64,000 nucleotides of DNA from Bacteroidota bacterium (GTDB lineage Bacteria > Bacteroidota > Bacteroidia > Chitinophagales > Chitinophagaceae): assembly GCA_016868475.1 (NCBI GenBank), contig VGGU01000004.1:1-64000 (forward strand), read 5' to 3'. Positions 1 through 64,000 of this stretch are shown here, one piece after another. How positions within the stretch are numbered: position 1 is the stretch's first letter; every line of letters starts with the position of its first letter. The notes below the pieces were generated by a model, which was not told where the DNA came from, did no database searches, and saw only the letters and a program-made list of their open reading frames with translations. Both the position numbers and the translations under genes were made by a program.

Positions 1-150
1 AATTCTCAAGAGAAAATTAACGTGTCAAATCGAATTGTTTTCGTTTGACTTACCTTTTGTTTCATTCTCGCGTGAAGCAAGAATGAGTGCTATTGTTTCC
101 CAACTTTCAAAGATCTTCGGCCGTTACCAGCCTACCCGTTTTTTGAACGG
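1..150 (-). other. Leader of an rRNA operon running out of the left edge
   Basis: Read on the minus strand, this stretch looks like the spacer upstream of a 16S rRNA gene. It has a boxA-like TCTTTGA (107-113) followed by the AAACAATAG text often seen before Bacteroidota 16S genes, and it ends in a CTTGAGAATT run at the window edge. Three hairpins are visible: CCCGTT/AACGGG (135-151), CATTCT/AGAATG (63-85) and a ten-pair stem with one bulge (24-49, loop 35-39). There is no credible ORF; the short plus-strand reading frame is chance. That 16S rRNA follows just outside the window is inference. Confidence 0.7.
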
Positions 151-155
151 GAGTG

Positions 156-186
156 CGAAGGTAAGCGCCCATTTATTTCTACCAAA
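156..186 (-). promoter_or_regulatory. rRNA operon promoter, proximal
   Basis: On the minus strand TTTG (186-183) is followed after 19 bases by TACCTTCG (163-156). This matches the Bacteroidota sigma-70 pattern TTTG-N19-TAnnTTTG except for one base in the -7 box. It sits just before the CCCGTT/AACGGG hairpin of the rRNA leader. Confidence 0.6.
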
Positions 187-281
187 TTTTTCAGTATTTA
201 TTTTCCAACAAAACCTGAATTATTTAGCTTGAAAATCAATTATTTCTTAAAGATCTGTTCCCGTTTTTTCAAAGCGGACGG

Positions 282-312
282 CAAAGATAGAGCAATTGGA
301 GTTACTGACAAA
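282..312 (-). promoter_or_regulatory. rRNA operon promoter, distal
   Basis: On the minus strand TTTG (312-309) is followed after exactly 19 bases by a perfect -7 box TATCTTTG (289-282). It lies 126 bases upstream of the second, similar promoter and points the same way, the tandem arrangement typical of rRNA operons. The rest of 190-383 holds no gene that I can support. Confidence 0.65.
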
Positions 313-383
313 CATTTGAGTAAAAAAAATCTGAAATAATATTGATTATCAACAGAACACAGGCCCCTATTAGGTTTTGAGAG

Positions 384-1109
384 TTAGAAGCCCACCTTGA
401 CTAGAAAAAGTCCATGGGGGGGAGCCACAAAACTAGCTCTGGTACAATCCTTTGCAGCAATAATCTCTTTGAATTGATCTAAGCTTATCTTTTCTCTTCC
501 CACCTGTAACATAGTGGAAACAAGTGCCCTTACCATCCCCCTTAAAAACCGATTGCCTTTTACTGAATAGACCAAATAACCTTGTTCTTCTATCCACTTA
601 CTTTCAGTTAACTGACAGATAAATGTTTTTACTTGTGTATTGCGTTTTGAAAAACTGGTAAAATCGTTTATTGATAATAATAATGTTGCAGCTTGGTTTA
701 ACAGGTCTTTATTTAGTGGGTAGGGATAAAACCAGGCTCTGTCTTCTTTGAAAGGGTCTTTTGTAGAATACAGGTAATACTGGTAATGTCTATATGTGGC
801 ATCAAATCGACAGTGTGCATCTGCGCTTACTTCTTGAATGGCTTTTATAGTAATGGAAGAAGGGAGAATGGCGTTCATCTTATAGATAAACTGTGAATGA
901 ACCAATGCATCAGTATCAAAATGAAAAAAGTTTTGCAAGGCATGAACTCCTGCATCTGTTCTAGATGAACCAGTCATGCTAATCGTTGTGCGTTGTAAAG
1001 TAGCAAAGGCTTTTTCAATTTCGGCCTGCACTGTCCATGCGTTTTCCTGAGATTGAAAACCGCTGTATGGAGTTCCTTTGTACGCTACTTCTAAAAAATA
1101 TCTAGGCAT
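384..1109 (-). CDS. truA: tRNA pseudouridine(38-40) synthase TruA
   Basis: Isomerises uridines 38-40 in the anticodon arm of many tRNAs to pseudouridine. The 241-residue protein has normal family length. The catalytic aspartate is in the motif SSRTDAGVHA (Asp about residue 52), and NRFLRGMVR near residue 183 is the conserved RNA-binding and active-site segment of the C-terminal half. The ATG overlaps the stop of the upstream DUF4476 gene by one base (TAATG), so the two are probably translationally coupled and truA is the last gene of the minus-strand run from lemA. Assignment is secure from the motifs. Confidence 0.96.
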   Translation of the reverse strand: MPRYFLEVAYKGTPYSGFQSQENAWTVQAEIEKAFATLQRTTISMTGSSRTDAGVHALQNFFHFDTDALVHSQFIYKMNAILPSSITIKAIQEVSADAHCRFDATYRHYQYYLYSTKDPFKEDRAWFYPYPLNKDLLNQAATLLLSINDFTSFSKRNTQVKTFICQLTESKWIEEQGYLVYSVKGNRFLRGMVRALVSTMLQVGREKISLDQFKEIIAAKDCTRASFVAPPHGLFLVKVGF

Positions 1110-1930
1110 TATTGAAGCATCTCTTTGAGACGAATTACAAACTCAGGATTTTTAAACACGACATACAAATCAGCAAAACGAGAACGATCACTCACGTATA
1201 ACCAAGCCTCCAATAAAAAATCATACCGTCCTTGGTCTGTGTCAAATTTTTCAATTAATACTGCTGCTTGAGACACAGTCAGACAATATTTTTGAAGCGA
1301 CTTGCTGATCAACAACACTCGTTTAAGATCACCGGTCAAGGTGTTCATAGTAGCCAACAACTGATTCAGTTGCTGAGGAGTGGCAATAACCGAACATCTT
1401 GGGTTTGTTATAACCTGGGATTCGGGTATAACAGTTGTAGTATCTTTTGGTTGTGCGGGCACGATCGCTGGTTGCTTAGCTTCTTCTCGCGCATGTAAGC
1501 TTGCATCGCCCGCAGCCATAGCAAGAAGCGCTGAGAATTCGTCCGGCATTGTGGTGGACTTGGCCCGAGTTTCCGCTAACGGATTCCTCTTTTTCCCATA
1601 TTGTATCAACAAGCTTCTCCAATCCAATAGCCCCCATCCCTTTTCACCATAATCTTTAAGCAAGTACCCTCTGTCTGATTGAAATACGTCCAACGTAAAA
1701 TATTGTGCAGGCCAATTTTGTCCTGGAAAACTAATGGTTATCTGATAAGCTGTGTCGGTCAATTTGGACAAAATCAAATAACCTGATTTTGATGAACTGA
1801 TTGTATCTGCATTGATGATTACTGAAAAAAGTTGAGCAGGCTCCGATTGTATATATGCAAAATTTGAGCGTTGTGCGCTCAAGAAATAAGTTGAACAAAA
1901 TAGTAAAAGAACAAGAAGGAAAATTCTCAT
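1109..1930 (-). CDS. Secreted DUF4476 protein
   Basis: Begins with a signal peptide (MRIFLLVLLLF...FLSAQ) and should be exported. The C-terminal 90 residues form a DUF4476 domain, recognised by the text FDTDQGRYDFLLEAW and YVVFKNPEFVIRLKEML. DUF4476 is common in Bacteroidota and has no known biochemical role. The middle (about residues 110-180) is low in conserved features and probably a linker. I chose the ATG at 1930; a GTG seven codons upstream (1951) is also open but would put charged and polar residues ahead of the signal peptide. It is followed by truA with a one-base overlap. Confidence 0.8.
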   Translation of the reverse strand: MRIFLLVLLLFCSTYFLSAQRSNFAYIQSEPAQLFSVIINADTISSSKSGYLILSKLTDTAYQITISFPGQNWPAQYFTLDVFQSDRGYLLKDYGEKGWGLLDWRSLLIQYGKKRNPLAETRAKSTTMPDEFSALLAMAAGDASLHAREEAKQPAIVPAQPKDTTTVIPESQVITNPRCSVIATPQQLNQLLATMNTLTGDLKRVLLISKSLQKYCLTVSQAAVLIEKFDTDQGRYDFLLEAWLYVSDRSRFADLYVVFKNPEFVIRLKEMLQ

Positions 1931-1971
1931 TACGTTTTTTGGATTTAGCACTTAAAAATAACTATTAAAAG

Positions 1972-2778
1972 CTACCACCTTCCGCCGGCCCCGCCTCCTC
2001 CAAAACTTCCTCCTCCAAAACCGCCAAAGCCACCTCCTCCAAATCCTCCACCTGAACCTCCACCTGAACCGCCACCCCAGCCACTTCCTCCGCTAAAACC
2101 ACCACCCAGCCAAGGGCCACCGATCCAACCTCTATGACCACGACGGTTAATCATGGTGCCTCCCCCACGTGATGACAATATTGATATGAGTATCAAAAGA
2201 ATCAAAAAAACTATTGAAGGGATACTAACTTTAGGCGACTTTCTTTTTCTTCTTTCCAACTTATATTCTCCTGCCGATGCTTTTGTTAGTGCATCGATTG
2301 CTTTCTTAAAACCTAAAAAGTAATTTCCTTCTATTAACGATGGAATTAATTCATTCTCCAGTATGGCATCAGCTGTAACATCAGGAATGGCTCCTTCAAG
2401 CCCATATCCTATTGCAATATAGGCGTCTCTGTTTCCCTCTTTGCCTCCGGTAGAAATCAACACTACCACTCCATTATTAAATGCTTGGCTTCCTATTCCC
2501 CATTTTCTACCCAAAGCAGTTGCATATTCATTTGCTGAATAACCCTCCAAACTTTCCACTACCACAATGGCAATTTGATTGGAAGTGCTATCATCAAAAG
2601 AAACCAATGTTTTTTCTAGAAAATCAGCCTGTGGCTTTGTTAAAAACGTAGCTGATTTGGTAAGATCATTGTATAGTCTTGCAGGATTGGGCCTTGCAGG
2701 CAAACTTTTTTCTATTTGTGCAGCAGCAACTGTTACAAAGAAAAAGTAGAAAAATAAAAGGTAGCCCGTTGCTTTCAT
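1972..2778 (-). CDS. TPM-domain membrane protein with glycine-rich tail (YgcG family)
   Basis: The order is signal peptide (1-21), TPM domain (about 30-170, with NQIAIVVVESLEGYSANEYA and NNGVVVLIS), one transmembrane helix (IPSIVFLILLILISIL) and a tail of roughly 60 residues made almost only of glycine, serine, phenylalanine and tryptophan. This is the layout of the YgcG group, where TPM faces the periplasm. TPM domains in photosystem II repair proteins have phosphatase-like activity; the role in Bacteroidota is unknown. The ATG overlaps the stop of the second TPM gene by four bases (ATGA). The tail explains the repetitive CCTCCTCC text at 1972-2110. Confidence 0.88.
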   Translation of the reverse strand: MKATGYLLFFYFFFVTVAAAQIEKSLPARPNPARLYNDLTKSATFLTKPQADFLEKTLVSFDDSTSNQIAIVVVESLEGYSANEYATALGRKWGIGSQAFNNGVVVLISTGGKEGNRDAYIAIGYGLEGAIPDVTADAILENELIPSLIEGNYFLGFKKAIDALTKASAGEYKLERRKRKSPKVSIPSIVFLILLILISILSSRGGGTMINRRGHRGWIGGPWLGGGFSGGSGWGGGSGGGSGGGFGGGGFGGFGGGSFGGGGAGGRW

Positions 2779-3236
2779 CGGCCAAAAGAAAGTTCGTCAG
2801 ATAATTCGTTCTTGTCTTTATCTCCCTCGTAGGGGAAATGAGTGTGCAATGCCGCACCAATTTCTTGGATGGCTAAACAAATGCCTAGAGTAGGATCTTT
2901 TGCTTGAAATGCAGAAATAATCCTATCCACTTGGAGTTGCCAAAATGCTGTTCCTAGTTTTTCATGAATACCCTGGTCGCCCCAAATCGCTATTTGACGA
3001 TCCTTGATTGCCAAATAAAACAACACTCCATTTCTAGCAGCTGTCTTATGCATTTCCAATTGGAGAAATAATTCGGCAGCACGATCTGCTGCGTTGATAT
3101 AGCTGCATTTACTTTCAATGTACACGCGAACCTCACCGCTTGTTTTTTTCTCGGCCATGCCAATTGCATCTTGGATAGCCATGCGATCCTGAGCTGAAAA
3201 AAAATGAACAGCCTTTTTATTAAAAAGTGAAAACAA
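2775..3236 (-). CDS. TPM-domain protein, short form
   Basis: A second, soluble-looking TPM protein of about 153 residues, with TSGEVRVYIESKCSY and AARNGVLFYLAIKDRQIAIWGDQGI, typical of the short TPM proteins found next to LemA and YgcG. No signal peptide or membrane helix is visible. The frame stays open upstream to 3329, but that part lies wholly inside lemA. I prefer the TTG at 3236, two bases after the lemA stop, giving MFSLFNKKAVHFF, like the short N-termini I recall in relatives; an internal ATG (MAIQDAIG) is the alternative. It overlaps the next TPM gene by four bases. Confidence 0.82.
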   Translation of the reverse strand: MFSLFNKKAVHFFSAQDRMAIQDAIGMAEKKTSGEVRVYIESKCSYINAADRAAELFLQLEMHKTAARNGVLFYLAIKDRQIAIWGDQGIHEKLGTAFWQLQVDRIISAFQAKDPTLGICLAIQEIGAALHTHFPYEGDKDKNELSDELSFGR

Positions 3237-3237
3237 G

Positions 3238-3831
3238 CTACTTAATATTGAAATTAATGTCGGGTGCTTTCTCGGCACCTTTGTCTGCTTCGTAGTAAGA
3301 CTTTTCAGTAAAATTAAATAGTCCGGCAATGATATTTAATGGGAAACGCTTTACACGCACGTTGAAATACTCAACAGCCTTGTTATAATCCTGGCGTGCT
3401 ACATTGATTCGATTTTCAGTTCCTTCTATTTGTGTTTGAAAATCTTGAAATGCTTTAGTGGTCTTTAAGTCAGGATATTGTTCAAAAGAAGCGATCAGTC
3501 GACTAAATGAACCCTGCAAATTAGCTTGTGCTTGTTGATAGGCTTGTAATGAGGCGGGATCATTGATGTCAATTTTAACCTGTGTGGCAGCTGCACGAGC
3601 TTCTACTACGGATTGCAAGGTAGACCTCTCGAAATTAGCAGAGGCCTCTACTGTTTTGATAACACTTCCATACAAATCACTGCGACGCTGATAATTTGTT
3701 TCAACATTACTCCAAGCTTTTTTCACTCCTTGATCTCCTGAAACAAATCCATTGTAAGTATTGCATCCCCAAAAACCAAAGATCAAAAACAAACCTCCGA
3801 TAATTAAGAGCGTAAGCGTAGTTCCTTTCAT
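3238..3831 (-). CDS. LemA family protein
   Basis: 197 residues with a single N-terminal membrane anchor (TLTLLIIGGLFLIFGFWGC) followed by the all-helical LemA domain, recognised by VKKAWSNVETNYQRRSDLYGSVIKTVEA and the C-terminal ARQDYNKAVEYFNVRVKRFP. LemA proteins sit beside TPM and YgcG genes in many bacteria, as here, suggesting a common envelope function that is still unknown. The cysteine after the helix (GFWGC) could be a lipobox, but the hydrophobic run is long enough for a plain anchor. It is the first gene of the lemA-TPM-TPM unit. A possible -7 box TAAATTTG lies on the minus strand at 3858-3851. Confidence 0.92.
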   Translation of the reverse strand: MKGTTLTLLIIGGLFLIFGFWGCNTYNGFVSGDQGVKKAWSNVETNYQRRSDLYGSVIKTVEASANFERSTLQSVVEARAAATQVKIDINDPASLQAYQQAQANLQGSFSRLIASFEQYPDLKTTKAFQDFQTQIEGTENRINVARQDYNKAVEYFNVRVKRFPLNIIAGLFNFTEKSYYEADKGAEKAPDINFNIK

Positions 3832-3911
3832 ATTGATTTTATTTATACCGCAAATTTAACGTAAAAGAAAAGTATACGATAAGTTAAAAAATAACGTGGC
3901 GTTCGCCTTGA

Positions 3912-5114
3912 TTAGGATTGCCGGACTGCTGCAATTCCGGGTAACATTTTCCCTTCGAAATACTCCAGGAGTGCTCCTCCCCCGGTTGAAACATAGCTAA
4001 CTCGGTTAGCAAATCCAAATTGATTGACCGCAGCAACTGAGTCTCCGCCACCTACCAATGAAAATGCGCCTTTTTCAGTTGCACGGGCTACTGATTCAGC
4101 TATAGCCAAAGTGCCTGCCTGAAAAGGTTCCATTTCAAAAACACCCATTGGACCGTTCCAAAGTATGGTGTGGGCAGATGAAATAACGGAGTCAAAATCT
4201 ATTCTGGCTTTTTGGCCGATATCCAACGCCATCCAGCCAGTTGGAATAGCGCCACTATCACAATTAGCGATGGTTGCATCTGCTGCAAATTTATCTGCAA
4301 TGGTGCTATCTGTGGGCAAATGAATGGTAACGCCTTTTGAGGCAGCCTTATTCAATAGTTCAGTAGCCAGTGTTAATCGATCCTCTTCACAGAGTGAATT
4401 GCCTATCATTTTTCCCTGTGCTTTCCAAAAAGTGTAAGCCATCCCTCCGCCAATTATAATATCTGTTGCGCGTTCCAATAAATTTTCAATGATCAGTATT
4501 TTATCGCTGACCTTTGCCCCACCAATAATAGCCACAAATGGCTTAGTAGACTCATGCATTACACGCATAGCACTCGCAACTTCTGCCTCCATCAATAAAC
4601 CAAATACTCTTTGCTGTGGAGAAAAGAATTGAGCAATAATTGCGGTAGAAGCATGTGCTCGATGAGCAGTACCAAATGCATCGTTTACCCAAACCGTTCC
4701 TAATTGGGCCAATTGTTTAGCAAAGGCAACATCACCTTTTTCTTCCTCTTTATAAAATCGAAGATTTTCCAATAGGAGTACTTCGCCAGGCAATAAGGTT
4801 GCAGCTAATTTTCTGGCCTCTTCTCCAATGCAATCAGGTGCAAACTTGATTAGAGTACCAGGAAGTAATTGTTGTAAACGCGCCACCAAATGTTTTAATG
4901 AAAACTTATCAGTGGGGCCATCTTTGGGCCTGCCTAAATGGCTCATTAAAATAACAGACCCGCCTTGTGATAAAATTTGTCGAATGGTTGGTAAGGCAGC
5001 ACAAATTCTTGTGTCGTCAGTAATTTGTTGTTGTGCGTCTAGCGGAACATTAAAGTCTACCCGCACCAAAGCTTTTTGGTTGCTGAAAGAATAGGACGCA
5101 AACGAACCTTGCAT
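3912..5114 (-). CDS. pgk: Phosphoglycerate kinase
   Basis: Catalyses 1,3-bisphosphoglycerate + ADP to 3-phosphoglycerate + ATP in glycolysis. The 400-residue length is normal. Visible motifs are RVDFNVPLD near the N-terminus, SHLGRPKDG (substrate binding), IIGGAKVSDK, GPMGVFE and the nucleotide-binding GGGDSVAAV near the end. The start codon overlaps the gap stop by one base, so gap and pgk form a two-gene glycolytic operon read from the gap promoter. Nothing unusual in the protein. Confidence 0.97.
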   Translation of the reverse strand: MQGSFASYSFSNQKALVRVDFNVPLDAQQQITDDTRICAALPTIRQILSQGGSVILMSHLGRPKDGPTDKFSLKHLVARLQQLLPGTLIKFAPDCIGEEARKLAATLLPGEVLLLENLRFYKEEEKGDVAFAKQLAQLGTVWVNDAFGTAHRAHASTAIIAQFFSPQQRVFGLLMEAEVASAMRVMHESTKPFVAIIGGAKVSDKILIIENLLERATDIIIGGGMAYTFWKAQGKMIGNSLCEEDRLTLATELLNKAASKGVTIHLPTDSTIADKFAADATIANCDSGAIPTGWMALDIGQKARIDFDSVISSAHTILWNGPMGVFEMEPFQAGTLAIAESVARATEKGAFSLVGGGDSVAAVNQFGFANRVSYVSTGGGALLEYFEGKMLPGIAAVRQS

Positions 5115-6124
5115 TAGCGAATTAATTTTGCAAAGTAATTTACTGTTCTAACCAATTGGCTTACATAACTCATCTCATTATCATACCAACTTACCGTCTT
5201 AACCAACTGATGATCTCCAACGGTTATAACTTTGGTTTGTGTGGCATCAAAGAGTGAGCCATAGCTAATACCGATGATGTCAGTACTAACAATTTCGTCC
5301 TCTGTATAACCAAAGGATTCATTAGCGGCCGCTTTCATAGCAGCATTTACTTCCTCAACGGTAACTTTTTTGTTCAATATTGAAATTAGTTCTGTGAGTG
5401 AACCGGTAATAGTTGGAACACGCTGAGCACCTCCATCCAATTTACCTTTCAATTGAGGCAATACCAATCCAATTGCTTTTGCAGCACCTGTACTGTTTGG
5501 AACGATGTTTCCGGCAGCAGCCCTAGCTCTGCGCAAGTCACTTTTGGGATGAGGAGCATCCAATGTGTTTTGGTCGTTTGTATAGGCATGAATGGTTGTC
5601 ATATGACCCACTGTAATCCCATATTCCTGATCCAGCACTTTTGCCATGGGTGCTAAGCAGTTGGTGGTACAAGAGGCACCGGAGATTACCGTTTCCGTTC
5701 CATCCAGTATCTGATGATTGACATTGAATACCACTGTCTTTAAGTCCCCAGTGGCAGGAGCAGAGATCACCACTCTTTTTGCGCCTGCACGTAAATGCGC
5801 TTCTGCTTTATCCTTATCAGTAAAAAACCCTGTGCACTCCAATACCACATCCACATCATGTGCAGCCCATGGAATTTGCGCTGGATCTTTTTGAGCGTAT
5901 ATCTTCAAAATATCATCGTTAACGATGATTGAATCTTCATTAGCCTTTACTTCGGCATCGAAACGGCCTTGTGCGCTGTCGTATTTCAATAAATGAGCTA
6001 AAACCTTTGGACTGGTTAAGTCATTAATAGCAACTACATCAATGCCCTCCATGTTGTAAATTTTCCGGTATACCAACCTTCCAATTCTTCCAAAACCATT
6101 GATTGCTACTTTAACAGATGCCAT
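5114..6124 (-). CDS. gap: Glyceraldehyde-3-phosphate dehydrogenase, type I
   Basis: Converts glyceraldehyde-3-phosphate to 1,3-bisphosphoglycerate. The Rossmann motif INGFGRIGR opens the protein, and INDLTS carries the aspartate that favours NAD over NADP. The catalytic cysteine is in SGASCTTNC (about residue 152), with the histidine in [10 protein letters not shown]. The length of 336 residues is standard. It is the first gene of the gap-pgk operon and is divergent from tRNA-Glu, sharing an intergenic region of fewer than 90 bases. Confidence 0.97.
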
Positions 6125-6142
6125 ATATAAATTTTAAAGATG

Positions 6143-6150
6143 CAAAGGTA
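6143..6150 (-). promoter_or_regulatory. Possible -7 box for gap-pgk
   Basis: TACCTTTG on the minus strand lies 19 bases upstream of the gap ATG and fits the TAnnTTTG box. I see no matching TTG at the expected -33 distance, so this is only a half-supported promoter. Confidence 0.45.
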
Positions 6151-6166
6151 AAGCATGGAGACGAGA

Positions 6167-6198
6167 TTTGGTTGGCTAACAGTAGCACCCTATCTTTG
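6167..6198 (+). promoter_or_regulatory. Promoter of tRNA-Glu
   Basis: TTTG (6167-6170), 20 bases, then TATCTTTG (6191-6198), a full match to the Bacteroidota promoter pattern, ending 13 bases before the first base of the mature tRNA. Confidence 0.75.
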
Positions 6199-6211
6199 CC
6201 GCTCCTAAAAC

Positions 6212-6283
6212 GGCCCGTTCGTCTAAGGGCTAGGACACCACCCTTTCACGGTGGTGATACGGGTTCGAATCCCGTACGGGCTA
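6212..6283 (+). tRNA. tRNA-Glu (anticodon TTC)
   Basis: A complete cloverleaf of 72 bases: acceptor GGCCCGT pairs with ACGGGCT (first pair G-T), anticodon stem CCACC/GGTGG encloses CTTTCAC with anticodon TTC, and T-arm ACGGG/CCCGT encloses TTCGAAT. CCA is not encoded. It stands alone as its own transcription unit with promoter and terminator. The reading frame that crosses it (6118-6417) is not a gene. Confidence 0.96.
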
Positions 6284-6285
6284 CA

Positions 6286-6317
6286 AAGCCTTACAGCTTG
6301 GCTGTGAGGCTTTTTTA
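6286..6317 (+). terminator. Intrinsic terminator of tRNA-Glu
   Basis: A 12-pair stem (6286-6297 with 6301-6312, one T-G wobble) with a three-base loop is followed directly by a T-rich run. It starts three bases after the tRNA. Confidence 0.85.
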
Positions 6318-6373
6318 TTTCAGTTTGCTCATCAACTATAGCAAAGTAATAGTTTTGTTGAAATTATATAACT

Positions 6374-7084
6374 ATGGTAGAAGCCCTGATTTCACTTCTT
6401 TCTTTGATTGTCCTTGAGGTAATACTGGGGATTGACAATATCATATTTATATCCATTTTGTCCGACAGGCTTCCTGGTCAGCAGCGAAAAAAATTAAAGT
6501 TTTGGGGGCTTATGCTGGCCATGTTAATGCGTTTGCTTCTACTGGCATTCATTGCCTGGATTCTTAAACTAGACACAACGTTATTCTCCATAGGCACTAC
6601 AGCATTTACCGGCAAAGGCTTGATATTACTTGCGGGTGGACTATTTCTATTGTATAAAAGCACAAAAGAGATCTATCATCAAACCGAAGTGGCCGACAAT
6701 CCAATGGCTTCCATCCCTGTCAAAGCCTCATTTGCACAGCTCTTGGGCGAGATAGTGGTTTTAGATCTGGTTTTTTCAATAGACTCTATCATCACGGCTG
6801 TGGGTATGGTACAGGAACTCTGGGTCATGTATGCTGCCGTAGTCATCACTGTTGCCATAATGATGATTGCAGCAGGACCGATTAGCGATTTCATACGCCG
6901 ACATCCCTCTTTTAAAATTTTAGCGCTTTGTTTTTTGCTAATGATTGGAGTAGCTCTGCTTGCAGATGGACTAGGATTCCATATTCCCAAAGAATACATT
7001 TACTTCTCCATGGCATTTGCCTTTATAGTAGATGTGATTCAACTGAAAACGATTTCCAAAAAAACAACTCCTACTGCTGATTAA
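6374..7084 (+). CDS. TerC family integral membrane protein
   Basis: 236 residues with about seven hydrophobic helices. The signature acidic motif EVILGIDNIIFISIL near the N-terminus and LDLVFSIDSIITAVGM in the middle identify the TerC family, whose paired aspartates in the membrane are linked to metal ion (often manganese) export or tellurite resistance. This is the short single-domain form without CBS domains, and no other ter genes are nearby, so manganese or general metal homeostasis is more likely than tellurite resistance (inference). A candidate -7 box TAGTTTTG lies at 6350-6357, with TTTG 22 bases upstream, slightly too far. It ends six bases from the convergent der gene. Confidence 0.9.
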   Translation: MVEALISLLSLIVLEVILGIDNIIFISILSDRLPGQQRKKLKFWGLMLAMLMRLLLLAFIAWILKLDTTLFSIGTTAFTGKGLILLAGGLFLLYKSTKEIYHQTEVADNPMASIPVKASFAQLLGEIVVLDLVFSIDSIITAVGMVQELWVMYAAVVITVAIMMIAAGPISDFIRRHPSFKILALCFLLMIGVALLADGLGFHIPKEYIYFSMAFAFIVDVIQLKTISKKTTPTAD

Positions 7085-7090
7085 TGGAAT

Positions 7091-8404
7091 TTACTTTTTT
7101 CTGAAAAACAAGCGAACAGGAACGCCAGTGAAATTAAAATGTGAGCGCAACTGATTTTCCAAATAATTTTTGTAAGGAGTTTTGATATCATCTGGAAAGT
7201 TGCAGAAAAATGCAAAGCTGGGAACAACCGTTGGTAGCTGCGTGATAAACTTGATCTTTATAGGATATCCCCTCACCACCGGTGGGTGATAGGCCTCGAT
7301 TGCTTTAAGCATTTTTTCATTCAGCTCAGATGTAGGGATCCTTTGCTGTCGGCTGGCATAAACTTGAAGCGCCGCCTCAATGGCTTTGTGAATTCGAATT
7401 TTTTCTAAAGCAGACACAAATAAAATAGGAACATCGTTAAAGGGAGCCAATCTTTTTCTAAGTTCTTTTTCGGTTTGAATAGCAGTGTTTGTTTCCTTAG
7501 CAATTAAATCCCACTTATTGACTAATAGCACAATTCCCTTTCCTTTCTTAACAGCCAAACTATAAATATTCAGGTCTTGCGCAGTTAAGCCCTTTTCTGC
7601 ATCCAATAGCAACAAACAAACATCCGCTTCATCCATGGCTTTGATTGCACGGATCACCGAATAAAATTCCAGGTCCTCATGGACTTTTGCCTTACGGCGA
7701 ATGCCTGCCGTGTCAATTAATACAAATTCCTTTTGAAATAAATTGTAATGCGTATGGATTGTATCACGTGTAGTACCTGCGATATTACTTACAATGGTTC
7801 GCTCCTGTCCTATCAATGCATTTAACAGGGAGGATTTTCCTGTATTAGGTTGACCGATAATTGCAATCTTAGGGAGCTTATTTTCTTCGACTTCCTCGGT
7901 GGAAAGCTCAGCCGGCATCAATGCAGTAATGGCGTCCAATAATTCCCCTGTGCCACTTCCACTTGCTGCAGCAATAAAAAATACCTGCTCCAGTCCAAGG
8001 GAGTAAAACTCAGCCGCTTCCAATAATCGCTCGTTATTATCCACTTTGTTCACCACAACAAATACAGGCTTTGTGCTTTTTCGTAGTAGCCCAACCATTG
8101 AGTCATCTAGGTCAGTACGGCCTGTTGCTGCATCAACCATAAATAAAATCACATTAGCTTCTTCTAAGGCTACCAGCACCTGCTTGGCAATTTCTCGCTC
8201 AAAAATATCTTCACTTCCGTGCACAAACCCTCCCGTATCAATTACATTAAAATTTTTACCATTCCAATCAGCTACCCCGTATTGCCGATCTCTGGTAACT
8301 CCTGAGATGTCGTCCACAATAGCCTTACGTTGTTCTAACAAACGATTAAACAAGGTGCTTTTTCCAACATTAGGCCTGCCTACTATTGCAACTGTAAATG
8401 ACAT
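7091..8404 (-). CDS. der: Ribosome biogenesis GTPase Der (EngA)
   Basis: Two GTPase domains in tandem followed by a KH-like domain, the hallmark of Der, which acts in 50S subunit maturation. The first P-loop is GRPNVGKS (residues 9-16) with DTGG and NKVD; the second is GQPNTGKS (near 185) with DTAG and NKWD. The C-terminus contains the RNA-binding part with HFNFTGVPVRL. The length of 437 residues is normal. It lies one base downstream of era on the same strand, so two ribosome-assembly GTPases are co-transcribed. Confidence 0.97.
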   Translation of the reverse strand: MSFTVAIVGRPNVGKSTLFNRLLEQRKAIVDDISGVTRDRQYGVADWNGKNFNVIDTGGFVHGSEDIFEREIAKQVLVALEEANVILFMVDAATGRTDLDDSMVGLLRKSTKPVFVVVNKVDNNERLLEAAEFYSLGLEQVFFIAAASGSGTGELLDAITALMPAELSTEEVEENKLPKIAIIGQPNTGKSSLLNALIGQERTIVSNIAGTTRDTIHTHYNLFQKEFVLIDTAGIRRKAKVHEDLEFYSVIRAIKAMDEADVCLLLLDAEKGLTAQDLNIYSLAVKKGKGIVLLVNKWDLIAKETNTAIQTEKELRKRLAPFNDVPILFVSALEKIRIHKAIEAALQVYASRQQRIPTSELNEKMLKAIEAYHPPVVRGYPIKIKFITQLPTVVPSFAFFCNFPDDIKTPYKNYLENQLRSHFNFTGVPVRLFFRKK

Positions 8405-8405
8405 A

Positions 8406-9269
8406 TTAATATCCGTATTCGTTCAAAAATAATTCATTGTCTCGCCATCTAGGTCTCACTTTTACAAAAAGCTCCAAATAAACTTTTTCTTGCAAAAATG
8501 CTTCGATGTCCTTTCGCGCTTCGGACCCGATTTTTTTTATGGTAGCACCTTGCTGACCCAGAATAATTCCTTTTTGAGTTTCTCTATTTACAATGATATC
8601 AGCAAGAATGCGAACCAACCCTGGCTTTTCTTTAAACTCCCTGACCATCACGGCCGTGTGATAGGGAATCTCTTCCTCCATGGTATCAAAAATCTTACCT
8701 CGGATAATTTCTCCTACAAAAAAACGCGTCTGCAAATCGCTGATTTGATCCGAATCGAAAAAAGGATTGCCTTCTGGTAAAAATGGCAATAGTTCTTGAA
8801 GCAAAAAGGATGTTTTTTCATTTTTTGCCGAAATCGCCACCACTTTTTTACAATAAGGTTTCTTGGAAAAATACAGCATGGCCTCTTGCAATTTGTCTTT
8901 GCCAACTAAGTCCTTTTTATTTAAAACAACAATAGCAGGCACTTTTAATCTTAATGAACTAAACAGTTGGTCACTGCGCTTCCAATCTTGCTTGAGATCC
9001 ACTAAAAGAATAGCCAGGTCTCCATCCTCTAATGCACTTCGCACAGCTCCCATCATACGCTCATGCAGCTTATACTGAGGCTCAATAATACCCGGCGTAT
9101 CAGAAATCACAATCTGGTAATCAGCAGTACTTAGTATTCCTTTAATGCGGTGTCTGGTGGTTTGCACCTTTGAAGAGACAATAGCTAGCTTTTCTCCCAT
9201 CAATGCATTGAGGAGGGTGCTTTTCCCGGCATTTGGGAACCCTAATATGTTTACAAATCCAACACGCAT
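8406..9269 (-). CDS. era: GTPase Era
   Basis: Binds the 3' end of 16S rRNA through a C-terminal KH domain and couples 30S maturation to GTP hydrolysis. The P-loop GFPNAGKS (residues 10-17), DTPG and NKKD are all present, and the KH motif GIILGQQGATIKKIG is near residue 240. The length of 287 residues is typical. It is first in the era-der pair. The upstream neighbour on the same strand is tRNA-fMet with its own terminator, so era needs a separate promoter, which I could not identify with confidence. Confidence 0.97.
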   Translation of the reverse strand: MRVGFVNILGFPNAGKSTLLNALMGEKLAIVSSKVQTTRHRIKGILSTADYQIVISDTPGIIEPQYKLHERMMGAVRSALEDGDLAILLVDLKQDWKRSDQLFSSLRLKVPAIVVLNKKDLVGKDKLQEAMLYFSKKPYCKKVVAISAKNEKTSFLLQELLPFLPEGNPFFDSDQISDLQTRFFVGEIIRGKIFDTMEEEIPYHTAVMVREFKEKPGLVRILADIIVNRETQKGIILGQQGATIKKIGSEARKDIEAFLQEKVYLELFVKVRPRWRDNELFLNEYGY

Positions 9270-9285
9270 GTGAGTCCTATTCCAA

Positions 9286-9310
9286 TTAAAAAGTCCGCCT
9301 GAGGCGGACT
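9286..9310 (-). terminator. Intrinsic terminator of tRNA-fMet
   Basis: Perfect eight-pair stem AGTCCGCC/GGCGGACT with a three-base loop, followed on the minus strand by TTTTTAA. It lies three bases beyond the encoded CCA of the tRNA. Confidence 0.88.
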
Positions 9311-9312
9311 CT

Positions 9313-9387
<75 letters not shown>

Positions 9388-9397
9388 ATCTGGAGTG

Positions 9398-9429
9398 CAA
9401 ATATAGAATTTTTTAGCCCCCCTTCCAAA
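9398..9429 (-). promoter_or_regulatory. Promoter of tRNA-fMet
   Basis: On the minus strand TTTG (9429-9426), 20 bases, then TATATTTG (9405-9398), a full match to the Bacteroidota promoter, ending ten bases before the tRNA. Confidence 0.75.
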
Positions 9430-9502
9430 CAAAGTCTCCAATCATCTATTTTATGTAGGTTTGTGCAGTACAGCACATTTGTTTATTGTGTTGCTCCATG
9501 TT

Positions 9503-9591
9503 TTCGGGGTGTTTCTGATTGAATAATCAGTTGCTGAGATCAAACCCGTTGAACCTGGTCAGGGTAATGCCTGCGAAGGGAAGAAACCGAA
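9503..9591 (+). ncRNA. TPP riboswitch (THI element)
   Basis: The conserved core CTGAGATCAAACC, then GAACCTGGTCAGGGTAATGC and CTGCGAAGGGA are the two sensor arms that bind thiamine pyrophosphate. The closing stem P1 is TTCGG (9503-9507) with CCGAA (9587-9591). It ends about 46 bases before the ATG of the TonB receptor at 9638 and should lower its expression when TPP is plentiful. I see no strong terminator between the aptamer and the gene, so control of translation start is more likely (inference). A possible -7 box TAGGTTTG for this unit is at 9456-9463. The remaining bases 9430-9502 show nothing else. Confidence 0.95.
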
Positions 9592-9637
9592 GCTATTCTT
9601 CTGCGCTACATTCCCTCTACATATTAAATTGTAAACT

Positions 9638-11812
9638 ATGAAGAGGTTGTTCATTGCCATCGGATTGTTACTCACCCAAGTTTCATTTGCACAGAGGCTG
9701 TACAAAATAGATAGTATTCCAAGCGACAGTTTTTATACACTAGCTCCAGTTGCTGTCCGTGCCGTGCGTGTCGGGGAAAACACTCCATTTACCAGAACTA
9801 ACTTATCTAAGAAGGAAATTCAATTGGCCAATCAGGGAGCCGATCTTCCTTTTATACTAAATAATACACCCTCCATAGTCATTAACTCAGATGCCGGAAA
9901 TGGAATCGGATATACGGGAATGCGAATTAGGGGCACTGACGCTACACGTATTAACGTAACCTTAAATGGAGTTCCATTCAATGATGCGGAAAGTCAGGGT
10001 ACTTTTTTTGTAAACTTGCCAGACTTTAGCTCTTCTGCCAGTAGTATACAGATTCAACGGGGTGTGGGGACTTCATCCAATGGACCAGGAGCTTTTGGAG
10101 CCAGCGTTAATATCAGTACGGCAGAGACCGAAAAAGAAAAGTATTTAGAATTTAATAACAGCATTGGCTCATTTGGAAGCCGTAAGCACACTTTACAATT
10201 TGGGACTGGTCAATTAAAGGGGTTTAATTTTTCAGGTCGCCTCTCCTCTATCATGAGCGATGGGTTCATTGACAGAGCAAGTAGTAACCTGCGTTCATTT
10301 TATTTTGGAGCAGGTTACAGTAAGGACAGTAATTCGGCATTACGACTATATGTTTTTTCCGGAAAAGAAAAAACGTATCAAGCCTGGTACGGAGTGAGTG
10401 AACGTGATCTATTAAGTGGAAACAGAACTATTAATTATGCAGGAACTGAAGCATCTGGTTCACCATATAAAAACGAAACAGATAATTACCATCAAACTCA
10501 TTATCAGTTTCACTGGGAAAAAAATAGTAAAAAACAATATCGATTCAGCACTGCGTTTTTTCTAACCAGAGGAAAGGGTTATTACGAACAGTATAAAGCC
10601 AAGGAACGATTTACCAAATATGGTTTGACTCCGCCTACGCTGAATGGAGTAGTTGTAGAGCAGTCGGATTTTATCCGACAACTCTGGTTAGACAACTATT
10701 TCTATGGCAATAACAGCACGTTGCAACTACAAAAGAAAAACACGGAGTGGACAATAGGAACCACGATTGCTCAATATCAAGGTAAGCATTATGGAAAATT
10801 GATATGGGCTTCTATTAGTAGACCAAATTTTCCGCATACTTGGTATAATAACAATGCCACTAAAACTGAGAGCTCCTTCTATATAAAACAGCAAACCAAA
10901 GTGGGTAATGCTGTTTTTTTATACTATGATTTACAAATAAGAACAGTAAATTATCGTATACAGGGTTTTAGAAACAATCCTTCGCTTTTTGTGAACAACC
11001 ACTATACTTTCTTTAACCCAAAAATTGGCGTCACTTATCGCTCAGCAGGATGGAGGGCATATGCTTCTATAAGCAGCGGTGCGAAAGAACCAAGCCGAGA
11101 CGATTTTGAGGCAGGAACTGCCACGCAACCATTACCTGAGAAGTTATACGATCTGGAACTAGGATTGGAAAGAAAAACAACAAGACTAAATACGGCCATC
11201 ACCTGCTATGCAATGCAATACAAGAACCAGTTGATTTTAACTGGTAAAATCAATGACGTGGGTGCATACACCCGAACCAATGTACCAAACAGTCAAAGAC
11301 TTGGTGTAGAACTTGAGGCCTCCTATATAATAAAAAAATGGATAACCACAGGTGGCAATCTTTCGTTCAGTCAAAATAGAGTAAAGAACCTGGAGGAATA
11401 CATTGATGATTATGACAATGGCGGGCAAATAAAAAAGGTTTACAACCGCTCTACTCTCGCCTTTTCTCCTGCATGGATAGCGAATCAGTATATAACCATT
11501 ACGCTGGTAAAAAAAGTAGAAGTATCACTATTTAGACGATACGTAAGCAGACAGTACCTGGACAACACAGCAAATATTCAACGCTCCTTAGACCCATTTT
11601 TTGTGCAAGACTTACGCATTAACTATTCTTTACAAACAAAAGGAAAGTACAGATTGATGTTCATTGCACAGGTCAATAATTTAACCAATACCAAGTACGA
11701 ACCTAATGGTTATACATTCAGTTATTTTTATGGAGGAACAGTTCAAACCGAGAACTACTATTTCCCCATGGCAGGCAGAAACTACCTGTTAACCATAAAC
11801 ATTAAAAGATAA
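9638..11812 (+). CDS. TonB-dependent outer membrane receptor, predicted thiamine importer
   Basis: 724 residues: signal peptide (MKRLFIAIGLLLTQVSFAQ), then a plug domain (about 45-155, with NNTPSIVINSDAGNGIGYTG, RIRGTD and LNGVPFNDAESQG), then a beta-barrel ending in YLLTINIKR. There is no N-terminal carboxypeptidase-like domain, unlike SusC. The substrate is inferred from the TPP riboswitch just upstream; TPP-controlled outer membrane thiamine receptors are known in Bacteroides (OMthi). No inner-membrane thiamine transporter (PnuT) or thiamine synthesis gene is adjacent, so the partner must be elsewhere. It could take up thiamine, TPP or a precursor; the sequence does not say which. Confidence 0.88.
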   Translation: MKRLFIAIGLLLTQVSFAQRLYKIDSIPSDSFYTLAPVAVRAVRVGENTPFTRTNLSKKEIQLANQGADLPFILNNTPSIVINSDAGNGIGYTGMRIRGTDATRINVTLNGVPFNDAESQGTFFVNLPDFSSSASSIQIQRGVGTSSNGPGAFGASVNISTAETEKEKYLEFNNSIGSFGSRKHTLQFGTGQLKGFNFSGRLSSIMSDGFIDRASSNLRSFYFGAGYSKDSNSALRLYVFSGKEKTYQAWYGVSERDLLSGNRTINYAGTEASGSPYKNETDNYHQTHYQFHWEKNSKKQYRFSTAFFLTRGKGYYEQYKAKERFTKYGLTPPTLNGVVVEQSDFIRQLWLDNYFYGNNSTLQLQKKNTEWTIGTTIAQYQGKHYGKLIWASISRPNFPHTWYNNNATKTESSFYIKQQTKVGNAVFLYYDLQIRTVNYRIQGFRNNPSLFVNNHYTFFNPKIGVTYRSAGWRAYASISSGAKEPSRDDFEAGTATQPLPEKLYDLELGLERKTTRLNTAITCYAMQYKNQLILTGKINDVGAYTRTNVPNSQRLGVELEASYIIKKWITTGGNLSFSQNRVKNLEEYIDDYDNGGQIKKVYNRSTLAFSPAWIANQYITITLVKKVEVSLFRRYVSRQYLDNTANIQRSLDPFFVQDLRINYSLQTKGKYRLMFIAQVNNLTNTKYEPNGYTFSYFYGGTVQTENYYFPMAGRNYLLTINIKR

Positions 11813-11818
11813 TCACCA

Positions 11819-12610
11819 CTACCTAATGGAGTCCATGCGCGGGCGAGCTTCCTGCAACCAAATGTCTATCAATTGACCTGGTCGAATCGTTTGAGCTACT
11901 TTGTCCTCATTCAAGGTTTGGGGACTTTGCTTAAAGATCCAAGCTGCTGCAGTGTCCTGAACTCCTGATTCTACTACAATTGCCCCGAAAGAAAGGCCTA
12001 CACTATCCAGCAGCGTTTTAGCATTTATAAAATTCATACCAATAAGGGATGGCACCAATATAGGCTGATTCCCTACCCCGTCTCCTAACACCAATGTAAT
12101 ACCAGTACCTTTTTTAATTTTAGTTCCAGGGGCTATTTGCTGACCATTATAACGTTGTTCCAGCACTGCATTTCGGGCAAAATCAGGTCTGAACAATGTA
12201 TCCTTCACTCGCAAATCCATTGTATTTAAAACCACTTCTGCATTTCTAAAGCTGTAACCTATCAAATTTGGCATTTCCATCAATGGAGGTTCTACGCTTC
12301 GTATAATTAGTAAAATGGTACGATTGGCTTTTACCACTTCATCTGCATCTGGAAATTGTTTGACAATTTGTAATGGAGGAATAGAATCAACGTATACAGA
12401 GTCCTGTACTTCCCAATCAAAACCCGTGCTGTCTAAAATACTTTTTGCCTCCTCCAAACTTTTTCCAACTAAGGAGGGAATAGTAGCAATTTTTCGTTGG
12501 TCTGTTAGCCATTCCAATGAAAGTAAAAAAAGTCCGAACAAAACAACAGCCACCACAACCCCCGCAATTATGTTTACTCCTAGTGACCTTTTAGTGATAA
12601 AATCAAACAT
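11819..12610 (-). CDS. Membrane-anchored protein with three PASTA domains
   Basis: 263 residues: a short cytoplasmic start, one transmembrane helix (about 12-34), then three PASTA repeats in the periplasm (about 42-110, 112-180 and 186-255), recognised by IPSLVGKSLEEAKSILDSTG, MPNLIGYSFRNAEVVLNTM and VPSLIGMNFINAKTLLDSVG. PASTA repeats bind peptidoglycan pieces in Gram-positive kinases and penicillin-binding proteins; here there is no kinase or transpeptidase domain. It follows ddl by nine bases in the same operon, which fits a cell-wall role. Exact function unknown. Confidence 0.88.
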   Translation of the reverse strand: MFDFITKRSLGVNIIAGVVVAVVLFGLFLLSLEWLTDQRKIATIPSLVGKSLEEAKSILDSTGFDWEVQDSVYVDSIPPLQIVKQFPDADEVVKANRTILLIIRSVEPPLMEMPNLIGYSFRNAEVVLNTMDLRVKDTLFRPDFARNAVLEQRYNGQQIAPGTKIKKGTGITLVLGDGVGNQPILVPSLIGMNFINAKTLLDSVGLSFGAIVVESGVQDTAAAWIFKQSPQTLNEDKVAQTIRPGQLIDIWLQEARPRMDSIR

Positions 12611-12619
12611 AGCTTATAA

Positions 12620-13624
12620 CTACCTCTGTTGATTGGTTAGGCAATCTGTTACTAATTGATCGTAAAATGCAGCTAAGGTCCAACCCATAGTTATTACTTG
12701 CTGCGGTATGATACTGGCTTCGCTTTGTCCTGGTATTGAATTTAGTTCAAGCATATAAGGACGCTGTTCCTTTTCGTGGTAAATAAAGTCGATGCGAACC
12801 ACTCCCCTACATTGAAAAGTCTGATAAACGTGCTTAGCCATTGAAATGAGTTGATCAGCCCATGTAGTTGGAATTATTGCAGGCGTGATCTCTGTTGATT
12901 TCCCCTGGTATTTTGCCTCAAAATCAAAAAAGGGCATGTCAGGGTTAGCGCTAACTTCTGTAATTGGTAATACCGTGATAGTCCCGCCCCCATTGAACAC
13001 TCCAACAGTAAACTCTCTTCCAGGAATCATTTCCTCAACTAAAACCTGAGCATCTTCTTGAAAAGCTTTTTCAATAGCTTGATATAACACTGTACCCGGC
13101 TGATTCACTTTAGACATGCCAATGCTGGAACCCCCATTATTAGGTTTCACAAAAACAGGTAATTGAAGTGACGATACACTTTTTTCCCAATCCATTTCAT
13201 CACCGCGAATCAACAATACGGATTTTGCTACCGGAATTCCGGCAGCACCAGCAAATGCTGTTGCCACTCTTTTATTAAAGGTAATGGCAGAAGTAAAAGC
13301 ATTGCAACTGGTGTATGGTAGTCCAATCATTTCAAAGTAACCTGGCAACTTCCCATCTTCTCCAGGTGTCCCGTGCATAGCCACGAATGCAACATCAAAA
13401 ATCAACCTCTTGTCTGAAAGCGCTACTGTAAAATCATTCTTATCAACTGGCCAGCGAAGCCCTGTTTCATCCTGATAGTACCACCCTTCTTGAGTAATAT
13501 CAATCCAATAAGTTTTATACTTAGCAGAATCCAGCTGTTGCTGGATAGTACGAGCAGTCCGATAGGAGATGACAGACTCCCCTGAATAGCCACCTGTTAC
13601 CAGTGCAATATGAATGAGCGACAT
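12620..13624 (-). CDS. ddl: D-alanine--D-alanine ligase
   Basis: Joins two D-alanines with ATP for peptidoglycan precursor synthesis. It is an ATP-grasp protein of 334 residues with GGYSGESVIS at the start, AMHGTPGEDG, VKPNNGGSSIG (ATP binding), VEEMIPGREFTVGV and the metal-binding MLELNSIPGQSEASIIPQQ near the end. It lies between ferredoxin (eight-base gap) and the PASTA protein (nine-base gap), forming a minus-strand operon of three. Confidence 0.96.
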   Translation of the reverse strand: MSLIHIALVTGGYSGESVISYRTARTIQQQLDSAKYKTYWIDITQEGWYYQDETGLRWPVDKNDFTVALSDKRLIFDVAFVAMHGTPGEDGKLPGYFEMIGLPYTSCNAFTSAITFNKRVATAFAGAAGIPVAKSVLLIRGDEMDWEKSVSSLQLPVFVKPNNGGSSIGMSKVNQPGTVLYQAIEKAFQEDAQVLVEEMIPGREFTVGVFNGGGTITVLPITEVSANPDMPFFDFEAKYQGKSTEITPAIIPTTWADQLISMAKHVYQTFQCRGVVRIDFIYHEKEQRPYMLELNSIPGQSEASIIPQQVITMGWTLAAFYDQLVTDCLTNQQR

Positions 13625-13632
13625 GTTGCTGA

Positions 13633-13980
13633 CTAGATATGAAGTTTATCTTTCTTACTAAGCAACTCCTCTACAGTTTCGCGATAGAGTTCGTCAGGAA
13701 TACAACAATCAACCGGACAAACAGCTGCGCATTGTGGCTCCTCATGGAAACCCTGACACTCAGTGCATTTATTCGGAGAAATGTAGTAAGCATCCTCAGC
13801 TATAGGTGCGTTCTTTTGCTGGGCTTCAACTGCTGTTCCATCCATTAATACAAAACTTCCCTTCACTGTAGTGCCGTCAGCAATGGCCCATTCTACTCCG
13901 CCCTCATAAATGGCATTGTTAGGACATTCTGGTTCGCAAGCACCGCAATTGATACATTCTTCAGTAATCTTTATTGCCAT
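13633..13980 (-). CDS. 2[4Fe-4S] ferredoxin
   Basis: 115-residue electron carrier. The first cluster site is CINCGACEPECP and the second is CTECQGFHEEPQCAAVCP, where the spacing between the second and third cysteine is extended, as in the Allochromatium/YfhL type with low redox potential. A 40-residue insert separates the two motifs. It is the first gene of the fdx-ddl-PASTA operon and is divergent from the LuxC-type reductase gene; the partner enzyme cannot be told from sequence. Confidence 0.93.
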   Translation of the reverse strand: MAIKITEECINCGACEPECPNNAIYEGGVEWAIADGTTVKGSFVLMDGTAVEAQQKNAPIAEDAYYISPNKCTECQGFHEEPQCAAVCPVDCCIPDELYRETVEELLSKKDKLHI

Positions 13981-14017
13981 AAAATGGTAATTAGTTGTGG
14001 AGTAATTTTGTGTTCTA

Positions 14018-14047
14018 CAAATTTAACGGACCAGCATGAAACTACAA
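14018..14047 (-). promoter_or_regulatory. Promoter of fdx-ddl-PASTA operon
   Basis: On the minus strand TTG (14047-14045), 19 bases, then TAAATTTG (14025-14018), 37 bases before the ferredoxin ATG. A plus-strand TAATTTTG (14003-14010) in the same gap may serve the LuxC gene, but I see no -33 match for it. Confidence 0.5.
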
Positions 14048-15058
14048 GACCGAATTTCTTTACTTGCCCGACTAGGCTCTTATATGCAAAGTCAGGAACC
14101 GGACTGGCTTACCGCTCAGGAGAGAGCATCGAGTGAAAACGGGTGGTTCATTCCCTCCTTTTTGAGCACTGCAATAGTTTCTATTGCCAAAAATTGGCTT
14201 ACCGAAGAAGCTTTAACAAATTGGGCAGCCACTGAGCAAGTTCCAGATGAGCAAACCAACCCCCAACTGGTGGGACTGGTGATGGCCGGCAACATCCCTT
14301 TGGTGGGATTTCATGATTGGCTTTGTGTTTTTATTACGGGTAATCATGCACAAATAAAACTCTCTTCAAAGGATAAGATTTTGTTTGCCCACTTATTAAA
14401 TAAACTCTGCGAATGGGCCCCTTCTTTAAACGCCACCAATCAATTGGCGGAACGCTTAAATGGGTGTAACGCGTATATAGCTACCGGGAGCAACAATTCC
14501 TCCCGGTACTTCAATTTTTACTTTAGCAAATACCCGCATATCATTCGCAAGAACAAAACCTCAGTTGGAGTTTTACAGGGTAATGAAACCAGAGAAGAAC
14601 TAGAACAATTAGCCTTGGATGTTCATCTTTACTTCGGCTTGGGATGCAGAAATGTTACTAAGCTTTACCTGCCATCAGATTTCAATTTTATTCCACTATT
14701 AGAAGCTTTTAAGCAATATAATTGGCTTTCGGATTTTCACAAATACAAAAACAATTACGACTACAATTTGGCGTTGTACATCCTGAACAAGCAATACTAT
14801 ATGACCAACGGCTCTATTTTATTGGTTGAAGAAAAAAATTGTTTTGCTCCTGTCAGTCAACTTAATTACGAGTTTGTGGATAATGCTGAGGCTTTGGCTC
14901 TTGAATTAAAAGGCCACCCGGACGTTCAAGCTATAGTAGGCAGGGACTATTTACCCTTTGGGCAAAGTCAGCACCCTTCTTTAGCAGATTATGCAGACGG
15001 AGTAAACACTTTAACTTTTTTGAACAAAGAAATGTTAAACTGGCACCCTACCCTGTGA
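14036..15058 (+). CDS. Acyl-CoA reductase, LuxC family
   Basis: 340 residues with the conserved segment FGLGCRNVTKLYLPS, which holds the predicted catalytic cysteine of LuxC-type fatty acyl-CoA/ACP reductases. Others in the family make aldehydes from acyl thioesters using NADPH. No luxA, luxB, luxD or luxE lies nearby, so light production is very unlikely; LuxC homologues are widespread in Bacteroidota, where the product is not established. It is about 150 residues shorter than Vibrio LuxC, lacking much of the N-terminal part. It shares a 55-base promoter gap with the ferredoxin. Confidence 0.8.
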   Translation: MKLQDRISLLARLGSYMQSQEPDWLTAQERASSENGWFIPSFLSTAIVSIAKNWLTEEALTNWAATEQVPDEQTNPQLVGLVMAGNIPLVGFHDWLCVFITGNHAQIKLSSKDKILFAHLLNKLCEWAPSLNATNQLAERLNGCNAYIATGSNNSSRYFNFYFSKYPHIIRKNKTSVGVLQGNETREELEQLALDVHLYFGLGCRNVTKLYLPSDFNFIPLLEAFKQYNWLSDFHKYKNNYDYNLALYILNKQYYMTNGSILLVEEKNCFAPVSQLNYEFVDNAEALALELKGHPDVQAIVGRDYLPFGQSQHPSLADYADGVNTLTFLNKEMLNWHPTL

Positions 15059-15131
15059 AGCAGACTGACAGTTTGTTATTTTGCAAACCAGGCATAAAAT
15101 TTGCTCACGCTCAACAAATCGTTCTCTACCT

Positions 15132-16622
15132 ATGAATTGGAAACAATTATTGCTGATCATCGGAATCAGTACAGTAACATCAGTTAGCAGTGTTTGGCTA
15201 TATGGAAAGTTTGCCAACCCTAATGCTGCCCAATTTGCGCAATCTACAGATGGAAAAACTCCGGCTAATTATGCTGGTTTTTTCAATGGAGCCCCGGGAG
15301 CAGAAGCCACCGATTTTACCAAGGCGGCTCAAGCAGCTGTTCCGGCAGTGGTGCATATTAAAACTAAAACCCCCGCCAAAAAAATCACCAACCAATTGCC
15401 TCGCAACCGGGGAGGAATGTTTGACGATTTTTTTGATCAGTTTTTCAATAATCCCCAAATTCAACCGGAACAACGTGCGTCAGGAAGCGGCGTGCTTATT
15501 AGCGACGATGGCTACATCGTAACCAACAATCACGTGATTACTGACGGAGGAAACGGCATAGCAGAAGAGATCAATGTTACCTTAAACAATAAAAAAACTT
15601 ATAAAGCAAAAGTGATTGGGAAAGACCCAAGCAGTGATATTGCGGTATTAAAAATTGACGGCACAGGATTCCCCTATCTTATTTATGGAAATTCTGACCT
15701 GGTAAAGTTGGGGCAATGGGTATTAGCCATTGGTTACCCCCTCACGCTTGAAACAACCGTAACTGCTGGCATTGTCAGTGCAAAGGGCCGATCTATTGGC
15801 GTAAACGGACGTCAAAGTCAAACACCAATTGAATCCTTTATTCAAACTGATGCCGCCGTAAACCAAGGAAACAGTGGTGGTGCTTTGATCACTACAGACG
15901 GGCAGTTGGTTGGCATCAACTCTGCTATTTATGCTCCTACAGGAACCTATGCGGGGTATTCATTTGCCATTCCAATTAACCTCGCTAAAAAAATAGTAAA
16001 CGATCTAATAAAATTCGGAGATGTAAAAAGACCTTATTTGGGTATTATGTCTGATGGCCGAAATGTAAATGCCACAGATGGCGTCTATGTAGGCACGGTA
16101 GCTCCAGATGGTGCTGCTGCAGCAGCAGGGCTAAGAAAAGGAGACATCATAAAAAAAATAAATGAGGTTCCTATTACATCCTGGAGTGAACTACAAGGCA
16201 CCATTGCTTCATTGAACGCTGGTGAAAAAATTTCAATTCTCTACAAAAGAGAGGGTAAAGAATACACCACCACTGCATTATTAAAAGCCGACCAGGGTAA
16301 TTTTGAAAATATCTTAGCAACCTCATTGGGCGAATTGCTTGGGGCTGAGCTGGAAAATGCCGATAAAAAAGTAGCGTTGCGTAATGAGGCTGAAGGCGGA
16401 ATTCGGGTTAAGCGTATTCTGAAAGGTGGCCCACTTAGCAGAACAAGAATGCAAGAAGAATTTATCATCATCAGTGTTAATGGCGCTTCAGTAAAAACTA
16501 TCGATGAGTTAAGCAAAGCAATTGCTGCTGTGCGTAGCGAAAACTTAAATCTGGAAGGTTTCTACGACGGCTATGAAGGGCTATATCGGTACCCGGTAAT
16601 GCTTGCTCAAGAGGAGGAATAA
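15132..16622 (+). CDS. Periplasmic serine protease, HtrA/Deg family
   Basis: A trypsin-like protease and chaperone for damaged envelope proteins. After an N-terminal membrane anchor or uncleaved signal (MNWKQLLLIIGISTVTSVSS) comes the protease domain with His134 (TNNHV), Asp169 (PSSDIAVLKI) and Ser248 (NQGNSGGA), then two PDZ domains (about 305-385 and 405-490). The frame is open to 15081, but the ATG at 15132 gives a normal signal sequence, so I start there. It ends one base before the convergent amylase gene. Confidence 0.95.
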   Translation: MNWKQLLLIIGISTVTSVSSVWLYGKFANPNAAQFAQSTDGKTPANYAGFFNGAPGAEATDFTKAAQAAVPAVVHIKTKTPAKKITNQLPRNRGGMFDDFFDQFFNNPQIQPEQRASGSGVLISDDGYIVTNNHVITDGGNGIAEEINVTLNNKKTYKAKVIGKDPSSDIAVLKIDGTGFPYLIYGNSDLVKLGQWVLAIGYPLTLETTVTAGIVSAKGRSIGVNGRQSQTPIESFIQTDAAVNQGNSGGALITTDGQLVGINSAIYAPTGTYAGYSFAIPINLAKKIVNDLIKFGDVKRPYLGIMSDGRNVNATDGVYVGTVAPDGAAAAAGLRKGDIIKKINEVPITSWSELQGTIASLNAGEKISILYKREGKEYTTTALLKADQGNFENILATSLGELLGAELENADKKVALRNEAEGGIRVKRILKGGPLSRTRMQEEFIIISVNGASVKTIDELSKAIAAVRSENLNLEGFYDGYEGLYRYPVMLAQEEE

Positions 16623-18002
16623 CTATTTGTGATAAACTAAATATTCCCAAGCCTGCATTTCAAATGGGGTGCCGGGCATGAACTCATTAGCTGCTCCTGA
16701 AAACGTGTTTTGATACACTCCATTGATCAGTGGGTCTATCAGGTCAAAATGTAAATCGTTTTTATCGGACAGGTTCAAAATGACCAACACTTCTTTTTCT
16801 CCTTGTTTTCGTAGGTAGGCGATCACCTGGTCAGGAGCAGTAGTTTTTATACGGTAAGTTTTACAAGTAGGGTCTCCAGCTCTGAGGGCTGGATGCTTTT
16901 TTTTCAATTGGATCAATGTAGAATAGAACAATTTCAAATATTCAGCATCAGGCCCTTTTTCGAATAAGTCCTTTTCAAAAAAAAGTACAGGTTTTCTATT
17001 GCCTATCTCTTGCCCCGAATAAACCAAGGGAACACCATTCCAGGTTAGACTAAACACGGCTAGCGCAGGAGCCATTTTACCATACTTTTGATACTCGGTG
17101 CCATTCCAACTATTTTCATCGTGATTGGAAGTAAACCAAACGTTAAGTGTAGGGTTTTCAACTTTATCGTAATCATTTAATACAGCATATAGGGAATCAA
17201 TGGACCATTGTTGATGATAATAATCTTTTGCCCGGTGCATCCAAGTCCAAGTATAACTTGCATCAAATGCCTGACCATACTCCGGCCTCTCCAATTGATC
17301 GTACTCCCCAAACCAAAACAATGGTTTTAGTTGATCTAATTCTGCACGGGCTTCTTTCCAAAATTCTACTTCAACCCAAAAAGCCAAATCACAACGGAAT
17401 CCATCAATATCAAAATTGGTGATCCAAAATTTCATTGCATCGATCATAGCGCGGCGTAGCGCTGGGTTAGAAAAATCCAACTCAATGATATCGTCCATGC
17501 CAGAGGCAATTTTAAAGGTACCCGTTGCCGTATCCTTCAAGTAATACTCCGGGAATTGTTTAGTCCATTGATGATCCCAACCAGTATGATTGGCCACCCA
17601 GTCAATGATAATCTTAAATCCCATTTCATGCGCTTTTGTTACCAGCTGTTTGAAATCTGCTTCCGTGCCAAACTCCGGATTGATACTAACATAATCCGAA
17701 CAGGCGTAATAACTTCCCAACCCGCCTTTTCTGTTTTGTTTAGCAATGGGTGTAAGCGGCATAAACCACAATGTTTCAATTCCTAATTCTTTTAAACGAG
17801 GAAGTTCTTGCATAAAAGCAAGAATGGTGCCGCTAGCAGTATATTGTCTGAGATTGACCTCATAAATTGTTGTTTGCTTTACCCAATCCGGGGTTAGAAA
17901 TGGTCCGTTCATACTGGTTGATTTTTCTGATACATCGTCTTGACTTGGCATAAGCTTGCAAGACATCAAGAAGAGTGAAAACGCAAACAAGCGAAAATTC
18001 AT
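16623..18002 (-). CDS. GH13 alpha-amylase family lipoprotein
   Basis: 459 residues starting with a lipoprotein signal (FSLFLMSC, Cys15), so probably anchored in the envelope. The TIM barrel of family GH13 is clear: DWVANH, DGFRCDLAFW (nucleophile Asp), FWFGEYDQ (acid/base Glu) and TSNHDENSW (third acid). It should cleave or rearrange alpha-glucans such as starch or maltodextrin; exact specificity is unclear. No SusCD pair is adjacent, but the alpha-glucan phosphorylase remnant is 1.2 kb away. An ATG eight codons upstream (18026) would spoil the signal peptide. Confidence 0.9.
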   Translation of the reverse strand: MNFRLFAFSLFLMSCKLMPSQDDVSEKSTSMNGPFLTPDWVKQTTIYEVNLRQYTASGTILAFMQELPRLKELGIETLWFMPLTPIAKQNRKGGLGSYYACSDYVSINPEFGTEADFKQLVTKAHEMGFKIIIDWVANHTGWDHQWTKQFPEYYLKDTATGTFKIASGMDDIIELDFSNPALRRAMIDAMKFWITNFDIDGFRCDLAFWVEVEFWKEARAELDQLKPLFWFGEYDQLERPEYGQAFDASYTWTWMHRAKDYYHQQWSIDSLYAVLNDYDKVENPTLNVWFTSNHDENSWNGTEYQKYGKMAPALAVFSLTWNGVPLVYSGQEIGNRKPVLFFEKDLFEKGPDAEYLKLFYSTLIQLKKKHPALRAGDPTCKTYRIKTTAPDQVIAYLRKQGEKEVLVILNLSDKNDLHFDLIDPLINGVYQNTFSGAANEFMPGTPFEMQAWEYLVYHK

Positions 18003-18039
18003 GGCGTTATTTTTAGCAATATACAAAAAAGAGGGGCCC

Positions 18040-18047
18040 TATCTTTG
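18040..18047 (+). promoter_or_regulatory. -7 box for ispH, nearly leaderless
   Basis: TATCTTTG ends only four bases before the chosen ispH ATG (18052). In Bacteroidota transcription begins a few bases after this box, so the mRNA would start at or next to the start codon. I do not see a convincing TTG at -33. Confidence 0.5.
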
Positions 18048-18051
18048 CGAC

Positions 18052-19266
18052 ATGAAAAGCTTTGACGTGCCGATCATTTATCGTAGTCCACTGATTAGTG
18101 CGATCAAGAAGAAACGAAAAGAGCAGGATAGGATGAAAAAGGACTTCACCCCTACACTGCTCGACTTTGGGCCACTTCAAATCTCAGTTGCCAGACATTT
18201 TGGATTTTGTTACGGTGTGGAAAATGCTATTGAAATTGCCTTCCGAACCCTTGATCAACATCCCAACAAACGCATCTTTTTACTGAGTGAAATGATCCAC
18301 AATCCACAGGTAAATGCTGATCTGCAAGCAAGGGGGATTTGCTTTTTACAAGACACATCAGGACGCACACTCATTCCATTTGAAGAACTGCATAAAGAGG
18401 ATATTGTGCTTATCCCCGCTTTTGGCACCACACTAGAAATTGAAATGCAACTACGCAACCGAGGAATTACTACTGAAATATACAATACCACCTGCCCTTT
18501 TGTTGAGAAAGTCTGGAATCGCAGCGAAGCCATTGCTAAGAAAAATTTCACCGTAATTATTCATGGTAAACCAACTCATGAAGAAACCAGAGCTACTTTT
18601 TCACATGCTGCCGTACATGGACCAGCAATGGTTATTAAAGACATGGAGGAAGCAAAACTCCTTGCCGAATTTATTCGAGGAAATAGACCCATGGATGATT
18701 TTTTCAATCATTTCAGCAGTCAGTGCTCAGCAAACTTTGATCCAATCGAGCACCTGAAACGCATCGGCGTAGTAAATCAAACCACTATGCTAGCCAGCGA
18801 CACACAGGCCATTGCTGATTTTTTGAAAAAAACAATTTTAGAAAAAGAAAACTGTGAGGACCTAGTTGCTGATACCCGAGATACTCTCTGTTATGCTACA
18901 TTAGACAATCAAACGGCTGTTCGAGGATTATTATCAACTCCGGCCGATCTGGCTATTGTGGTAGGTGGATATAACTCTTCCAACACTTCTCACTTAGTTG
19001 AACTCTGTGAATTACAACTTCCCACCTATTACATCGAAAATGCACAGAAAATCAGTACTGAAAATTCAATAAGCCATTACGACATACACGCCCAGGTTGA
19101 AAGAGTAACTGTAAATTTTTTACCGAGTAAAAGACCTCTTCAAATCCTGTTAACTAGTGGGGCTTCCTGTCCAGATGCATTGGTGGAAGGTGTAATTGAA
19201 CGTTTATTAACCTTGGTGCCTGACGCAACCACACTTGATTCCCTTCTGAAATCCTATCAAGCGTAA
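18052..19266 (+). CDS. ispH: 4-hydroxy-3-methylbut-2-enyl diphosphate reductase (IspH/LytB)
   Basis: Last enzyme of the MEP isoprenoid pathway, a [4Fe-4S] protein giving IPP and DMAPP. The three cluster cysteines are in HFGFCYGVENA (Cys53), NTTCPFVEKVW (Cys148) and TSGASCPDALVEGVI (Cys373); the proton-relay text VNQTTM is at about 241. At 404 residues it is the long form, with an insert near 205-235 compared with the roughly 315-residue E. coli enzyme. The frame is open to 17956, but that would start inside the divergent amylase gene. Its 3' end overlaps the convergent phosphorylase by ten bases. Confidence 0.94.
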   Translation: MKSFDVPIIYRSPLISAIKKKRKEQDRMKKDFTPTLLDFGPLQISVARHFGFCYGVENAIEIAFRTLDQHPNKRIFLLSEMIHNPQVNADLQARGICFLQDTSGRTLIPFEELHKEDIVLIPAFGTTLEIEMQLRNRGITTEIYNTTCPFVEKVWNRSEAIAKKNFTVIIHGKPTHEETRATFSHAAVHGPAMVIKDMEEAKLLAEFIRGNRPMDDFFNHFSSQCSANFDPIEHLKRIGVVNQTTMLASDTQAIADFLKKTILEKENCEDLVADTRDTLCYATLDNQTAVRGLLSTPADLAIVVGGYNSSNTSHLVELCELQLPTYYIENAQKISTENSISHYDIHAQVERVTVNFLPSKRPLQILLTSGASCPDALVEGVIERLLTLVPDATTLDSLLKSYQA

Positions 19267-20912
19267 AGCAGTTTATAGTACTCCTCTGCCATCCGATTGC
19301 TATCGAATGCAAAGCGGACATCTTGCATGCCATTTTTCATAACCTGGCGCCAGGTGTTGTAATCGTCGTAATAGAGAGGAAGAATTTCATTTTCTAAAAT
19401 ATCATAAAGTTTGTTCAAATCATATTCGTCTTGCTCGTGAACTGCCATGTTTTCATAATCAGCCTTAGGCACAACAAATCCGTTATGTCCATGATTGATA
19501 AATTCTGGAATCCACCCGTCATCAGTTGAAAAATTTACAGCTCCGTTCATGGCTGCCGTCATCCCACTGGTACCAGATGCTTCACGGGGAACACGAGGAT
19601 TGTTAAGCCAACAATCTGCAGCCTGTTTTAAGCGTTTAGACAAGGTCAGTTCGTACCCAATTAAAACAGCCATGTTCTTATGCAATTTGCTTAAATGCAC
19701 CAGCTGATTGAACTCGCTGATAGCTGGATGATCCATTGGATAAGGCTTGCCTGCCCAAATGAGCTGAACAGGGTACCGAGTGTTTGACATCAATTTGGCA
19801 AATCGTTCTTCATGGGTAGTAATTAAATCTGCCCGCTTGTATCCTGCAAATCGTCGTGCCCAAACTATGGTAAAGACGGAGGGATTAAACAGCTTTCCTG
19901 TTTGATCAGCCACCAACTCAAAAGCCCTTTTCTTCAAATATTGCTTTCTATCATCAATCCCATAATTATCCCCCGCTTCCATGAACCGATATAATTGCTT
20001 ATCCGCCCAGTATCGCCAATTCTGAGCGTTAGTAATTGAGATGATTGGACTGATTTGATCTTGTTTTTCCCAAATTTTTCTTGACACTTCTCCGTGCAAT
20101 TTTGAAACTCCATTAGAGAGGCGCGCAAACCGAAGTGCTGCAAAGGAATGATTGAACATATCTGCATCATCTCCTATCAATGCTTTTACTTCTTCTACAG
20201 TTAATCCGCAGAAATAGCTCATGCGATGGCAGAGAAAAATATCATGTTTTTCGTTACCAGCTTCCTCGGGAGTATGGGTGGTGAATACCACTCGTTTCCT
20301 TACTTCTTCCAGATCTTGATTAAATTTTCTGTATAAATAGAATGCAGCAGAAATAGCATGAGCTTCGTTAAAATGATATCGTTCTGGCTGGATACCTAAT
20401 AGGTCTATTAATTTAGCTCCCCCTACCCCTAATAATATAAACTAAGCCACTTTAGTGGCCACATTGGCATCGTATAGACGATGTGTAATTGTTTGAGAAA
20501 CATAATCATTCTCTGGCAAATCCGTAGTTAAGAGAAATAATGGAGCTGATTTGAAAGTTGAAGGGTTTAGATACAATGCTTTGACCCAAACTGGATGCTC
20601 ATGAATGATTACTTGAAATTTAATACCCGTGTCTTCTAAAAAGCTATATTCTTTTTCATGCCAGGTAACATTTAAGGTTTGGTCCTGATTGCGAGCTTGA
20701 TCATAGTATCCAAATTTCCAAAGTATACCTGTGCCCACCATGTTTTGCTGCAATTCGTAGGCGCTTCTTAAGTGAGAACCTGCCAAATAACCCAGACCGC
20801 CACTATATATTTTCAATGACTGATGCAAAGCAAACTCCATTGAAAAATAAGCAACACTTTTACTGAATTGATCCTGAATGGTAAAGGGAACTTTATAAGG
20901 AGAAAAACTCAT
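19257..20912 (-). pseudogene. Alpha-glucan (glycogen) phosphorylase, GT35 short form, interrupted by one in-frame TAG
   Basis: One continuous frame of 551 codons is split by a single amber codon at 20444-20442 (codon 157). The text before it (YDANVATKVA) and after it (FILLGVGGAKLIDLLG) joins without any gap, and the intervening stretch to 20291 also matches the family (YHFNEAHAISAAFYLYRKF). Relatives that I recall have glutamine there (ATKIAQF), so CAG to TAG is the simplest cause. The rest is undamaged: SVAYFSMEFALH, VFTTHTPEEAGNE, WARRFAGYKRADL, EASGTSGMTAAMNG. The usual PLP-binding lysine (GTGNMK in other phosphorylases) is threonine here (codon 19559-19557). It could be a young pseudogene, a sequencing error or a recoded gene. 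Confidence 0.85.
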
Positions 20913-20941
20913 AATGCGTATTTTTTACACGAAGCCGCAAT

Positions 20942-21904
20942 TTAGCTCTTCTTTACAATACGCGGAGATTTTTTACGAGTAAACGAGCCATCAAATAAAC
21001 ACCCCGCATCACGTTGTGACCCACAGCTGCGTTCCTGCAAACGAACGCCCTGGCTGGTGAAAATAAATTGTAGTATACAAGGATCTCCCGCCTGTCTGTA
21101 TTCTGCTTTGAACGGGGACTTCCAAAATGCTTCGCCTTTCAACTCTCCGCTACAGTCCCCATTTACTTTTTCAAAATGAATAAAAAAAGTGATTCGATCT
21201 GGTTTTCGCCCGTCGCGTATTGACACTAAATTCATTTTCCCCTGCGTGTAATCAGCGGAATATTTACGCATAGTGGCTAAGGTATCTATCGGGTTGATCA
21301 GTTCCTTTACCCTATCCTCTAAGGCGTCGGTCATGATTAACGTGAAGAATTTGGCCGCTTCATTATAAACATAAACAGCTTTGCCTTCACTGATTGTGGC
21401 ATCTGCATTTTTTCTGAGTTGAAGCAGCGTAAATAAAAATTTTCTATCCACTAGCAATGATTGCTGAACGTCTTTATTGGGCAAAGGATAAAAGAATGTT
21501 GTTGCCGACTGGAAAACTGATTTTTTATCAAAGACCAGCACCAAAACCATGCGTTTACTTCGGCTTGTATACCTGATTAAAGTATACGTTTCTGCATCTG
21601 GCACTTCAATGCTACCAAGTGCATGAAATTGTGGTTTTTCTTTTTTATTGATCAGCGACCCAAGTATAGAATCAGGTACAATGTTTTTCAAAACAGGAAC
21701 ACTAATAGACAAGGAATCCGAAAAACGTTGAGTCAATATCGTATCCGAAATAGTTAGTGGTTTAGTAAGCGGGGTAAAAAAAGTAATAAAATCAGCGATA
21801 GCTACGGGTTCTTCTCCAGAAAGCAGGATTTTTTTCTTCTCGCTGCAGCCAGCAACTGCAAAGAGAAATAAAAGGCCCAATAGTTGAGTTCTCCAGCGAA
21901 TCAT
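20942..21904 (-). CDS. Uncharacterised lipoprotein
   Basis: 320 residues with a clear lipoprotein signal (LLGLLFLFAVAGC, Cys about 19) followed by lysines. I do not recognise the family. The mature part alternates beta-like segments, and the C-terminal 60 residues hold four cysteines (DCSGEL, DPCILQ, RSCGSQRDAGCLF) that may form disulphides, ending in a basic tail. The frame opens with a TTG at 21913, but the ATG at 21904 gives the better signal. It is 29 bases upstream of the phosphorylase on the same strand, so the two may be co-transcribed; no functional link is evident. Confidence 0.7.
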   Translation of the reverse strand: MIRWRTQLLGLLFLFAVAGCSEKKKILLSGEEPVAIADFITFFTPLTKPLTISDTILTQRFSDSLSISVPVLKNIVPDSILGSLINKKEKPQFHALGSIEVPDAETYTLIRYTSRSKRMVLVLVFDKKSVFQSATTFFYPLPNKDVQQSLLVDRKFLFTLLQLRKNADATISEGKAVYVYNEAAKFFTLIMTDALEDRVKELINPIDTLATMRKYSADYTQGKMNLVSIRDGRKPDRITFFIHFEKVNGDCSGELKGEAFWKSPFKAEYRQAGDPCILQFIFTSQGVRLQERSCGSQRDAGCLFDGSFTRKKSPRIVKKS

Positions 21905-21995
21905 TGAACTCAATTTACCCCTTTTTTAGTAATAGAGATCTTTTTACTCTTGGAGCAATTTTGTAATTTTGCATATCTCCGCCTTAGCTGATAAT

Positions 21996-22820
21996 ATGGA
22001 TCAATTACAGCAATTTTTATCTTCGATTGGCCCCATTTGGGCGGCATTGTTAGCTACTACATTCACCTGGTTTGTTACTGCATTGGGCGCTTCATTGGTC
22101 TTCTTTTTCAAAACAATGAGCCGCTCTTTACTTGATCCTATGTTAGGCTTTACTGGTGGTGTAATGGTGGCGGCTAGTTTCTGGTCTTTATTAAACCCTG
22201 CCATTGAGATGTCGGCAACCATGTACCCTGGCTTAATATGGATGCCGGCTGCAGTTGGATTTTTAGCTGGAGCCCTTTTTATTTTTATACTGGATAAAGT
22301 AACGCCGCATTTGCACATCAATTTTGGTTTGGAAGAAACAGAAGGAGTTAGAACAAAATTGCATAAAACCACACTGCTAATTTTGGCCATAACCCTGCAT
22401 AATATTCCAGAGGGATTAGCGGTGGGCGTATTGTTTGGCGCAGCTTCGCTGGGAATGGAAAATGCTTCGCTGGCTGGCGCTATCACCCTGGCAATCGGAA
22501 TCGGTATTCAAAATTTTCCCGAGGGAATTGCCGTTTCAATGCCTCTGCGTCGTAGTGGTGTTAGTCGGTTTAAGAGTTTTTGGTATGGCCAACTTTCTGC
22601 CATAGTAGAACCTGTTGCTGGTGTTATCGGGGCAATGGCTGTAATCTATGTTCAACCCATTTTGCCATTTGCGCTTGCTTTTGCTGCAGGAGCCATGATT
22701 TTTGTGGTAGTGGAGGAAGTAATTCCGGAAACTCAACGGGAACGGTATACTGACCAATCTGTACTGGCCTTTATCTTTGGGTTTCTGGTTATGATGATCT
22801 TGGATGTAGCATTGGGCTAA
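21996..22820 (+). CDS. ZIP family metal transporter (ZupT/GufA-like)
   Basis: Inner-membrane importer of zinc or other divalent metals, with about eight hydrophobic helices. The two signature motifs in helices 4 and 5 are HNIPEGLAVG and QNFPEGIAV; the second has Asn where many relatives have His, as in GufA-type members. A short loop HLHINFG between helices 3 and 4 may bind metal. I start at the ATG at 21996 rather than 21969, because a -7 box TAATTTTG occupies 21964-21971. Length about 274 residues. Confidence 0.92.
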   Translation: MDQLQQFLSSIGPIWAALLATTFTWFVTALGASLVFFFKTMSRSLLDPMLGFTGGVMVAASFWSLLNPAIEMSATMYPGLIWMPAAVGFLAGALFIFILDKVTPHLHINFGLEETEGVRTKLHKTTLLILAITLHNIPEGLAVGVLFGAASLGMENASLAGAITLAIGIGIQNFPEGIAVSMPLRRSGVSRFKSFWYGQLSAIVEPVAGVIGAMAVIYVQPILPFALAFAAGAMIFVVVEEVIPETQRERYTDQSVLAFIFGFLVMMILDVALG

Positions 22821-22871
22821 TGTTGGTATATTGCGCCCCCAATAAAAACAGTTAATTAAAGAATAAAGAAT

Positions 22872-24107
22872 ATGTCAACAAAAATCAAGGTACAAAATCC
22901 GGTAGTGGAATTAGATGGCGACGAAATGACCCGGATCATTTGGAAATTCATCAAAGACAAATTAATCACTCCTTACTTGGATGTAGAAATCAAGTACTTT
23001 GATCTTGGAATTGAATATAGAGACCAAACCAACGATCAGGTAACCATCGATGCAGCTGAGGCTATAAAAAAATACAAGGTGGGCATCAAATGCGCTACCA
23101 TTACTCCAGACGAAGCCCGTGTTAAAGAGTTTTCACTGAAGCAAATGTGGAAGAGCCCCAATGGCACCATCCGTAATATATTGGATGGAACCGTTTTTAG
23201 AGAACCCATTGTCATTAGCAATGTACCGCGGTTGGTAACCAATTGGACTGCCCCAATTATTGTAGGCAGACATGCTTTTGGCGACCAATATCGCGCTACA
23301 GACACTGTCATTCATGGCAAAGGGAAGTTGACCATGACTTTTACGCCTGAAGACGGAAGCGCACCTCAAACACTTGAGGTTTATAACTTCAAAGGAGACG
23401 GAGTAGCCATGACCATGTATAACACCGAGGAAAGTATTCGCGGGTTTGCGCGCTCTTGTTTCAATATGGCTCTCAGTAAAAAATGGCCACTTTATCTGTC
23501 CACAAAAAACACGATCCTGAAAAAATATGATGGACGATTTAAAGATATTTTTCAAGAGATCTATGACCAAGAATTTAAATCTTCTTTTGAGGCAGCCGGA
23601 ATCGTGTACGAACATCGCTTGATTGACGATATGGTTGCCAGTGCGTTAAAGTGGAACGGAAACTTTGTTTGGGCTTGTAAAAATTATGATGGCGATGTAC
23701 AAAGTGATACCGTGGCGCAAGGGTTCGGATCGCTGGGTTTAATGACATCTGTATTAATTACACCCGATGGCGAAACTATGGAAGCCGAAGCGGCACATGG
23801 CACAGTTACTCGCCATTATCGTGATCATCAAGCCGGTAAACCCACCAGCACAAATCCAATAGCTAGCATTTTTGCCTGGACTCGCGGGCTTGCTTTTAGA
23901 GGTAAACTTGATAATAATGCCCCACTGGTTGACTTCTGCGAAAAGCTGGAACAGGTTTGTATTGAAACAGTGGAGTCAGGGAAAATGACAAAGGATCTTG
24001 CGGTTTGTATACATGGCAACAAAGTAAAACACGGAGAGCATTTTCTTTATACGGAAGAATTTTTGGAAGCAATTAATCAAAACCTGCAACAAAAACTTGG
24101 CCACTAA
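22872..24107 (+). CDS. icd: Isocitrate dehydrogenase (NADP), eukaryote-like homodimeric type
   Basis: Oxidises isocitrate to 2-oxoglutarate in the TCA cycle. The 411-residue protein resembles the mitochondrial/cytosolic type ([76 protein letters not shown]) rather than E. coli Icd. The NADP-binding region GTVTRHYR contains the histidine and arginine expected for NADP. Its 3' end overlaps the dCMP deaminase start by 11 bases. Confidence 0.96.
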
Positions 24108-24600
24108 GAAAAGAGAAGCGTATATCAGCTGGGATGAGTACTTCATGGGAGTAGCCCTTTTGAGCGCCTGTAGAAGTAAGGATCCAGGCACTCAAGTAGG
24201 AGCATGTATTGTTAATACACAGAATAAAATTGTAGGCGCGGGCTATAATGGTTTTCCCACTGGTTGCAATGATGATGAATTTCCTTGGGATAAGCAGGGC
24301 GAATTTCTGAATACCAAATATGCCTATGTCTGTCATGCAGAATTAAACGCCATTTTAAATAATATTGGCACTACATTGGATGGTTGCAGAATATACACTG
24401 CGCTTTTCCCTTGCAATGAATGCGCTAAGGCAATAATACAATCCGGCATTAAGGAAGTGATTTATCTTTCTGATAAATACAATGGACAGGATAGCGCCAT
24501 GGCTTCCCGAAAAATGTTAGAGACGGCTGGGGTTTTCTGCAGAAAAGTAATAACCACACATTTGTCCTTAACCCTGTCATTTGCAGAGGGAGATGTATAA
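24097..24600 (+). CDS. dCMP deaminase (ComEB-like cytidine/deoxycytidylate deaminase)
   Basis: Converts dCMP to dUMP for dTMP synthesis. Zinc-binding motifs are CHAELNAI (His and catalytic Glu) and PCNECAK (two Cys), with the family N-terminus [27 protein letters not shown]. The start is a TTG inside the end of icd; the first ATG lies past the conserved ISWDEY segment, so the non-ATG start is needed. The overlap points to translational coupling with icd. Length 167 residues. Confidence 0.93.
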
Positions 24601-24603
24601 AAA

Positions 24604-24624
24604 AACCCCGCTTGATGCGGGGTT
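24604..24624 (-). terminator. Intrinsic terminator after rpsL-rpsG
   Basis: Stem AACCCCGC/GCGGGGTT with a five-base loop. On the minus strand it is followed by seven T, so it serves rpsG, whose stop is 24 bases away. On the plus strand only a weak TTAATATT follows, so it may also help to end icd and the dCMP deaminase. Confidence 0.85.
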
Positions 24625-24647
24625 AATATTAATACGATTAACAGGGA

Positions 24648-25115
24648 TTATATACGGAAATGCGCAAATGCCTTATTCGCTTCGGCCATACGGTGCGTAT
24701 CTTCTTTCTTTTTAAATGCAGCACCTTCACCTTTACTAGCAGCAACGATTTCATTAGCTAACTTATCCGCCATGCTGCGGCCATTTCGCTCGCGGCTATA
24801 ACGAATCAGCCATTTCATGCTAAGAGAAATACGGCGATCAGGACGTACTTCAGAAGGAATTTGGAAAGTTGCTCCTCCAATACGGCGGCTACGTACTTCT
24901 ACAGCAGGCGCTACATTGGCTAATGCCTTTTTCCAAACCTCATATCCATCTTCAGTAGTTTGTTTAGCTACTTTCTCAAGTGCAGTATAAAAAATAGTGA
25001 ATGCACCACTTTTTTTCCCTTCCCACATAAGATTGTTTACAAAACGAGTAACGAGCTTATCGTTGAATCGAGGATCAGGAGCTAAGGGAAGTTTTTTGGC
25101 TTGTGCTTTACGCAT
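24648..25115 (-). CDS. rpsG: 30S ribosomal protein S7
   Basis: Primary 16S rRNA-binding protein that organises the head of the small subunit. 155 residues, with MRKAQAKK at the start and [24 protein letters not shown], the RNA-binding core of the family. It follows rpsL by 28 bases. A terminator comes directly after it, so fusA, the usual next gene of the str operon, is not here. Confidence 0.98.
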
Positions 25116-25143
25116 GATGTTATACGATTAGAAAATTCTTAAA

Positions 25144-25524
25144 TTACTTTTTTGCTTTTTCTTTCTTGGTACCGTATTTAGAACGGCTCTTTTTACGATC
25201 TTTTACACCGGCAGTATCCAACGATCCACGCACGATGTGGTAACGAACTCCAGGAAGATCTTTTACACGACCACCACGAATCAACACGATTGAGTGCTCT
25301 TGCAAATTATGTCCTTCACCAGGAATGTAGGCAATCACCTCAACCTTATTGGTAAGACGAACTTTTGCCACTTTGCGTAAGGCAGAGTTAGGTTTTTTTG
25401 GAGTAGTAGTATAAACCCTAGTGCAAACACCACGGCGTTGTGGACATTGATCAAGCGCTCTTGATTTACTCTTTGCTTTGATAATTTCGCGTCCTTTTCT
25501 TACTAATTGTTGAATAGTAGGCAT
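25144..25524 (-). CDS. rpsL: 30S ribosomal protein S12
   Basis: Decoding-centre protein of the small subunit. 126 residues with [23 protein letters not shown] and [17 protein letters not shown]. The lysines changed in streptomycin-resistant mutants (in TPKKPNSA and GRVKDLPG) are the wild-type residues. First gene of a two-gene operon with rpsG. Confidence 0.98.
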
Positions 25525-25548
25525 TCTAGACCCTTATTTTTGGGAGAG

Positions 25549-25580
25549 CAAAGGTAAAGACGACATGCTGAACTACCAAA
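25549..25580 (-). promoter_or_regulatory. Promoter of rpsL-rpsG
   Basis: On the minus strand TTTG (25580-25577), 20 bases, then TACCTTTG (25556-25549), ending 24 bases before the rpsL ATG. Full match to the Bacteroidota pattern. Confidence 0.75.
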
Positions 25581-25648
25581 TAAAGAATGTTGTTTTTTGA
25601 TAGGAGCCCCGCCAATCAACTTTAATGCAAGAAGTTGATTCACAATAG

Positions 25649-26650
25649 CTAAAAGCGGGGGCACGACAGGTATCGAATTGGTCTGCCAGATTTTCTACCC
25701 GTATATGAAACTGAAACTTCTAAACTGCTGGTCCCCGGGAGTGCTTTGCCCATTTGTCCAGCGGCCACATCATAGGCAATTCCAAAAACCCATTGGTGGT
25801 AACCTAAACCCAGATAAGGAACCAATGCGTCGTTGATGCGATAATTTATTCCAGCCACCAAGTCAACTGATGAAGCAAAGGGTGTTCTGATTGAAACGCC
25901 TGCCATTTGCTCCATGGCTGTTCCTTGCTTTGTAACTAAGAATTGAGGAATGACTGAGAAGCGCTCTGTAAGGGCCCATTGAAAACCTCCGTGCGCTACT
26001 ATACGCATGGGTAAATTTTGAGCGATGGATTGGGTAACAAAAGGATCCTGTGGACGGTTCAAGTGGAAAGCTGCAAGGCCACCAAAAAAACGCAGGGTAC
26101 TGAGCTCTCTGGCATCAGCATAGGAGACCCCCGCTCCAATATCCAAGTCACTGGCGGAAGTTCTTTTTAATTGATCCGCGCTGGATACACCAGGATCATA
26201 TCCGCTGATTGAGTTCCATTGATCTCCAAATTGAAAATTACTTGGGTCAAATTTTCTGGCAAGTGCTCCTACTTGAATGCCAAAAGTAATTTGTTGATTA
26301 TCTCCCTCGCCAAATCGAACACCACTATACGCAATGGTAAGGTACCCATGTTGGTAATGATATCCTCCATCTCCAGCCGATTGGTCCAACAGGTTGATTC
26401 CAAAGTTTAAATTCTTTGGAGTTACAATATCTGCAGATAGTCCTTTTGTAACAAAAGGAGTCATTACCTGGCTCCATTGGGTTCGGAATACAGCATTTGC
26501 TCTAAAATCACCCTCATTGACACCCGCCAAACCTGGATTAATTCCTAAGGGATAGGCATAGAATTGTGAGAAATGCGGATCCGTTTGGGCTATTGCCCTT
26601 TCGCATAGACCACTGAACAAAAGAAAAAATAGCAGGCTACCTCTTTTCAT
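25649..26650 (-). CDS. PorP/SprF family type IX secretion outer membrane protein
   Basis: 333 residues: signal peptide (MKRGSLLFFLLFSGLCERAIAQ), then the opening text TDPHFSQFYAYPLGINPGLAGVNEGDFRANAVFRTQW that marks PorP/SprF proteins, and a predicted beta-barrel ending in arginine and phenylalanine (YLSCPRF). SprF-like proteins are needed to bring a partner type B cargo to the cell surface. It follows the CHU_C-domain gene with a one-base gap, the usual cargo and SprF pairing. Confidence 0.93.
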   Translation of the reverse strand: MKRGSLLFFLLFSGLCERAIAQTDPHFSQFYAYPLGINPGLAGVNEGDFRANAVFRTQWSQVMTPFVTKGLSADIVTPKNLNFGINLLDQSAGDGGYHYQHGYLTIAYSGVRFGEGDNQQITFGIQVGALARKFDPSNFQFGDQWNSISGYDPGVSSADQLKRTSASDLDIGAGVSYADARELSTLRFFGGLAAFHLNRPQDPFVTQSIAQNLPMRIVAHGGFQWALTERFSVIPQFLVTKQGTAMEQMAGVSIRTPFASSVDLVAGINYRINDALVPYLGLGYHQWVFGIAYDVAAGQMGKALPGTSSLEVSVSYTGRKSGRPIRYLSCPRF

Positions 26651-26651
26651 G

Positions 26652-28898
26652 TTAGTGGATTAAATTAATTGAACCTTTTTTATTTACTATAGTTCCATCC
26701 TGACGCACCACTTTTAGTACGTAGGCATAGACTCCCACGGGCTGTAGTTTGCCTTTATGTTTCCCGTCCCATCCTTGTGTTGGGTCAGTGGTTTGGTATA
26801 TTAATTGCCCCCATTGATTAAAAATTCGAAAATCGATGGTGCTGATATAATTCCCAAATACTTTAACTACATCATTTTTGCCGTCGTTATTTGGCGTAAA
26901 TGCGTTGGGTACAAAAATTTCTTTAGTGCTCAATGTAGTACCCGACACAGGACCCGCAGGTGCGCTGGTTTCACAAATTTTTGCCCCTATGGCCCTGACA
27001 AACAATACAACAGTAGTGTTGCCCGGCAATCCGTTAATGGTATGCGTCAGACCTGTAGCTCCACTACTGGGTGTGGAAAATGTGCTGCCGCCGTTTGTGC
27101 TTATCTGGTACCCAGTAGCATTTGCGATAGCTGCCCAGGAAAAAGTCAAGGACGAAAAAGAAATAGCCGTTACTGTAACCGATGGAGTTGCTAAACGAGG
27201 CGTCAACGATACTTGCACCGAAGTACGAGTGGCACTAATACACCCTGCTGTACTAAACCCTTCCACATACCAAACTGAAGGTGCAGATACACCCACTAAA
27301 GAAAAACTATACCCAATAGCCACTGGGGCACCACCTGTTGCGGTGGGATACCAACGATAAGTAATTGTGGCCGTGTTTACATTTTGGACCTGCAGTGTAA
27401 CATCAGAACCCGGACAAACGCTCACATTATTCAGCTGCGCATCAGCAGGGATAGCATTGACCATTACTGTTGCTGTAGCACGAGTGTCACTTATGCATCC
27501 AGCAGCGTTAACAGCTTCTACGTAATAAGTAGCGGGCGCTGTAACTGAGGTTAAAGAATAGGAATTACCAGTGTGAATAGCGGTTCCCCCAGTTGGGGCA
27601 GAAAACCAACTATACGTTAAGGCAGCAGAAGGCGTATTTACGCTTAATACCGCAGCACCTCCGCTGCAAACGGATACTGGATCCACAACAGGGGCTGCAG
27701 GTTTATTTTGCACCTGCACAGTAATTTGAGAAGCTGCAGTACACCCCAATGAATTTGTTGCGGAAACTATGTATGTGGTAGTAGCGACAGGAGAAACAGT
27801 TTGGGTGGGCCCTGTTAGATTTCCGGGAGTCCAGGTAAAATCAGTGAGCACACCGGTTCCTGCATTAATGCCTAACTGTGTAGAGCCTCCAACGCAGATT
27901 AAAGCAGGAGAAGCAGTTGCTGTGATTGTTGCATTATTGTTCAAAGCAATAGTTCCATTAAACAAAGTGGCGCAGCCGGCTAAATCCGTGATAGTGCAGG
28001 TGTAATTACCTGGAGGCAGGTTGGAAGCAGTAGGAGAACTCTGCGTTGGTGTTGTATTCCAAGCATAATTGTAGGGCCCTGTTGTGCCAGTAACATTCAA
28101 TGCAATGCTCCCATTAGGTCCGTTACAATCAGCAGCTGTAATGGTTGGGGTAATGGATTGCGAAAATGTAATACCCGACGCCCCCATGATCACTGCATTC
28201 GGAAATGGAGCATTTGACCCTGTAGAAACGTTGCTTATTCTGATTTTTTGTAATTGCTTGACACGATCTAAACAGTTTACCACAATTTCTATGTAGTAAA
28301 AGCGTGGATTATTAGAACTAATTCCATCAGCTACAAAAGGTCCGTTTGCAGTTCTGACTACACGACCAAATCCCTGTGAAACTATATTAGCAGATCCGTT
28401 AAACCAATCGGCCAAAACATAATTGGTCAAATAAGGAGAAAATGAACCATCAGAAAAACCCAACCCCACATTGATAGTACTTGCTTGCTCTGCTGAAAAA
28501 GCCAATAGGCGAATTTTTGCATATGGCCCGGGAGCAGTAACCGTCAATTCAAATGTTTGATTGCGTTTTACAAACAGTGCATTATTTCCCGTGTAAGAAG
28601 CTAATTGATAAGTATCTCCTGCATTTGTTATAGTGCCATTATCAGGCAAACCACCTGCTATTGAAGCAAACCCTGCAAACGCTGCACTGTACATCACTTT
28701 ATTTGAAGTAGTCAACCCATCTATTTCCATGGTAGTAGTCACTAATGGATTTGGGCCAGCTTCGGCAATAACATCTTGCGAAAATCCTGCTAATGGAATG
28801 GGAGTAAACTGAGCAACGGCATCAGCTAGTTGTAGCAGTAATATAATTGTCAGCCAGTAATAACGAGCAGTCAAGTGTAGGTGTTTACGATTGAACAC
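26652..28898 (-). CDS. Secreted multidomain adhesin-like protein with type B T9SS sorting domain
   Basis: 748 residues. Order: signal peptide ending in AVAQ, an N-terminal region of unknown fold (about 30-245), a SprB-like repeat (DCNGPNGSIALNVTG...GPYNYAWN), a PKD/Ig-like module (TYIVSATNSLGCTAASQ), two CHU-type Ig-like modules (VCSGGAAVLSV and VCPGSDVTLQV), a fibronectin III-like module (about 565-650) and the gliding-motility C-terminal domain (VPNAFTPNNDGKNDVVKVFGN...QWGQLIYQTTD). The last domain directs secretion by the type IX system and fixation to the surface. The start is GTG. No enzyme domain is recognised; adhesion is an inference. Confidence 0.9.
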   Translation of the reverse strand: MFNRKHLHLTARYYWLTIILLLQLADAVAQFTPIPLAGFSQDVIAEAGPNPLVTTTMEIDGLTTSNKVMYSAAFAGFASIAGGLPDNGTITNAGDTYQLASYTGNNALFVKRNQTFELTVTAPGPYAKIRLLAFSAEQASTINVGLGFSDGSFSPYLTNYVLADWFNGSANIVSQGFGRVVRTANGPFVADGISSNNPRFYYIEIVVNCLDRVKQLQKIRISNVSTGSNAPFPNAVIMGASGITFSQSITPTITAADCNGPNGSIALNVTGTTGPYNYAWNTTPTQSSPTASNLPPGNYTCTITDLAGCATLFNGTIALNNNATITATASPALICVGGSTQLGINAGTGVLTDFTWTPGNLTGPTQTVSPVATTTYIVSATNSLGCTAASQITVQVQNKPAAPVVDPVSVCSGGAAVLSVNTPSAALTYSWFSAPTGGTAIHTGNSYSLTSVTAPATYYVEAVNAAGCISDTRATATVMVNAIPADAQLNNVSVCPGSDVTLQVQNVNTATITYRWYPTATGGAPVAIGYSFSLVGVSAPSVWYVEGFSTAGCISATRTSVQVSLTPRLATPSVTVTAISFSSLTFSWAAIANATGYQISTNGGSTFSTPSSGATGLTHTINGLPGNTTVVLFVRAIGAKICETSAPAGPVSGTTLSTKEIFVPNAFTPNNDGKNDVVKVFGNYISTIDFRIFNQWGQLIYQTTDPTQGWDGKHKGKLQPVGVYAYVLKVVRQDGTIVNKKGSINLIH

Positions 28899-28922
28899 CG
28901 AATATACTTATACAAATTGAAC

Positions 28923-29990
28923 TTAAATAACCGGAATCATCCAACCATGGGTATCCGCGGTCTTGCCCTCCCTGATAGCAGATAGTTTTTCCTTTAGTGC
29001 AGGAGCTACTTCCCACTTATCAAGATCAAATTGCAGGGTCTCATCTTTGTAATGCAGTTCTTTGATTAAGGAAACGGTTGCTGCTGTGCCAGTTCCAAAA
29101 ACTTCACGAAGTTCTCCTGATTTATAAGCATCAAGTATTTCATCCATGCCCAACTTTCTTTCTTCCATCGTAAGACCCATTTCTTCTAACAAGGTCATGG
29201 CGCTCATCCGGGTAACGCCACCCAAAATAGTTCCTTCTTCCAATCCAGGTGTTATGGCTTTGTTCCCAATGATAAAAAAAACATTCATGGTGCCACACTC
29301 TTGCACATATTTATGCTCATAGGGGTCAGTCCACAATACTTGATCATATCCCCTTAGTTTGGCTTGTGCAGTAGCATACATAGCCCCACCATAGTTACCC
29401 GCAGCCTTTGCATACCCTACTCCACCGCTTACTGCTCTAACATATTTTTCTTCCACCCAAATTCGCATGGGAGCACTGTAATACGGACCTGTAGGGCTGA
29501 GAATGATCATGAACTTATACGAATCCGATGGACGCACGCCAAGCAGCTCATCCGTAGAAAACATAAAAGGACGTATATATAAAGAGTGGTCAGAAATGGT
29601 AGGAATCCAGTCTTGGTCCAACTTTACTAATTGCATCATACCCTCCATAAAAATCTCATCGGGAACCGTAGGCATTTGCATGCGCTCAGCAGATAAGTTG
29701 AAACGAACAAAATTATCATGCGGACGAAAAATAAATGGTTTGGACTGTTGATCCTTATAGGCTTTTATCCCCTCAAAAATAGCCTGACCATAATGTATTG
29801 CTGCCATAGATGGAGCCAGCGACAAAGAGGCATAGGGACGAATGGCAATTGAAGTCCATTTTCCATTAACATAATCAGCCTCCAACATGTGATCAGTAAA
29901 GTACTTACCAAAAGGAAGATTTTCCAATGACAACCCTTTTAATTTGCTCTGTGCAATAGGTACAATGGGAATACTCAGCGATGTAGTCAT
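28923..29990 (-). CDS. ilvE: Branched-chain amino acid aminotransferase
   Basis: PLP enzyme of fold type IV for the last step of valine, leucine and isoleucine synthesis. 355 residues, the longer IlvE II form. IHYGQAIFEGIKAYK, GGVGYAKAAGNYGGAM (PLP lysine) and EECGTMN-like text (YVQECGTMNVFFI) are present, with GTGTAATVSLI binding the cofactor phosphate. It stands alone, without other ilv or leu genes; the upstream gap of 70 bases separates it from the divergent gene at 30061. Confidence 0.95.
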   Translation of the reverse strand: MTTSLSIPIVPIAQSKLKGLSLENLPFGKYFTDHMLEADYVNGKWTSIAIRPYASLSLAPSMAAIHYGQAIFEGIKAYKDQQSKPFIFRPHDNFVRFNLSAERMQMPTVPDEIFMEGMMQLVKLDQDWIPTISDHSLYIRPFMFSTDELLGVRPSDSYKFMIILSPTGPYYSAPMRIWVEEKYVRAVSGGVGYAKAAGNYGGAMYATAQAKLRGYDQVLWTDPYEHKYVQECGTMNVFFIIGNKAITPGLEEGTILGGVTRMSAMTLLEEMGLTMEERKLGMDEILDAYKSGELREVFGTGTAATVSLIKELHYKDETLQFDLDKWEVAPALKEKLSAIREGKTADTHGWMIPVI

Positions 29991-30060
29991 ATTTCACATA
30001 AATTTACGGGGCAAAGAAAATAAAAAAAGCTAACACTCATTAGTATATTTTTACCCTGCC

Positions 30061-30576
30061 ATGTCGCTCAATCATCTACAGCTTACACCCGACTTAATAG
30101 CAACGCTTTACGATACCAAACTGATTGGGGAGAATAACAGTAATAAACCGGCTAATAGAAAAGAGGTGGAAGAAGATCCTCCAACGCAACCCAGGTTTCT
30201 GGGAAAACATAAAAGTAATATACTGGTAATAGTGAACGAACCCAATGCAGTATTTCTCCAGGATCCTCAACTAACTTACCTCACCAAAATTCTGAATGCC
30301 TGTTTGCGCACCGTAGAAGACATAGCCTTGGTCAATTACGCCAAGCATCCAGCTGAAACTTACCGGACATTGCAATCAACTTTTCCTTCCAAACTTATAT
30401 TGCTGTTTGGGGTAACACCCGCTCAATTGCAGCTCCCCATTGATTTTCCCAATTACCAATTGCAAAAATTAGAATCTGTAGTTTTTTTACAAGCCCCCGC
30501 TCTTCAACTAATAGAATCTTCTAAACCAGACAGAGAGCAACTTTGGCAATCGTTAAAAAAATACTTCGATGTCTAG
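30061..30576 (+). CDS. Uncharacterised conserved-looking protein upstream of rdgB
   Basis: 171 residues, soluble, no signal peptide. I do not recognise a named family. A variable acidic and asparagine-rich stretch (about 20-45) is followed by an alternating alpha/beta domain: ILVIVNEPNAVFL, LLFGVTPAQLQL and VVFLQAPALQLIE, then a C-terminal helix ending in SLKKYFDV. The order resembles small Rossmann-like or uracil-glycosylase-fold domains seen in DNA polymerase III psi-like proteins, but that is a guess. It overlaps rdgB by eight bases, so the two are coupled. Confidence 0.75.
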   Translation: MSLNHLQLTPDLIATLYDTKLIGENNSNKPANRKEVEEDPPTQPRFLGKHKSNILVIVNEPNAVFLQDPQLTYLTKILNACLRTVEDIALVNYAKHPAETYRTLQSTFPSKLILLFGVTPAQLQLPIDFPNYQLQKLESVVFLQAPALQLIESSKPDREQLWQSLKKYFDV

Positions 30577-31162
30577 CGAAACACGTCGTTTGGTATTTGC
30601 CACAAATAACCAACATAAGGCAACTGAACTAAATGCCATTCTGGGAGCAAGGTTTAAAATTTGTACACTCCTGGAACTGGGACTTGAAATTGATATTCCT
30701 GAGCCACATGATACATTGGAGGAAAATGCCCGAGAAAAATCAACCACTGTATATAACCTGATACATGCAGATTGCTTTAGCGAGGATACCGGCCTTGAAG
30801 TAGCCGCGTTGGGTGGTGCTCCAGGTGTAAAGAGCGCGCGTTATGCCGGAGAACATGGGCATGCAGAAAAAAACAATGATAAACTCTTGGGAGAATTAGC
30901 CTCTCAACAAAACAGAAAGGCAAGATTTAGAACAGTGATTTCACTAATAGAAAACGGAACCGAACACCAGTTCGAAGGGATTTGTGAGGGCAATATAGAT
31001 TGGGAAAGTACCGGGAGCAATGGCTTTGGGTATGACCCTATCTTTATACCCACCGGTGCCACAAAAAGTTTTGCTGCTATGACAATGGAGGAGAAAAGTA
31101 AATACAGTCACCGTAAAAAAGCAGTAGAGAAACTGATCAGCTACCTCAATCAAAAAAAATAA
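30569..31162 (+). CDS. rdgB: XTP/dITP diphosphatase (RdgB/HAM1)
   Basis: Removes ITP, dITP and XTP from the nucleotide pool. 197 residues with the substrate loop FATNNQHKATELNAIL near the N-terminus, the catalytic SEDTGLEVAALGGAPGVKSARYAG, and GFGYDPIFIP and YSHRKKAV towards the end. Middle gene of a plus-strand unit with the unknown gene upstream (overlap eight bases) and the thioesterase downstream (gap three bases). Confidence 0.96.
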   Translation: MSSETRRLVFATNNQHKATELNAILGARFKICTLLELGLEIDIPEPHDTLEENAREKSTTVYNLIHADCFSEDTGLEVAALGGAPGVKSARYAGEHGHAEKNNDKLLGELASQQNRKARFRTVISLIENGTEHQFEGICEGNIDWESTGSNGFGYDPIFIPTGATKSFAAMTMEEKSKYSHRKKAVEKLISYLNQKK

Positions 31163-31165
31163 CTT

Positions 31166-31594
31166 ATGCCCTCATTGAAACAATTGCTTCCAACAACCTT
31201 TCAATTTACCTATCAGTTTCCGGTCCGGATCACCGATATTAATTATGGAGGTCATGTAGGCAATGATAAATTGTTGGTTTATGCGCATGAAGCCAGACTA
31301 CATTTTTTGCAACAGTATGGGTATACCGAAATGGAACTGGATAACACATCACTTATGCTAACCAAAGCAAGTCTGGAAATAAGAAGCGAATTATTTTTTG
31401 GTGATCAATTAACTGTTGCCGTACAAGCCATGCATTTTACCAGCAAAGGATTTGATCTGCTGTATAAGATAGAAAAAGCAGCGGCCCAGCCAATTCTTGC
31501 CGCAATAGTGTTAACTACTATGATTTGTTATGACTACAAAAACAAAAAAGTAACAAGTCTTCCGGAGCGAACGCTTCAGCGTTTATCGGTTTGA
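31166..31594 (+). CDS. Acyl-CoA thioesterase, hotdog fold
   Basis: 142 residues of the 4-hydroxybenzoyl-CoA thioesterase/FadM group: VRITDINYGGHVGNDKLLVYAHEARLHFL is the active-site strand and helix, with Asp in RITDINYGGHV as the likely catalytic residue. Substrate unknown; probably a medium or long acyl-CoA. It ends 19 bases inside the convergent aroE gene. Confidence 0.88.
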   Translation: MPSLKQLLPTTFQFTYQFPVRITDINYGGHVGNDKLLVYAHEARLHFLQQYGYTEMELDNTSLMLTKASLEIRSELFFGDQLTVAVQAMHFTSKGFDLLYKIEKAAAQPILAAIVLTTMICYDYKNKKVTSLPERTLQRLSV

Positions 31595-32319
31595 TTCCAA
31601 ATTTTCCAACTTTCCTCAGCCTGGATTTGCAATAACTCTATTCCATTTTTTATTCTGGCGCCTCTCTCCTCTCCTGCCTTTAAAAAAGCAGTGATCGAAG
31701 GATTATATACCAAATCGTAAAGGGTGTGGCCCGCGCCTACTGCTTCATAAGGAATAGGAGGATAACCCGTTACTGCAGGATAGGTTCCCAATGGTGTGGT
31801 GTTGATTAATAGCTGATGAGCCTGTATGTCTGATGCAGTAAGTGAGTAATATGTCTTGTCAATGCCTAGCGTTTCCGTTCGTCCTACTACTGTATACGGG
31901 ATTCCGATTTTTTTTAAAACATATCGCACTGCCTTGGCAGCTCCACCGTTGCCAAAAATCATTGCTGCTTGTATGCGTGGTTGCAGAAGCGGCAATAAGG
32001 ACTTCTCAAAGCCAATGTAGTCAGTATTGTACCCCTCACATTTGCCATTGTTGATATAAATACAATTGCAGGCATCAAGGCCTGCAGGTATGAAAGATGC
32101 CTCCAAGTAAGGCAATACCGCTTCTTTGTACGGAATGGTAACATTGAGTCCTATCAGCGAGGGATGAGAGGCTAATAATGCGGGAAGATCCTCAATCTTT
32201 TCGAGAGGAAAAAGTTGATAGTTGCAATCGTCTCTTTTTTCCCGATCAAACTTTTCAGCAAAATATGATGCCGAGAATGAATGCGTCAAGGGTTGGCCAA
32301 TCAGACCAAAGAGTGGCAT
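31576..32319 (-). CDS. aroE: Shikimate dehydrogenase
   Basis: Reduces 3-dehydroshikimate to shikimate in aromatic amino acid synthesis. 247 residues, on the short side. GQPLTHSFSASYF binds shikimate, NVTIPYKEAV holds the catalytic lysine, NTDYIGF the partner aspartate, and GNGGAAKAVRYVL is the NADP-binding loop. NTTPLGTYP is also present. It starts eight bases after comA on the same strand, so the two are co-transcribed. Confidence 0.95.
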   Translation of the reverse strand: MPLFGLIGQPLTHSFSASYFAEKFDREKRDDCNYQLFPLEKIEDLPALLASHPSLIGLNVTIPYKEAVLPYLEASFIPAGLDACNCIYINNGKCEGYNTDYIGFEKSLLPLLQPRIQAAMIFGNGGAAKAVRYVLKKIGIPYTVVGRTETLGIDKTYYSLTASDIQAHQLLINTTPLGTYPAVTGYPPIPYEAVGAGHTLYDLVYNPSITAFLKAGEERGARIKNGIELLQIQAEESWKIWNQTDKR

Positions 32320-32326
32320 GCTCTTT

Positions 32327-33091
32327 TTATTTTTTGTCTAGATAAAAATGAAAAGTATCTCCACGCAAGCCTATACGCATGGCCTCTAACGGAATGACCT
32401 CTGTGGGGGCAATATTTCCAAGATTGACATTACAGCCAAGTAATTCAATAAAATAAAGTTGCTGTGCTTTTTGTGGAGCTTCCCAAATAATTTGATCACC
32501 GGGAATTTGTGTCAGAATTTCTTGCACCAGTCCTTCCCGCACTTCACCGCTACCTCTGTAAATTCCTACATTTCCAGCCTCTCTTGCTTCTGCAATCACA
32601 TAGCGAGAACCTGCACTCAATTCTGCCCGCATTAATTCAATCCATTTATACGGAGGAATAATGTGAGTGGCATCCTTGCTACCCACTTCACTCAACACGG
32701 TTCCATGTTTGGTAAGTTTTTCTATATAGCCACACTTTTCGGTATGCGGAATAGTGATAGAACCGTCACTAACCTCCATGTAACTGATTCCATACTCCTC
32801 ACAAAGACGTACATAGCCTTCAAACTGATTACGAATCACAAAGGCTTCGAACAGCGTGCCGCCAAAATAAACAGGGATTTGATAAGATAGATATAGCTCA
32901 ATCTTTTCACGAAGATTTGGAGATACATAAGAAGTACCAAAGCCAAGTTTTACAATATCTACATGTGGATAAGAAACACTGATAAAGTTTTTAGCTTCTT
33001 CTGTGCTAAGTCCCTTATCCATCACCATGGTTAGTCCAGCTTGGCGGGGTTTAGCCAATCGGTTTGGCATTTGACTCAATTCAAAATTCAT
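32327..33091 (-). CDS. Phosphosulfolactate synthase, ComA family
   Basis: 254-residue TIM-barrel protein. In methanogens ComA joins sulfite to phosphoenolpyruvate to give phosphosulfolactate for coenzyme M. Text shared with the family includes TMVMDKGLS, VDIVKLGFGTSYV, YFGGTLFEAF, YMEVSDGSI and VIAEAREAGNVGIY. Bacteroidota do not make coenzyme M; a role in sulfonate or sulfonolipid synthesis is possible but unproven, and plant HSA32 heat-tolerance proteins belong to the same family. No comB or comC is adjacent. A -7-like TAATTTTG is at 33127-33120. Confidence 0.88.
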   Translation of the reverse strand: MNFELSQMPNRLAKPRQAGLTMVMDKGLSTEEAKNFISVSYPHVDIVKLGFGTSYVSPNLREKIELYLSYQIPVYFGGTLFEAFVIRNQFEGYVRLCEEYGISYMEVSDGSITIPHTEKCGYIEKLTKHGTVLSEVGSKDATHIIPPYKWIELMRAELSAGSRYVIAEAREAGNVGIYRGSGEVREGLVQEILTQIPGDQIIWEAPQKAQQLYFIELLGCNVNLGNIAPTEVIPLEAMRIGLRGDTFHFYLDKK

Positions 33092-33148
33092 AGTATTGTA
33101 TTAATGGGAATTGAAGTCACAAAATTACAAGGAAACATTCTAACTGCC

Positions 33149-34567
33149 TTATCTGCGCTTGCGCTTGAATTTTGCCAATAAATCTACCACCTGTGAAAGC
33201 TGCAAGATGGCTGGCCTTAATGAAAGTATTTTTTTTACTTGGCGGGGATCTTTTTCCAATGCTTCTTCCAATTGCACAAGCGCCTCTTTGTTTCTCTCCG
33301 CTCCGAAAAGTACCGCTGCTTTATAATACAAAAAAACAATCTTACCCTTTGTAGCCCTCAAGGCAAGATCAGCTTGTTGCAAAGCTTCTTCCCATGCTTT
33401 TTCGCCATATAAACAATGGATTAAAGATTCCCAACCGCCTGTTTTTTTTGGTTTTGCCTTCAGCGCAAGCAAATAATGTTCAATGGCCTCTTGGATACGC
33501 GAAAGTTGCTCGCAGCATTGACCAGCCAAAAGTTGAAAATCGTAATCATTACGGAACATGCGCAAAGCCACTTCCACCTGCTTATAGGCAGCACTCCACT
33601 GCCCTTCTGTATAATAAGTACAGGCAATTTTGTAGAATAACCGACTATCGTCCTTTCGTAAATGGGAGGCCTTTCGATATTGCAAGCGAGCTATTGCCGG
33701 CTGTTTGAGTTTTTCATAGCAGTACCCAATTGCCTCATAGATCACATCTTCGGGTTTTGCCAGCTCATGCACCTTTTCCAGGGCCTCAATGGCATCTTTA
33801 TATCGATGAAGTCGAATATAAGCATCTCCCAAGTTGCGATAGGCGTAATCAAACTTATCCTCAATAGCTATCGTGTACTTATACGCATCAATGGCCTTTT
33901 CATAAAGCTTTAAGCCCTGATATGCGGCACCCAGGTTAAACCAAGCTAATTCACTAAATGGATGCTCATCAATGATTTGCTGATGTAATCGAATTCCTTC
34001 TTCGTTTCTCCCCGTAAAATCAGTCCAAAAACAAATTTTATACAAGGCTTCCTCATTTAGAGGGTCTACAGTCAGCACTTCTCTCAAACAGTCAAAGACC
34101 TTATCAAAATCTTCGTAATCGTCATACACATCAGCCAACTCAAATAATAATTCAACTTTTTCTTCTCCATCAAATTGTTCCAATGCTTTTTCTAATAGCG
34201 CAACTGCTTTTTCTGGTTTATCCAATGCCAAGTAAGCATCTGTTCTTAATATAAAAATGTTGATATCCCTACTATCTAATATTTCTGCCTGGTCTAATAT
34301 ACGCAGGGCCTCATTATACCTGCGATGCACCACCAGCACATCTGCCTTCCTGATCAATAAAGTAGAGGAGTACGGGTATCGTTCCACGGCCAGCATGGCT
34401 GCTTCTATGGCTTTATCCGGTAATTGGTTCTGTTGAAAATACTCAATTACCCGCTCAAAGGCCTCCTCCTCCAGGAAGGAGTGCACTCCCCCCTCTTGCA
34501 AAAGCTCATATTGCCTAAGCCACTCTTTTAACTCATCCCGATCATTTTCATTAGCAGCGGCACCCAT
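33149..34567 (-). CDS. Tetratricopeptide repeat protein
   Basis: 472 residues with about ten TPR units from residue 40 to the end (for example AWFNLGAAYQGLKLYEKAIDAYKYTI and AYRNLGDAYIRLHRYKDAIEALEKV). No signal peptide or membrane helix, so cytoplasmic. The N-terminus is acidic (GAAANENDRDELKEWL) and the C-terminus basic (LAKFKRKRR). A scaffold for protein contacts is all that can be said. Confidence 0.88.
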   Translation of the reverse strand: MGAAANENDRDELKEWLRQYELLQEGGVHSFLEEEAFERVIEYFQQNQLPDKAIEAAMLAVERYPYSSTLLIRKADVLVVHRRYNEALRILDQAEILDSRDINIFILRTDAYLALDKPEKAVALLEKALEQFDGEEKVELLFELADVYDDYEDFDKVFDCLREVLTVDPLNEEALYKICFWTDFTGRNEEGIRLHQQIIDEHPFSELAWFNLGAAYQGLKLYEKAIDAYKYTIAIEDKFDYAYRNLGDAYIRLHRYKDAIEALEKVHELAKPEDVIYEAIGYCYEKLKQPAIARLQYRKASHLRKDDSRLFYKIACTYYTEGQWSAAYKQVEVALRMFRNDYDFQLLAGQCCEQLSRIQEAIEHYLLALKAKPKKTGGWESLIHCLYGEKAWEEALQQADLALRATKGKIVFLYYKAAVLFGAERNKEALVQLEEALEKDPRQVKKILSLRPAILQLSQVVDLLAKFKRKRR

Positions 34568-34660
34568 GTTTAATGGTTTGTATTCAACAAATTAAGCAAT
34601 AAACATACCAAAAATCAGCCATTTTATCCCCACCTGTTAATGGTTTGAAAAAATGAATAA

Positions 34661-34691
34661 TTGAAAATATTAACCAATTTTTATACATTTG
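34661..34691 (+). promoter_or_regulatory. Promoter of the small secreted protein gene at 34700
   Basis: TTG (34661-34663), 20 bases, then TACATTTG (34684-34691), nine bases before the ATG at 34700. This placement also argues against the longer reading frame that would start with the same TTG. Confidence 0.6.
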
Positions 34692-34699
34692 TTAAGCAG

Positions 34700-35062
34700 A
34701 TGCTTAAATCTATTCACATAGCTAAAGAGGTTGTTCTAAAAACAATGTTGCTGAGTTTGGCCACTTTGATTGTGGTTAACTCATTTGCTTCTCTTGGCTT
34801 AGGTAAAAAAAGGGCTGCCTCTGCCGGAAAAAAATTACTTTCTGCTAAAGTGATCAGTTACAATGGCAGCTTCTCTTTAAAATCCGGCTATACATTCAGA
34901 GGAAATCTTGTTTTAGAAAATACCACCCCCCGTGTGATTCAAGTAAACACAGACGTAGTTACCAGAAAAGGAAATTACGAATTATCGATTCCTTTGCGCA
35001 AAACAACACTGATTAATAAGGTTAAGATTCAGTTGGGTAATCAGAGCCTCCGCTCTCACTAA
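34700..35062 (+). CDS. Small basic exported protein, unknown
   Basis: 120 residues. A hydrophobic stretch (TMLLSLATLIVVNSFASLGLG) near residue 17-37 looks like a signal peptide with a fairly long basic front. The mature part is basic (KKRAASAGKKLL), then reads as beta strands (AKVISYNGSFSLKSGYTFRGNLVLENT). I do not recognise it. The ATG at 34700 follows a good promoter. Its last four bases overlap the end of the convergent gene at 35059. Confidence 0.62.
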   Translation: MLKSIHIAKEVVLKTMLLSLATLIVVNSFASLGLGKKRAASAGKKLLSAKVISYNGSFSLKSGYTFRGNLVLENTTPRVIQVNTDVVTRKGNYELSIPLRKTTLINKVKIQLGNQSLRSH

Positions 35063-35718
35063 TTGTTGTTTACGTTTTCTCCTTGCTCCCATTTTAGAAT
35101 TCGGAACCCCTTTTCGGGAACATCAAACAAAGCTGCCTGTACCGGGTTGTAATTAACTTCTTTTAATTTAAATAAAACAGGGGTCTTGCCAAAAGTAGCT
35201 TCGTATTGCACCAGAAGTCCTGGAATTTTTTTTGCAAAAAGTTGAAACTCCCTGTAATTGGGAATTACCTGTGTAGTGTACCACACTTCACGTGTTGTTC
35301 CATTAGTGAATTGGAAAAGAGCTTTTTTACAAGGGTAGCCACTGATCAAAAGGGTATCAGGCAAGAGCTTCAGCTGAGCATCGTCGTACAGCTGATTCAA
35401 TTGTTGCCATTGCACGGAATTAAGTCTGGTTAGGTAATGTTGCGCTCCATGTTCTTTAAGTATTACAACCTGCCCCGTTTTTCCTAATAAAAGCGTGCTT
35501 TCCTTTCCCATGACAGATTCCAATTCCATACGGCTATTTACCCCTTTAATATAGCAGGTATAACTGACCCCTTGCAGCAGGACTTGTGTACTGCTATCAG
35601 CAGTAGCAGACTCAACCGTATAATGAAGAGTGGCTTCCGTCAATCTTCGCTGTGCAGATAACGTTTCTGAGAGAATAATACAAAGCGATAAAAGTAAATG
35701 GACTCGAAACATTAGCAT
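35059..35718 (-). CDS. Exported protein, GLPGLI/DUF4412-like
   Basis: 219 residues with a signal peptide (MFRVHLLLSLCIILSETLSAQ). The mature part resembles the DUF4412/GLPGLI-type beta proteins of Bacteroidota: an outward run of strands, GKTGQVVILKEHGAQHYL, then ISGYPCKKALFQFTNGTTREVWYTTQVIP, where 'GYPCKKA...VWYT' is typical. Function unknown. The frame is open to a TTG at 35739, but ATG codons at 35718 or 35712 give a better signal peptide. It lies just downstream of yidC and may be read with it. Confidence 0.72.
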   Translation of the reverse strand: MLMFRVHLLLSLCIILSETLSAQRRLTEATLHYTVESATADSSTQVLLQGVSYTCYIKGVNSRMELESVMGKESTLLLGKTGQVVILKEHGAQHYLTRLNSVQWQQLNQLYDDAQLKLLPDTLLISGYPCKKALFQFTNGTTREVWYTTQVIPNYREFQLFAKKIPGLLVQYEATFGKTPVLFKLKEVNYNPVQAALFDVPEKGFRILKWEQGENVNNN

Positions 35719-35743
35719 AAAGTTACTGTTCCGTAACAATAAC

Positions 35744-37606
35744 TCAACGTTTGGACTTGTTCTGCATTTCTTTTAACTTTTTCTGCTGTTCTTGCATTTG
35801 TTCCATTTTTTCCTGCCACTTGGATTTTGATTTTGGCTTTTTACGATTTTCCTGGATTTGCAAGAGGATTTTGTCGTGGTCAATAATGTAATGCTGTATC
35901 ACAAACTGAAGCCCCAATGTAATGAGGTTTGAGACTGTATAATACCAGGTCAATGCCGCAGGTAAGCTATTGAAGAAAAAGAGCATAAATACCGGGAAGA
36001 TATAGGGCATATACTTCATCATCGGATTGCTTTGATCCGGGCTTAAACTCATGCTATATATCGAAATTAAAAAGCTGGTAGCCGTGGCTAAAAAATTGAA
36101 TAAACTAAGATGATCTCCAAACAATGGAATCGAAAACCCAAAACGTATGGGGGCATCATAGGCAGAAAGATCATTTGCCCAAAGGAAGGCGGCACCGCGT
36201 AATGAAATTTCTGCATTGAAGAAACTGAATAATGCAAAGAAAATAGGAATCTGTAGCAGGGCTGGGATACATCCTCCAAGGGGATTTACGCCAGCTTCTC
36301 GGAACAGCTTCATCTGCTCCATACTGATGGTTTGTTGATCGTCTCCAAACTTCTCCTTCAATTTAGCAATCTCTGGACGCAAGGCTTTCATTTTAGCACC
36401 GCTGAGATAACTTGAATAGATTAAGGGAGAGGTTAATATTCGTATAACCAGCGTCAGTAAGGCAATGGCTAACCCAATATTTCCCAGTGAGATGTTTTTA
36501 AGGAAATCAAAAATGGGTACAATGATATATTTATTTAACGGACGAACAAATGTATAGGCGCCTTGCCCGAGGTTTACAATTTTTTCAAACTCATTGTCGT
36601 ATTGCTTAAGTACCGAATAATCGGCTGGACCAAAATAAAATCTCAGCTCTATGGTGGGATTATCAGAAGCAGGAAGCTGCATCTTCATAGCTGCAGTAGT
36701 TTTAACTACAGCACCCGTTGAATCCGGGGGTAAAACCCAGTTTAATTGACCCGATGTAAAATTGGCAGGAGCTTCCATGGCGGCGAAGAAAAAACGCTGG
36801 CGCACACCAACCCATCCAACTGGTTTTGTGAAATCAACTGAACTCCGATTTCGTATGGTAAAATAATCGAAGGCCCCATCTTCAACAAAACCCACTTGGG
36901 TATTTTGCTTCTCATAGGCTATATCAGATTCCTGCTTTAGTGCTTCATATTGCCATAAAAAAGGAACCTGCCCTTGCGTGAATAGTTGCTCGGGCGAATC
37001 AAATTCAAGTTGCAAATTGATGCGATAATCTGCTGGGCTTACTGTATACTGATGTCTGATACGTCCTGCAAAGACCGAATCTGCAGCGGCTAACTCAAAA
37101 GTGATAATTTGTGTACCATCCGATTTTTTTTCTACCCCTTTAAACGAATAAAAAAATGCAGCACTAGGCGCTGTTCGATTTAGCCCGGTGTTCAATGCAT
37201 ACCCAAAATTAGCAAAGGAGGTTGCTGTCAAGTCTACTGGCTTGGCCTCTCCAAATTGAGTGTGTTCCTTTAATGTTACGGATTTTACCTGTCCCCCCTT
37301 GTTGGTGAAAACAACTTTCATTTTATTGTTCTCCACCGTTTGCAATTCCTCAACACCCTGTGTTGCCGCTACAAAGTATCCGGCTGCTGATGTTCTAAGC
37401 ATGCTGTCTGCTTTGGCAACAGCAGTAGCCGCTGCCATGGTGTCTACCAATGGGCGGTTTGAATTAGCTATGGAATCCTGCACAAATTGCTGACGCGCTT
37501 TGGCTTTATTAAAGGCAGCTTGTTCCAGATTGGTATAGTAGAAATACCCAAAGAACAAAACGGCTAGCAGCACAAAACCAAGAACGGTATTACGATCAAA
37601 ATTCAT
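35744..37606 (-). CDS. yidC: Membrane protein insertase YidC
   Basis: Inserts proteins into the inner membrane, alone or with SecYEG. 620 residues: N-terminal helix (TVLGFVLLAVLFFGYFYY), a large periplasmic domain (about 60-350), and the conserved five-helix core starting near LKNISLGNIGLAIALLTLVIRILTSPL, with MKALRPEIAKLKEKFGDD in the cytoplasmic hairpin. The C-terminus is a basic, glutamine-rich coiled tail (WQEKMEQMQEQQKKLKEM) that may touch the ribosome. A -7 box TATCTTTG is at 37643-37636. Confidence 0.96.
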   Translation of the reverse strand: MNFDRNTVLGFVLLAVLFFGYFYYTNLEQAAFNKAKARQQFVQDSIANSNRPLVDTMAAATAVAKADSMLRTSAAGYFVAATQGVEELQTVENNKMKVVFTNKGGQVKSVTLKEHTQFGEAKPVDLTATSFANFGYALNTGLNRTAPSAAFFYSFKGVEKKSDGTQIITFELAAADSVFAGRIRHQYTVSPADYRINLQLEFDSPEQLFTQGQVPFLWQYEALKQESDIAYEKQNTQVGFVEDGAFDYFTIRNRSSVDFTKPVGWVGVRQRFFFAAMEAPANFTSGQLNWVLPPDSTGAVVKTTAAMKMQLPASDNPTIELRFYFGPADYSVLKQYDNEFEKIVNLGQGAYTFVRPLNKYIIVPIFDFLKNISLGNIGLAIALLTLVIRILTSPLIYSSYLSGAKMKALRPEIAKLKEKFGDDQQTISMEQMKLFREAGVNPLGGCIPALLQIPIFFALFSFFNAEISLRGAAFLWANDLSAYDAPIRFGFSIPLFGDHLSLFNFLATATSFLISIYSMSLSPDQSNPMMKYMPYIFPVFMLFFFNSLPAALTWYYTVSNLITLGLQFVIQHYIIDHDKILLQIQENRKKPKSKSKWQEKMEQMQEQQKKLKEMQNKSKR

Positions 37607-37664
37607 AGGTTAAACAAATTTGGGATAAGAGCCGACAAAGATAAGGGATGACATCGGCCCTTGA

Positions 37665-39281
37665 TTAAGAATGAAGTTGCTGTGCGTGTTGGAGTGCCGC
37701 TTTGATAAAATGAACAAAGAGGGGTTGAGGTTCTTCCACAGTACTCTTTAATTCCGGATGATACTGAACACCAATAAAGAAAGGATGATTGTTCAGCTCA
37801 ATAATCTCCACTAATCCTGTGTCAGGATTTTTTCCGCTTGCCAACATGCCGGCTTTTTCAAAGTCAGCTAAATAGTTGTTGTTAAACTCCCAACGATGGC
37901 GATGACGTTCGGAGATTTTTTCTTTTGTATATATTCGAGAGGCCAAAGAGCCTTTTTCAATTACACAAGGATAGGCGCCCAATCGCATGGTTCCGCCTTT
38001 TGCCGTTACTTGCTTTTGTTGATCCATTAAATCAATTACGGGGTCCGTTGCTTCGGGATTCATTTCCGTAGAATTAGCACCCTTCAGCCCAAGCACATTG
38101 CGAGCAAATTCAATTGCAGCCATCTGCATTCCCAGACATATTCCAAAAAAAGGCAACTTATTCACTCTGGCATATTGAACAGCAGCAATTTTTCCTTCCA
38201 CTCCGCGATGACCAAATCCTGGCGCAACCAATAGCCCATCCAATCCAGCCAATTGTTCATTCAAATTGCCTGCGGTAATCGACTCACTATGTATATTGAC
38301 TACTTGTACCTGACACTCATTAATAGCTCCTGCATGAATAAATGCTTCTAAAATAGATTTATAGGCATCTTGCAACTCGATGTACTTCCCAATTAACCCA
38401 ATATTCACTTTTGCCTTGGGATATTTTAATTTATCCAGAAAAGTTTTCCAACGAGTCAAATCAGGCTGTTGCAATCCAGTTAAATGCAATTTTTTTAACA
38501 CTATTGTGTCCAAACCCTCCCTCATCATCAAAATGGGAACTTCATAAATAGTGGAAGCATCAGCCGCTTCTATAACTGCCTCTTGTTTTACGTTACAAAA
38601 AAGTGCAATTTTTCTTTTCAATTCTGGACTCAAGGGTTTCTCCGTTCTGCAAACGATAATATCCGGATGAACACCTTCCTCACTTAACATACGCACACTG
38701 TGCTGTGTAGGTTTTGTCTTTAACTCCTTTGCCGCTTTGAGGTAAGGTATCAAGGTCAGATGAACCACTACAGTATCTTCTTCAGGCAGCTCCCACTGTA
38801 ATTGTCGCAATGCCTCTATAAATGGTAAGCTTTCAATATCACCTACAGTTCCCCCAATTTCAGTAATCACAATATCGTACTCCCCTGTTTGTCCCAACAA
38901 TTTCATCCTGCGCTTTATCTCATCGGTGATATGTGGCACCACTTGTACCGTTTTGCCCAAAAAAGCACCTTCTCTTTCCTTATTGATAACAGTTTGATAA
39001 ATACGGCCGGTGGTAACATTATTGGCCTGGGTAGTGTGTATGTTAAGAAAGCGCTCATAATGCCCCAAATCCAAATCTGTTTCAGCACCATCCTCAGTAA
39101 CATAACATTCGCCATGTTCATAGGGATTCAATGTGCCTGGATCAATATTGATATAGGGATCAAATTTTTGAATGGTTACACGAAGCCCTCTGGCTTGAAG
39201 CAACTTAGCCAAAGAGGCCGCAACAATTCCTTTACCAAGTGAGGAGGTAACCCCTCCGGTCACAAAAATGAATTTAGACAT
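37665..39281 (-). CDS. pyrG: CTP synthase
   Basis: Makes CTP from UTP, ATP and glutamine. 538 residues: N-terminal synthetase domain (KFIFVTGGVTSSLGKGI P-loop, DPYINIDPGTLNPYEHGECYVTEDGAETDLDLGHYERF) and C-terminal glutamine amidotransferase domain with nucleophile Cys in FGICLGMQMA and the partner His-Glu in GVQYHPELKS. I start at the ATG at 39281 (MSKFIFVTGG), the usual N-terminus; an ATG six codons upstream (39299) is open. It sits 58 bases upstream of yidC. Confidence 0.97.
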   Translation of the reverse strand: MSKFIFVTGGVTSSLGKGIVAASLAKLLQARGLRVTIQKFDPYINIDPGTLNPYEHGECYVTEDGAETDLDLGHYERFLNIHTTQANNVTTGRIYQTVINKEREGAFLGKTVQVVPHITDEIKRRMKLLGQTGEYDIVITEIGGTVGDIESLPFIEALRQLQWELPEEDTVVVHLTLIPYLKAAKELKTKPTQHSVRMLSEEGVHPDIIVCRTEKPLSPELKRKIALFCNVKQEAVIEAADASTIYEVPILMMREGLDTIVLKKLHLTGLQQPDLTRWKTFLDKLKYPKAKVNIGLIGKYIELQDAYKSILEAFIHAGAINECQVQVVNIHSESITAGNLNEQLAGLDGLLVAPGFGHRGVEGKIAAVQYARVNKLPFFGICLGMQMAAIEFARNVLGLKGANSTEMNPEATDPVIDLMDQQKQVTAKGGTMRLGAYPCVIEKGSLASRIYTKEKISERHRHRWEFNNNYLADFEKAGMLASGKNPDTGLVEIIELNNHPFFIGVQYHPELKSTVEEPQPLFVHFIKAALQHAQQLHS

Positions 39282-39381
39282 GGATGTTTCTTTTTCCATT
39301 ATTTTTTACCCTTAGTGACCTACGGGCAGTAATCAGCCTTGAAAAAAGGGGAATGTGCAGGAGGTCGTGTAAAGTTATGAA

Positions 39382-41610
39382 TTATCCTTTATTCAATACC
39401 TCTTCAATGGCAGAATCGTACTTGTTTTTCCATTCCGCCACCTTGCCCCAGTATTGACCTTCAAATTCTACTTCACCTTTGGTAGTTATTCCCAGCAATG
39501 TGACGGGGATTTTACTATCAGCGGTAAGTTGTAAGAATGTAGTTCGTTGCTTTGGCGAAACAGAAACCACCACCCGACTCTGCGATTCACCAAACCAGCA
39601 AGCATCTGTCCTAAGCGGTCCACCATCGGAGGCTTTCTCTGGCCCCCTGACGCTGAATCCTAATTGGCGATTAAATGATTTTTCCATCAATGCCACAAAC
39701 AGCCCTCCTTCACTACAATCATGTGTACTTTCAACAGCCTCTGCTTGTATTAGCGATTTTACCAGTTGATGAAGAGCTAGCTCCCCCTCTACACTAAAGT
39801 AGGGAGCTGGAGATAACGAGTGCCCGGCTACCTCATGTAAATAAACCGAGGATCCCAGATCGTTTTGAATTGAGCCAAGCAAGAAAATTTCATCCCCTTC
39901 ATTTTTAAAATCCAAACTCATTTTTTTCTCTACATCTTCCAATAAGCCAACCATTCCAATAGTGGGTGTTGGATTAACCGGGCCATCTGGATTCTGGTTA
40001 TAGAAGCTAACATTTCCACCAGTTACAGGAGTATTGAAAAGTCTACAAGCTTCACCCATTCCCAAAATGGCTTCTTTGAATTGAAAATAAACTTCTGGAT
40101 CGTAAGGATTACCAAAGTTCAAACAATTGGTAACGCCCAGGGGCTCACCTCCTGTACAAACTATATTGCGCGCAGCCTCGCTCACGGCAATCATGGCACC
40201 TTTTTTTGGATCAGCCATTACATAGCGGCTATTACAATCTGTGGTAATGGCAATTCCTTTTTTTGATCCTTTCACCAACACCACAGCCGCATCTGAAGGA
40301 GCATTGGTGTTAGTATTGTTAGTGCCTACCATACTATCATACTGTCTGTATATCCACTTCTTGGATGCAATGGTGGGATTTTTTATCAGCTGCTCGGCTG
40401 CTTTCTTCATATCAACCGGCAAAGGGACTGTGCTCATTTCAAACTGCCCAATCTTTTGCAAATAAGCAGGAGTGGTAAATGATCTATCATACTGAGGCGC
40501 TCCACCACCTAACACTAATTCCTGTGCAGGAATAGAAGCGTCCAATTGGCCCTGCATATAAAAATTCAATACCCCATCGTCTGTTACCTCCCCAATTACC
40601 GCACAAGGAAGATCCCATTTTTCAAAAACCTTTTTCACCAATTCTTCCTTCCCCTTTTGCGCTACCAGCAGCATTCTTTCCTGACTTTCGCTCAATAACA
40701 ACTCCCATGTTTTCATATTGGGCTGACGTGTAGGCACCTTATCCAGATCTATTCGCATCCCTACCCCACCTTTAGCACTCATTTCTGCTGTTGAACAAAT
40801 GATTCCGGCAGCGCCCATATCCTGCATACCAACCACTGCGCCTGTTTGAATTACTTCTAAACAAGCTTCCAATAATTTTTTCTCTTGAAAGGGGTCTCCA
40901 ACTTGTACCGCAGGTAATTCTTTTGCACTTTCTGCATTTAGGTCTGCCGAAGCAAAGGAAGCACCGCCAATCCCATCTTTTCCTGTTGCGCTTCCTACAA
41001 ATAAAACCGGGTTTCCAACGCCTTCCGCAGTGGCAGAAACGGTTTGACCAACTTTTACTACACCAACACTCATGGCGTTGACAAGGGGGTTTGTATGATA
41101 ACACTTGTCAAAATAAACCTCCCCTCCAACTGTGGGTACGCCAAAACAATTTCCATAATGGCCAATACCATGTACAACTCCAGCTAATAAATGCTTTGTT
41201 TTTTCGTCCTCCAATAAACCAAATCGTAGGGAATTCAACGCGGCAATAGGTCGGGCTCCCATGGTAAATATATCACGATGAATTCCCCCAACTCCTGTAG
41301 CCGCTCCTTGAAAGGGTTCAATTGCAGAAGGGTGATTATGTGATTCTATTTTAAACACCAATCCCAACCCATCTCCAATATCCATTAATCCGGCATTTTC
41401 TTCTCCAGCCTTTATCAGCATCCTCCCCCCCTCGCGTGGTAAAGTTTTAAGCCATTTAATAGAGTTCTTATAACTACAATGTTCACTCCACATTCCTGAG
41501 AAAGCGCAGAGTTCGTTGAAGTTGGGAGTTCGACCCAGTTTTTTACAAATTAATTCAAATTCTTCGGCTGTCAGACGAAGCTGCTCTGCCGTGGAAACGG
41601 TCACTTCCAT
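39382..41610 (-). CDS. purL: Phosphoribosylformylglycinamidine synthase subunit PurL
   Basis: ATP-dependent step of purine synthesis (FGAR to FGAM), working with PurQ and PurS. 742 residues is the small PurL type, lacking a fused glutaminase domain. ELCAFSGMWSEHCSYKNS, KIESHNHPSAIEPFQGAATGVGGI, DMGAAGIICSTAEMS and CSEGGLFVALMEKS are hallmark segments. purQ and purS are not adjacent. The upstream gap of 226 bases to glnA holds a promoter and a palindrome (separate entry). Confidence 0.97.
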   Translation of the reverse strand: MEVTVSTAEQLRLTAEEFELICKKLGRTPNFNELCAFSGMWSEHCSYKNSIKWLKTLPREGGRMLIKAGEENAGLMDIGDGLGLVFKIESHNHPSAIEPFQGAATGVGGIHRDIFTMGARPIAALNSLRFGLLEDEKTKHLLAGVVHGIGHYGNCFGVPTVGGEVYFDKCYHTNPLVNAMSVGVVKVGQTVSATAEGVGNPVLFVGSATGKDGIGGASFASADLNAESAKELPAVQVGDPFQEKKLLEACLEVIQTGAVVGMQDMGAAGIICSTAEMSAKGGVGMRIDLDKVPTRQPNMKTWELLLSESQERMLLVAQKGKEELVKKVFEKWDLPCAVIGEVTDDGVLNFYMQGQLDASIPAQELVLGGGAPQYDRSFTTPAYLQKIGQFEMSTVPLPVDMKKAAEQLIKNPTIASKKWIYRQYDSMVGTNNTNTNAPSDAAVVLVKGSKKGIAITTDCNSRYVMADPKKGAMIAVSEAARNIVCTGGEPLGVTNCLNFGNPYDPEVYFQFKEAILGMGEACRLFNTPVTGGNVSFYNQNPDGPVNPTPTIGMVGLLEDVEKKMSLDFKNEGDEIFLLGSIQNDLGSSVYLHEVAGHSLSPAPYFSVEGELALHQLVKSLIQAEAVESTHDCSEGGLFVALMEKSFNRQLGFSVRGPEKASDGGPLRTDACWFGESQSRVVVSVSPKQRTTFLQLTADSKIPVTLLGITTKGEVEFEGQYWGKVAEWKNKYDSAIEEVLNKG

Positions 41611-41631
41611 GAAGGTTAATAAATTGAATTA

Positions 41632-41681
41632 CAAAGGTATTTTACAAGTTTCAACTTATCATTAAAAGTTGTTCTTTTAAT
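41632..41681 (-). promoter_or_regulatory. purL -7 box with upstream palindrome (possible operator)
   Basis: On the minus strand a -7 box TACCTTTG (41639-41632) is 21 bases before the purL ATG. A perfect inverted repeat ATTAAAAG/CTTTTAAT with a five-base gap (41661-41681) covers the place where the -33 element should be, and no TTG is present at that distance. The overlap suggests an operator or activator site. The rest of the gap (41682-41836) is AT-rich, and I found no full promoter for glnA in it. Confidence 0.4.
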
Positions 41682-41836
41682 CTTCACATTAAACAAATTA
41701 CTAATATTTAATTTTAATGATAAAACTGTCAATATTTTGCCAATAAGCCGAAATAAATAACATTTTATGAACAATTTATTCAATTTTCTTGGATAAACTA
41801 CTGAAAAATAATTGCTTTGTTGAAAATTTAGAAAAA

Positions 41837-44026
41837 ATGTCAATTAGATTTCAAGCTTTGGAAAATCTCAGCCGCAATAAAAAGGTTGAACTTGGTTTGC
41901 CTAGTAAAACCACAAGTTTATTTGCCTCAAACGTTTTCACTATGCAGGTTGCCAGAGAATTTCTGAGCGACGAGGCTTTCAAGAGTTTAAAAGCTTCCAT
42001 TAAGGCTAGTATGAAAATAGATCGCACTATGGCCAGTCAGATTGCTAATGGCATGCGTGCTTGGGCAGAAACAAAAGGAGTAACACATTTTACACACTGG
42101 TTTCAGCCCCTTACCGGAACAACAGCAGAAAAACACGACTCGTTCTTTACGCTTAAAAGCGATGGCACGGCCATAGAAGAATTTGATGGGGCTGCACTAA
42201 TACAACAAGAACCTGATGCTTCTTCATTTCCAAGTGGTGGTTTGCGTGCCACATTTGAAGCACGCGGCTACACGGCATGGGACCCCTCCTCTCCTCCCTT
42301 TGTGATAGAGATTGGGAATGGCAAAACCCTTTGCGTTCCTACAATCTTTGTTTCCTATACCGGAGAATCTCTTGACTACAAAGCCCCATTATTAAAAGCT
42401 ACTGAAGCGCTCAGCAAAGCGGCAACAGAGGTTTGCAATTACTTTGATAAAAACATAAATAAAGTAAACGTTACGCTGGGTTGGGAACAAGAGTATTTTG
42501 TTATTGACGAGGCTTTCTATAATGCGCGTCCAGATTTGGTCATGACGGGTCGTACGGTGTTTGGAAACAGTTCTGCAAAAAATCAACAACTGGAAGATCA
42601 TTACTTTGGTTCTATTCCGGAGCGTATTTACGCTTATATGCGTGACTTTGAAAATGAGTCTTACAAATTGGGGATCCCACTGAGGACCCGTCATAATGAA
42701 GTAGCCCCAGCACAATTTGAGTGCGCCCCTATCTATGAAGAAGTGAGTGTAGCGGTGGATCACAATTCTCTATTAATGGATGTGATGGATAGAGTTGCTC
42801 GTCGTCATAACCTTCGCGTACTTCTTCATGAAAAACCATTTGCAAGCATCAATGGAAGTGGAAAGCATAATAACTGGAGTTTGGCAACCGACACAGGAGT
42901 AAATCTTCTGGCTCCTGGGAAAACGCCAAAGACCAATCTCATGTTTCTTACATTTTTTGTAAACGCCATCAAAGCAGTGCATGATTACGCAGATGTATTA
43001 CGCGCTTCTATTGCCTCTGCGCCTAATGACCATCGATTAGGAGCCAACGAGGCTCCTCCCGCAATCATCTCTGTGTTTATTGGCCAGTATTTAAGCAAAG
43101 TATTAACTGATGTAAAGGAGCGGGTAACTTCCAAAATGGACGAAACAGACGAAAGCTTACTTAAAATTGATATCCATAAGAGCATCCCTGAGTTACTCAT
43201 GGATAACACTGACAGAAACCGCACTTCGCCCTTTGCCTTTACGGGAAACAAATTTGAGTTTCGTGCTGTAGGTTCATCAGCCAATTGTGCCAATCCCATG
43301 ACGGTGCTGAATACCATCATGGCCGCTACGTTAAAACAATTTAAATCCGAAGTTGATGCACTTATAGAAAAAGGAGAAAAGAAAGAGATCGCAATCATGC
43401 ACGTCATACGTGAGTATATAGTCAAGAGCGAAAAAGTGTTGTTTGAAGGAGACGGCTACAGTCAAGCATGGGAAAAAGAAGCTGCTAAAAGAGGTTTGCA
43501 AAATGTGAAAACAACTCCATTAGCGCTTGATGCCATGGTTACAAAAAAGGCAATGTCCTTATTTGAGGACAATGGCATTTACACACACCAGGAGTTGGAA
43601 GCACGTCATGAGATTGAACTAGAGAAGTACATTAAAAAAGTGCAGATTGAAAGCCGCATCATGGCAGAAATAGCTTCCAGTCAAGTTTTACCTTCAGCCA
43701 TACGCTTTCAAAATACACTGGCTAGTAACGTAAAAGGATTGAAAGAGGCAGGACTGACTGAAAAAAGTTATAAAAAGCAACAAGAAATATTAGAGAAGAT
43801 CTCTACGCATATTAGCCAAGTCAGTGATGCAGTTGAAAAAATGACCGCTGCCCGCAAGGCTTGTAACAATATGGACAACACACGTGATAAAGCAATTGGT
43901 TATCAAACAAAGGTCAAAGATGCCTTCTTTGATGATATTCGCTACCATGTTGACAAACTGGAATTGTTGGTAGACGATAATGAGTGGGGTTTGCCAAAGT
44001 ACCGCGAAATGCTTTTCCTTCGCTAA
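41837..44026 (+). CDS. Glutamine synthetase type III (GlnN)
   Basis: ATP-dependent synthesis of glutamine from glutamate and ammonia. 729 residues, the long type III form of Bacteroidota and cyanobacteria. HWFQPLTGTTAEKHDSFF, FPSGGLRATFEARGYTAWDPSSPPF, LGWEQEYFVIDEAF, RHNEVAPAQFECAPIYEE, NGSGKHNNWSL and GNKFEFRAVGSSANCANP are typical. The C-terminal extension contains helices with many lysines. The frame is open from 41789; the ATG at 41837 (MSIRFQALENLS) is the family start. There is no PII or ammonium transporter gene beside it. Confidence 0.96.
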   Translation: MSIRFQALENLSRNKKVELGLPSKTTSLFASNVFTMQVAREFLSDEAFKSLKASIKASMKIDRTMASQIANGMRAWAETKGVTHFTHWFQPLTGTTAEKHDSFFTLKSDGTAIEEFDGAALIQQEPDASSFPSGGLRATFEARGYTAWDPSSPPFVIEIGNGKTLCVPTIFVSYTGESLDYKAPLLKATEALSKAATEVCNYFDKNINKVNVTLGWEQEYFVIDEAFYNARPDLVMTGRTVFGNSSAKNQQLEDHYFGSIPERIYAYMRDFENESYKLGIPLRTRHNEVAPAQFECAPIYEEVSVAVDHNSLLMDVMDRVARRHNLRVLLHEKPFASINGSGKHNNWSLATDTGVNLLAPGKTPKTNLMFLTFFVNAIKAVHDYADVLRASIASAPNDHRLGANEAPPAIISVFIGQYLSKVLTDVKERVTSKMDETDESLLKIDIHKSIPELLMDNTDRNRTSPFAFTGNKFEFRAVGSSANCANPMTVLNTIMAATLKQFKSEVDALIEKGEKKEIAIMHVIREYIVKSEKVLFEGDGYSQAWEKEAAKRGLQNVKTTPLALDAMVTKKAMSLFEDNGIYTHQELEARHEIELEKYIKKVQIESRIMAEIASSQVLPSAIRFQNTLASNVKGLKEAGLTEKSYKKQQEILEKISTHISQVSDAVEKMTAARKACNNMDNTRDKAIGYQTKVKDAFFDDIRYHVDKLELLVDDNEWGLPKYREMLFLR

Positions 44027-45237
44027 GGCTTGTTAGCCTTTAGCACACGCAATACATTGCCGCCGAGGATTTTTTTCAATGCCTGATTGGAATAACCTCG
44101 GCGTTTTAATGCTGCAGTTATTTGCGGATAGGTGCTTACATCCTCCAAGCCATTGGGAACAAAGCCAATGCCATCATAATCGGCACCAATACCAACATGA
44201 TTCACTCCAACTAAGTTGACCACATAGTCAATATGGTCAACCACTTCTTTTATTCCAGGTAAATGCTTACTTAATTCTTGTTGCACCAGGCTATTCACTT
44301 GCTTGGAAAGCAGTACGGCATCATCACGATAGGCAGGTAATTGTTGTAATGCAGTAAGCATAGAATCTTTCCCATGCCCCTCCCAATATTTTTTTGCGTC
44401 AACAAAGGCTTTGCTGATAAATGCCGGATAGAAATTAATACAAATTACTCCTCCATTTTTAGCCACTGCTTGAATCTGCTGATCCTTTGCATTACGAAAT
44501 ACAGGACAAAGTGACCAAACAGAACTGTGTGTTAAGAGTACAGGTTTGGTGGTTACCTCCAATACATCATAAAAAGTTTTTTCCCCTACATGCGAGAGGT
44601 CAACAATAACACCTTCCTCATTCATCCTTTTCACTACTTGTTTCCCAAACTCAGTAAGCCCTTTTGTGGAAAGCGGTTTACCAGCTCCGGATTCATCCAT
44701 GGCACTAGTAGCCCAATCATGACTATTGTTCCAAGTCAGTGTCATGTAAGACATACCTTTTGCAATCAGCGAGTCCAACTTAGATAGATCTGATTCAATC
44801 ATGTGGCCACCTTCCACTCCAATCATTGCCACAACTTTATTACGGTGAACCTTCTTGCGCGCCTGCTTATAACCAATCGCAAAATCAAATTTATCAGGAT
44901 GACGCAAGATGATTCTATGCAAGGAATCAATTTCCTGAAGAGCGTCCTGATAAAATCCTTCTTTTTTTCGTGGCGTTTCTCCAGTAAAAACAGAGAAGAA
45001 CTGGATATCAACACCTCCGCGTTTCCATCGCACATAATCACTATGTCCGGCTGTTAGCAGCTGGCTAATATCCCTTCCTCCCAACACCTGTTCGCTTAAA
45101 CAATCATTGTGCGTATCAACTAAAATAGCTTTACGATGAACGGAATTAGTGGATTGGCTATAACCAATAAGATGACCCAGGACAAGTAAAAGGGTCAATC
45201 CAAGCAACTGCCTGCAACTATTTTGCAACAATTTCAT
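44023..45237 (-). CDS. Exported membrane dipeptidase (peptidase M19)
   Basis: Zinc enzyme that splits dipeptides and can hydrolyse D-residue dipeptides. 404 residues with a signal peptide (QLLGLTLLLVLGHLIGYSQ). Metal ligands are in VDTHNDCL (His, Asp), GVEGGHMIES (Glu), and the later His in DLSHVGEKTF and LTHSSVWS; DYDGIGFVPNGLEDVS closes the site. It overlaps glnA by four bases (convergent) and shares one base with the aldolase gene upstream, so it is probably co-transcribed with that gene. Confidence 0.93.
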   Translation of the reverse strand: MKLLQNSCRQLLGLTLLLVLGHLIGYSQSTNSVHRKAILVDTHNDCLSEQVLGGRDISQLLTAGHSDYVRWKRGGVDIQFFSVFTGETPRKKEGFYQDALQEIDSLHRIILRHPDKFDFAIGYKQARKKVHRNKVVAMIGVEGGHMIESDLSKLDSLIAKGMSYMTLTWNNSHDWATSAMDESGAGKPLSTKGLTEFGKQVVKRMNEEGVIVDLSHVGEKTFYDVLEVTTKPVLLTHSSVWSLCPVFRNAKDQQIQAVAKNGGVICINFYPAFISKAFVDAKKYWEGHGKDSMLTALQQLPAYRDDAVLLSKQVNSLVQQELSKHLPGIKEVVDHIDYVVNLVGVNHVGIGADYDGIGFVPNGLEDVSTYPQITAALKRRGYSNQALKKILGGNVLRVLKANKP

Positions 45238-45893
45238 TAGCCCATAGTTTTCTTAGCATCTTCTAAGAATTTTGCAAGTCCAATATCAGTAAGCGGATGC
45301 TTTAATAAACCTAAAATAGAATCAAGGGGACATGTACAAACGTCTGCACCCGCCTCAGCGCATTTTACTATATGCAATGGTGTACGAATGGAGGCAGCGA
45401 GAATTTGCGTTTTGAATCCTTGAACCCCATAGATCTGCGCAATTTGTGCAATCAACTCAACACCATCCCAACTACTGTCATCTAAACGGCCCAAAAAAGG
45501 AGACAAGTAGGTGGCACCTGCTTTGGCTGCTAATATGGCTTGCCCTGCAGAAAACACCAACGTACAATTAGTCCTGATTCCATTATCCGTAAACCACTTA
45601 ATGGCTTTGATGCCATCTTTGATCATGGGGACTTTAACCACAATATTAGGATGAATGGCCGCTAATTTTTTTCCTTCTTCTACCATACCTGCAAAGTCAG
45701 TGCTGATTACTTCTGCGCTGATATCACCATCAACCATTTCACAAATAGTTCGGTAATGATCCATGATAGCCTTTTCCCCCTTGATTCCCTCTTTTGCCAT
45801 TAGAGAAGGATTAGTGGTTACGCCATCAAGAATTCCTAACTCATTGGCTTCTTTAATTTGAGCAAGATTGGCTGTGTCGATGAAGAATTTCAT
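45237..45893 (-). CDS. Fructose-6-phosphate aldolase/transaldolase, small type
   Basis: 218 residues, the short form of the transaldolase family (MipB/TalC), a class I aldolase with a Schiff-base lysine in [50 protein letters not shown] is the usual N-terminus; FLGRLDD and [30 protein letters not shown] follow. It may act as transaldolase in the pentose phosphate pathway. The open frame extends into the SRP RNA gene; the ATG at 45893 is the real start. Confidence 0.94.
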
Positions 45894-45923
45894 ATAGATG
45901 ATTAATAGGATTAAATAAAAAAA

Positions 45924-46018
45924 GGCAGGCTTATTACATCGCACCGCTCAACCACTTACTCTTGCTGCCTTCCGGCCCTGGGAGGGTTCAGCAGGAGCTG
46001 GTCGTGTAAGACCTGCCG
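45924..46018 (-). ncRNA. ffs: Signal recognition particle RNA, small bacterial type (4.5S)
   Basis: The minus strand forms one long hairpin closed by GGCAGG (46017-46012) and CCTGCC (45929-45924). The apical domain has the invariant GGAAGGCAGCA and the facing AGCAGG core that bind Ffh. Seven T follow the last stem (45923-45917), so the terminal helix doubles as terminator. A -7 box TAATTTTG is on the minus strand at 46029-46022, just upstream. Confidence 0.95.
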
Positions 46019-46041
46019 ATGCAAAATTAATGAATATTCCC

Positions 46042-47334
46042 TCATTGCTGAAATGCAGAGCGAACCCAAGCGTGCCCTATCAATTCGTCAGCTCTGGCAC
46101 CAACTGATCTATAATAGACCAACACCAGGTATTCGTTTTCTGTGCCCCAATAATCACCTTCCGTTAAATGAGTAGCAGGCCTTGAGTTTGGATCCTTCTC
46201 ATCGGAGGATAAATACTGATAATTATAGTATCCTTGTTTTAGAAAACAGGATTTTTTATATGCCCCACTAACAGGGTCATATGTCATTTTACTGTTGCTG
46301 TCTAGTACATAGTTGGTGAGCTCGCCGTATAAATAAACTGACTTGCCCGGAATGGCACGTCCGCCTCTGAGTATAAAACTAAAGTGCACCCACGCATATT
46401 CCCCTTGTAACTGAGCATTTGAATTATCCCTACTTTCCACGATATAGGCACCATTAATGTCGCGATTCAATAAACTCATTTTGCCTTCACGAGGGTAATC
46501 AGGATTAACCCAAATATCCACTCTTGCAGAACTATCGCTATCCGCTATCCTACTAACACGTTCACTACGTAACCGAAAACTGCGCAGATCCACCCAGCGC
46601 CATTCTTGACCAGCCGGAAACAATGAGAACTCCTGATTGGTGTACTCAAAATAGTTGCTTCGAAAAAGTGTTGGAGTCCTTTGCACCTGAGCCAATTGCC
46701 AGCCTCTGTTTTGCAATACCCAAACCTGTAAATCAGTAGGCGAAAACGCACTTCCTGAAACCTGCAACGGCGTTACACCAATTTGTAGTTGCTGGTGTGT
46801 TCGTAAAAGCTGTCCATCAAAAGGTTGCTTAACCTGCGCGTTTATAGTTGTTTTTTTTGAAGCAATCAACACTCTTTTTGTAAATGCCAATTGTGAAGTA
46901 TCGTCATTCAAAAACACTTTTAACAAATAATTTCCTGCACGTGTGGGTTCGCTTCCCGATTCTGGAAGAATGGCCTGGTAGTGCGTATAACGGATTTGAG
47001 AGAGCGAAGAGAGTCGGTAATTTCTAATCCGATTGGTCAGAAAACCTCGCAAATAATCATACGGTTGTAATTTGGCTGGCGTCCAATCTGCATTGCATAA
47101 TTGAAATGTATAGTAATAGTTTTTGATGTCAGCATCCAAATCGTCAAAATGTAACTCTAATTGCTCGCGGTCTCCTAATACAATTAATGGGTAACTGCGA
47201 GGATCCCCTGCTTTGTACAGTTTAACGGTTTGTATGGACTTACTAAAAGTGTGATCAGGGTTTTGCGCATTTGCCGGAATGCAAGTAGTCAGGCAATAAA
47301 TAAGGAGGAAGATTGTAAATTCGGGCTGCCGCAT
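46042..47334 (-). CDS. Type IX secretion Plug protein (DUF5103)
   Basis: 430 residues with a signal peptide (PEFTIFLLIYCLTTCIPANAQ). The mature protein has DUF5103 features: PLIVLGDREQLELHFDDLDADIKNYYYTFQLCNADWTP, YEYTNQEFSLFPAGQEWRWVDLRSFR-like strands and GRAIPGKSVYLYGELTNY. In Flavobacterium this protein caps the SprA translocon when it is empty. I start at the ATG at 47334 because the 40 extra upstream residues run into the divergent permease gene and hide the signal. It is 23 bases from the SRP RNA. Confidence 0.9.
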   Translation of the reverse strand: MRQPEFTIFLLIYCLTTCIPANAQNPDHTFSKSIQTVKLYKAGDPRSYPLIVLGDREQLELHFDDLDADIKNYYYTFQLCNADWTPAKLQPYDYLRGFLTNRIRNYRLSSLSQIRYTHYQAILPESGSEPTRAGNYLLKVFLNDDTSQLAFTKRVLIASKKTTINAQVKQPFDGQLLRTHQQLQIGVTPLQVSGSAFSPTDLQVWVLQNRGWQLAQVQRTPTLFRSNYFEYTNQEFSLFPAGQEWRWVDLRSFRLRSERVSRIADSDSSARVDIWVNPDYPREGKMSLLNRDINGAYIVESRDNSNAQLQGEYAWVHFSFILRGGRAIPGKSVYLYGELTNYVLDSNSKMTYDPVSGAYKKSCFLKQGYYNYQYLSSDEKDPNSRPATHLTEGDYWGTENEYLVLVYYRSVGARADELIGHAWVRSAFQQ

Positions 47335-47344
47335 AGGGCAAAGT

Positions 47345-48580
47345 ATGAAAATAGCACGATTTATAGCCAACAGAATTGCCCAAAGCAAACAGAAAAGTTT
47401 TTCCGGGTTTATTCTTCGTCTATCATTTATAGCCACGACCCTGAGTGTTGCCATTATGATTATTACCCTGGCATTGGCTACGGGTTTTCAAAAGGCCATC
47501 GAGAATAAGATCGTTGGATTTTGGGGCCATATGCGCATTCAAGAAAAACAAGTCGACAAAGCAGTGGGAGTTAGAGAAATTCCGCTGCTTAGAAATGAAA
47601 TCCTTGAAAAAAAAATCAAACAAGACCCCAGGGTGATTTCCATTCACCCTTTTGTGAATCAGTATGCATTACTTAAAACTCAATCCTCACTGGAGGGTGT
47701 GCTAATAAAAGGAATAGACACGGGCTCACATTGGAATTCATACAAACAGTTTTTAATAAACGGGAAACTGCCTAAGCCCCAAAGAACATCATTCTCTAGG
47801 GAGATTATTCTTTCCGCTTATCACGCCAATCGCTTACATATTCAAACTGGCGATTCTGTGGTTTTGTACTTTACCCAGCCCGGACAAGCCCCTCGGGCTC
47901 GCAAAGTGATCATAGCGGGCATATATCAGACAGGTATTGAAGAGTATGATCGGCTTTTTGCTCTAGCAGACTTAAATCTGGTAGCGCCAATGACCGGCTG
48001 GGAAACAGGTCAGGTTGGCGGATATGAGATTTTTTTAAAAGACCCCTCACAGGCAGTACAAACAGCCAACCAATTATTTGATTCTGATCTTCTCCCTGCT
48101 ACCTGGGATGTACTCACCACTAAGGATCTGGCGCCTCAGCTCTTTGATTGGTTAAACATGCAAGTAGTAACCAGAAATGTACTGCTTGCATTTATGACCA
48201 TTGTGGCATTGGTTAATCTTCTTACTTGCTTATTGGTTTTGGTATTAGAACGCATCCCTATGATTGGCATTCTTAAGGCCATGGGATCTACTGATCAACA
48301 GATACAACAAATTTTTCTTCAATTTGGCGTGTTACTAACTCTTGGAGGAATTGCCGCAGGCACGATAATTGCTTTAGTGTTGTTATGGATACAAAACCTT
48401 ACTTCATTTATTCGGTTGGATCAAGCCGCTTATTACATCGATACCGTAGCAATAGAAATTGTACCGACTCATGTAATTGGTGTAATGGGAGGCACACTAC
48501 TCATTAGTACAGTGGTGTTATTGCTACCAACACTATTGGTAAAAAAAATTAGCCCGCTGCGCGCTATTCGTTTTAATTGA
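47345..48580 (+). CDS. ABC transporter permease, FtsX/LolC-LolE type
   Basis: 411 residues: an N-terminal helix (LRLSFIATTLSVAIMIITLALATGFQKAI), a large periplasmic MacB-like domain (about 60-260) and three helices in the C-terminal FtsX domain (NVLLAFMTIVALVNLLTCLLVLVLERIPMIGILKAMGS). This is the layout of LolC/LolE, which extract lipoproteins from the inner membrane. No ATPase gene (lolD) is next to it. The short shared gap with the Plug gene may hold divergent promoters; none is clear. Confidence 0.88.
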   Translation: MKIARFIANRIAQSKQKSFSGFILRLSFIATTLSVAIMIITLALATGFQKAIENKIVGFWGHMRIQEKQVDKAVGVREIPLLRNEILEKKIKQDPRVISIHPFVNQYALLKTQSSLEGVLIKGIDTGSHWNSYKQFLINGKLPKPQRTSFSREIILSAYHANRLHIQTGDSVVLYFTQPGQAPRARKVIIAGIYQTGIEEYDRLFALADLNLVAPMTGWETGQVGGYEIFLKDPSQAVQTANQLFDSDLLPATWDVLTTKDLAPQLFDWLNMQVVTRNVLLAFMTIVALVNLLTCLLVLVLERIPMIGILKAMGSTDQQIQQIFLQFGVLLTLGGIAAGTIIALVLLWIQNLTSFIRLDQAAYYIDTVAIEIVPTHVIGVMGGTLLISTVVLLLPTLLVKKISPLRAIRFN

Positions 48581-49304
48581 ACCAGGAAAGTAAAATTCCG
48601 GTAGCCACTGCTACGTTCAATGATTCTGCACCTCCAACCTTTGGAATAGTAACTCCCGTAATCTGATTTGCAGAAAGCAAAGAGACTGGAACTCCTTTTG
48701 CCTCATTCCCAATCAACAAAATTCCTTGTGACGAACGCGGTATTTCATACAGTGGTTTGCCATCCAATACAGCGGCATAAATAGCTACTTGTTGCATTTT
48801 CAGCCAAGGCTCTATCTCTAAAAAATGAACAGTTAACCTGGCTATACTTCCCATTGTAGCCTGAACCACTTTGGGATGGTATACATCCACTGTGTCTGGA
48901 CTACAAACAATTTGATTAACACCAAACCAATCGGCTGTGCGCAATATGGTACCAAAATTTCCAGGGTCTTGAATCCCACAGCATACAATAGTTAATCCAG
49001 TTCCCTCTTGCAAGGGTGTTTGTGGAAATTTAGCTACTACGGCAACCACCTCATGCGGAGTGATCAATTGAGAAAGCCGCTTTAACTCTGCCGCATTTAC
49101 ACGGGTAAGATGAATTGTCGGATCAATTTGTTGGTTTTGCTGAATCCAACTTTCAAGTGCAAATATTTTCTTAATGGCACGTGGACAATCACGCAGTAAT
49201 TCTTCCACAAGCTTTGGCCCTTCTGCAAGAAAAAGACCTGCTTGATCCCTGTATTTTTTACCGGCTAAACTTTGAATATCTTTGACTACTGATTTTGTAA
49301 TCAT
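48573..49304 (-). CDS. rRNA/tRNA 2'-O-methyltransferase, TrmH (SpoU) family
   Basis: 243 residues: an N-terminal substrate-binding domain (YRDQAGLFLAEGPKLVEELL) and a SPOUT methylase domain with the three family motifs NFGTILRTADWFGV, LIGNEAKGVP and IPKVGGAESLNVAVATGILL. These transfer a methyl from SAM to a ribose 2'-OH. The RNA target cannot be told from sequence; RlmB-like 23S rRNA methylation is one option. It overlaps the convergent permease by eight bases. Confidence 0.92.
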   Translation of the reverse strand: MITKSVVKDIQSLAGKKYRDQAGLFLAEGPKLVEELLRDCPRAIKKIFALESWIQQNQQIDPTIHLTRVNAAELKRLSQLITPHEVVAVVAKFPQTPLQEGTGLTIVCCGIQDPGNFGTILRTADWFGVNQIVCSPDTVDVYHPKVVQATMGSIARLTVHFLEIEPWLKMQQVAIYAAVLDGKPLYEIPRSSQGILLIGNEAKGVPVSLLSANQITGVTIPKVGGAESLNVAVATGILLSWFN

Positions 49305-49318
49305 AATTCTGGCACATT

Positions 49319-51658
49319 GTGAAGCAACTACACCGGTTTATTTCATCTTTTATTCGTTTTCCGGTATTACTTCTGTTATTAATCAGTTTTCTCCTTTACG
49401 CTTGTGGAACTATTCCACGAAACTATCCTATAGGAAAACCCTTTGTGTTCAAAACTACTATAAAAGTTGATGGCAGTGTTCCAAAAGAACAGAGAGAGTG
49501 GTTGCAAAATAGACTAAAAGACCAATTAGACGATAGCCTTCATTCCAGAACAGTGGCTAAACTTTTTTACCACACACTAAGAAAACCTCCTATTTACGAT
49601 ACTGGCTACTCGAATCGATCAGTAGGTTTTATGCATGCCCTACTCAACTCACTTGGATATTTTAGAAATCAGGTTTGGTATGATACTACCCTTACCATGG
49701 TCAATAAAAAACAACTTCGTACTACTATAAATTTTTACATTAGTCCCGGAAGCCCGTTCTTGCTGGATACTATTAGATATCATCTCCAAGACAGTTCGCT
49801 GCAACAATTAACCACCGCACATTTAGCTGACGCTAAGATCAAAGCGGGTTCTCCCTTTGCCAAAGGCATTATTGGCGAAGAACTGGACCGATTGATTGAT
49901 CATTATAGGAACAATGGCTATCTACGCCTGACCCGGGACGATTTAGTGGGGATTTGGGACACACTTGACCTTGCATTACTAAAACCTGTTGCTGATCCAA
50001 TGGAGCAATTGCAGATTTTCCAACAAGTTCGCGAGCGGAAAGCACATCCATTGGCAGACCTTGAGATCAGTTTACGTCCGGCTATTGCCAAAGAGAAACT
50101 AACACAATATAAAGTTGGGGCCATTACTTTATACCCTGACTTCACGGTTGATACTGCGGGACTAACAACCACAAGTGTTTTTCAAAACGGTGTACACATT
50201 GAACGATTTCGGCCCGTATTCAAGGACCAAATTTTTCGAGATAAAATTCATTTTACTACTGGACAGATCTACGACCAGCGGAACTATTTTAAGACCCTCA
50301 ATCATTTAAATGGGATGGGAGCTTGGCGATTAGTGAATCTAGAAACCCTGCCCCGAAAAAATGAAGACACCACCGATATTCTGATTAAACTAACACCGGC
50401 CAAAAAGTACACCAGCTTTGCAAATTTGGAAGGAAGCAGTAATCAAAGTTTGTTGGCAGGAACTCTTTTTGGAGTAGCCTTTAATGTGGGGTTTCAAAAT
50501 AGAAATTTATTGCGTCGTTCCATTCAATCCACCACTAACCTGCGTTTAGGAGTGGAAATTGGTCGAGACACGATAGCCGACATCAACTTTATTCAAACCA
50601 GACAAATTGCGCTTACTCATAATATAATTTTTCCTGGACTACTCCCACGCTTTTCCAGTTTACCGACCGACCTGCGACAACACGCTCGCTCCATTATGGC
50701 ATTTAACATTTCAAATACGGAGCGAAGGGAATTGTTCAATCTTTCTTCTTATAGTGCTGCGTGGGGATATGATTTTAGATATAAAAACACCCTTTACACC
50801 ATTCGAATTCCAAACATAGAATACAATGCAATTGCCCGAAGAGAAAAATTGCTTGCATTGATAGATAGCAATGCCTTGCTTAAAAACATTTTTGTAGATG
50901 GATTAATTATTTCAGGAAGTGCCGGTTTGTTTTATTCCAGGCAAAAAGACAATCTGGTTCAAAATGTTCGGTTGAACGTTGAAGAATCAGGCTTGATTAG
51001 TGGCCTTATCCGAAGCCCTTTGATAGACACGAATCTGTTTCGGTTTATTAAAGTTGATTTGGACCTGTCTGCAAAATATACATTCAAGAAAACGGCATTA
51101 GCATTGCGTTTCTTTGCAGGAGCGGGATATGCATTTGACCAAACCAAAAATCCTGTCAATAGATTTAATTTACCGCTTTACAGACAGTATTTTTCCGGAG
51201 GGCCAAATAGTATGCGGGCTTGGGGACTTCGGAAGTTAGGACCCGGATCCGCTATTCAGGAATATGGCAATAAAGGGTTGCCAGAACGTTATGGGGATTT
51301 GCAACTGGAAGGAAACATTGAATTCAGGTTTCCTTGCTTTTCCGTATCTGGCATGCAAGTAAATGGAGCCTTATTTGCAGACGTAGGTAACATCTGGTAC
51401 TTAAAAAAAGCAACAGGAAGAAAAACAGAAGAGATTTTTTCCATGCAACGCCTTGGCAGGGATCTTGCGGTAGGTATTGGAACCGGACTTAGATTAGACT
51501 TTACCTATTTTGTTGTTCGTTTTGATTATTCTGTTAAAGCAAAAGATCCCAGCCCTTCACCGGCAAATCGCCACTATCAAAATAAATGGTTTGGCTATCC
51601 TCGACTACAGGATATGGATCAGTTTCAATTGGGAATTAACTACCCATTTAATCTTTAG
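49319..51658 (+). CDS. tamL: TamL, lipoprotein-type BamA/TamA family outer membrane assembly protein
   Basis: 779 residues. The signal ends in a lipobox (LLISFLLYAC), so unlike E. coli TamA it is lipid-anchored, the mark of TamL in Bacteroidota. POTRA-like domains fill about 45-330, followed by a 16-strand-type barrel of the Omp85 class with the loop 6 region near GGPNSMRAWGLRKLGPGS (a relative of the VRGF motif), ending in LGINYPFNL with the terminal aromatic or hydrophobic residue. It should work with the TamB protein encoded at 57263-62029. The start is a GTG 14 bases after the divergent methylase start. Confidence 0.9.
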   Translation: MKQLHRFISSFIRFPVLLLLLISFLLYACGTIPRNYPIGKPFVFKTTIKVDGSVPKEQREWLQNRLKDQLDDSLHSRTVAKLFYHTLRKPPIYDTGYSNRSVGFMHALLNSLGYFRNQVWYDTTLTMVNKKQLRTTINFYISPGSPFLLDTIRYHLQDSSLQQLTTAHLADAKIKAGSPFAKGIIGEELDRLIDHYRNNGYLRLTRDDLVGIWDTLDLALLKPVADPMEQLQIFQQVRERKAHPLADLEISLRPAIAKEKLTQYKVGAITLYPDFTVDTAGLTTTSVFQNGVHIERFRPVFKDQIFRDKIHFTTGQIYDQRNYFKTLNHLNGMGAWRLVNLETLPRKNEDTTDILIKLTPAKKYTSFANLEGSSNQSLLAGTLFGVAFNVGFQNRNLLRRSIQSTTNLRLGVEIGRDTIADINFIQTRQIALTHNIIFPGLLPRFSSLPTDLRQHARSIMAFNISNTERRELFNLSSYSAAWGYDFRYKNTLYTIRIPNIEYNAIARREKLLALIDSNALLKNIFVDGLIISGSAGLFYSRQKDNLVQNVRLNVEESGLISGLIRSPLIDTNLFRFIKVDLDLSAKYTFKKTALALRFFAGAGYAFDQTKNPVNRFNLPLYRQYFSGGPNSMRAWGLRKLGPGSAIQEYGNKGLPERYGDLQLEGNIEFRFPCFSVSGMQVNGALFADVGNIWYLKKATGRKTEEIFSMQRLGRDLAVGIGTGLRLDFTYFVVRFDYSVKAKDPSPSPANRHYQNKWFGYPRLQDMDQFQLGINYPFNL

Positions 51659-51662
51659 ACCA

Positions 51663-52346
51663 TTATTGTGGCTTATTCAAATTTGCGGCAAAAGAATCCA
51701 TGGTTTGAGCCGCAGTAACATCAAACTCTCCAATACGAGTTCTTCGTAAAGCACTTAAATAGGCCCCACAGCCCAGTGCCTGCCCCAGATCATTCGCTAA
51801 ACTTCGAATGTAGGTGCCTGTTGAACAAACCACACGAAATTGTAATTGCGCATCTTGCAAACTCAGCGCTTCAAAAGAATAAATATGGACAGTCCTGGGC
51901 TCTAGTTTAACTTCTTTTCCTGCCCTAGCTAATTCATAAACACGTTTTCCATCTACTTTGATGGCCGAATGTGCAGGTGGAACTTGTTGAATAGGTCCGA
52001 TGAATGATACTATTTGAGATTTCACCTGCTCCAGAGTGATGTGATCGGTTGATCTAAAATTGGTTGGCTCACTTTCTAAATCATAGGTAGGTGTAATGGC
52101 TCCCAATGTGATGGTGCCTGTGTACTCTTTTTGTTGTGCCATGTACTGATTAATTCGCTTGGTGAATTTTCCAGTACATACTATAAGTAGTCCGGTGGCT
52201 AAAGGATCTAAAGTGCCTGCATGTCCAATCTTTCGAATGCGAATAAGACTGCGGAGTTTCCGAATTACATCAAAAGAGGTCCAGCCCAATGGCTTGTCAA
52301 TGAGTAAAACAACTCCTTCTTCAAATTGTTGAGATGAGTAGACCAT
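51663..52346 (-). CDS. truB: tRNA pseudouridine(55) synthase TruB
   Basis: Makes the pseudouridine of the T-loop in all tRNAs. 227 residues with [15 protein letters not shown], the catalytic aspartate in [14 protein letters not shown], and [12 protein letters not shown]. Short form without a C-terminal PUA domain. The frame extends 20 codons upstream into proS; the ATG at 52346, two bases before the proS stop is reached, is the natural start ([11 protein letters not shown]). proS and truB are therefore adjacent in one operon. Confidence 0.95.
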
Positions 52347-52348
52347 GT

Positions 52349-53827
52349 TCAATAGGCCCTTGCAAATAGCACTCGTTGTGCAGAGGGTTTGCCAGTTAAG
52401 ATGCAATCTCCCATTTCTGCAGGGTTACTCAATGGTATACAACGAATAGTTGCCTTGGTTTTTTCTTTAATGGCTTCCTCAGTTTCTGGAGTTCCATCCC
52501 AATGTGCGGATACAAATCCCGTTTTATTGTCCAACACATTTACAAATTCTTCCCAAGAATCCACTGGAGTAATGTGCGCATTTCTAAATGCTTGGGCACG
52601 ATCAAATAATTGTTGTTGAATAGCTGCTAATTCAAGTGGAATCATCGCCGTTATCTTATCCAATGGCACTGACTTTTTTTCTTTGGTATCGCGCCTTGCC
52701 AATTCCGCTACCCCTTGTTCAAGATCACGTGCACCTATGGCCATACGAAGTGGCACGCCTTTCATTTCATATTCTGCAAATTTCCATCCTGGTCTGGCCT
52801 GATCAGAATCGTCATATTTTACTCGTATACCGGCATGCTTTAACTCTTCTACTATGGCGTTTACTTTATTATCTATAGCAGCCTTTTGCTCCTCCCCTTT
52901 GTAGATTGGCACAATCACTACTTGAATGGGTGCAATTCGGGGAGGTAAGATCAACCCGTCGTCATCGCTATGGGCCATCACCAACGCACCAATCAGGCGT
53001 GTACTAACACCCCAACTAGTTGCCCAAACGTAATCCAGTTTATTTTCACGGTCACTGAATTTTACATCAAAAGCTTTGGCAAAGTTTTGACCCAGAAAAT
53101 GAGAAGTACCTGCTTGTAACGCTTTTCCATCTTGCATGAGTGCTTCAATACAATAGGTATCCTCGGCCCCTGCAAATCGCTCATTGGGAGTTTTAATTCC
53201 TTTGATTACCGGAACGGCCATCCAATTTTCTACAAAGTCTGCATAGACATCCAACATGCGCTCTGTTTCGACAATAGCTTCGGCCCTTGTGGCATGTGCG
53301 GTGTGTCCTTCTTGCCACAAAAACTCTGCAGTACGAAGAAATAATCGAGTTCGCATTTCCCATCTTACCACGTTAGCCCACTGATTTACCAGAATGGGAA
53401 GGTCCCGATAGGATTGTATCCAATTTTTATACGTATTCCAAATTATGGCTTCACTGGTTGGCCGGATCACCAGTTCTTCCTCTAATTTAGCTTCTGGGTC
53501 CACCATTAATTTCCCTTTTTGATTAGGATCTGCCTTCAAGCGATAGTGAGTAACTATAGCACATTCTTTGGCAAAGCCTTCTGCATTTTTTTCCTCCGCT
53601 TCAAATAAACTCTTTGGCACAAAAAGTGGGAAATAGGCATTAACATGCCCCGTATCCTTGAACATTTTATCCAGTGCGTCACGCATGTTTTCCCACAAGG
53701 CAAACCCATAGGGCTTGATAACCATGCAGCCTCGTACAGCTGAATAATCAGCCAACTCTGCTTTTAGCACAAGGTCATTGTACCATTGAGAATAATCCTG
53801 CGCCCGGGATGTAATGGCTTTACTCAT
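52349..53827 (-). CDS. proS: Prolyl-tRNA synthetase, ProS type 3 (archaeal/eukaryote-like)
   Basis: Class II synthetase that charges tRNA-Pro. 492 residues and no editing insert, so it is the shorter eukaryote-like form. Class II motifs are in [40 protein letters not shown] and [29 protein letters not shown]; the anticodon-binding domain starts near residue 290 (IQVVIVPIY), and the C-terminus ends in the conserved RAY. It is followed by truB two bases away. Confidence 0.97.
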
Positions 53828-53937
53828 GAAGCTTCAATTATAATTAGATTCTTTACCTTTATTTTAACAACGGGCAATCAGTTCTTTCTGCTAATTACCG
53901 ACCTTTGTACAAGGTCACAAAAGTAATAACTTCAACT

Positions 53938-54603
53938 ATGAAAACCACTTTAGCTTTTTTCTTGTTTGTTTCGGTGGTTCTACTTGCAAGTTGCACCACC
54001 GTTTATCGTACCGGCCAAACCCCTGATGATGTTTATTATTCACCGGCAAGACCCGCGGATGAATACCTTGTGCTGCAACGTCGAGAAACAAGGCGATATC
54101 GGAGTGTTGATGAGAGTTATGAGGACCGTTACCTTAGGATGCGCGTTAGAGACAGGTTTCGCTGGGACGAGATGAACTCTTGGTACGCTTACGAAAAACA
54201 TGCCTTGGGTTTCAATTCATATTTTACCCCGGCCTTTAATCCCTTTGTTTCTTGGAATCATTACTATAACCCTTATTACTTCAACTCCCCTTATTATCCT
54301 TGGGGTTTGGGACAAGTCATAGTAGTCAAACAGCTATACACCAAACCAAGAATTTTTGATCTAAACAGTTACCAGCGATTGCCGCTTGATCTAAAAACAG
54401 TAAGAGCACAAACTGGATCCTACTCCATTAGTCCACTTGTCCAAGCTGGCACTGGACGAATCAGCAATATACCTAATCGAGGAAACGCATTACGTGAGGT
54501 GTTTGGCGTAAGTACCCCTTCCAGCAATTCGTCTTCTTCGTCTTCCTCTTCTTCTAGCTCCTCTTCTTCCCAAGGAAGTACTGCGCCAGTAAGAAGATTT
54601 TAA
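53938..54603 (+). CDS. Lipoprotein with C-terminal polyserine tract, unknown
   Basis: 221 residues. A lipobox (VSVVLLASC, Cys about 19) marks it as a lipoprotein. The mature part is rich in tyrosine, arginine and asparagine (RRETRRYRSVDESYEDRYLRM, NHYYNPYYFNSPYYPWG), and near the end a run of 14 serines is followed by QGSTAPVRRF. The serines use mixed TCT, TCG, TCC and AGC codons. No family is recognised. The chosen ATG at 53938 avoids a longer frame that would break the signal. It is 13 bases upstream of the FadL-like porin on the same strand. Confidence 0.72.
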   Translation: MKTTLAFFLFVSVVLLASCTTVYRTGQTPDDVYYSPARPADEYLVLQRRETRRYRSVDESYEDRYLRMRVRDRFRWDEMNSWYAYEKHALGFNSYFTPAFNPFVSWNHYYNPYYFNSPYYPWGLGQVIVVKQLYTKPRIFDLNSYQRLPLDLKTVRAQTGSYSISPLVQAGTGRISNIPNRGNALREVFGVSTPSSNSSSSSSSSSSSSSSQGSTAPVRRF

Positions 54604-54616
54604 TGGTCTCCACACT

Positions 54617-56146
54617 ATGCGAATATTAACGATTGTCCTTGCACTATTACTGACGCACCATTTATCCTTTTCGCAGGAACCTGCGGATATGCTACGCATG
54701 GCATGGACAGACCCCACAGGCACTGCCAGACAGCAAGCTGTTGGAGGTGCCATGGTTTCGTTAGGCGGTGACCTTACTGCAGCCTTTGTAAACCCGGCCG
54801 GACTAGCTTTTTATCGTAGTGGTGATTTTGTATTCACTCCCTCTTTTAATCAACTCAATAACAACACCACTTATAAAAACTCTACAACTGCTGCTAAGCG
54901 TACTGCTTTGGGACTTGGATTAACTGGTTTTGTTACGGCCTCGCCCACTAATAAAAAAAATGGCTCAACAGCTTTGGCCATTGCATTGAACCGTACAACC
55001 TGGTTTGGAAACAATTTGTTGTATCGCGGGTTTAATTCCTCCAGCTCTTATGCTCAAAAATATTTGGAGGAAATTGCAGGTGTTGGAGATGCCAATTTGG
55101 TTGCAAGCAAATACCCCTTTGGAAGTAGTCTGGCCTTTAACACCTATTGGATAGACACAATAGCAGGAGGCACCAATGGAAATTTCAGGTATAAAACACG
55201 CGCCCCAATTGGTACAGGCTTGTTACAGGAAAATGAAATAGCAAGCAAAGGCGGCTTATCCGAACTAGCCATTGCAATAGCTGGATCAAACCATGAAAAA
55301 TTTTTTTATGGCATTACACTTGGCATTCCTTTTTTGCAATTTGAAAGAACCACCACTTTTACGGAGGCAGATGCAACCAAAGCATTGAACAACTTCAATT
55401 ATGCTACTTATCAGGAATCACTTCAAACCACAGGAAGTGGTGTTAATTTAAAGATGGGATTCATTTACCGCCCCCTGCCCCAATGGAGACTTGGTTTTAG
55501 CATCCATACTCCTTCTTTTTTACGATTAACAGATAAATACAGTGCTTCCATTACCACTGATACAGAGAATTACAAAGGAGTGTTGACGCAATCCTCCAAG
55601 ACTTTCACAAATGGAGAACCTGCGGAATATAGCTATCTGCACTTTACTCCTTTCAGAGCAATGGCCGGATTTTCATTTGTAATTCGGGAAGTTGAAGATG
55701 TTTCAAAGCAAAAAGGGTTTATTACTGCCGATGTGGAATGGGTTAATTATCCTTCTTCAGCTTTTAAAGCAGATCCATCCTTGTTGAATGCAACAGAAGA
55801 AAAAGCCTATTACAAAAAACTGAATACGGCAATTAATACAGCTTACCGCTCTACGCTAAATTTAAGAATGGGAGGTGAGTTGAAATTTACCAGATGGATG
55901 ACAAGAGCAGGCATGGCGTATCTGGGAAATCCTTATCATAACATACGGGGAGAAAAAGGAAGCCGCCTTCAATATACCGGAGGTATTGGATATAGAGACA
56001 AGGGCTATTTTATTGATCTTGCTTATGTCAAAACCATGGGAAAAGATGTGCATGCCCCCTATAGACTTTCGCAGCAATCTTTTGATTTAGCACAATTGCA
56101 GCAAAGAGGTATTAGATTGTTGTTGACCCTGGGGTTGAAATTCTGA
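54617..56146 (+). CDS. OmpP1/FadL family outer membrane protein
   Basis: 509 residues with signal peptide (MRILTIVLALLLTHHLSFSQ). The N-terminal hatch-like stretch ARQQAVGGAMVSLGGDLTAAFVNPAGLAFYRSGDF is the family hallmark, and the rest is a beta-barrel with many YxY-type strands, ending LTLGLKF with a terminal phenylalanine. FadL members move hydrophobic molecules such as fatty acids or aromatics across the outer membrane; the substrate here is unknown. Probably in one unit with the polyserine lipoprotein. It abuts the convergent asparaginase gene. Confidence 0.9.
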   Translation: MRILTIVLALLLTHHLSFSQEPADMLRMAWTDPTGTARQQAVGGAMVSLGGDLTAAFVNPAGLAFYRSGDFVFTPSFNQLNNNTTYKNSTTAAKRTALGLGLTGFVTASPTNKKNGSTALAIALNRTTWFGNNLLYRGFNSSSSYAQKYLEEIAGVGDANLVASKYPFGSSLAFNTYWIDTIAGGTNGNFRYKTRAPIGTGLLQENEIASKGGLSELAIAIAGSNHEKFFYGITLGIPFLQFERTTTFTEADATKALNNFNYATYQESLQTTGSGVNLKMGFIYRPLPQWRLGFSIHTPSFLRLTDKYSASITTDTENYKGVLTQSSKTFTNGEPAEYSYLHFTPFRAMAGFSFVIREVEDVSKQKGFITADVEWVNYPSSAFKADPSLLNATEEKAYYKKLNTAINTAYRSTLNLRMGGELKFTRWMTRAGMAYLGNPYHNIRGEKGSRLQYTGGIGYRDKGYFIDLAYVKTMGKDVHAPYRLSQQSFDLAQLQQRGIRLLLTLGLKF

Positions 56147-57193
56147 TCAGTTTTTATAGAGAGCAGTTTCTTTTTTGATGGGTCCATTGAGGCTGTCTTG
56201 CCGAATATATCCTCTGTACATCCCCTCAGTGCAAAATGGCATTACCATATTGCCGTCCTTGTCCACAGCAATTAGTCCACCATCACCTCCCAAAGCAGGA
56301 AGCTTTTGCATCACCAGTTGATTGGCTGCCTCTTCTAGCGTTTTTCCACCATATTCCATTTGGTCGCAAATTGATTTGGCCATTACTAATCGTATAAAAT
56401 ACTCTCCCCATCCTGTACAACTAACAGCTGCCGTGGTATTATTAGCGTAAGTGCCAGCCCCTATTATAGGAGCATCTCCTATTCGTCCCCATTTTTTATT
56501 GGTCATTCCTCCGGTACTGGTAGCTGCTGCAAGATTTCCATGCATATCCAAAGCCACCGCCCCCACCGTTCCATATTTTTCTTTTTTACGTTCCAGCGTT
56601 TCCATCAATGCAACCGGTTGCTGATTCTTTTTGGTAGACTCCAATGAATCTCGTTGTCGAATAATTTCTAGCGAATGCCATCGCTGAGGGGTATAAAAAT
56701 AGGAGGGATCCACCATCTCTATACCCATTTCCTTGGCAAATTGCTCTGCCCCTATACCACTTAGCATTACATGCTCACTTTTTTCCATCACCGCACGCGC
56801 AGCTGAAATGGGATTGCGTATTGTGCTTACCCCTGCTACCGCTCCTGCAGACAGATTTTGCCCATTCATGATAGCGGCATCTAATTCATTTTTTCCTTGA
56901 TTGGTGAATACGGCCCCCTTACCTGCATTAAAAAGTGGATTGTCTTCCAACACCCGAACAGCCGCTTCCACTGCATCTATAGCTTTACCGCCTGTTTGTA
57001 ATATTGCCTGCCCAGCCAGCAACGCTTGCTCCAATGATTCTTGGTATCGTTTTTCTTGTTCGGGCGTGATTTTGCTTTTTAGTATAGTACCCGCTCCGCC
57101 ATGAATTACCAACACATATCGATCCTGCGCTGCAACTGCAGATGGTTTCAAATTACCAATGAAAAAAAATAGGAATACTAAGAAGGCTCGCAT
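56147..57193 (-). CDS. Exported isoaspartyl peptidase/L-asparaginase, Ntn type
   Basis: 348 residues with a signal peptide (AFLVFLFFFIGNLKPSAVAAQ). A member of the plant-type asparaginase family that cuts itself to free a nucleophilic threonine, here Thr of GTVGAVALD (about residue 200). LVIHGGAGTI, AVEAAVRVLEDNPLFNAGKGAVFTNQG and TSTGGMTNKKWGRIGDAPIIGAGTYAN are typical. It acts on isoaspartyl dipeptides and asparagine, probably in the periplasm. Start chosen at the ATG at 57193; an upstream start (57229) would overlap the divergent tamB region. Confidence 0.93.
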   Translation of the reverse strand: MRAFLVFLFFFIGNLKPSAVAAQDRYVLVIHGGAGTILKSKITPEQEKRYQESLEQALLAGQAILQTGGKAIDAVEAAVRVLEDNPLFNAGKGAVFTNQGKNELDAAIMNGQNLSAGAVAGVSTIRNPISAARAVMEKSEHVMLSGIGAEQFAKEMGIEMVDPSYFYTPQRWHSLEIIRQRDSLESTKKNQQPVALMETLERKKEKYGTVGAVALDMHGNLAAATSTGGMTNKKWGRIGDAPIIGAGTYANNTTAAVSCTGWGEYFIRLVMAKSICDQMEYGGKTLEEAANQLVMQKLPALGGDGGLIAVDKDGNMVMPFCTEGMYRGYIRQDSLNGPIKKETALYKN

Positions 57194-57262
57194 GACTTTG
57201 TTTTGAACAATATTAACCATTTGTCCCAAGCTCTTTTCCTAATTTTACACACAAGATTTTTT

Positions 57263-60200
57263 TTGAAGAAAGTTATTACCATACTACGAGGGGCATTGCT
57301 GTTGGTGCTTACTATCCTAACCCTTTGTTATATCACTTTTCAATTACCCTTTGTTCAAGAAAAGATTACGGGCTATGTTGCCGCTTATTTAGCTGAATCG
57401 CTACAAACTAAGGTGAAGATTAAAGGACTTCGCTTTCAATTTTTCAATCGCTTTTCGATAGAGGATTTTTATTTAGAAGATCGGCAAGGCAACCCATTGG
57501 TTCAGGTCAATAAGTTAAATCTTGAAATCAACGGATTACCCGGATGGGCGGACAGTACGGTAATTGAAAACATTTCAGTCCAAGGCTTAAAGATTCATCT
57601 GCAACGATCTGATAGTAATTGGAACCACCGCTTTCTTCTTGATTTTATTAATGGTCCCCAATTAACCAATAGGAAGCCTGAACAACCTAATATGCGGCTG
57701 CATTTAAAAAAGGTACTGTTGCAGGAAATTGAATTTCTTCAAACAGATAACTGGGAGGGTCAACTCATAAAGGCCCAATTAAAAAAAGCAGCATTGAGCG
57801 CTAACCCTTTTACAGTTGAAGACGGAAGTGTTGAGATTAACAAATTGTCCTTACTTAACCCCGCTATGGAAATTCGGCAATTTGCCGGAAGGAACCCGGT
57901 AGTGAAGAAGCAAAGGGCCGATACAGCAATTGCCTGGAAACTGGATGGGAAACGGCTTTATATAAATGCATTAGAAATTTCCGGAGGCCGTTTTCAATAC
58001 GATAATGCGGCTGGTGTTGTTAAAAGAGGATTTGACCAAAACCATATTGCCATCAATGCCATTAATGCAACGCTCAACAACTCATTAATGGCAGGAGACA
58101 CCCTTCAAGGTCAATTAAAAATCAGTGCTGCTGAAAGATGCGGCTTCCAATTACGCAGTTTAACTGGCAATTTTTTTCTTTCCCCCCGTAGCTTATCCCT
58201 CAAACAATTCAATTTAGTAACCAATCAAAGCAATCTGCAAGATCAGTTGGAGCTTTCATTTAGGAAATTAAGTGATTGGAAGCGTTTTGGGGATCGCGTT
58301 CATATCAAGGCCAAACTCACCAATTCTATAATTAGCACAACAGATCTTGCTTATTTTATTCCAGCCTTACAACATGAAAAAAGCTCATTAAGGGTAGCTG
58401 GTGAATTGAACGGAAAGCTCAATGATTGGAATAGCAACAATTTAATACTGCACACCTCATCCAATTCCTATTTAGAAGGAGCCTTATCCGTAAAAGACAT
58501 GATGCATAAGGAGACCTTTGCCTTTTCGCTTCAAGTTAAACGCAGTCAACTGTTGAGCAATGAGGCAAGTCACTGGTTACCCCCTTCGCAATCATCGTTG
58601 AAACAGGGGCTACAGCAGTTAAAATATTTGCGATTTAACGGAACAGTTGAAGGCAATAACGCTTTCACTCAAGTAAATGGAATGGCCACAACTGGACTGG
58701 GATCTATACTAAGCCAACTACGTTTCAACTATTTCCCCAATGCTCCCACCCATTATACAGGTAATATTTCCTTAAATCAATTTGAAGTGGGAAAATTGGT
58801 GGGTATACCTGCATTAGCTGCTGTGCAAGGAACTATTCAATTCAACGGCATAGGATTTGGCGAAAAAAACACCAAGGCTACCGCAAAGGCGCAGATAGGA
58901 GCAGTTACTTTAAATGGATATACACTTCGACATCTTTCATTATTGGCAGAATTGAATCAAGAGCAACTTGAGCTGAGCTCCATTATTGACGACGAGAATA
59001 TTAAAACAGGTCAATTAGTGGCCAGGATCAATTGGGAAAACCAAATCCCTTCCTACCAGCTAATAGGCCAATTGGAAAAAGTGAATGTTAAACCCCTTGG
59101 TATTACCAAACTACCCATTCAATTCAAGGGACACATTGCTGCTCATCTTAGCGGAAAAAATCTCGCTGATCTCCAAGGGAGTGCTGTGTTTCGATCACTC
59201 ACAGTAATGCACGACGAAGAGCTACTTCCCATAGACTCACTACAAATTTTAATAAATCGCAATGCAACAAACAGTAGAATTGAGTTCAACACAAACGAAT
59301 TGCAGGCTTGGATAGATGGCCGGTTTAACGTGGAGGAGTTTCCCTCATTGGCTCAAACCATTCTGCATCGACACTATCCCTCTTTTTTCCAAAAGCCCAA
59401 TTACGAAAGCAAAAACAATAAGTTTCGATTTGAAATAAATACACAATTAGTTGACCCCTTCTTACCCTTGTTTGCTCCTAACCTCACCGGGTTCAACAAT
59501 AGCAGACTACAAGGTGAATACGACCACCTTACCGACCAATTCAACGCGCATGTTCAAATACCACAATTTCGCTATCAAAAAGTTGGAGCCGATAACCTTT
59601 CCATTCAACTTAACAGTTTCGGCGATTCTCTTTATGTCCGTGCAAACGCAGGGGGCATTCAATTAAACGAAAACGTTCAATTGCCAGCTGTATCATTTTT
59701 AATTGACGGGAAAAATGATGCTGCCGCAGTTTCTATTCGAACAGCCGCAGACAAACGCGGACATCGAGTCAATTTCAATAGCATAATCAGAAACTACAAA
59801 GATGGAATTGAAATAGACTTTACTCCTTCCGATTTTACCATAAATAATAAATCGTGGACTATCAACGAAGGGGGAACGCTGGTTTTACGAAAGGATCGTC
59901 CGGTGAGCGGCTACCTCAAATTGGCGGAGGGCGAACAAGAAATTATTCTTAAAACACTAGAAAAAACAGCGGACAACAAGGAGAATTTAATGGTCAGTAT
60001 TCAAAATGTAAACCTGAACGACTTCTCTCCGCTTGTCTTACCTGATAATCGATTAGAAGGCTTGCTCAGTGGTGATTTTTTATTCATCAATCCCCTGAAT
60101 ACCCTAGAAGTTAAAGCGGAGAACATCTCCACCAAATTGCTAAGACTTGATAACGATTCCATAGGAGAATTGGGCGCTTCGCTCACGTACAACAATCATT

Positions 60201-62029
60201 TGAAGGAACTGAAAGCAACCGGTAAAACAAAAAACACCAATGAATTTATCGGATTTGACCTTTCGCTTTATTTCAACGACTCCTTGCTGACAAAAAATAA
60301 GATCGATCTACAAACACGATCCTACCCTATACATATCCTGGAACGATTCTTAGGAGATCTCTTTTCTGACATCACCGGCTCTTTGACCGGGAATGTTTCA
60401 ATAGTTGGAGATTTGAACCGCCCTGGCGTCTTGGGGAAAGGTAAACTGACAAAGGCTGGCTTACGCGTTAATTACACCCAGTGCTATTACAAAATTGAAG
60501 ATCGTGAATTGGAACTCACTACTTCTCACATCGATTTAAACGGCCTTGTGCTCCGTGATACCGTAACCGGGAATCCTATTTATCTCACAGGAGGAATTGA
60601 TCACGAATCTTTCTACAACTTGTTCTATGATCTAGATATCTCTACTCGAAAACCAGGTTCAAGGGGCGCGGGTGATAATAAGCCCGTTCAATTGCTTAGC
60701 ACTACTGCCGTTGATAATTCACTTTTCTATGGAAATATTAAAGGCACTGCATTATTGCAATTAAGAGGTCCTGAATCTGACATGGTAATGACCCTGAATG
60801 TTTCAGCATCCGATAAAGACAGCAGCCATTTTACCTTGCCTCCTGGTATTAGTCGCGAAAGTGGTTTTGCAGATTTTTTAGTAGAGCGCAAATATGGAGA
60901 GGATATGCAGGGCGAAAGAAAAAAGGACAATGGGAATACTATTCTCTATGATGTTGAACTGACCGCTAATCCCATGGTTGAAATGAAGATCATTTTGGAC
61001 GAGTTAACCGGCGATGAGATTAAAGGAAACGGAACAGGAACTTTTAAAATTCGTTCAGGCACAAAGGAGCCACTTACGCTTAGAGGAAGATTTGATATTG
61101 ATGAAGGTGATTATCTTTTTACCCTTCAATCCTTTTTTAAGAAACCATTTGAAATAAGAAAAGGAGGGACCAACTACATAGAGTGGTCAGGAGACCCTTA
61201 TGATGCCACCATACGATTTGAGGCCATGTATCGTGCCGAACGGGTTAGCTTTGGCCCGTTAGCCAGTGTCCTAAATCTTACTGCTGATATTGGAAATGCC
61301 AGAAGTGATGTTTACGTAGTGGCGCGCTTAAGCGATAAGCTATTTAAACCAACTATTAGTTTTTATCTTGATTTCCCCCCTAATAGTGTTGCCAATACAA
61401 GCCCCGAGCTGGGATTACTGCTAAAGCAATTACAACAGAACAACAACGAACTCAATCGACAAGTAACCTACTTAATTGTGTTTAATAGTTTTGCTCCCAA
61501 TGAATTGGGTGGTGCATTAGCCAACACGGGTGTAAATGTGAATAGCATTTCCGGTATTCTTTTATCGGTAGTAAGTGATCAAATCAATAAACTTTTCACG
61601 ACACTCTTGAAGAGTGATAAGTATCGAATAAACTTAAACACCTCACTTTACAATCGTAATTTATTAACAGCAACCGACAACACACTTTCCCTGGGCAGTA
61701 ACGTTAATTTTTCCATAGGACGTTCGTTCTTCAATAATCGATTCAATGTTTCAACTGGATTAGGCATGGATGCCCCTCTAGGATTATCCCAAACCGCTAA
61801 CCTGCAACAAAGTATTTTGTTATTGCCGGATGTTACCATGGAATGGTTAGTGAACCCCAGTGGGAGCGTTCGGGTCTCCTTCTTTTACCGAACCAATGCA
61901 GATTTTTTATCAGCTACCACCAACTCCTCAGCAGTAAGATCTAGAAGAGCCGGTGGCAACCTCTCCTACAAGAAAGATTTTGACCGGCTGGGTGATTTAT
62001 TTAGGAAAAAGAAAAGGGCCATACATTAA
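57263..62029 (+). CDS. tamB: TamB-type translocation/assembly module protein (DUF490/AsmA-like)
   Basis: About 1588 residues. An N-terminal membrane helix (ALLLVLTILTLCYITF) anchors a very long beta-rich, repeat-like stretch (about 50-1300) expected to form a lipid-carrying groove across the periplasm, and the C-terminal DUF490 domain carries GRFDIDEGDYLFTLQSFFKKPFEIRKGG, SFYLDFPPNSVANTSPELGLLLKQL and YLIVFNSFAP. It should partner the TamL protein at 49319. No ATG precedes the conserved part: possible starts are TTG at 57203 and TTG at 57263. The second gives MKKVITILRG, typical of relatives, and I use it, but the start is uncertain. Confidence 0.9.
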   Translation: MKKVITILRGALLLVLTILTLCYITFQLPFVQEKITGYVAAYLAESLQTKVKIKGLRFQFFNRFSIEDFYLEDRQGNPLVQVNKLNLEINGLPGWADSTVIENISVQGLKIHLQRSDSNWNHRFLLDFINGPQLTNRKPEQPNMRLHLKKVLLQEIEFLQTDNWEGQLIKAQLKKAALSANPFTVEDGSVEINKLSLLNPAMEIRQFAGRNPVVKKQRADTAIAWKLDGKRLYINALEISGGRFQYDNAAGVVKRGFDQNHIAINAINATLNNSLMAGDTLQGQLKISAAERCGFQLRSLTGNFFLSPRSLSLKQFNLVTNQSNLQDQLELSFRKLSDWKRFGDRVHIKAKLTNSIISTTDLAYFIPALQHEKSSLRVAGELNGKLNDWNSNNLILHTSSNSYLEGALSVKDMMHKETFAFSLQVKRSQLLSNEASHWLPPSQSSLKQGLQQLKYLRFNGTVEGNNAFTQVNGMATTGLGSILSQLRFNYFPNAPTHYTGNISLNQFEVGKLVGIPALAAVQGTIQFNGIGFGEKNTKATAKAQIGAVTLNGYTLRHLSLLAELNQEQLELSSIIDDENIKTGQLVARINWENQIPSYQLIGQLEKVNVKPLGITKLPIQFKGHIAAHLSGKNLADLQGSAVFRSLTVMHDEELLPIDSLQILINRNATNSRIEFNTNELQAWIDGRFNVEEFPSLAQTILHRHYPSFFQKPNYESKNNKFRFEINTQLVDPFLPLFAPNLTGFNNSRLQGEYDHLTDQFNAHVQIPQFRYQKVGADNLSIQLNSFGDSLYVRANAGGIQLNENVQLPAVSFLIDGKNDAAAVSIRTAADKRGHRVNFNSIIRNYKDGIEIDFTPSDFTINNKSWTINEGGTLVLRKDRPVSGYLKLAEGEQEIILKTLEKTADNKENLMVSIQNVNLNDFSPLVLPDNRLEGLLSGDFLFINPLNTLEVKAENISTKLLRLDNDSIGELGASLTYNNHLKELKATGKTKNTNEFIGFDLSLYFNDSLLTKNKIDLQTRSYPIHILERFLGDLFSDITGSLTGNVSIVGDLNRPGVLGKGKLTKAGLRVNYTQCYYKIEDRELELTTSHIDLNGLVLRDTVTGNPIYLTGGIDHESFYNLFYDLDISTRKPGSRGAGDNKPVQLLSTTAVDNSLFYGNIKGTALLQLRGPESDMVMTLNVSASDKDSSHFTLPPGISRESGFADFLVERKYGEDMQGERKKDNGNTILYDVELTANPMVEMKIILDELTGDEIKGNGTGTFKIRSGTKEPLTLRGRFDIDEGDYLFTLQSFFKKPFEIRKGGTNYIEWSGDPYDATIRFEAMYRAERVSFGPLASVLNLTADIGNARSDVYVVARLSDKLFKPTISFYLDFPPNSVANTSPELGLLLKQLQQNNNELNRQVTYLIVFNSFAPNELGGALANTGVNVNSISGILLSVVSDQINKLFTTLLKSDKYRINLNTSLYNRNLLTATDNTLSLGSNVNFSIGRSFFNNRFNVSTGLGMDAPLGLSQTANLQQSILLLPDVTMEWLVNPSGSVRVSFFYRTNADFLSATTNSSAVRSRRAGGNLSYKKDFDRLGDLFRKKKRAIH

Positions 62030-62196
62030 GTATTGATTATCAATATTTTATTATTTTTTCTTTTGTCGAAAAAACAACTTTCTCAAAAGTTCCCCACCTT
62101 ATCCTAACACATTACTTTTCAAGACTTAGTTTCAGGATAAATACCTAAATTTATAAGCAAATATTTCTTTTCTTTGCATGCGAAAACCAATTTACT

Positions 62197-64000
62197 ATGC
62201 TTAAGAGAATCCTCTTTCTATTAGTTGTCAGTCTGGTATCAGGTAATCTGCTTTATGCTCAGGTTACTACCGCAGTGTTAATCGGTGATGTTAAAAGCAA
62301 TACCCGTGAAGCACTTGTGGGAGCCACAGTAATTGCCACACACCTGCCTTCCGGAACCAAGTATTCTACTGTTTCCCGTGCTGGCGGACAATACAACATC
62401 CAAAACATGCGTGTAGGCGGACCCTATTTGATTGAGGTTAGCTTTGTTGGTCACAAGGCCGAAAAGTATGAAAGTGTTTTTCTGCAATTGGGTGAACCTT
62501 TTTTGTTAAATGCTGAATTGGCCAGTGCAACCGCCGCAATGGAAAATGTGGTAGTAAGCAGCAGAAAAAATTCTATTCTTAATGCTGGAAGAACCGGTTC
62601 TGTTACCAACGTGGGCACCCGTCAGATTAATCAACTTCCCACGATCAGTCGTAGCTTGAATGATATCACACGTGTAACCCCTCAGGCAAATGGTGCCTCA
62701 GTAGGTGGTGGTAACTATCGTCAAAATAACTTTACTGTTGATGGTTCTGATTTTAATAACAGCTTTGGAATTGGCTCCAACCTCCCAGCAGGTGGTGCCC
62801 CTATTTCACTCGATGCTATTGATGAGATCTCTGTAAATATCACCCCTTTTGATATCAGACAATCTGGATTTATCGGATCTGCGATCAATGCGGTAACACG
62901 TGCAGGTACAAATACATACAGCGGCTCTGTTTATAATTATTTCCGTACTGAAAAGCAGCGTGGTGATCAGGTTGAAGCCTCCAAGTTTCTGCGTCCTGTA
63001 GAGGAATACAAACAATATGGTTTCCGTTTGGGTGGGCCAATCATTAAGAATAAGTTGTTTTTCTTCATGAACTATGAAACTGAAAATCAACCAAAATCTA
63101 TTCAAAACTCTTTTGCTGCAACAGCAGCTGCTCCTTATGGCAGTGCTCCAAACATTGTTCGTCCCACTGCTGATTCGCTAAACTACATCAGCCAATTCTT
63201 GCTAGATCGTTATGGCTATGTTACAGGCCCTTATCAGGGTTACGTACCTAATATCGAACGGAAAAAATATCTGGTGCGTTTAGACTGGAACATCAATAGC
63301 AAGAACCGCATGAATGTTAGATACAGTCAGGTTGAAGGTGGCGAACCTTTTACTCCAAGTACTTCCGTTTCTGGCTCTAACGTTAACTACACTAGCACGC
63401 GTACTGCCAGCACTTCTTTGTGGTTTAAGAACTCCAACTATTTTCAAGGTGCTAATCTTTACTCATTAGCTGCAGAACTAAACTCAACATTTGGCAAAGT
63501 ATCCAATACACTACGTGGAACTTATACTTTCCAAAACGATTCTCGTTCAACAACCAGCAAAGCCTTTCCTTTTGTTGATATTCTCAGCAACACTGGTGGT
63601 GTAACAGGACCAGCTCCTTATACTTCATTTGGATATGAACCATTTAGCTTTGGAAACCTTCGTCAGGTGAAAACCTACTCTATAATCAACAACGCAACTT
63701 GGACCAAGGGAAATCATAACTGGACCTTAGGAGGTCAATTTGAATTAAGTGAAACAGTTAATGGATTTCAGCGTTTTGCTACTAGCTACTACGTATTCAA
63801 TACCTGGGCAGACTTTGCTAATGGAAACAAGCCCCGCGACTTTGCTATAACTTATTCTTTATCTAAAAACTTTGCCCCTGCGTTCTCATCCTTTAAGTTC
63901 GGCCAATATTCATTGTATGGACAGGATGAAATTGCTGTCAACAAAGACTTACGTGTAACATTAGGACTTCGTGTAGACCTCCCAACCTACCCAGAAGTTC
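62197..64000 (+). CDS. TonB-dependent receptor, Oar-like, 3' part outside the window
   Basis: Open from the ATG at 62197 to the window end (601 codons and still running). Signal peptide (LFLLVVSLVSGNLLYAQ), an N-terminal carboxypeptidase-like domain (about 25-105: IGDVKSNTREALVGATVIATHLPSGT), a plug-like domain (about 120-215: NNFTVDGSDFNNSFGIGSNLPAGGAPISLDAIDEISVNITPFD) and the first barrel strands. The plug text lacks the classic TonB-box plug and resembles Oar of Myxococcus. Substrate unknown. The 167-base gap before it is AT-rich, has one small palindrome (62032-62044), and I found no full promoter. Confidence 0.88.
   Translation, partial: MLKRILFLLVVSLVSGNLLYAQVTTAVLIGDVKSNTREALVGATVIATHLPSGTKYSTVSRAGGQYNIQNMRVGGPYLIEVSFVGHKAEKYESVFLQLGEPFLLNAELASATAAMENVVVSSRKNSILNAGRTGSVTNVGTRQINQLPTISRSLNDITRVTPQANGASVGGGNYRQNNFTVDGSDFNNSFGIGSNLPAGGAPISLDAIDEISVNITPFDIRQSGFIGSAINAVTRAGTNTYSGSVYNYFRTEKQRGDQVEASKFLRPVEEYKQYGFRLGGPIIKNKLFFFMNYETENQPKSIQNSFAATAAAPYGSAPNIVRPTADSLNYISQFLLDRYGYVTGPYQGYVPNIERKKYLVRLDWNINSKNRMNVRYSQVEGGEPFTPSTSVSGSNVNYTSTRTASTSLWFKNSNYFQGANLYSLAAELNSTFGKVSNTLRGTYTFQNDSRSTTSKAFPFVDILSNTGGVTGPAPYTSFGYEPFSFGNLRQVKTYSIINNATWTKGNHNWTLGGQFELSETVNGFQRFATSYYVFNTWADFANGNKPRDFAITYSLSKNFAPAFSSFKFGQYSLYGQDEIAVNKDLRVTLGLRVDLPTYPEV

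Follow-up and report, generated by a model that had tools for sequence, protein, structure and literature searches.

Loss of the glycogen genes is a known feature of bacteria with small proteomes. In Wang et al. 2019 (PMC6686919), the 510 species that lack the glgC, glgA and glgB enzymes have a mean of 1120 proteins, and the 3137 species that have these enzymes a mean of 3966. The alpha-glucan phosphorylases are described in PMC11046441 as enzymes that use covalently linked pyridoxal phosphate (PLP). The locus analyzed here belongs to a draft genome (G000; 1,739,071 bases in 107 contigs, 96.68% complete) that resembles the small-proteome cases of PMC6686919: it measures 1.74 Mb, has lost glgC, glgA and glgB, and would then have lost a glucan-linked gene. 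Unlike known pseudogenes left after pathway loss, this gene has been caught with one altered codon and hardly any decay besides, and it belongs to a family whose activity is putative only. We put at roughly 0.8 the probability that the lesion is real and arose very recently, as a nonsense mutation in a gene made dispensable by the lineage's loss of glycogen synthesis.

An in-frame amber codon in a GT35-like gene

The interrupted frame lies on the minus strand of the window, the whole 64-kb (64,000 nucleotide) stretch of DNA that was analyzed, and spans 551 codons (19257..20912) from an ATG at 20912 to a terminal TGA at 19257. The only stop before that TGA is a TAG at codon 157 (20444..20442; feature 20442..20444), which is present in the assembly sequence and divides the frame into a 5' fragment of 156 codons that runs from the ATG to the amber codon (20445..20912) and a 3' fragment of 394 codons plus the terminal TGA (19257..20441), both on the minus strand. 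The gene, a single copy in G000, is a short TIGR02094-type, GT35-like gene that the family model names 'alpha-glucan family phosphorylase'. Read through the stop, the frame scores 432.4 bits against NCBIfam TIGR02094 (curated cut-off 191.7) and 50.7 against PF00343 (cut-off 27); taken separately, the 5' and 3' fragments score 100.3 and 315.4 bits against TIGR02094.

Comparisons with relatives provide evidence that this is one gene with one lesion. First, the five nearest relatives, at 89–93% identity, have this frame uninterrupted through its 551 residues, so it is not a chance frame. Second, the alignment of the frame with its relatives contains no indel. Third, codon 157 encodes glutamine in all 29 relatives read in detail (CAG in 21, CAA in 8), which are drawn from 41 same-genus relatives searched and with G000 make up 30 loci of one genus. 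A wider, overlapping set has glutamine in 86 and alanine in 6 of the 92 sequences with a letter at this position. Given glutamine at this codon in the relatives, a single lesion in G000 is enough to account for the break. A preliminary description had reported a frame intact on both sides of one TAG, without indel, and had given glutamine (CAG) as the residue at the site in relatives; both points are borne out, with the amendment that CAA is also used. It had also proposed comparison of the locus with sister strains; no relative among the matches listed shares the TAG. The search covered 97 genomes including G000, 65 of which have a match to the gene, and the only stops among the match rows are the TAG of the G000 frame and a TAA in one remnant in the sister genome G003. 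The gene thus combines an inactivating lesion with intact relatives, as a nonsense pseudogene does. The nearest copies in named records come for the most part from Bacteroidetes/Chitinophagaceae metagenome bins, and sample names suggest a freshwater origin for many of them.

A short subfamily without the cofactor lysine

The G000 frame is like the classical TIGR02094/GT35 phosphorylases (e.g. PDB 9l6i, 20yr) in that it scores over the family cut-off, and its EASGTSG and RRFAxYKR motifs align with 9l6i. It differs from them in length and at the cofactor site. Open frames of the short subfamily have roughly 550–640 residues, against about 680–980 in classical Bacteroidota members. In the alignment with PDB chains, codon 452 (Thr; 19557..19559, minus strand), in EASGTSGMTAAMNG, falls where 9l6i has EASGTSGEKAEMNG and where 9wvu, an alpha-1,4 glucan phosphorylase, has EASGTGNMKFAMNG. 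The aligned lysine (K in EASGT...K) is presumably the PLP-binding residue, K680 of the rabbit enzyme. Classical Bacteroidota members have lysine in 30 of 30 cases (the best-scoring 30 of a phylum search), whereas the short subfamily has threonine in 88, serine in 3 and alanine in 1 of 92 sequences; a second count gives 26 threonines and 2 serines among 28 short members, and lysine in two long ones. The G000 gene, with Thr452, therefore lacks the PLP lysine by which an alpha-glucan phosphorylase is recognized. No other PF00343 gene was found in 17 same-genus genomes (E 0.001), apart from an additional short copy each in G032 and G035, likewise without the lysine (alanine and serine, respectively). 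A structure model of the intact orthologue in the syntenic relative G025, built from 42 sequences of which the others are 76–95% identical to that orthologue, has a mean pLDDT of 59.6, too low for a fold search.

Background omega values of 0.013 among near relatives and 0.02–0.03 in a wider set argue that the short GT35-like family is plainly functional, and within the genus it usually goes with glgA/glgB under very strong purifying selection. The label 'phosphorylase' appears doubtful even for intact copies, since phosphorolysis by them is unproven where the PLP lysine is absent. Tentatively, and at a little under even odds, the intact gene may not be a phosphorylase at all and may represent a lysine-less short Bacteroidia subfamily with another role in glycogen metabolism, such as a PLP-independent glucosyltransferase or a regulator. 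A literature search for a GT35 or TIGR02094 subfamily without the PLP lysine found nothing; PMC11046441, in its passages on these enzymes, reserves the term 'PLP-independent' for GH13 disaccharide phosphorylases. If the non-phosphorylase reading is true, the amber codon would have knocked the gene out naturally in a lineage in which its role had come to an end. Glycogen phosphorolysis is likewise unproven in pathway reconstructions of these Bacteroidia where it is based on an alpha-glucan phosphorylase annotation.

Reading of the amber codon

The codons past the stop are conserved, as they would be if the TAG were recoded or read through to give a full-length enzyme, an option that the preliminary description had kept. 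Four other lines of evidence speak against it and leave it very improbable, as does the absence of this stop from every relative among the matches listed, which have glutamine at the site in all copies read in detail. First, ARAGORN, applied to all 35 tRNA loci identified with Rfam RF00005, detects no CTA anticodon, and the tRNA-Gln has TTG; with completeness at 96.68, some 3% of the genome could be absent from the assembly and might hold a suppressor tRNA. Second, release factor RF1 is present (495.1 bits, cut-off 423.25). Third, TAG is an ordinary terminator here: the 54 longest non-overlapping stop-to-stop ORFs of at least 120 aa in the 64-kb window end in TAA (30), TGA (12) or TAG (12), one of the last being the 5' fragment itself, so that 11 others remain. 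Fourth, no stimulating RNA structure is evident near the stop, where the 109 bases tested fold no better than shuffled sequences (z 0.16). Recoding and suppression are rejected on the combined evidence of the tRNA set, RF1, stop usage, relatives and RNA folding.

The two fragments might instead be made separately, with a re-start at a downstream GTG or ATG, and act as a split enzyme. The longest re-start ORF of the 3' fragment begins at a GTG at 20291 and encodes 344 aa, which still cover the C-terminal portion of the family profile. Such a start would lose the 50 residues between the stop and the GTG, a stretch with many columns invariant across 42 relatives; moreover, no relative among the matches listed from the 97-genome search has a stop here, and the genomes G003 and G031 have instead lost large parts of the gene. 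A split enzyme is accordingly hardly credible. The amber codon is most likely explained by ordinary decay of the gene at a very early stage, and not by a special reading of the code.

Constraint on the gene and age of the lesion

In a branch model, the G000 branch has an omega of 0.031 against 0.013 elsewhere (2dlnL about 10). An omega of 1 on this branch is rejected (lnL -7301.8 vs -7276.9), and the omega profile gives a 2dlnL of 3.4 at 0.05. The branch test is not very specific, as the branches of the intact G033 and G016 copies differ too, downwards (2dlnL 7.6 and 5.2). Four neighbouring genes (zip, ispH, the amylase and a lipoprotein-like gene) are also raised on the G000 branch, 2.4–3.0 fold, and icd 1.2 fold. 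On the control branch of G025, zip, ispH and the lipoprotein-like gene are up 2.1–3.2 fold, and the amylase and the interrupted gene are not raised. With rises on both branches, part of the omega increase is common to both lineages. The G000 copy has changed two otherwise invariant residues, the same number as the intact G025 copy, in a count that is fair only for L001–L006; for the more distant rows tested, the wider set contained copies from those very genomes, and their zero counts carry no information. Decay specific to this gene in G000 was thus not found: the omega rise is matched by four of the five neighbours and the residue count equals that of G025. Across 16626-22817 of the window, where omega rises on both branches, selection may be weaker generally in the G000/G025 subclade.

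If the excess omega were neutral time, it would amount by simple arithmetic to at most about 4% of the G000 branch, and about 46% of that branch (0.101 of 0.221) post-dates the split from G003. On these estimates, and with the codons around and beyond the stop still conserved, the amber codon is younger than the G000/G003 split, and the deletion in G003 is a separate event. Either the lesion is very young, or it is an error or a minority allele, and the sequence of the gene alone does not separate a stop of yesterday from an error.

Breakage elsewhere in the genome

An error of sequencing or consensus, or a minority allele that entered the metagenome assembly while most cells keep an intact gene, would account for strong constraint right up to the branch tip, where an omega of 1 is rejected, for the almost complete lack of further damage in the gene, and for its occurrence in a draft genome of 107 contigs. 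Such an origin is nevertheless unlikely in view of the rest of the window and genome, where breakage of this kind is rare. Comparison of the window with the ORFs of the syntenic G025 yields 15 rows of at least 150 bits that contain a stop. Sorted by position, five of these stops are upstream of the first Met, two are in the last 8 residues, seven fall within shadow ORFs overlapping longer genes, and one is in this gene. If the other genes start at their first Met, the amber codon is the sole gene-interior stop among G025 ORFs with window matches of at least 150 bits, and no other window gene in this comparison has one; the frame change at the first residues of the gene at 39305-37662 is by the start codon. 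In the reverse direction, 52 of 53 window frames, the interrupted gene being used in its read-through form, have a full-length, stop-free counterpart in G025, and the remaining one (1975-2796) is 81% covered. When 489,518 bases of G000 were screened for coding potential, by a method that detects stops and is blind to frameshifts, 30 in-frame ORF pairs were flagged; by eye alone, 29 were judged to be boundaries of neighbouring genes and one is the interrupted gene, so that no further mid-gene stop was recognized in these bases.

In the sister genome G003, 50 of the 53 window frames are full length without a stop. The exceptions are the interrupted gene, an asparaginase-like gene (56150-57238) and the frame at 1975-2796, which is 86% covered in G003 and has no stop there. 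Only the first two have gone missing, wholly or for the most part, in the sister. A random error would therefore seldom strike such a gene: it would need to hit by chance one of 2 in 53 frames, and to do so in a genome that also lacks glgA and glgB. The gene at 56150-57238 (minus strand) is of the asparaginase family (PF01112, 407 bits). Both G000 and G025 have it intact, but it is mostly missing from the syntenic region of G003, where the best stretch covers 13% of it.

Loss of the glycogen genes and of the linked gene within the genus

The G025 genome carries, in order, dnaK, a small ORF, argS, glgB, a cyclomaltodextrinase-like GH13 gene, an MFS transporter gene, glgC, glgA, a sugar MFS transporter gene and a ROK-family kinase gene. 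G000 has the same flanking genes at this locus, with the glgA-glgC-MFS-GH13-glgB block deleted (about 7.6 kb). The scar of ~320 bases (contig C17, about 5441-5763, vs G025 C6 7390-15342) retains the glgA ORF over residues 1-53 and the glgB ORF over 583-641, in G025 stop-to-stop numbering. No further glgA or glgB over cut-off was found in G000, and the absence of glgC refers to the block locus. With the glgA/glgC/glgB block deleted, G000 probably has no home-made glycogen left to break down. The preliminary description had expected a dead gene to alter glycogen or maltodextrin breakdown; that expectation needs changing, since the block was already deleted. The corresponding scar in G003 (9269-9863) keeps glgA 1-31 and glgB 464-641, and its end points differ from those in G000, which means that the two deletions are independent or that a single deletion was extended on two occasions. 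A remnant of glgA is also present in G031.

Copies of the GT35-like gene damaged inside contigs are found in three genomes: G000, by the TAG, and G003 and G031, by deletions. The G003 remnant (7998-8164) has only aa 38-60 and 518-551 left; that of G031 (5131-5966) keeps residues 1-31 and 303-550, in different frames, with aa 32-302 deleted. Partial copies in G002, G010 and G035 are ended by contig edges and are not scored as damaged. Seven of the 42 same-genus genomes have no glgA over cut-off (G000, G003, G031, G021, G010, G030 and G011), and damage is confined to them: 3/7 without glgA vs 0/35 with it (Fisher 0.003), two of the 35, G002 and G035, having the gene partly seen at contig ends. 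G003 and G031, like G000, are without both glgA and glgB over cut-off. Since G010 and G030 have glgB, the lack of glgA in them probably reflects draft quality. Counting glgA or glgB, damaged copies occur in 3/5 genomes without and 0/37 with (Fisher 0.0009), glgB having been checked in 20 of the 42. The Fisher values are too small because they ignore kinship: G000 and G003 are sisters with full support, and their glg losses may be one event.

The reality of the lesion is favoured because the gene is also lost in the sister and in one more congener, and because the pathway is absent from the genome. Among the options of the preliminary description, a very young pseudogene has the best support, as the gene carries one lesion and hardly any decay past it and has been lost through different lesions in two congeners; that description's alternative of an error or minority allele stays in consideration at the low likelihood given above. 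Under a real and recent nonsense mutation, the glycogen pathway would have been lost first, which would have removed selection on the gene; the amber codon would then have risen by drift to the population consensus, and the 156- and 394-residue pieces would be non-working. The pseudogene itself is ordinary, yet it offers a clean snapshot of decay after pathway loss. Within one genus, the pathway has been lost in two or three lineages and the linked gene is seen at three stages: one stop codon, a frame-changing deletion and a near-complete deletion.

Pathway loss alone does not doom the gene. G021, which is 100% complete in 9 contigs and without glgA and glgB over cut-off, has an intact copy (C3:473065-474714), and G011 (76% complete), also without glgA and glgB, has one as well. 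The intact G021 copy appears to be under mildly relaxed constraint, with a branch omega of 0.042 vs 0.024 (2dlnL 5.5) and no rise on two control branches that bear the pathway. The C-terminal part that remains in G031 has an omega of 0.074 vs 0.022 (2dlnL 6.4).
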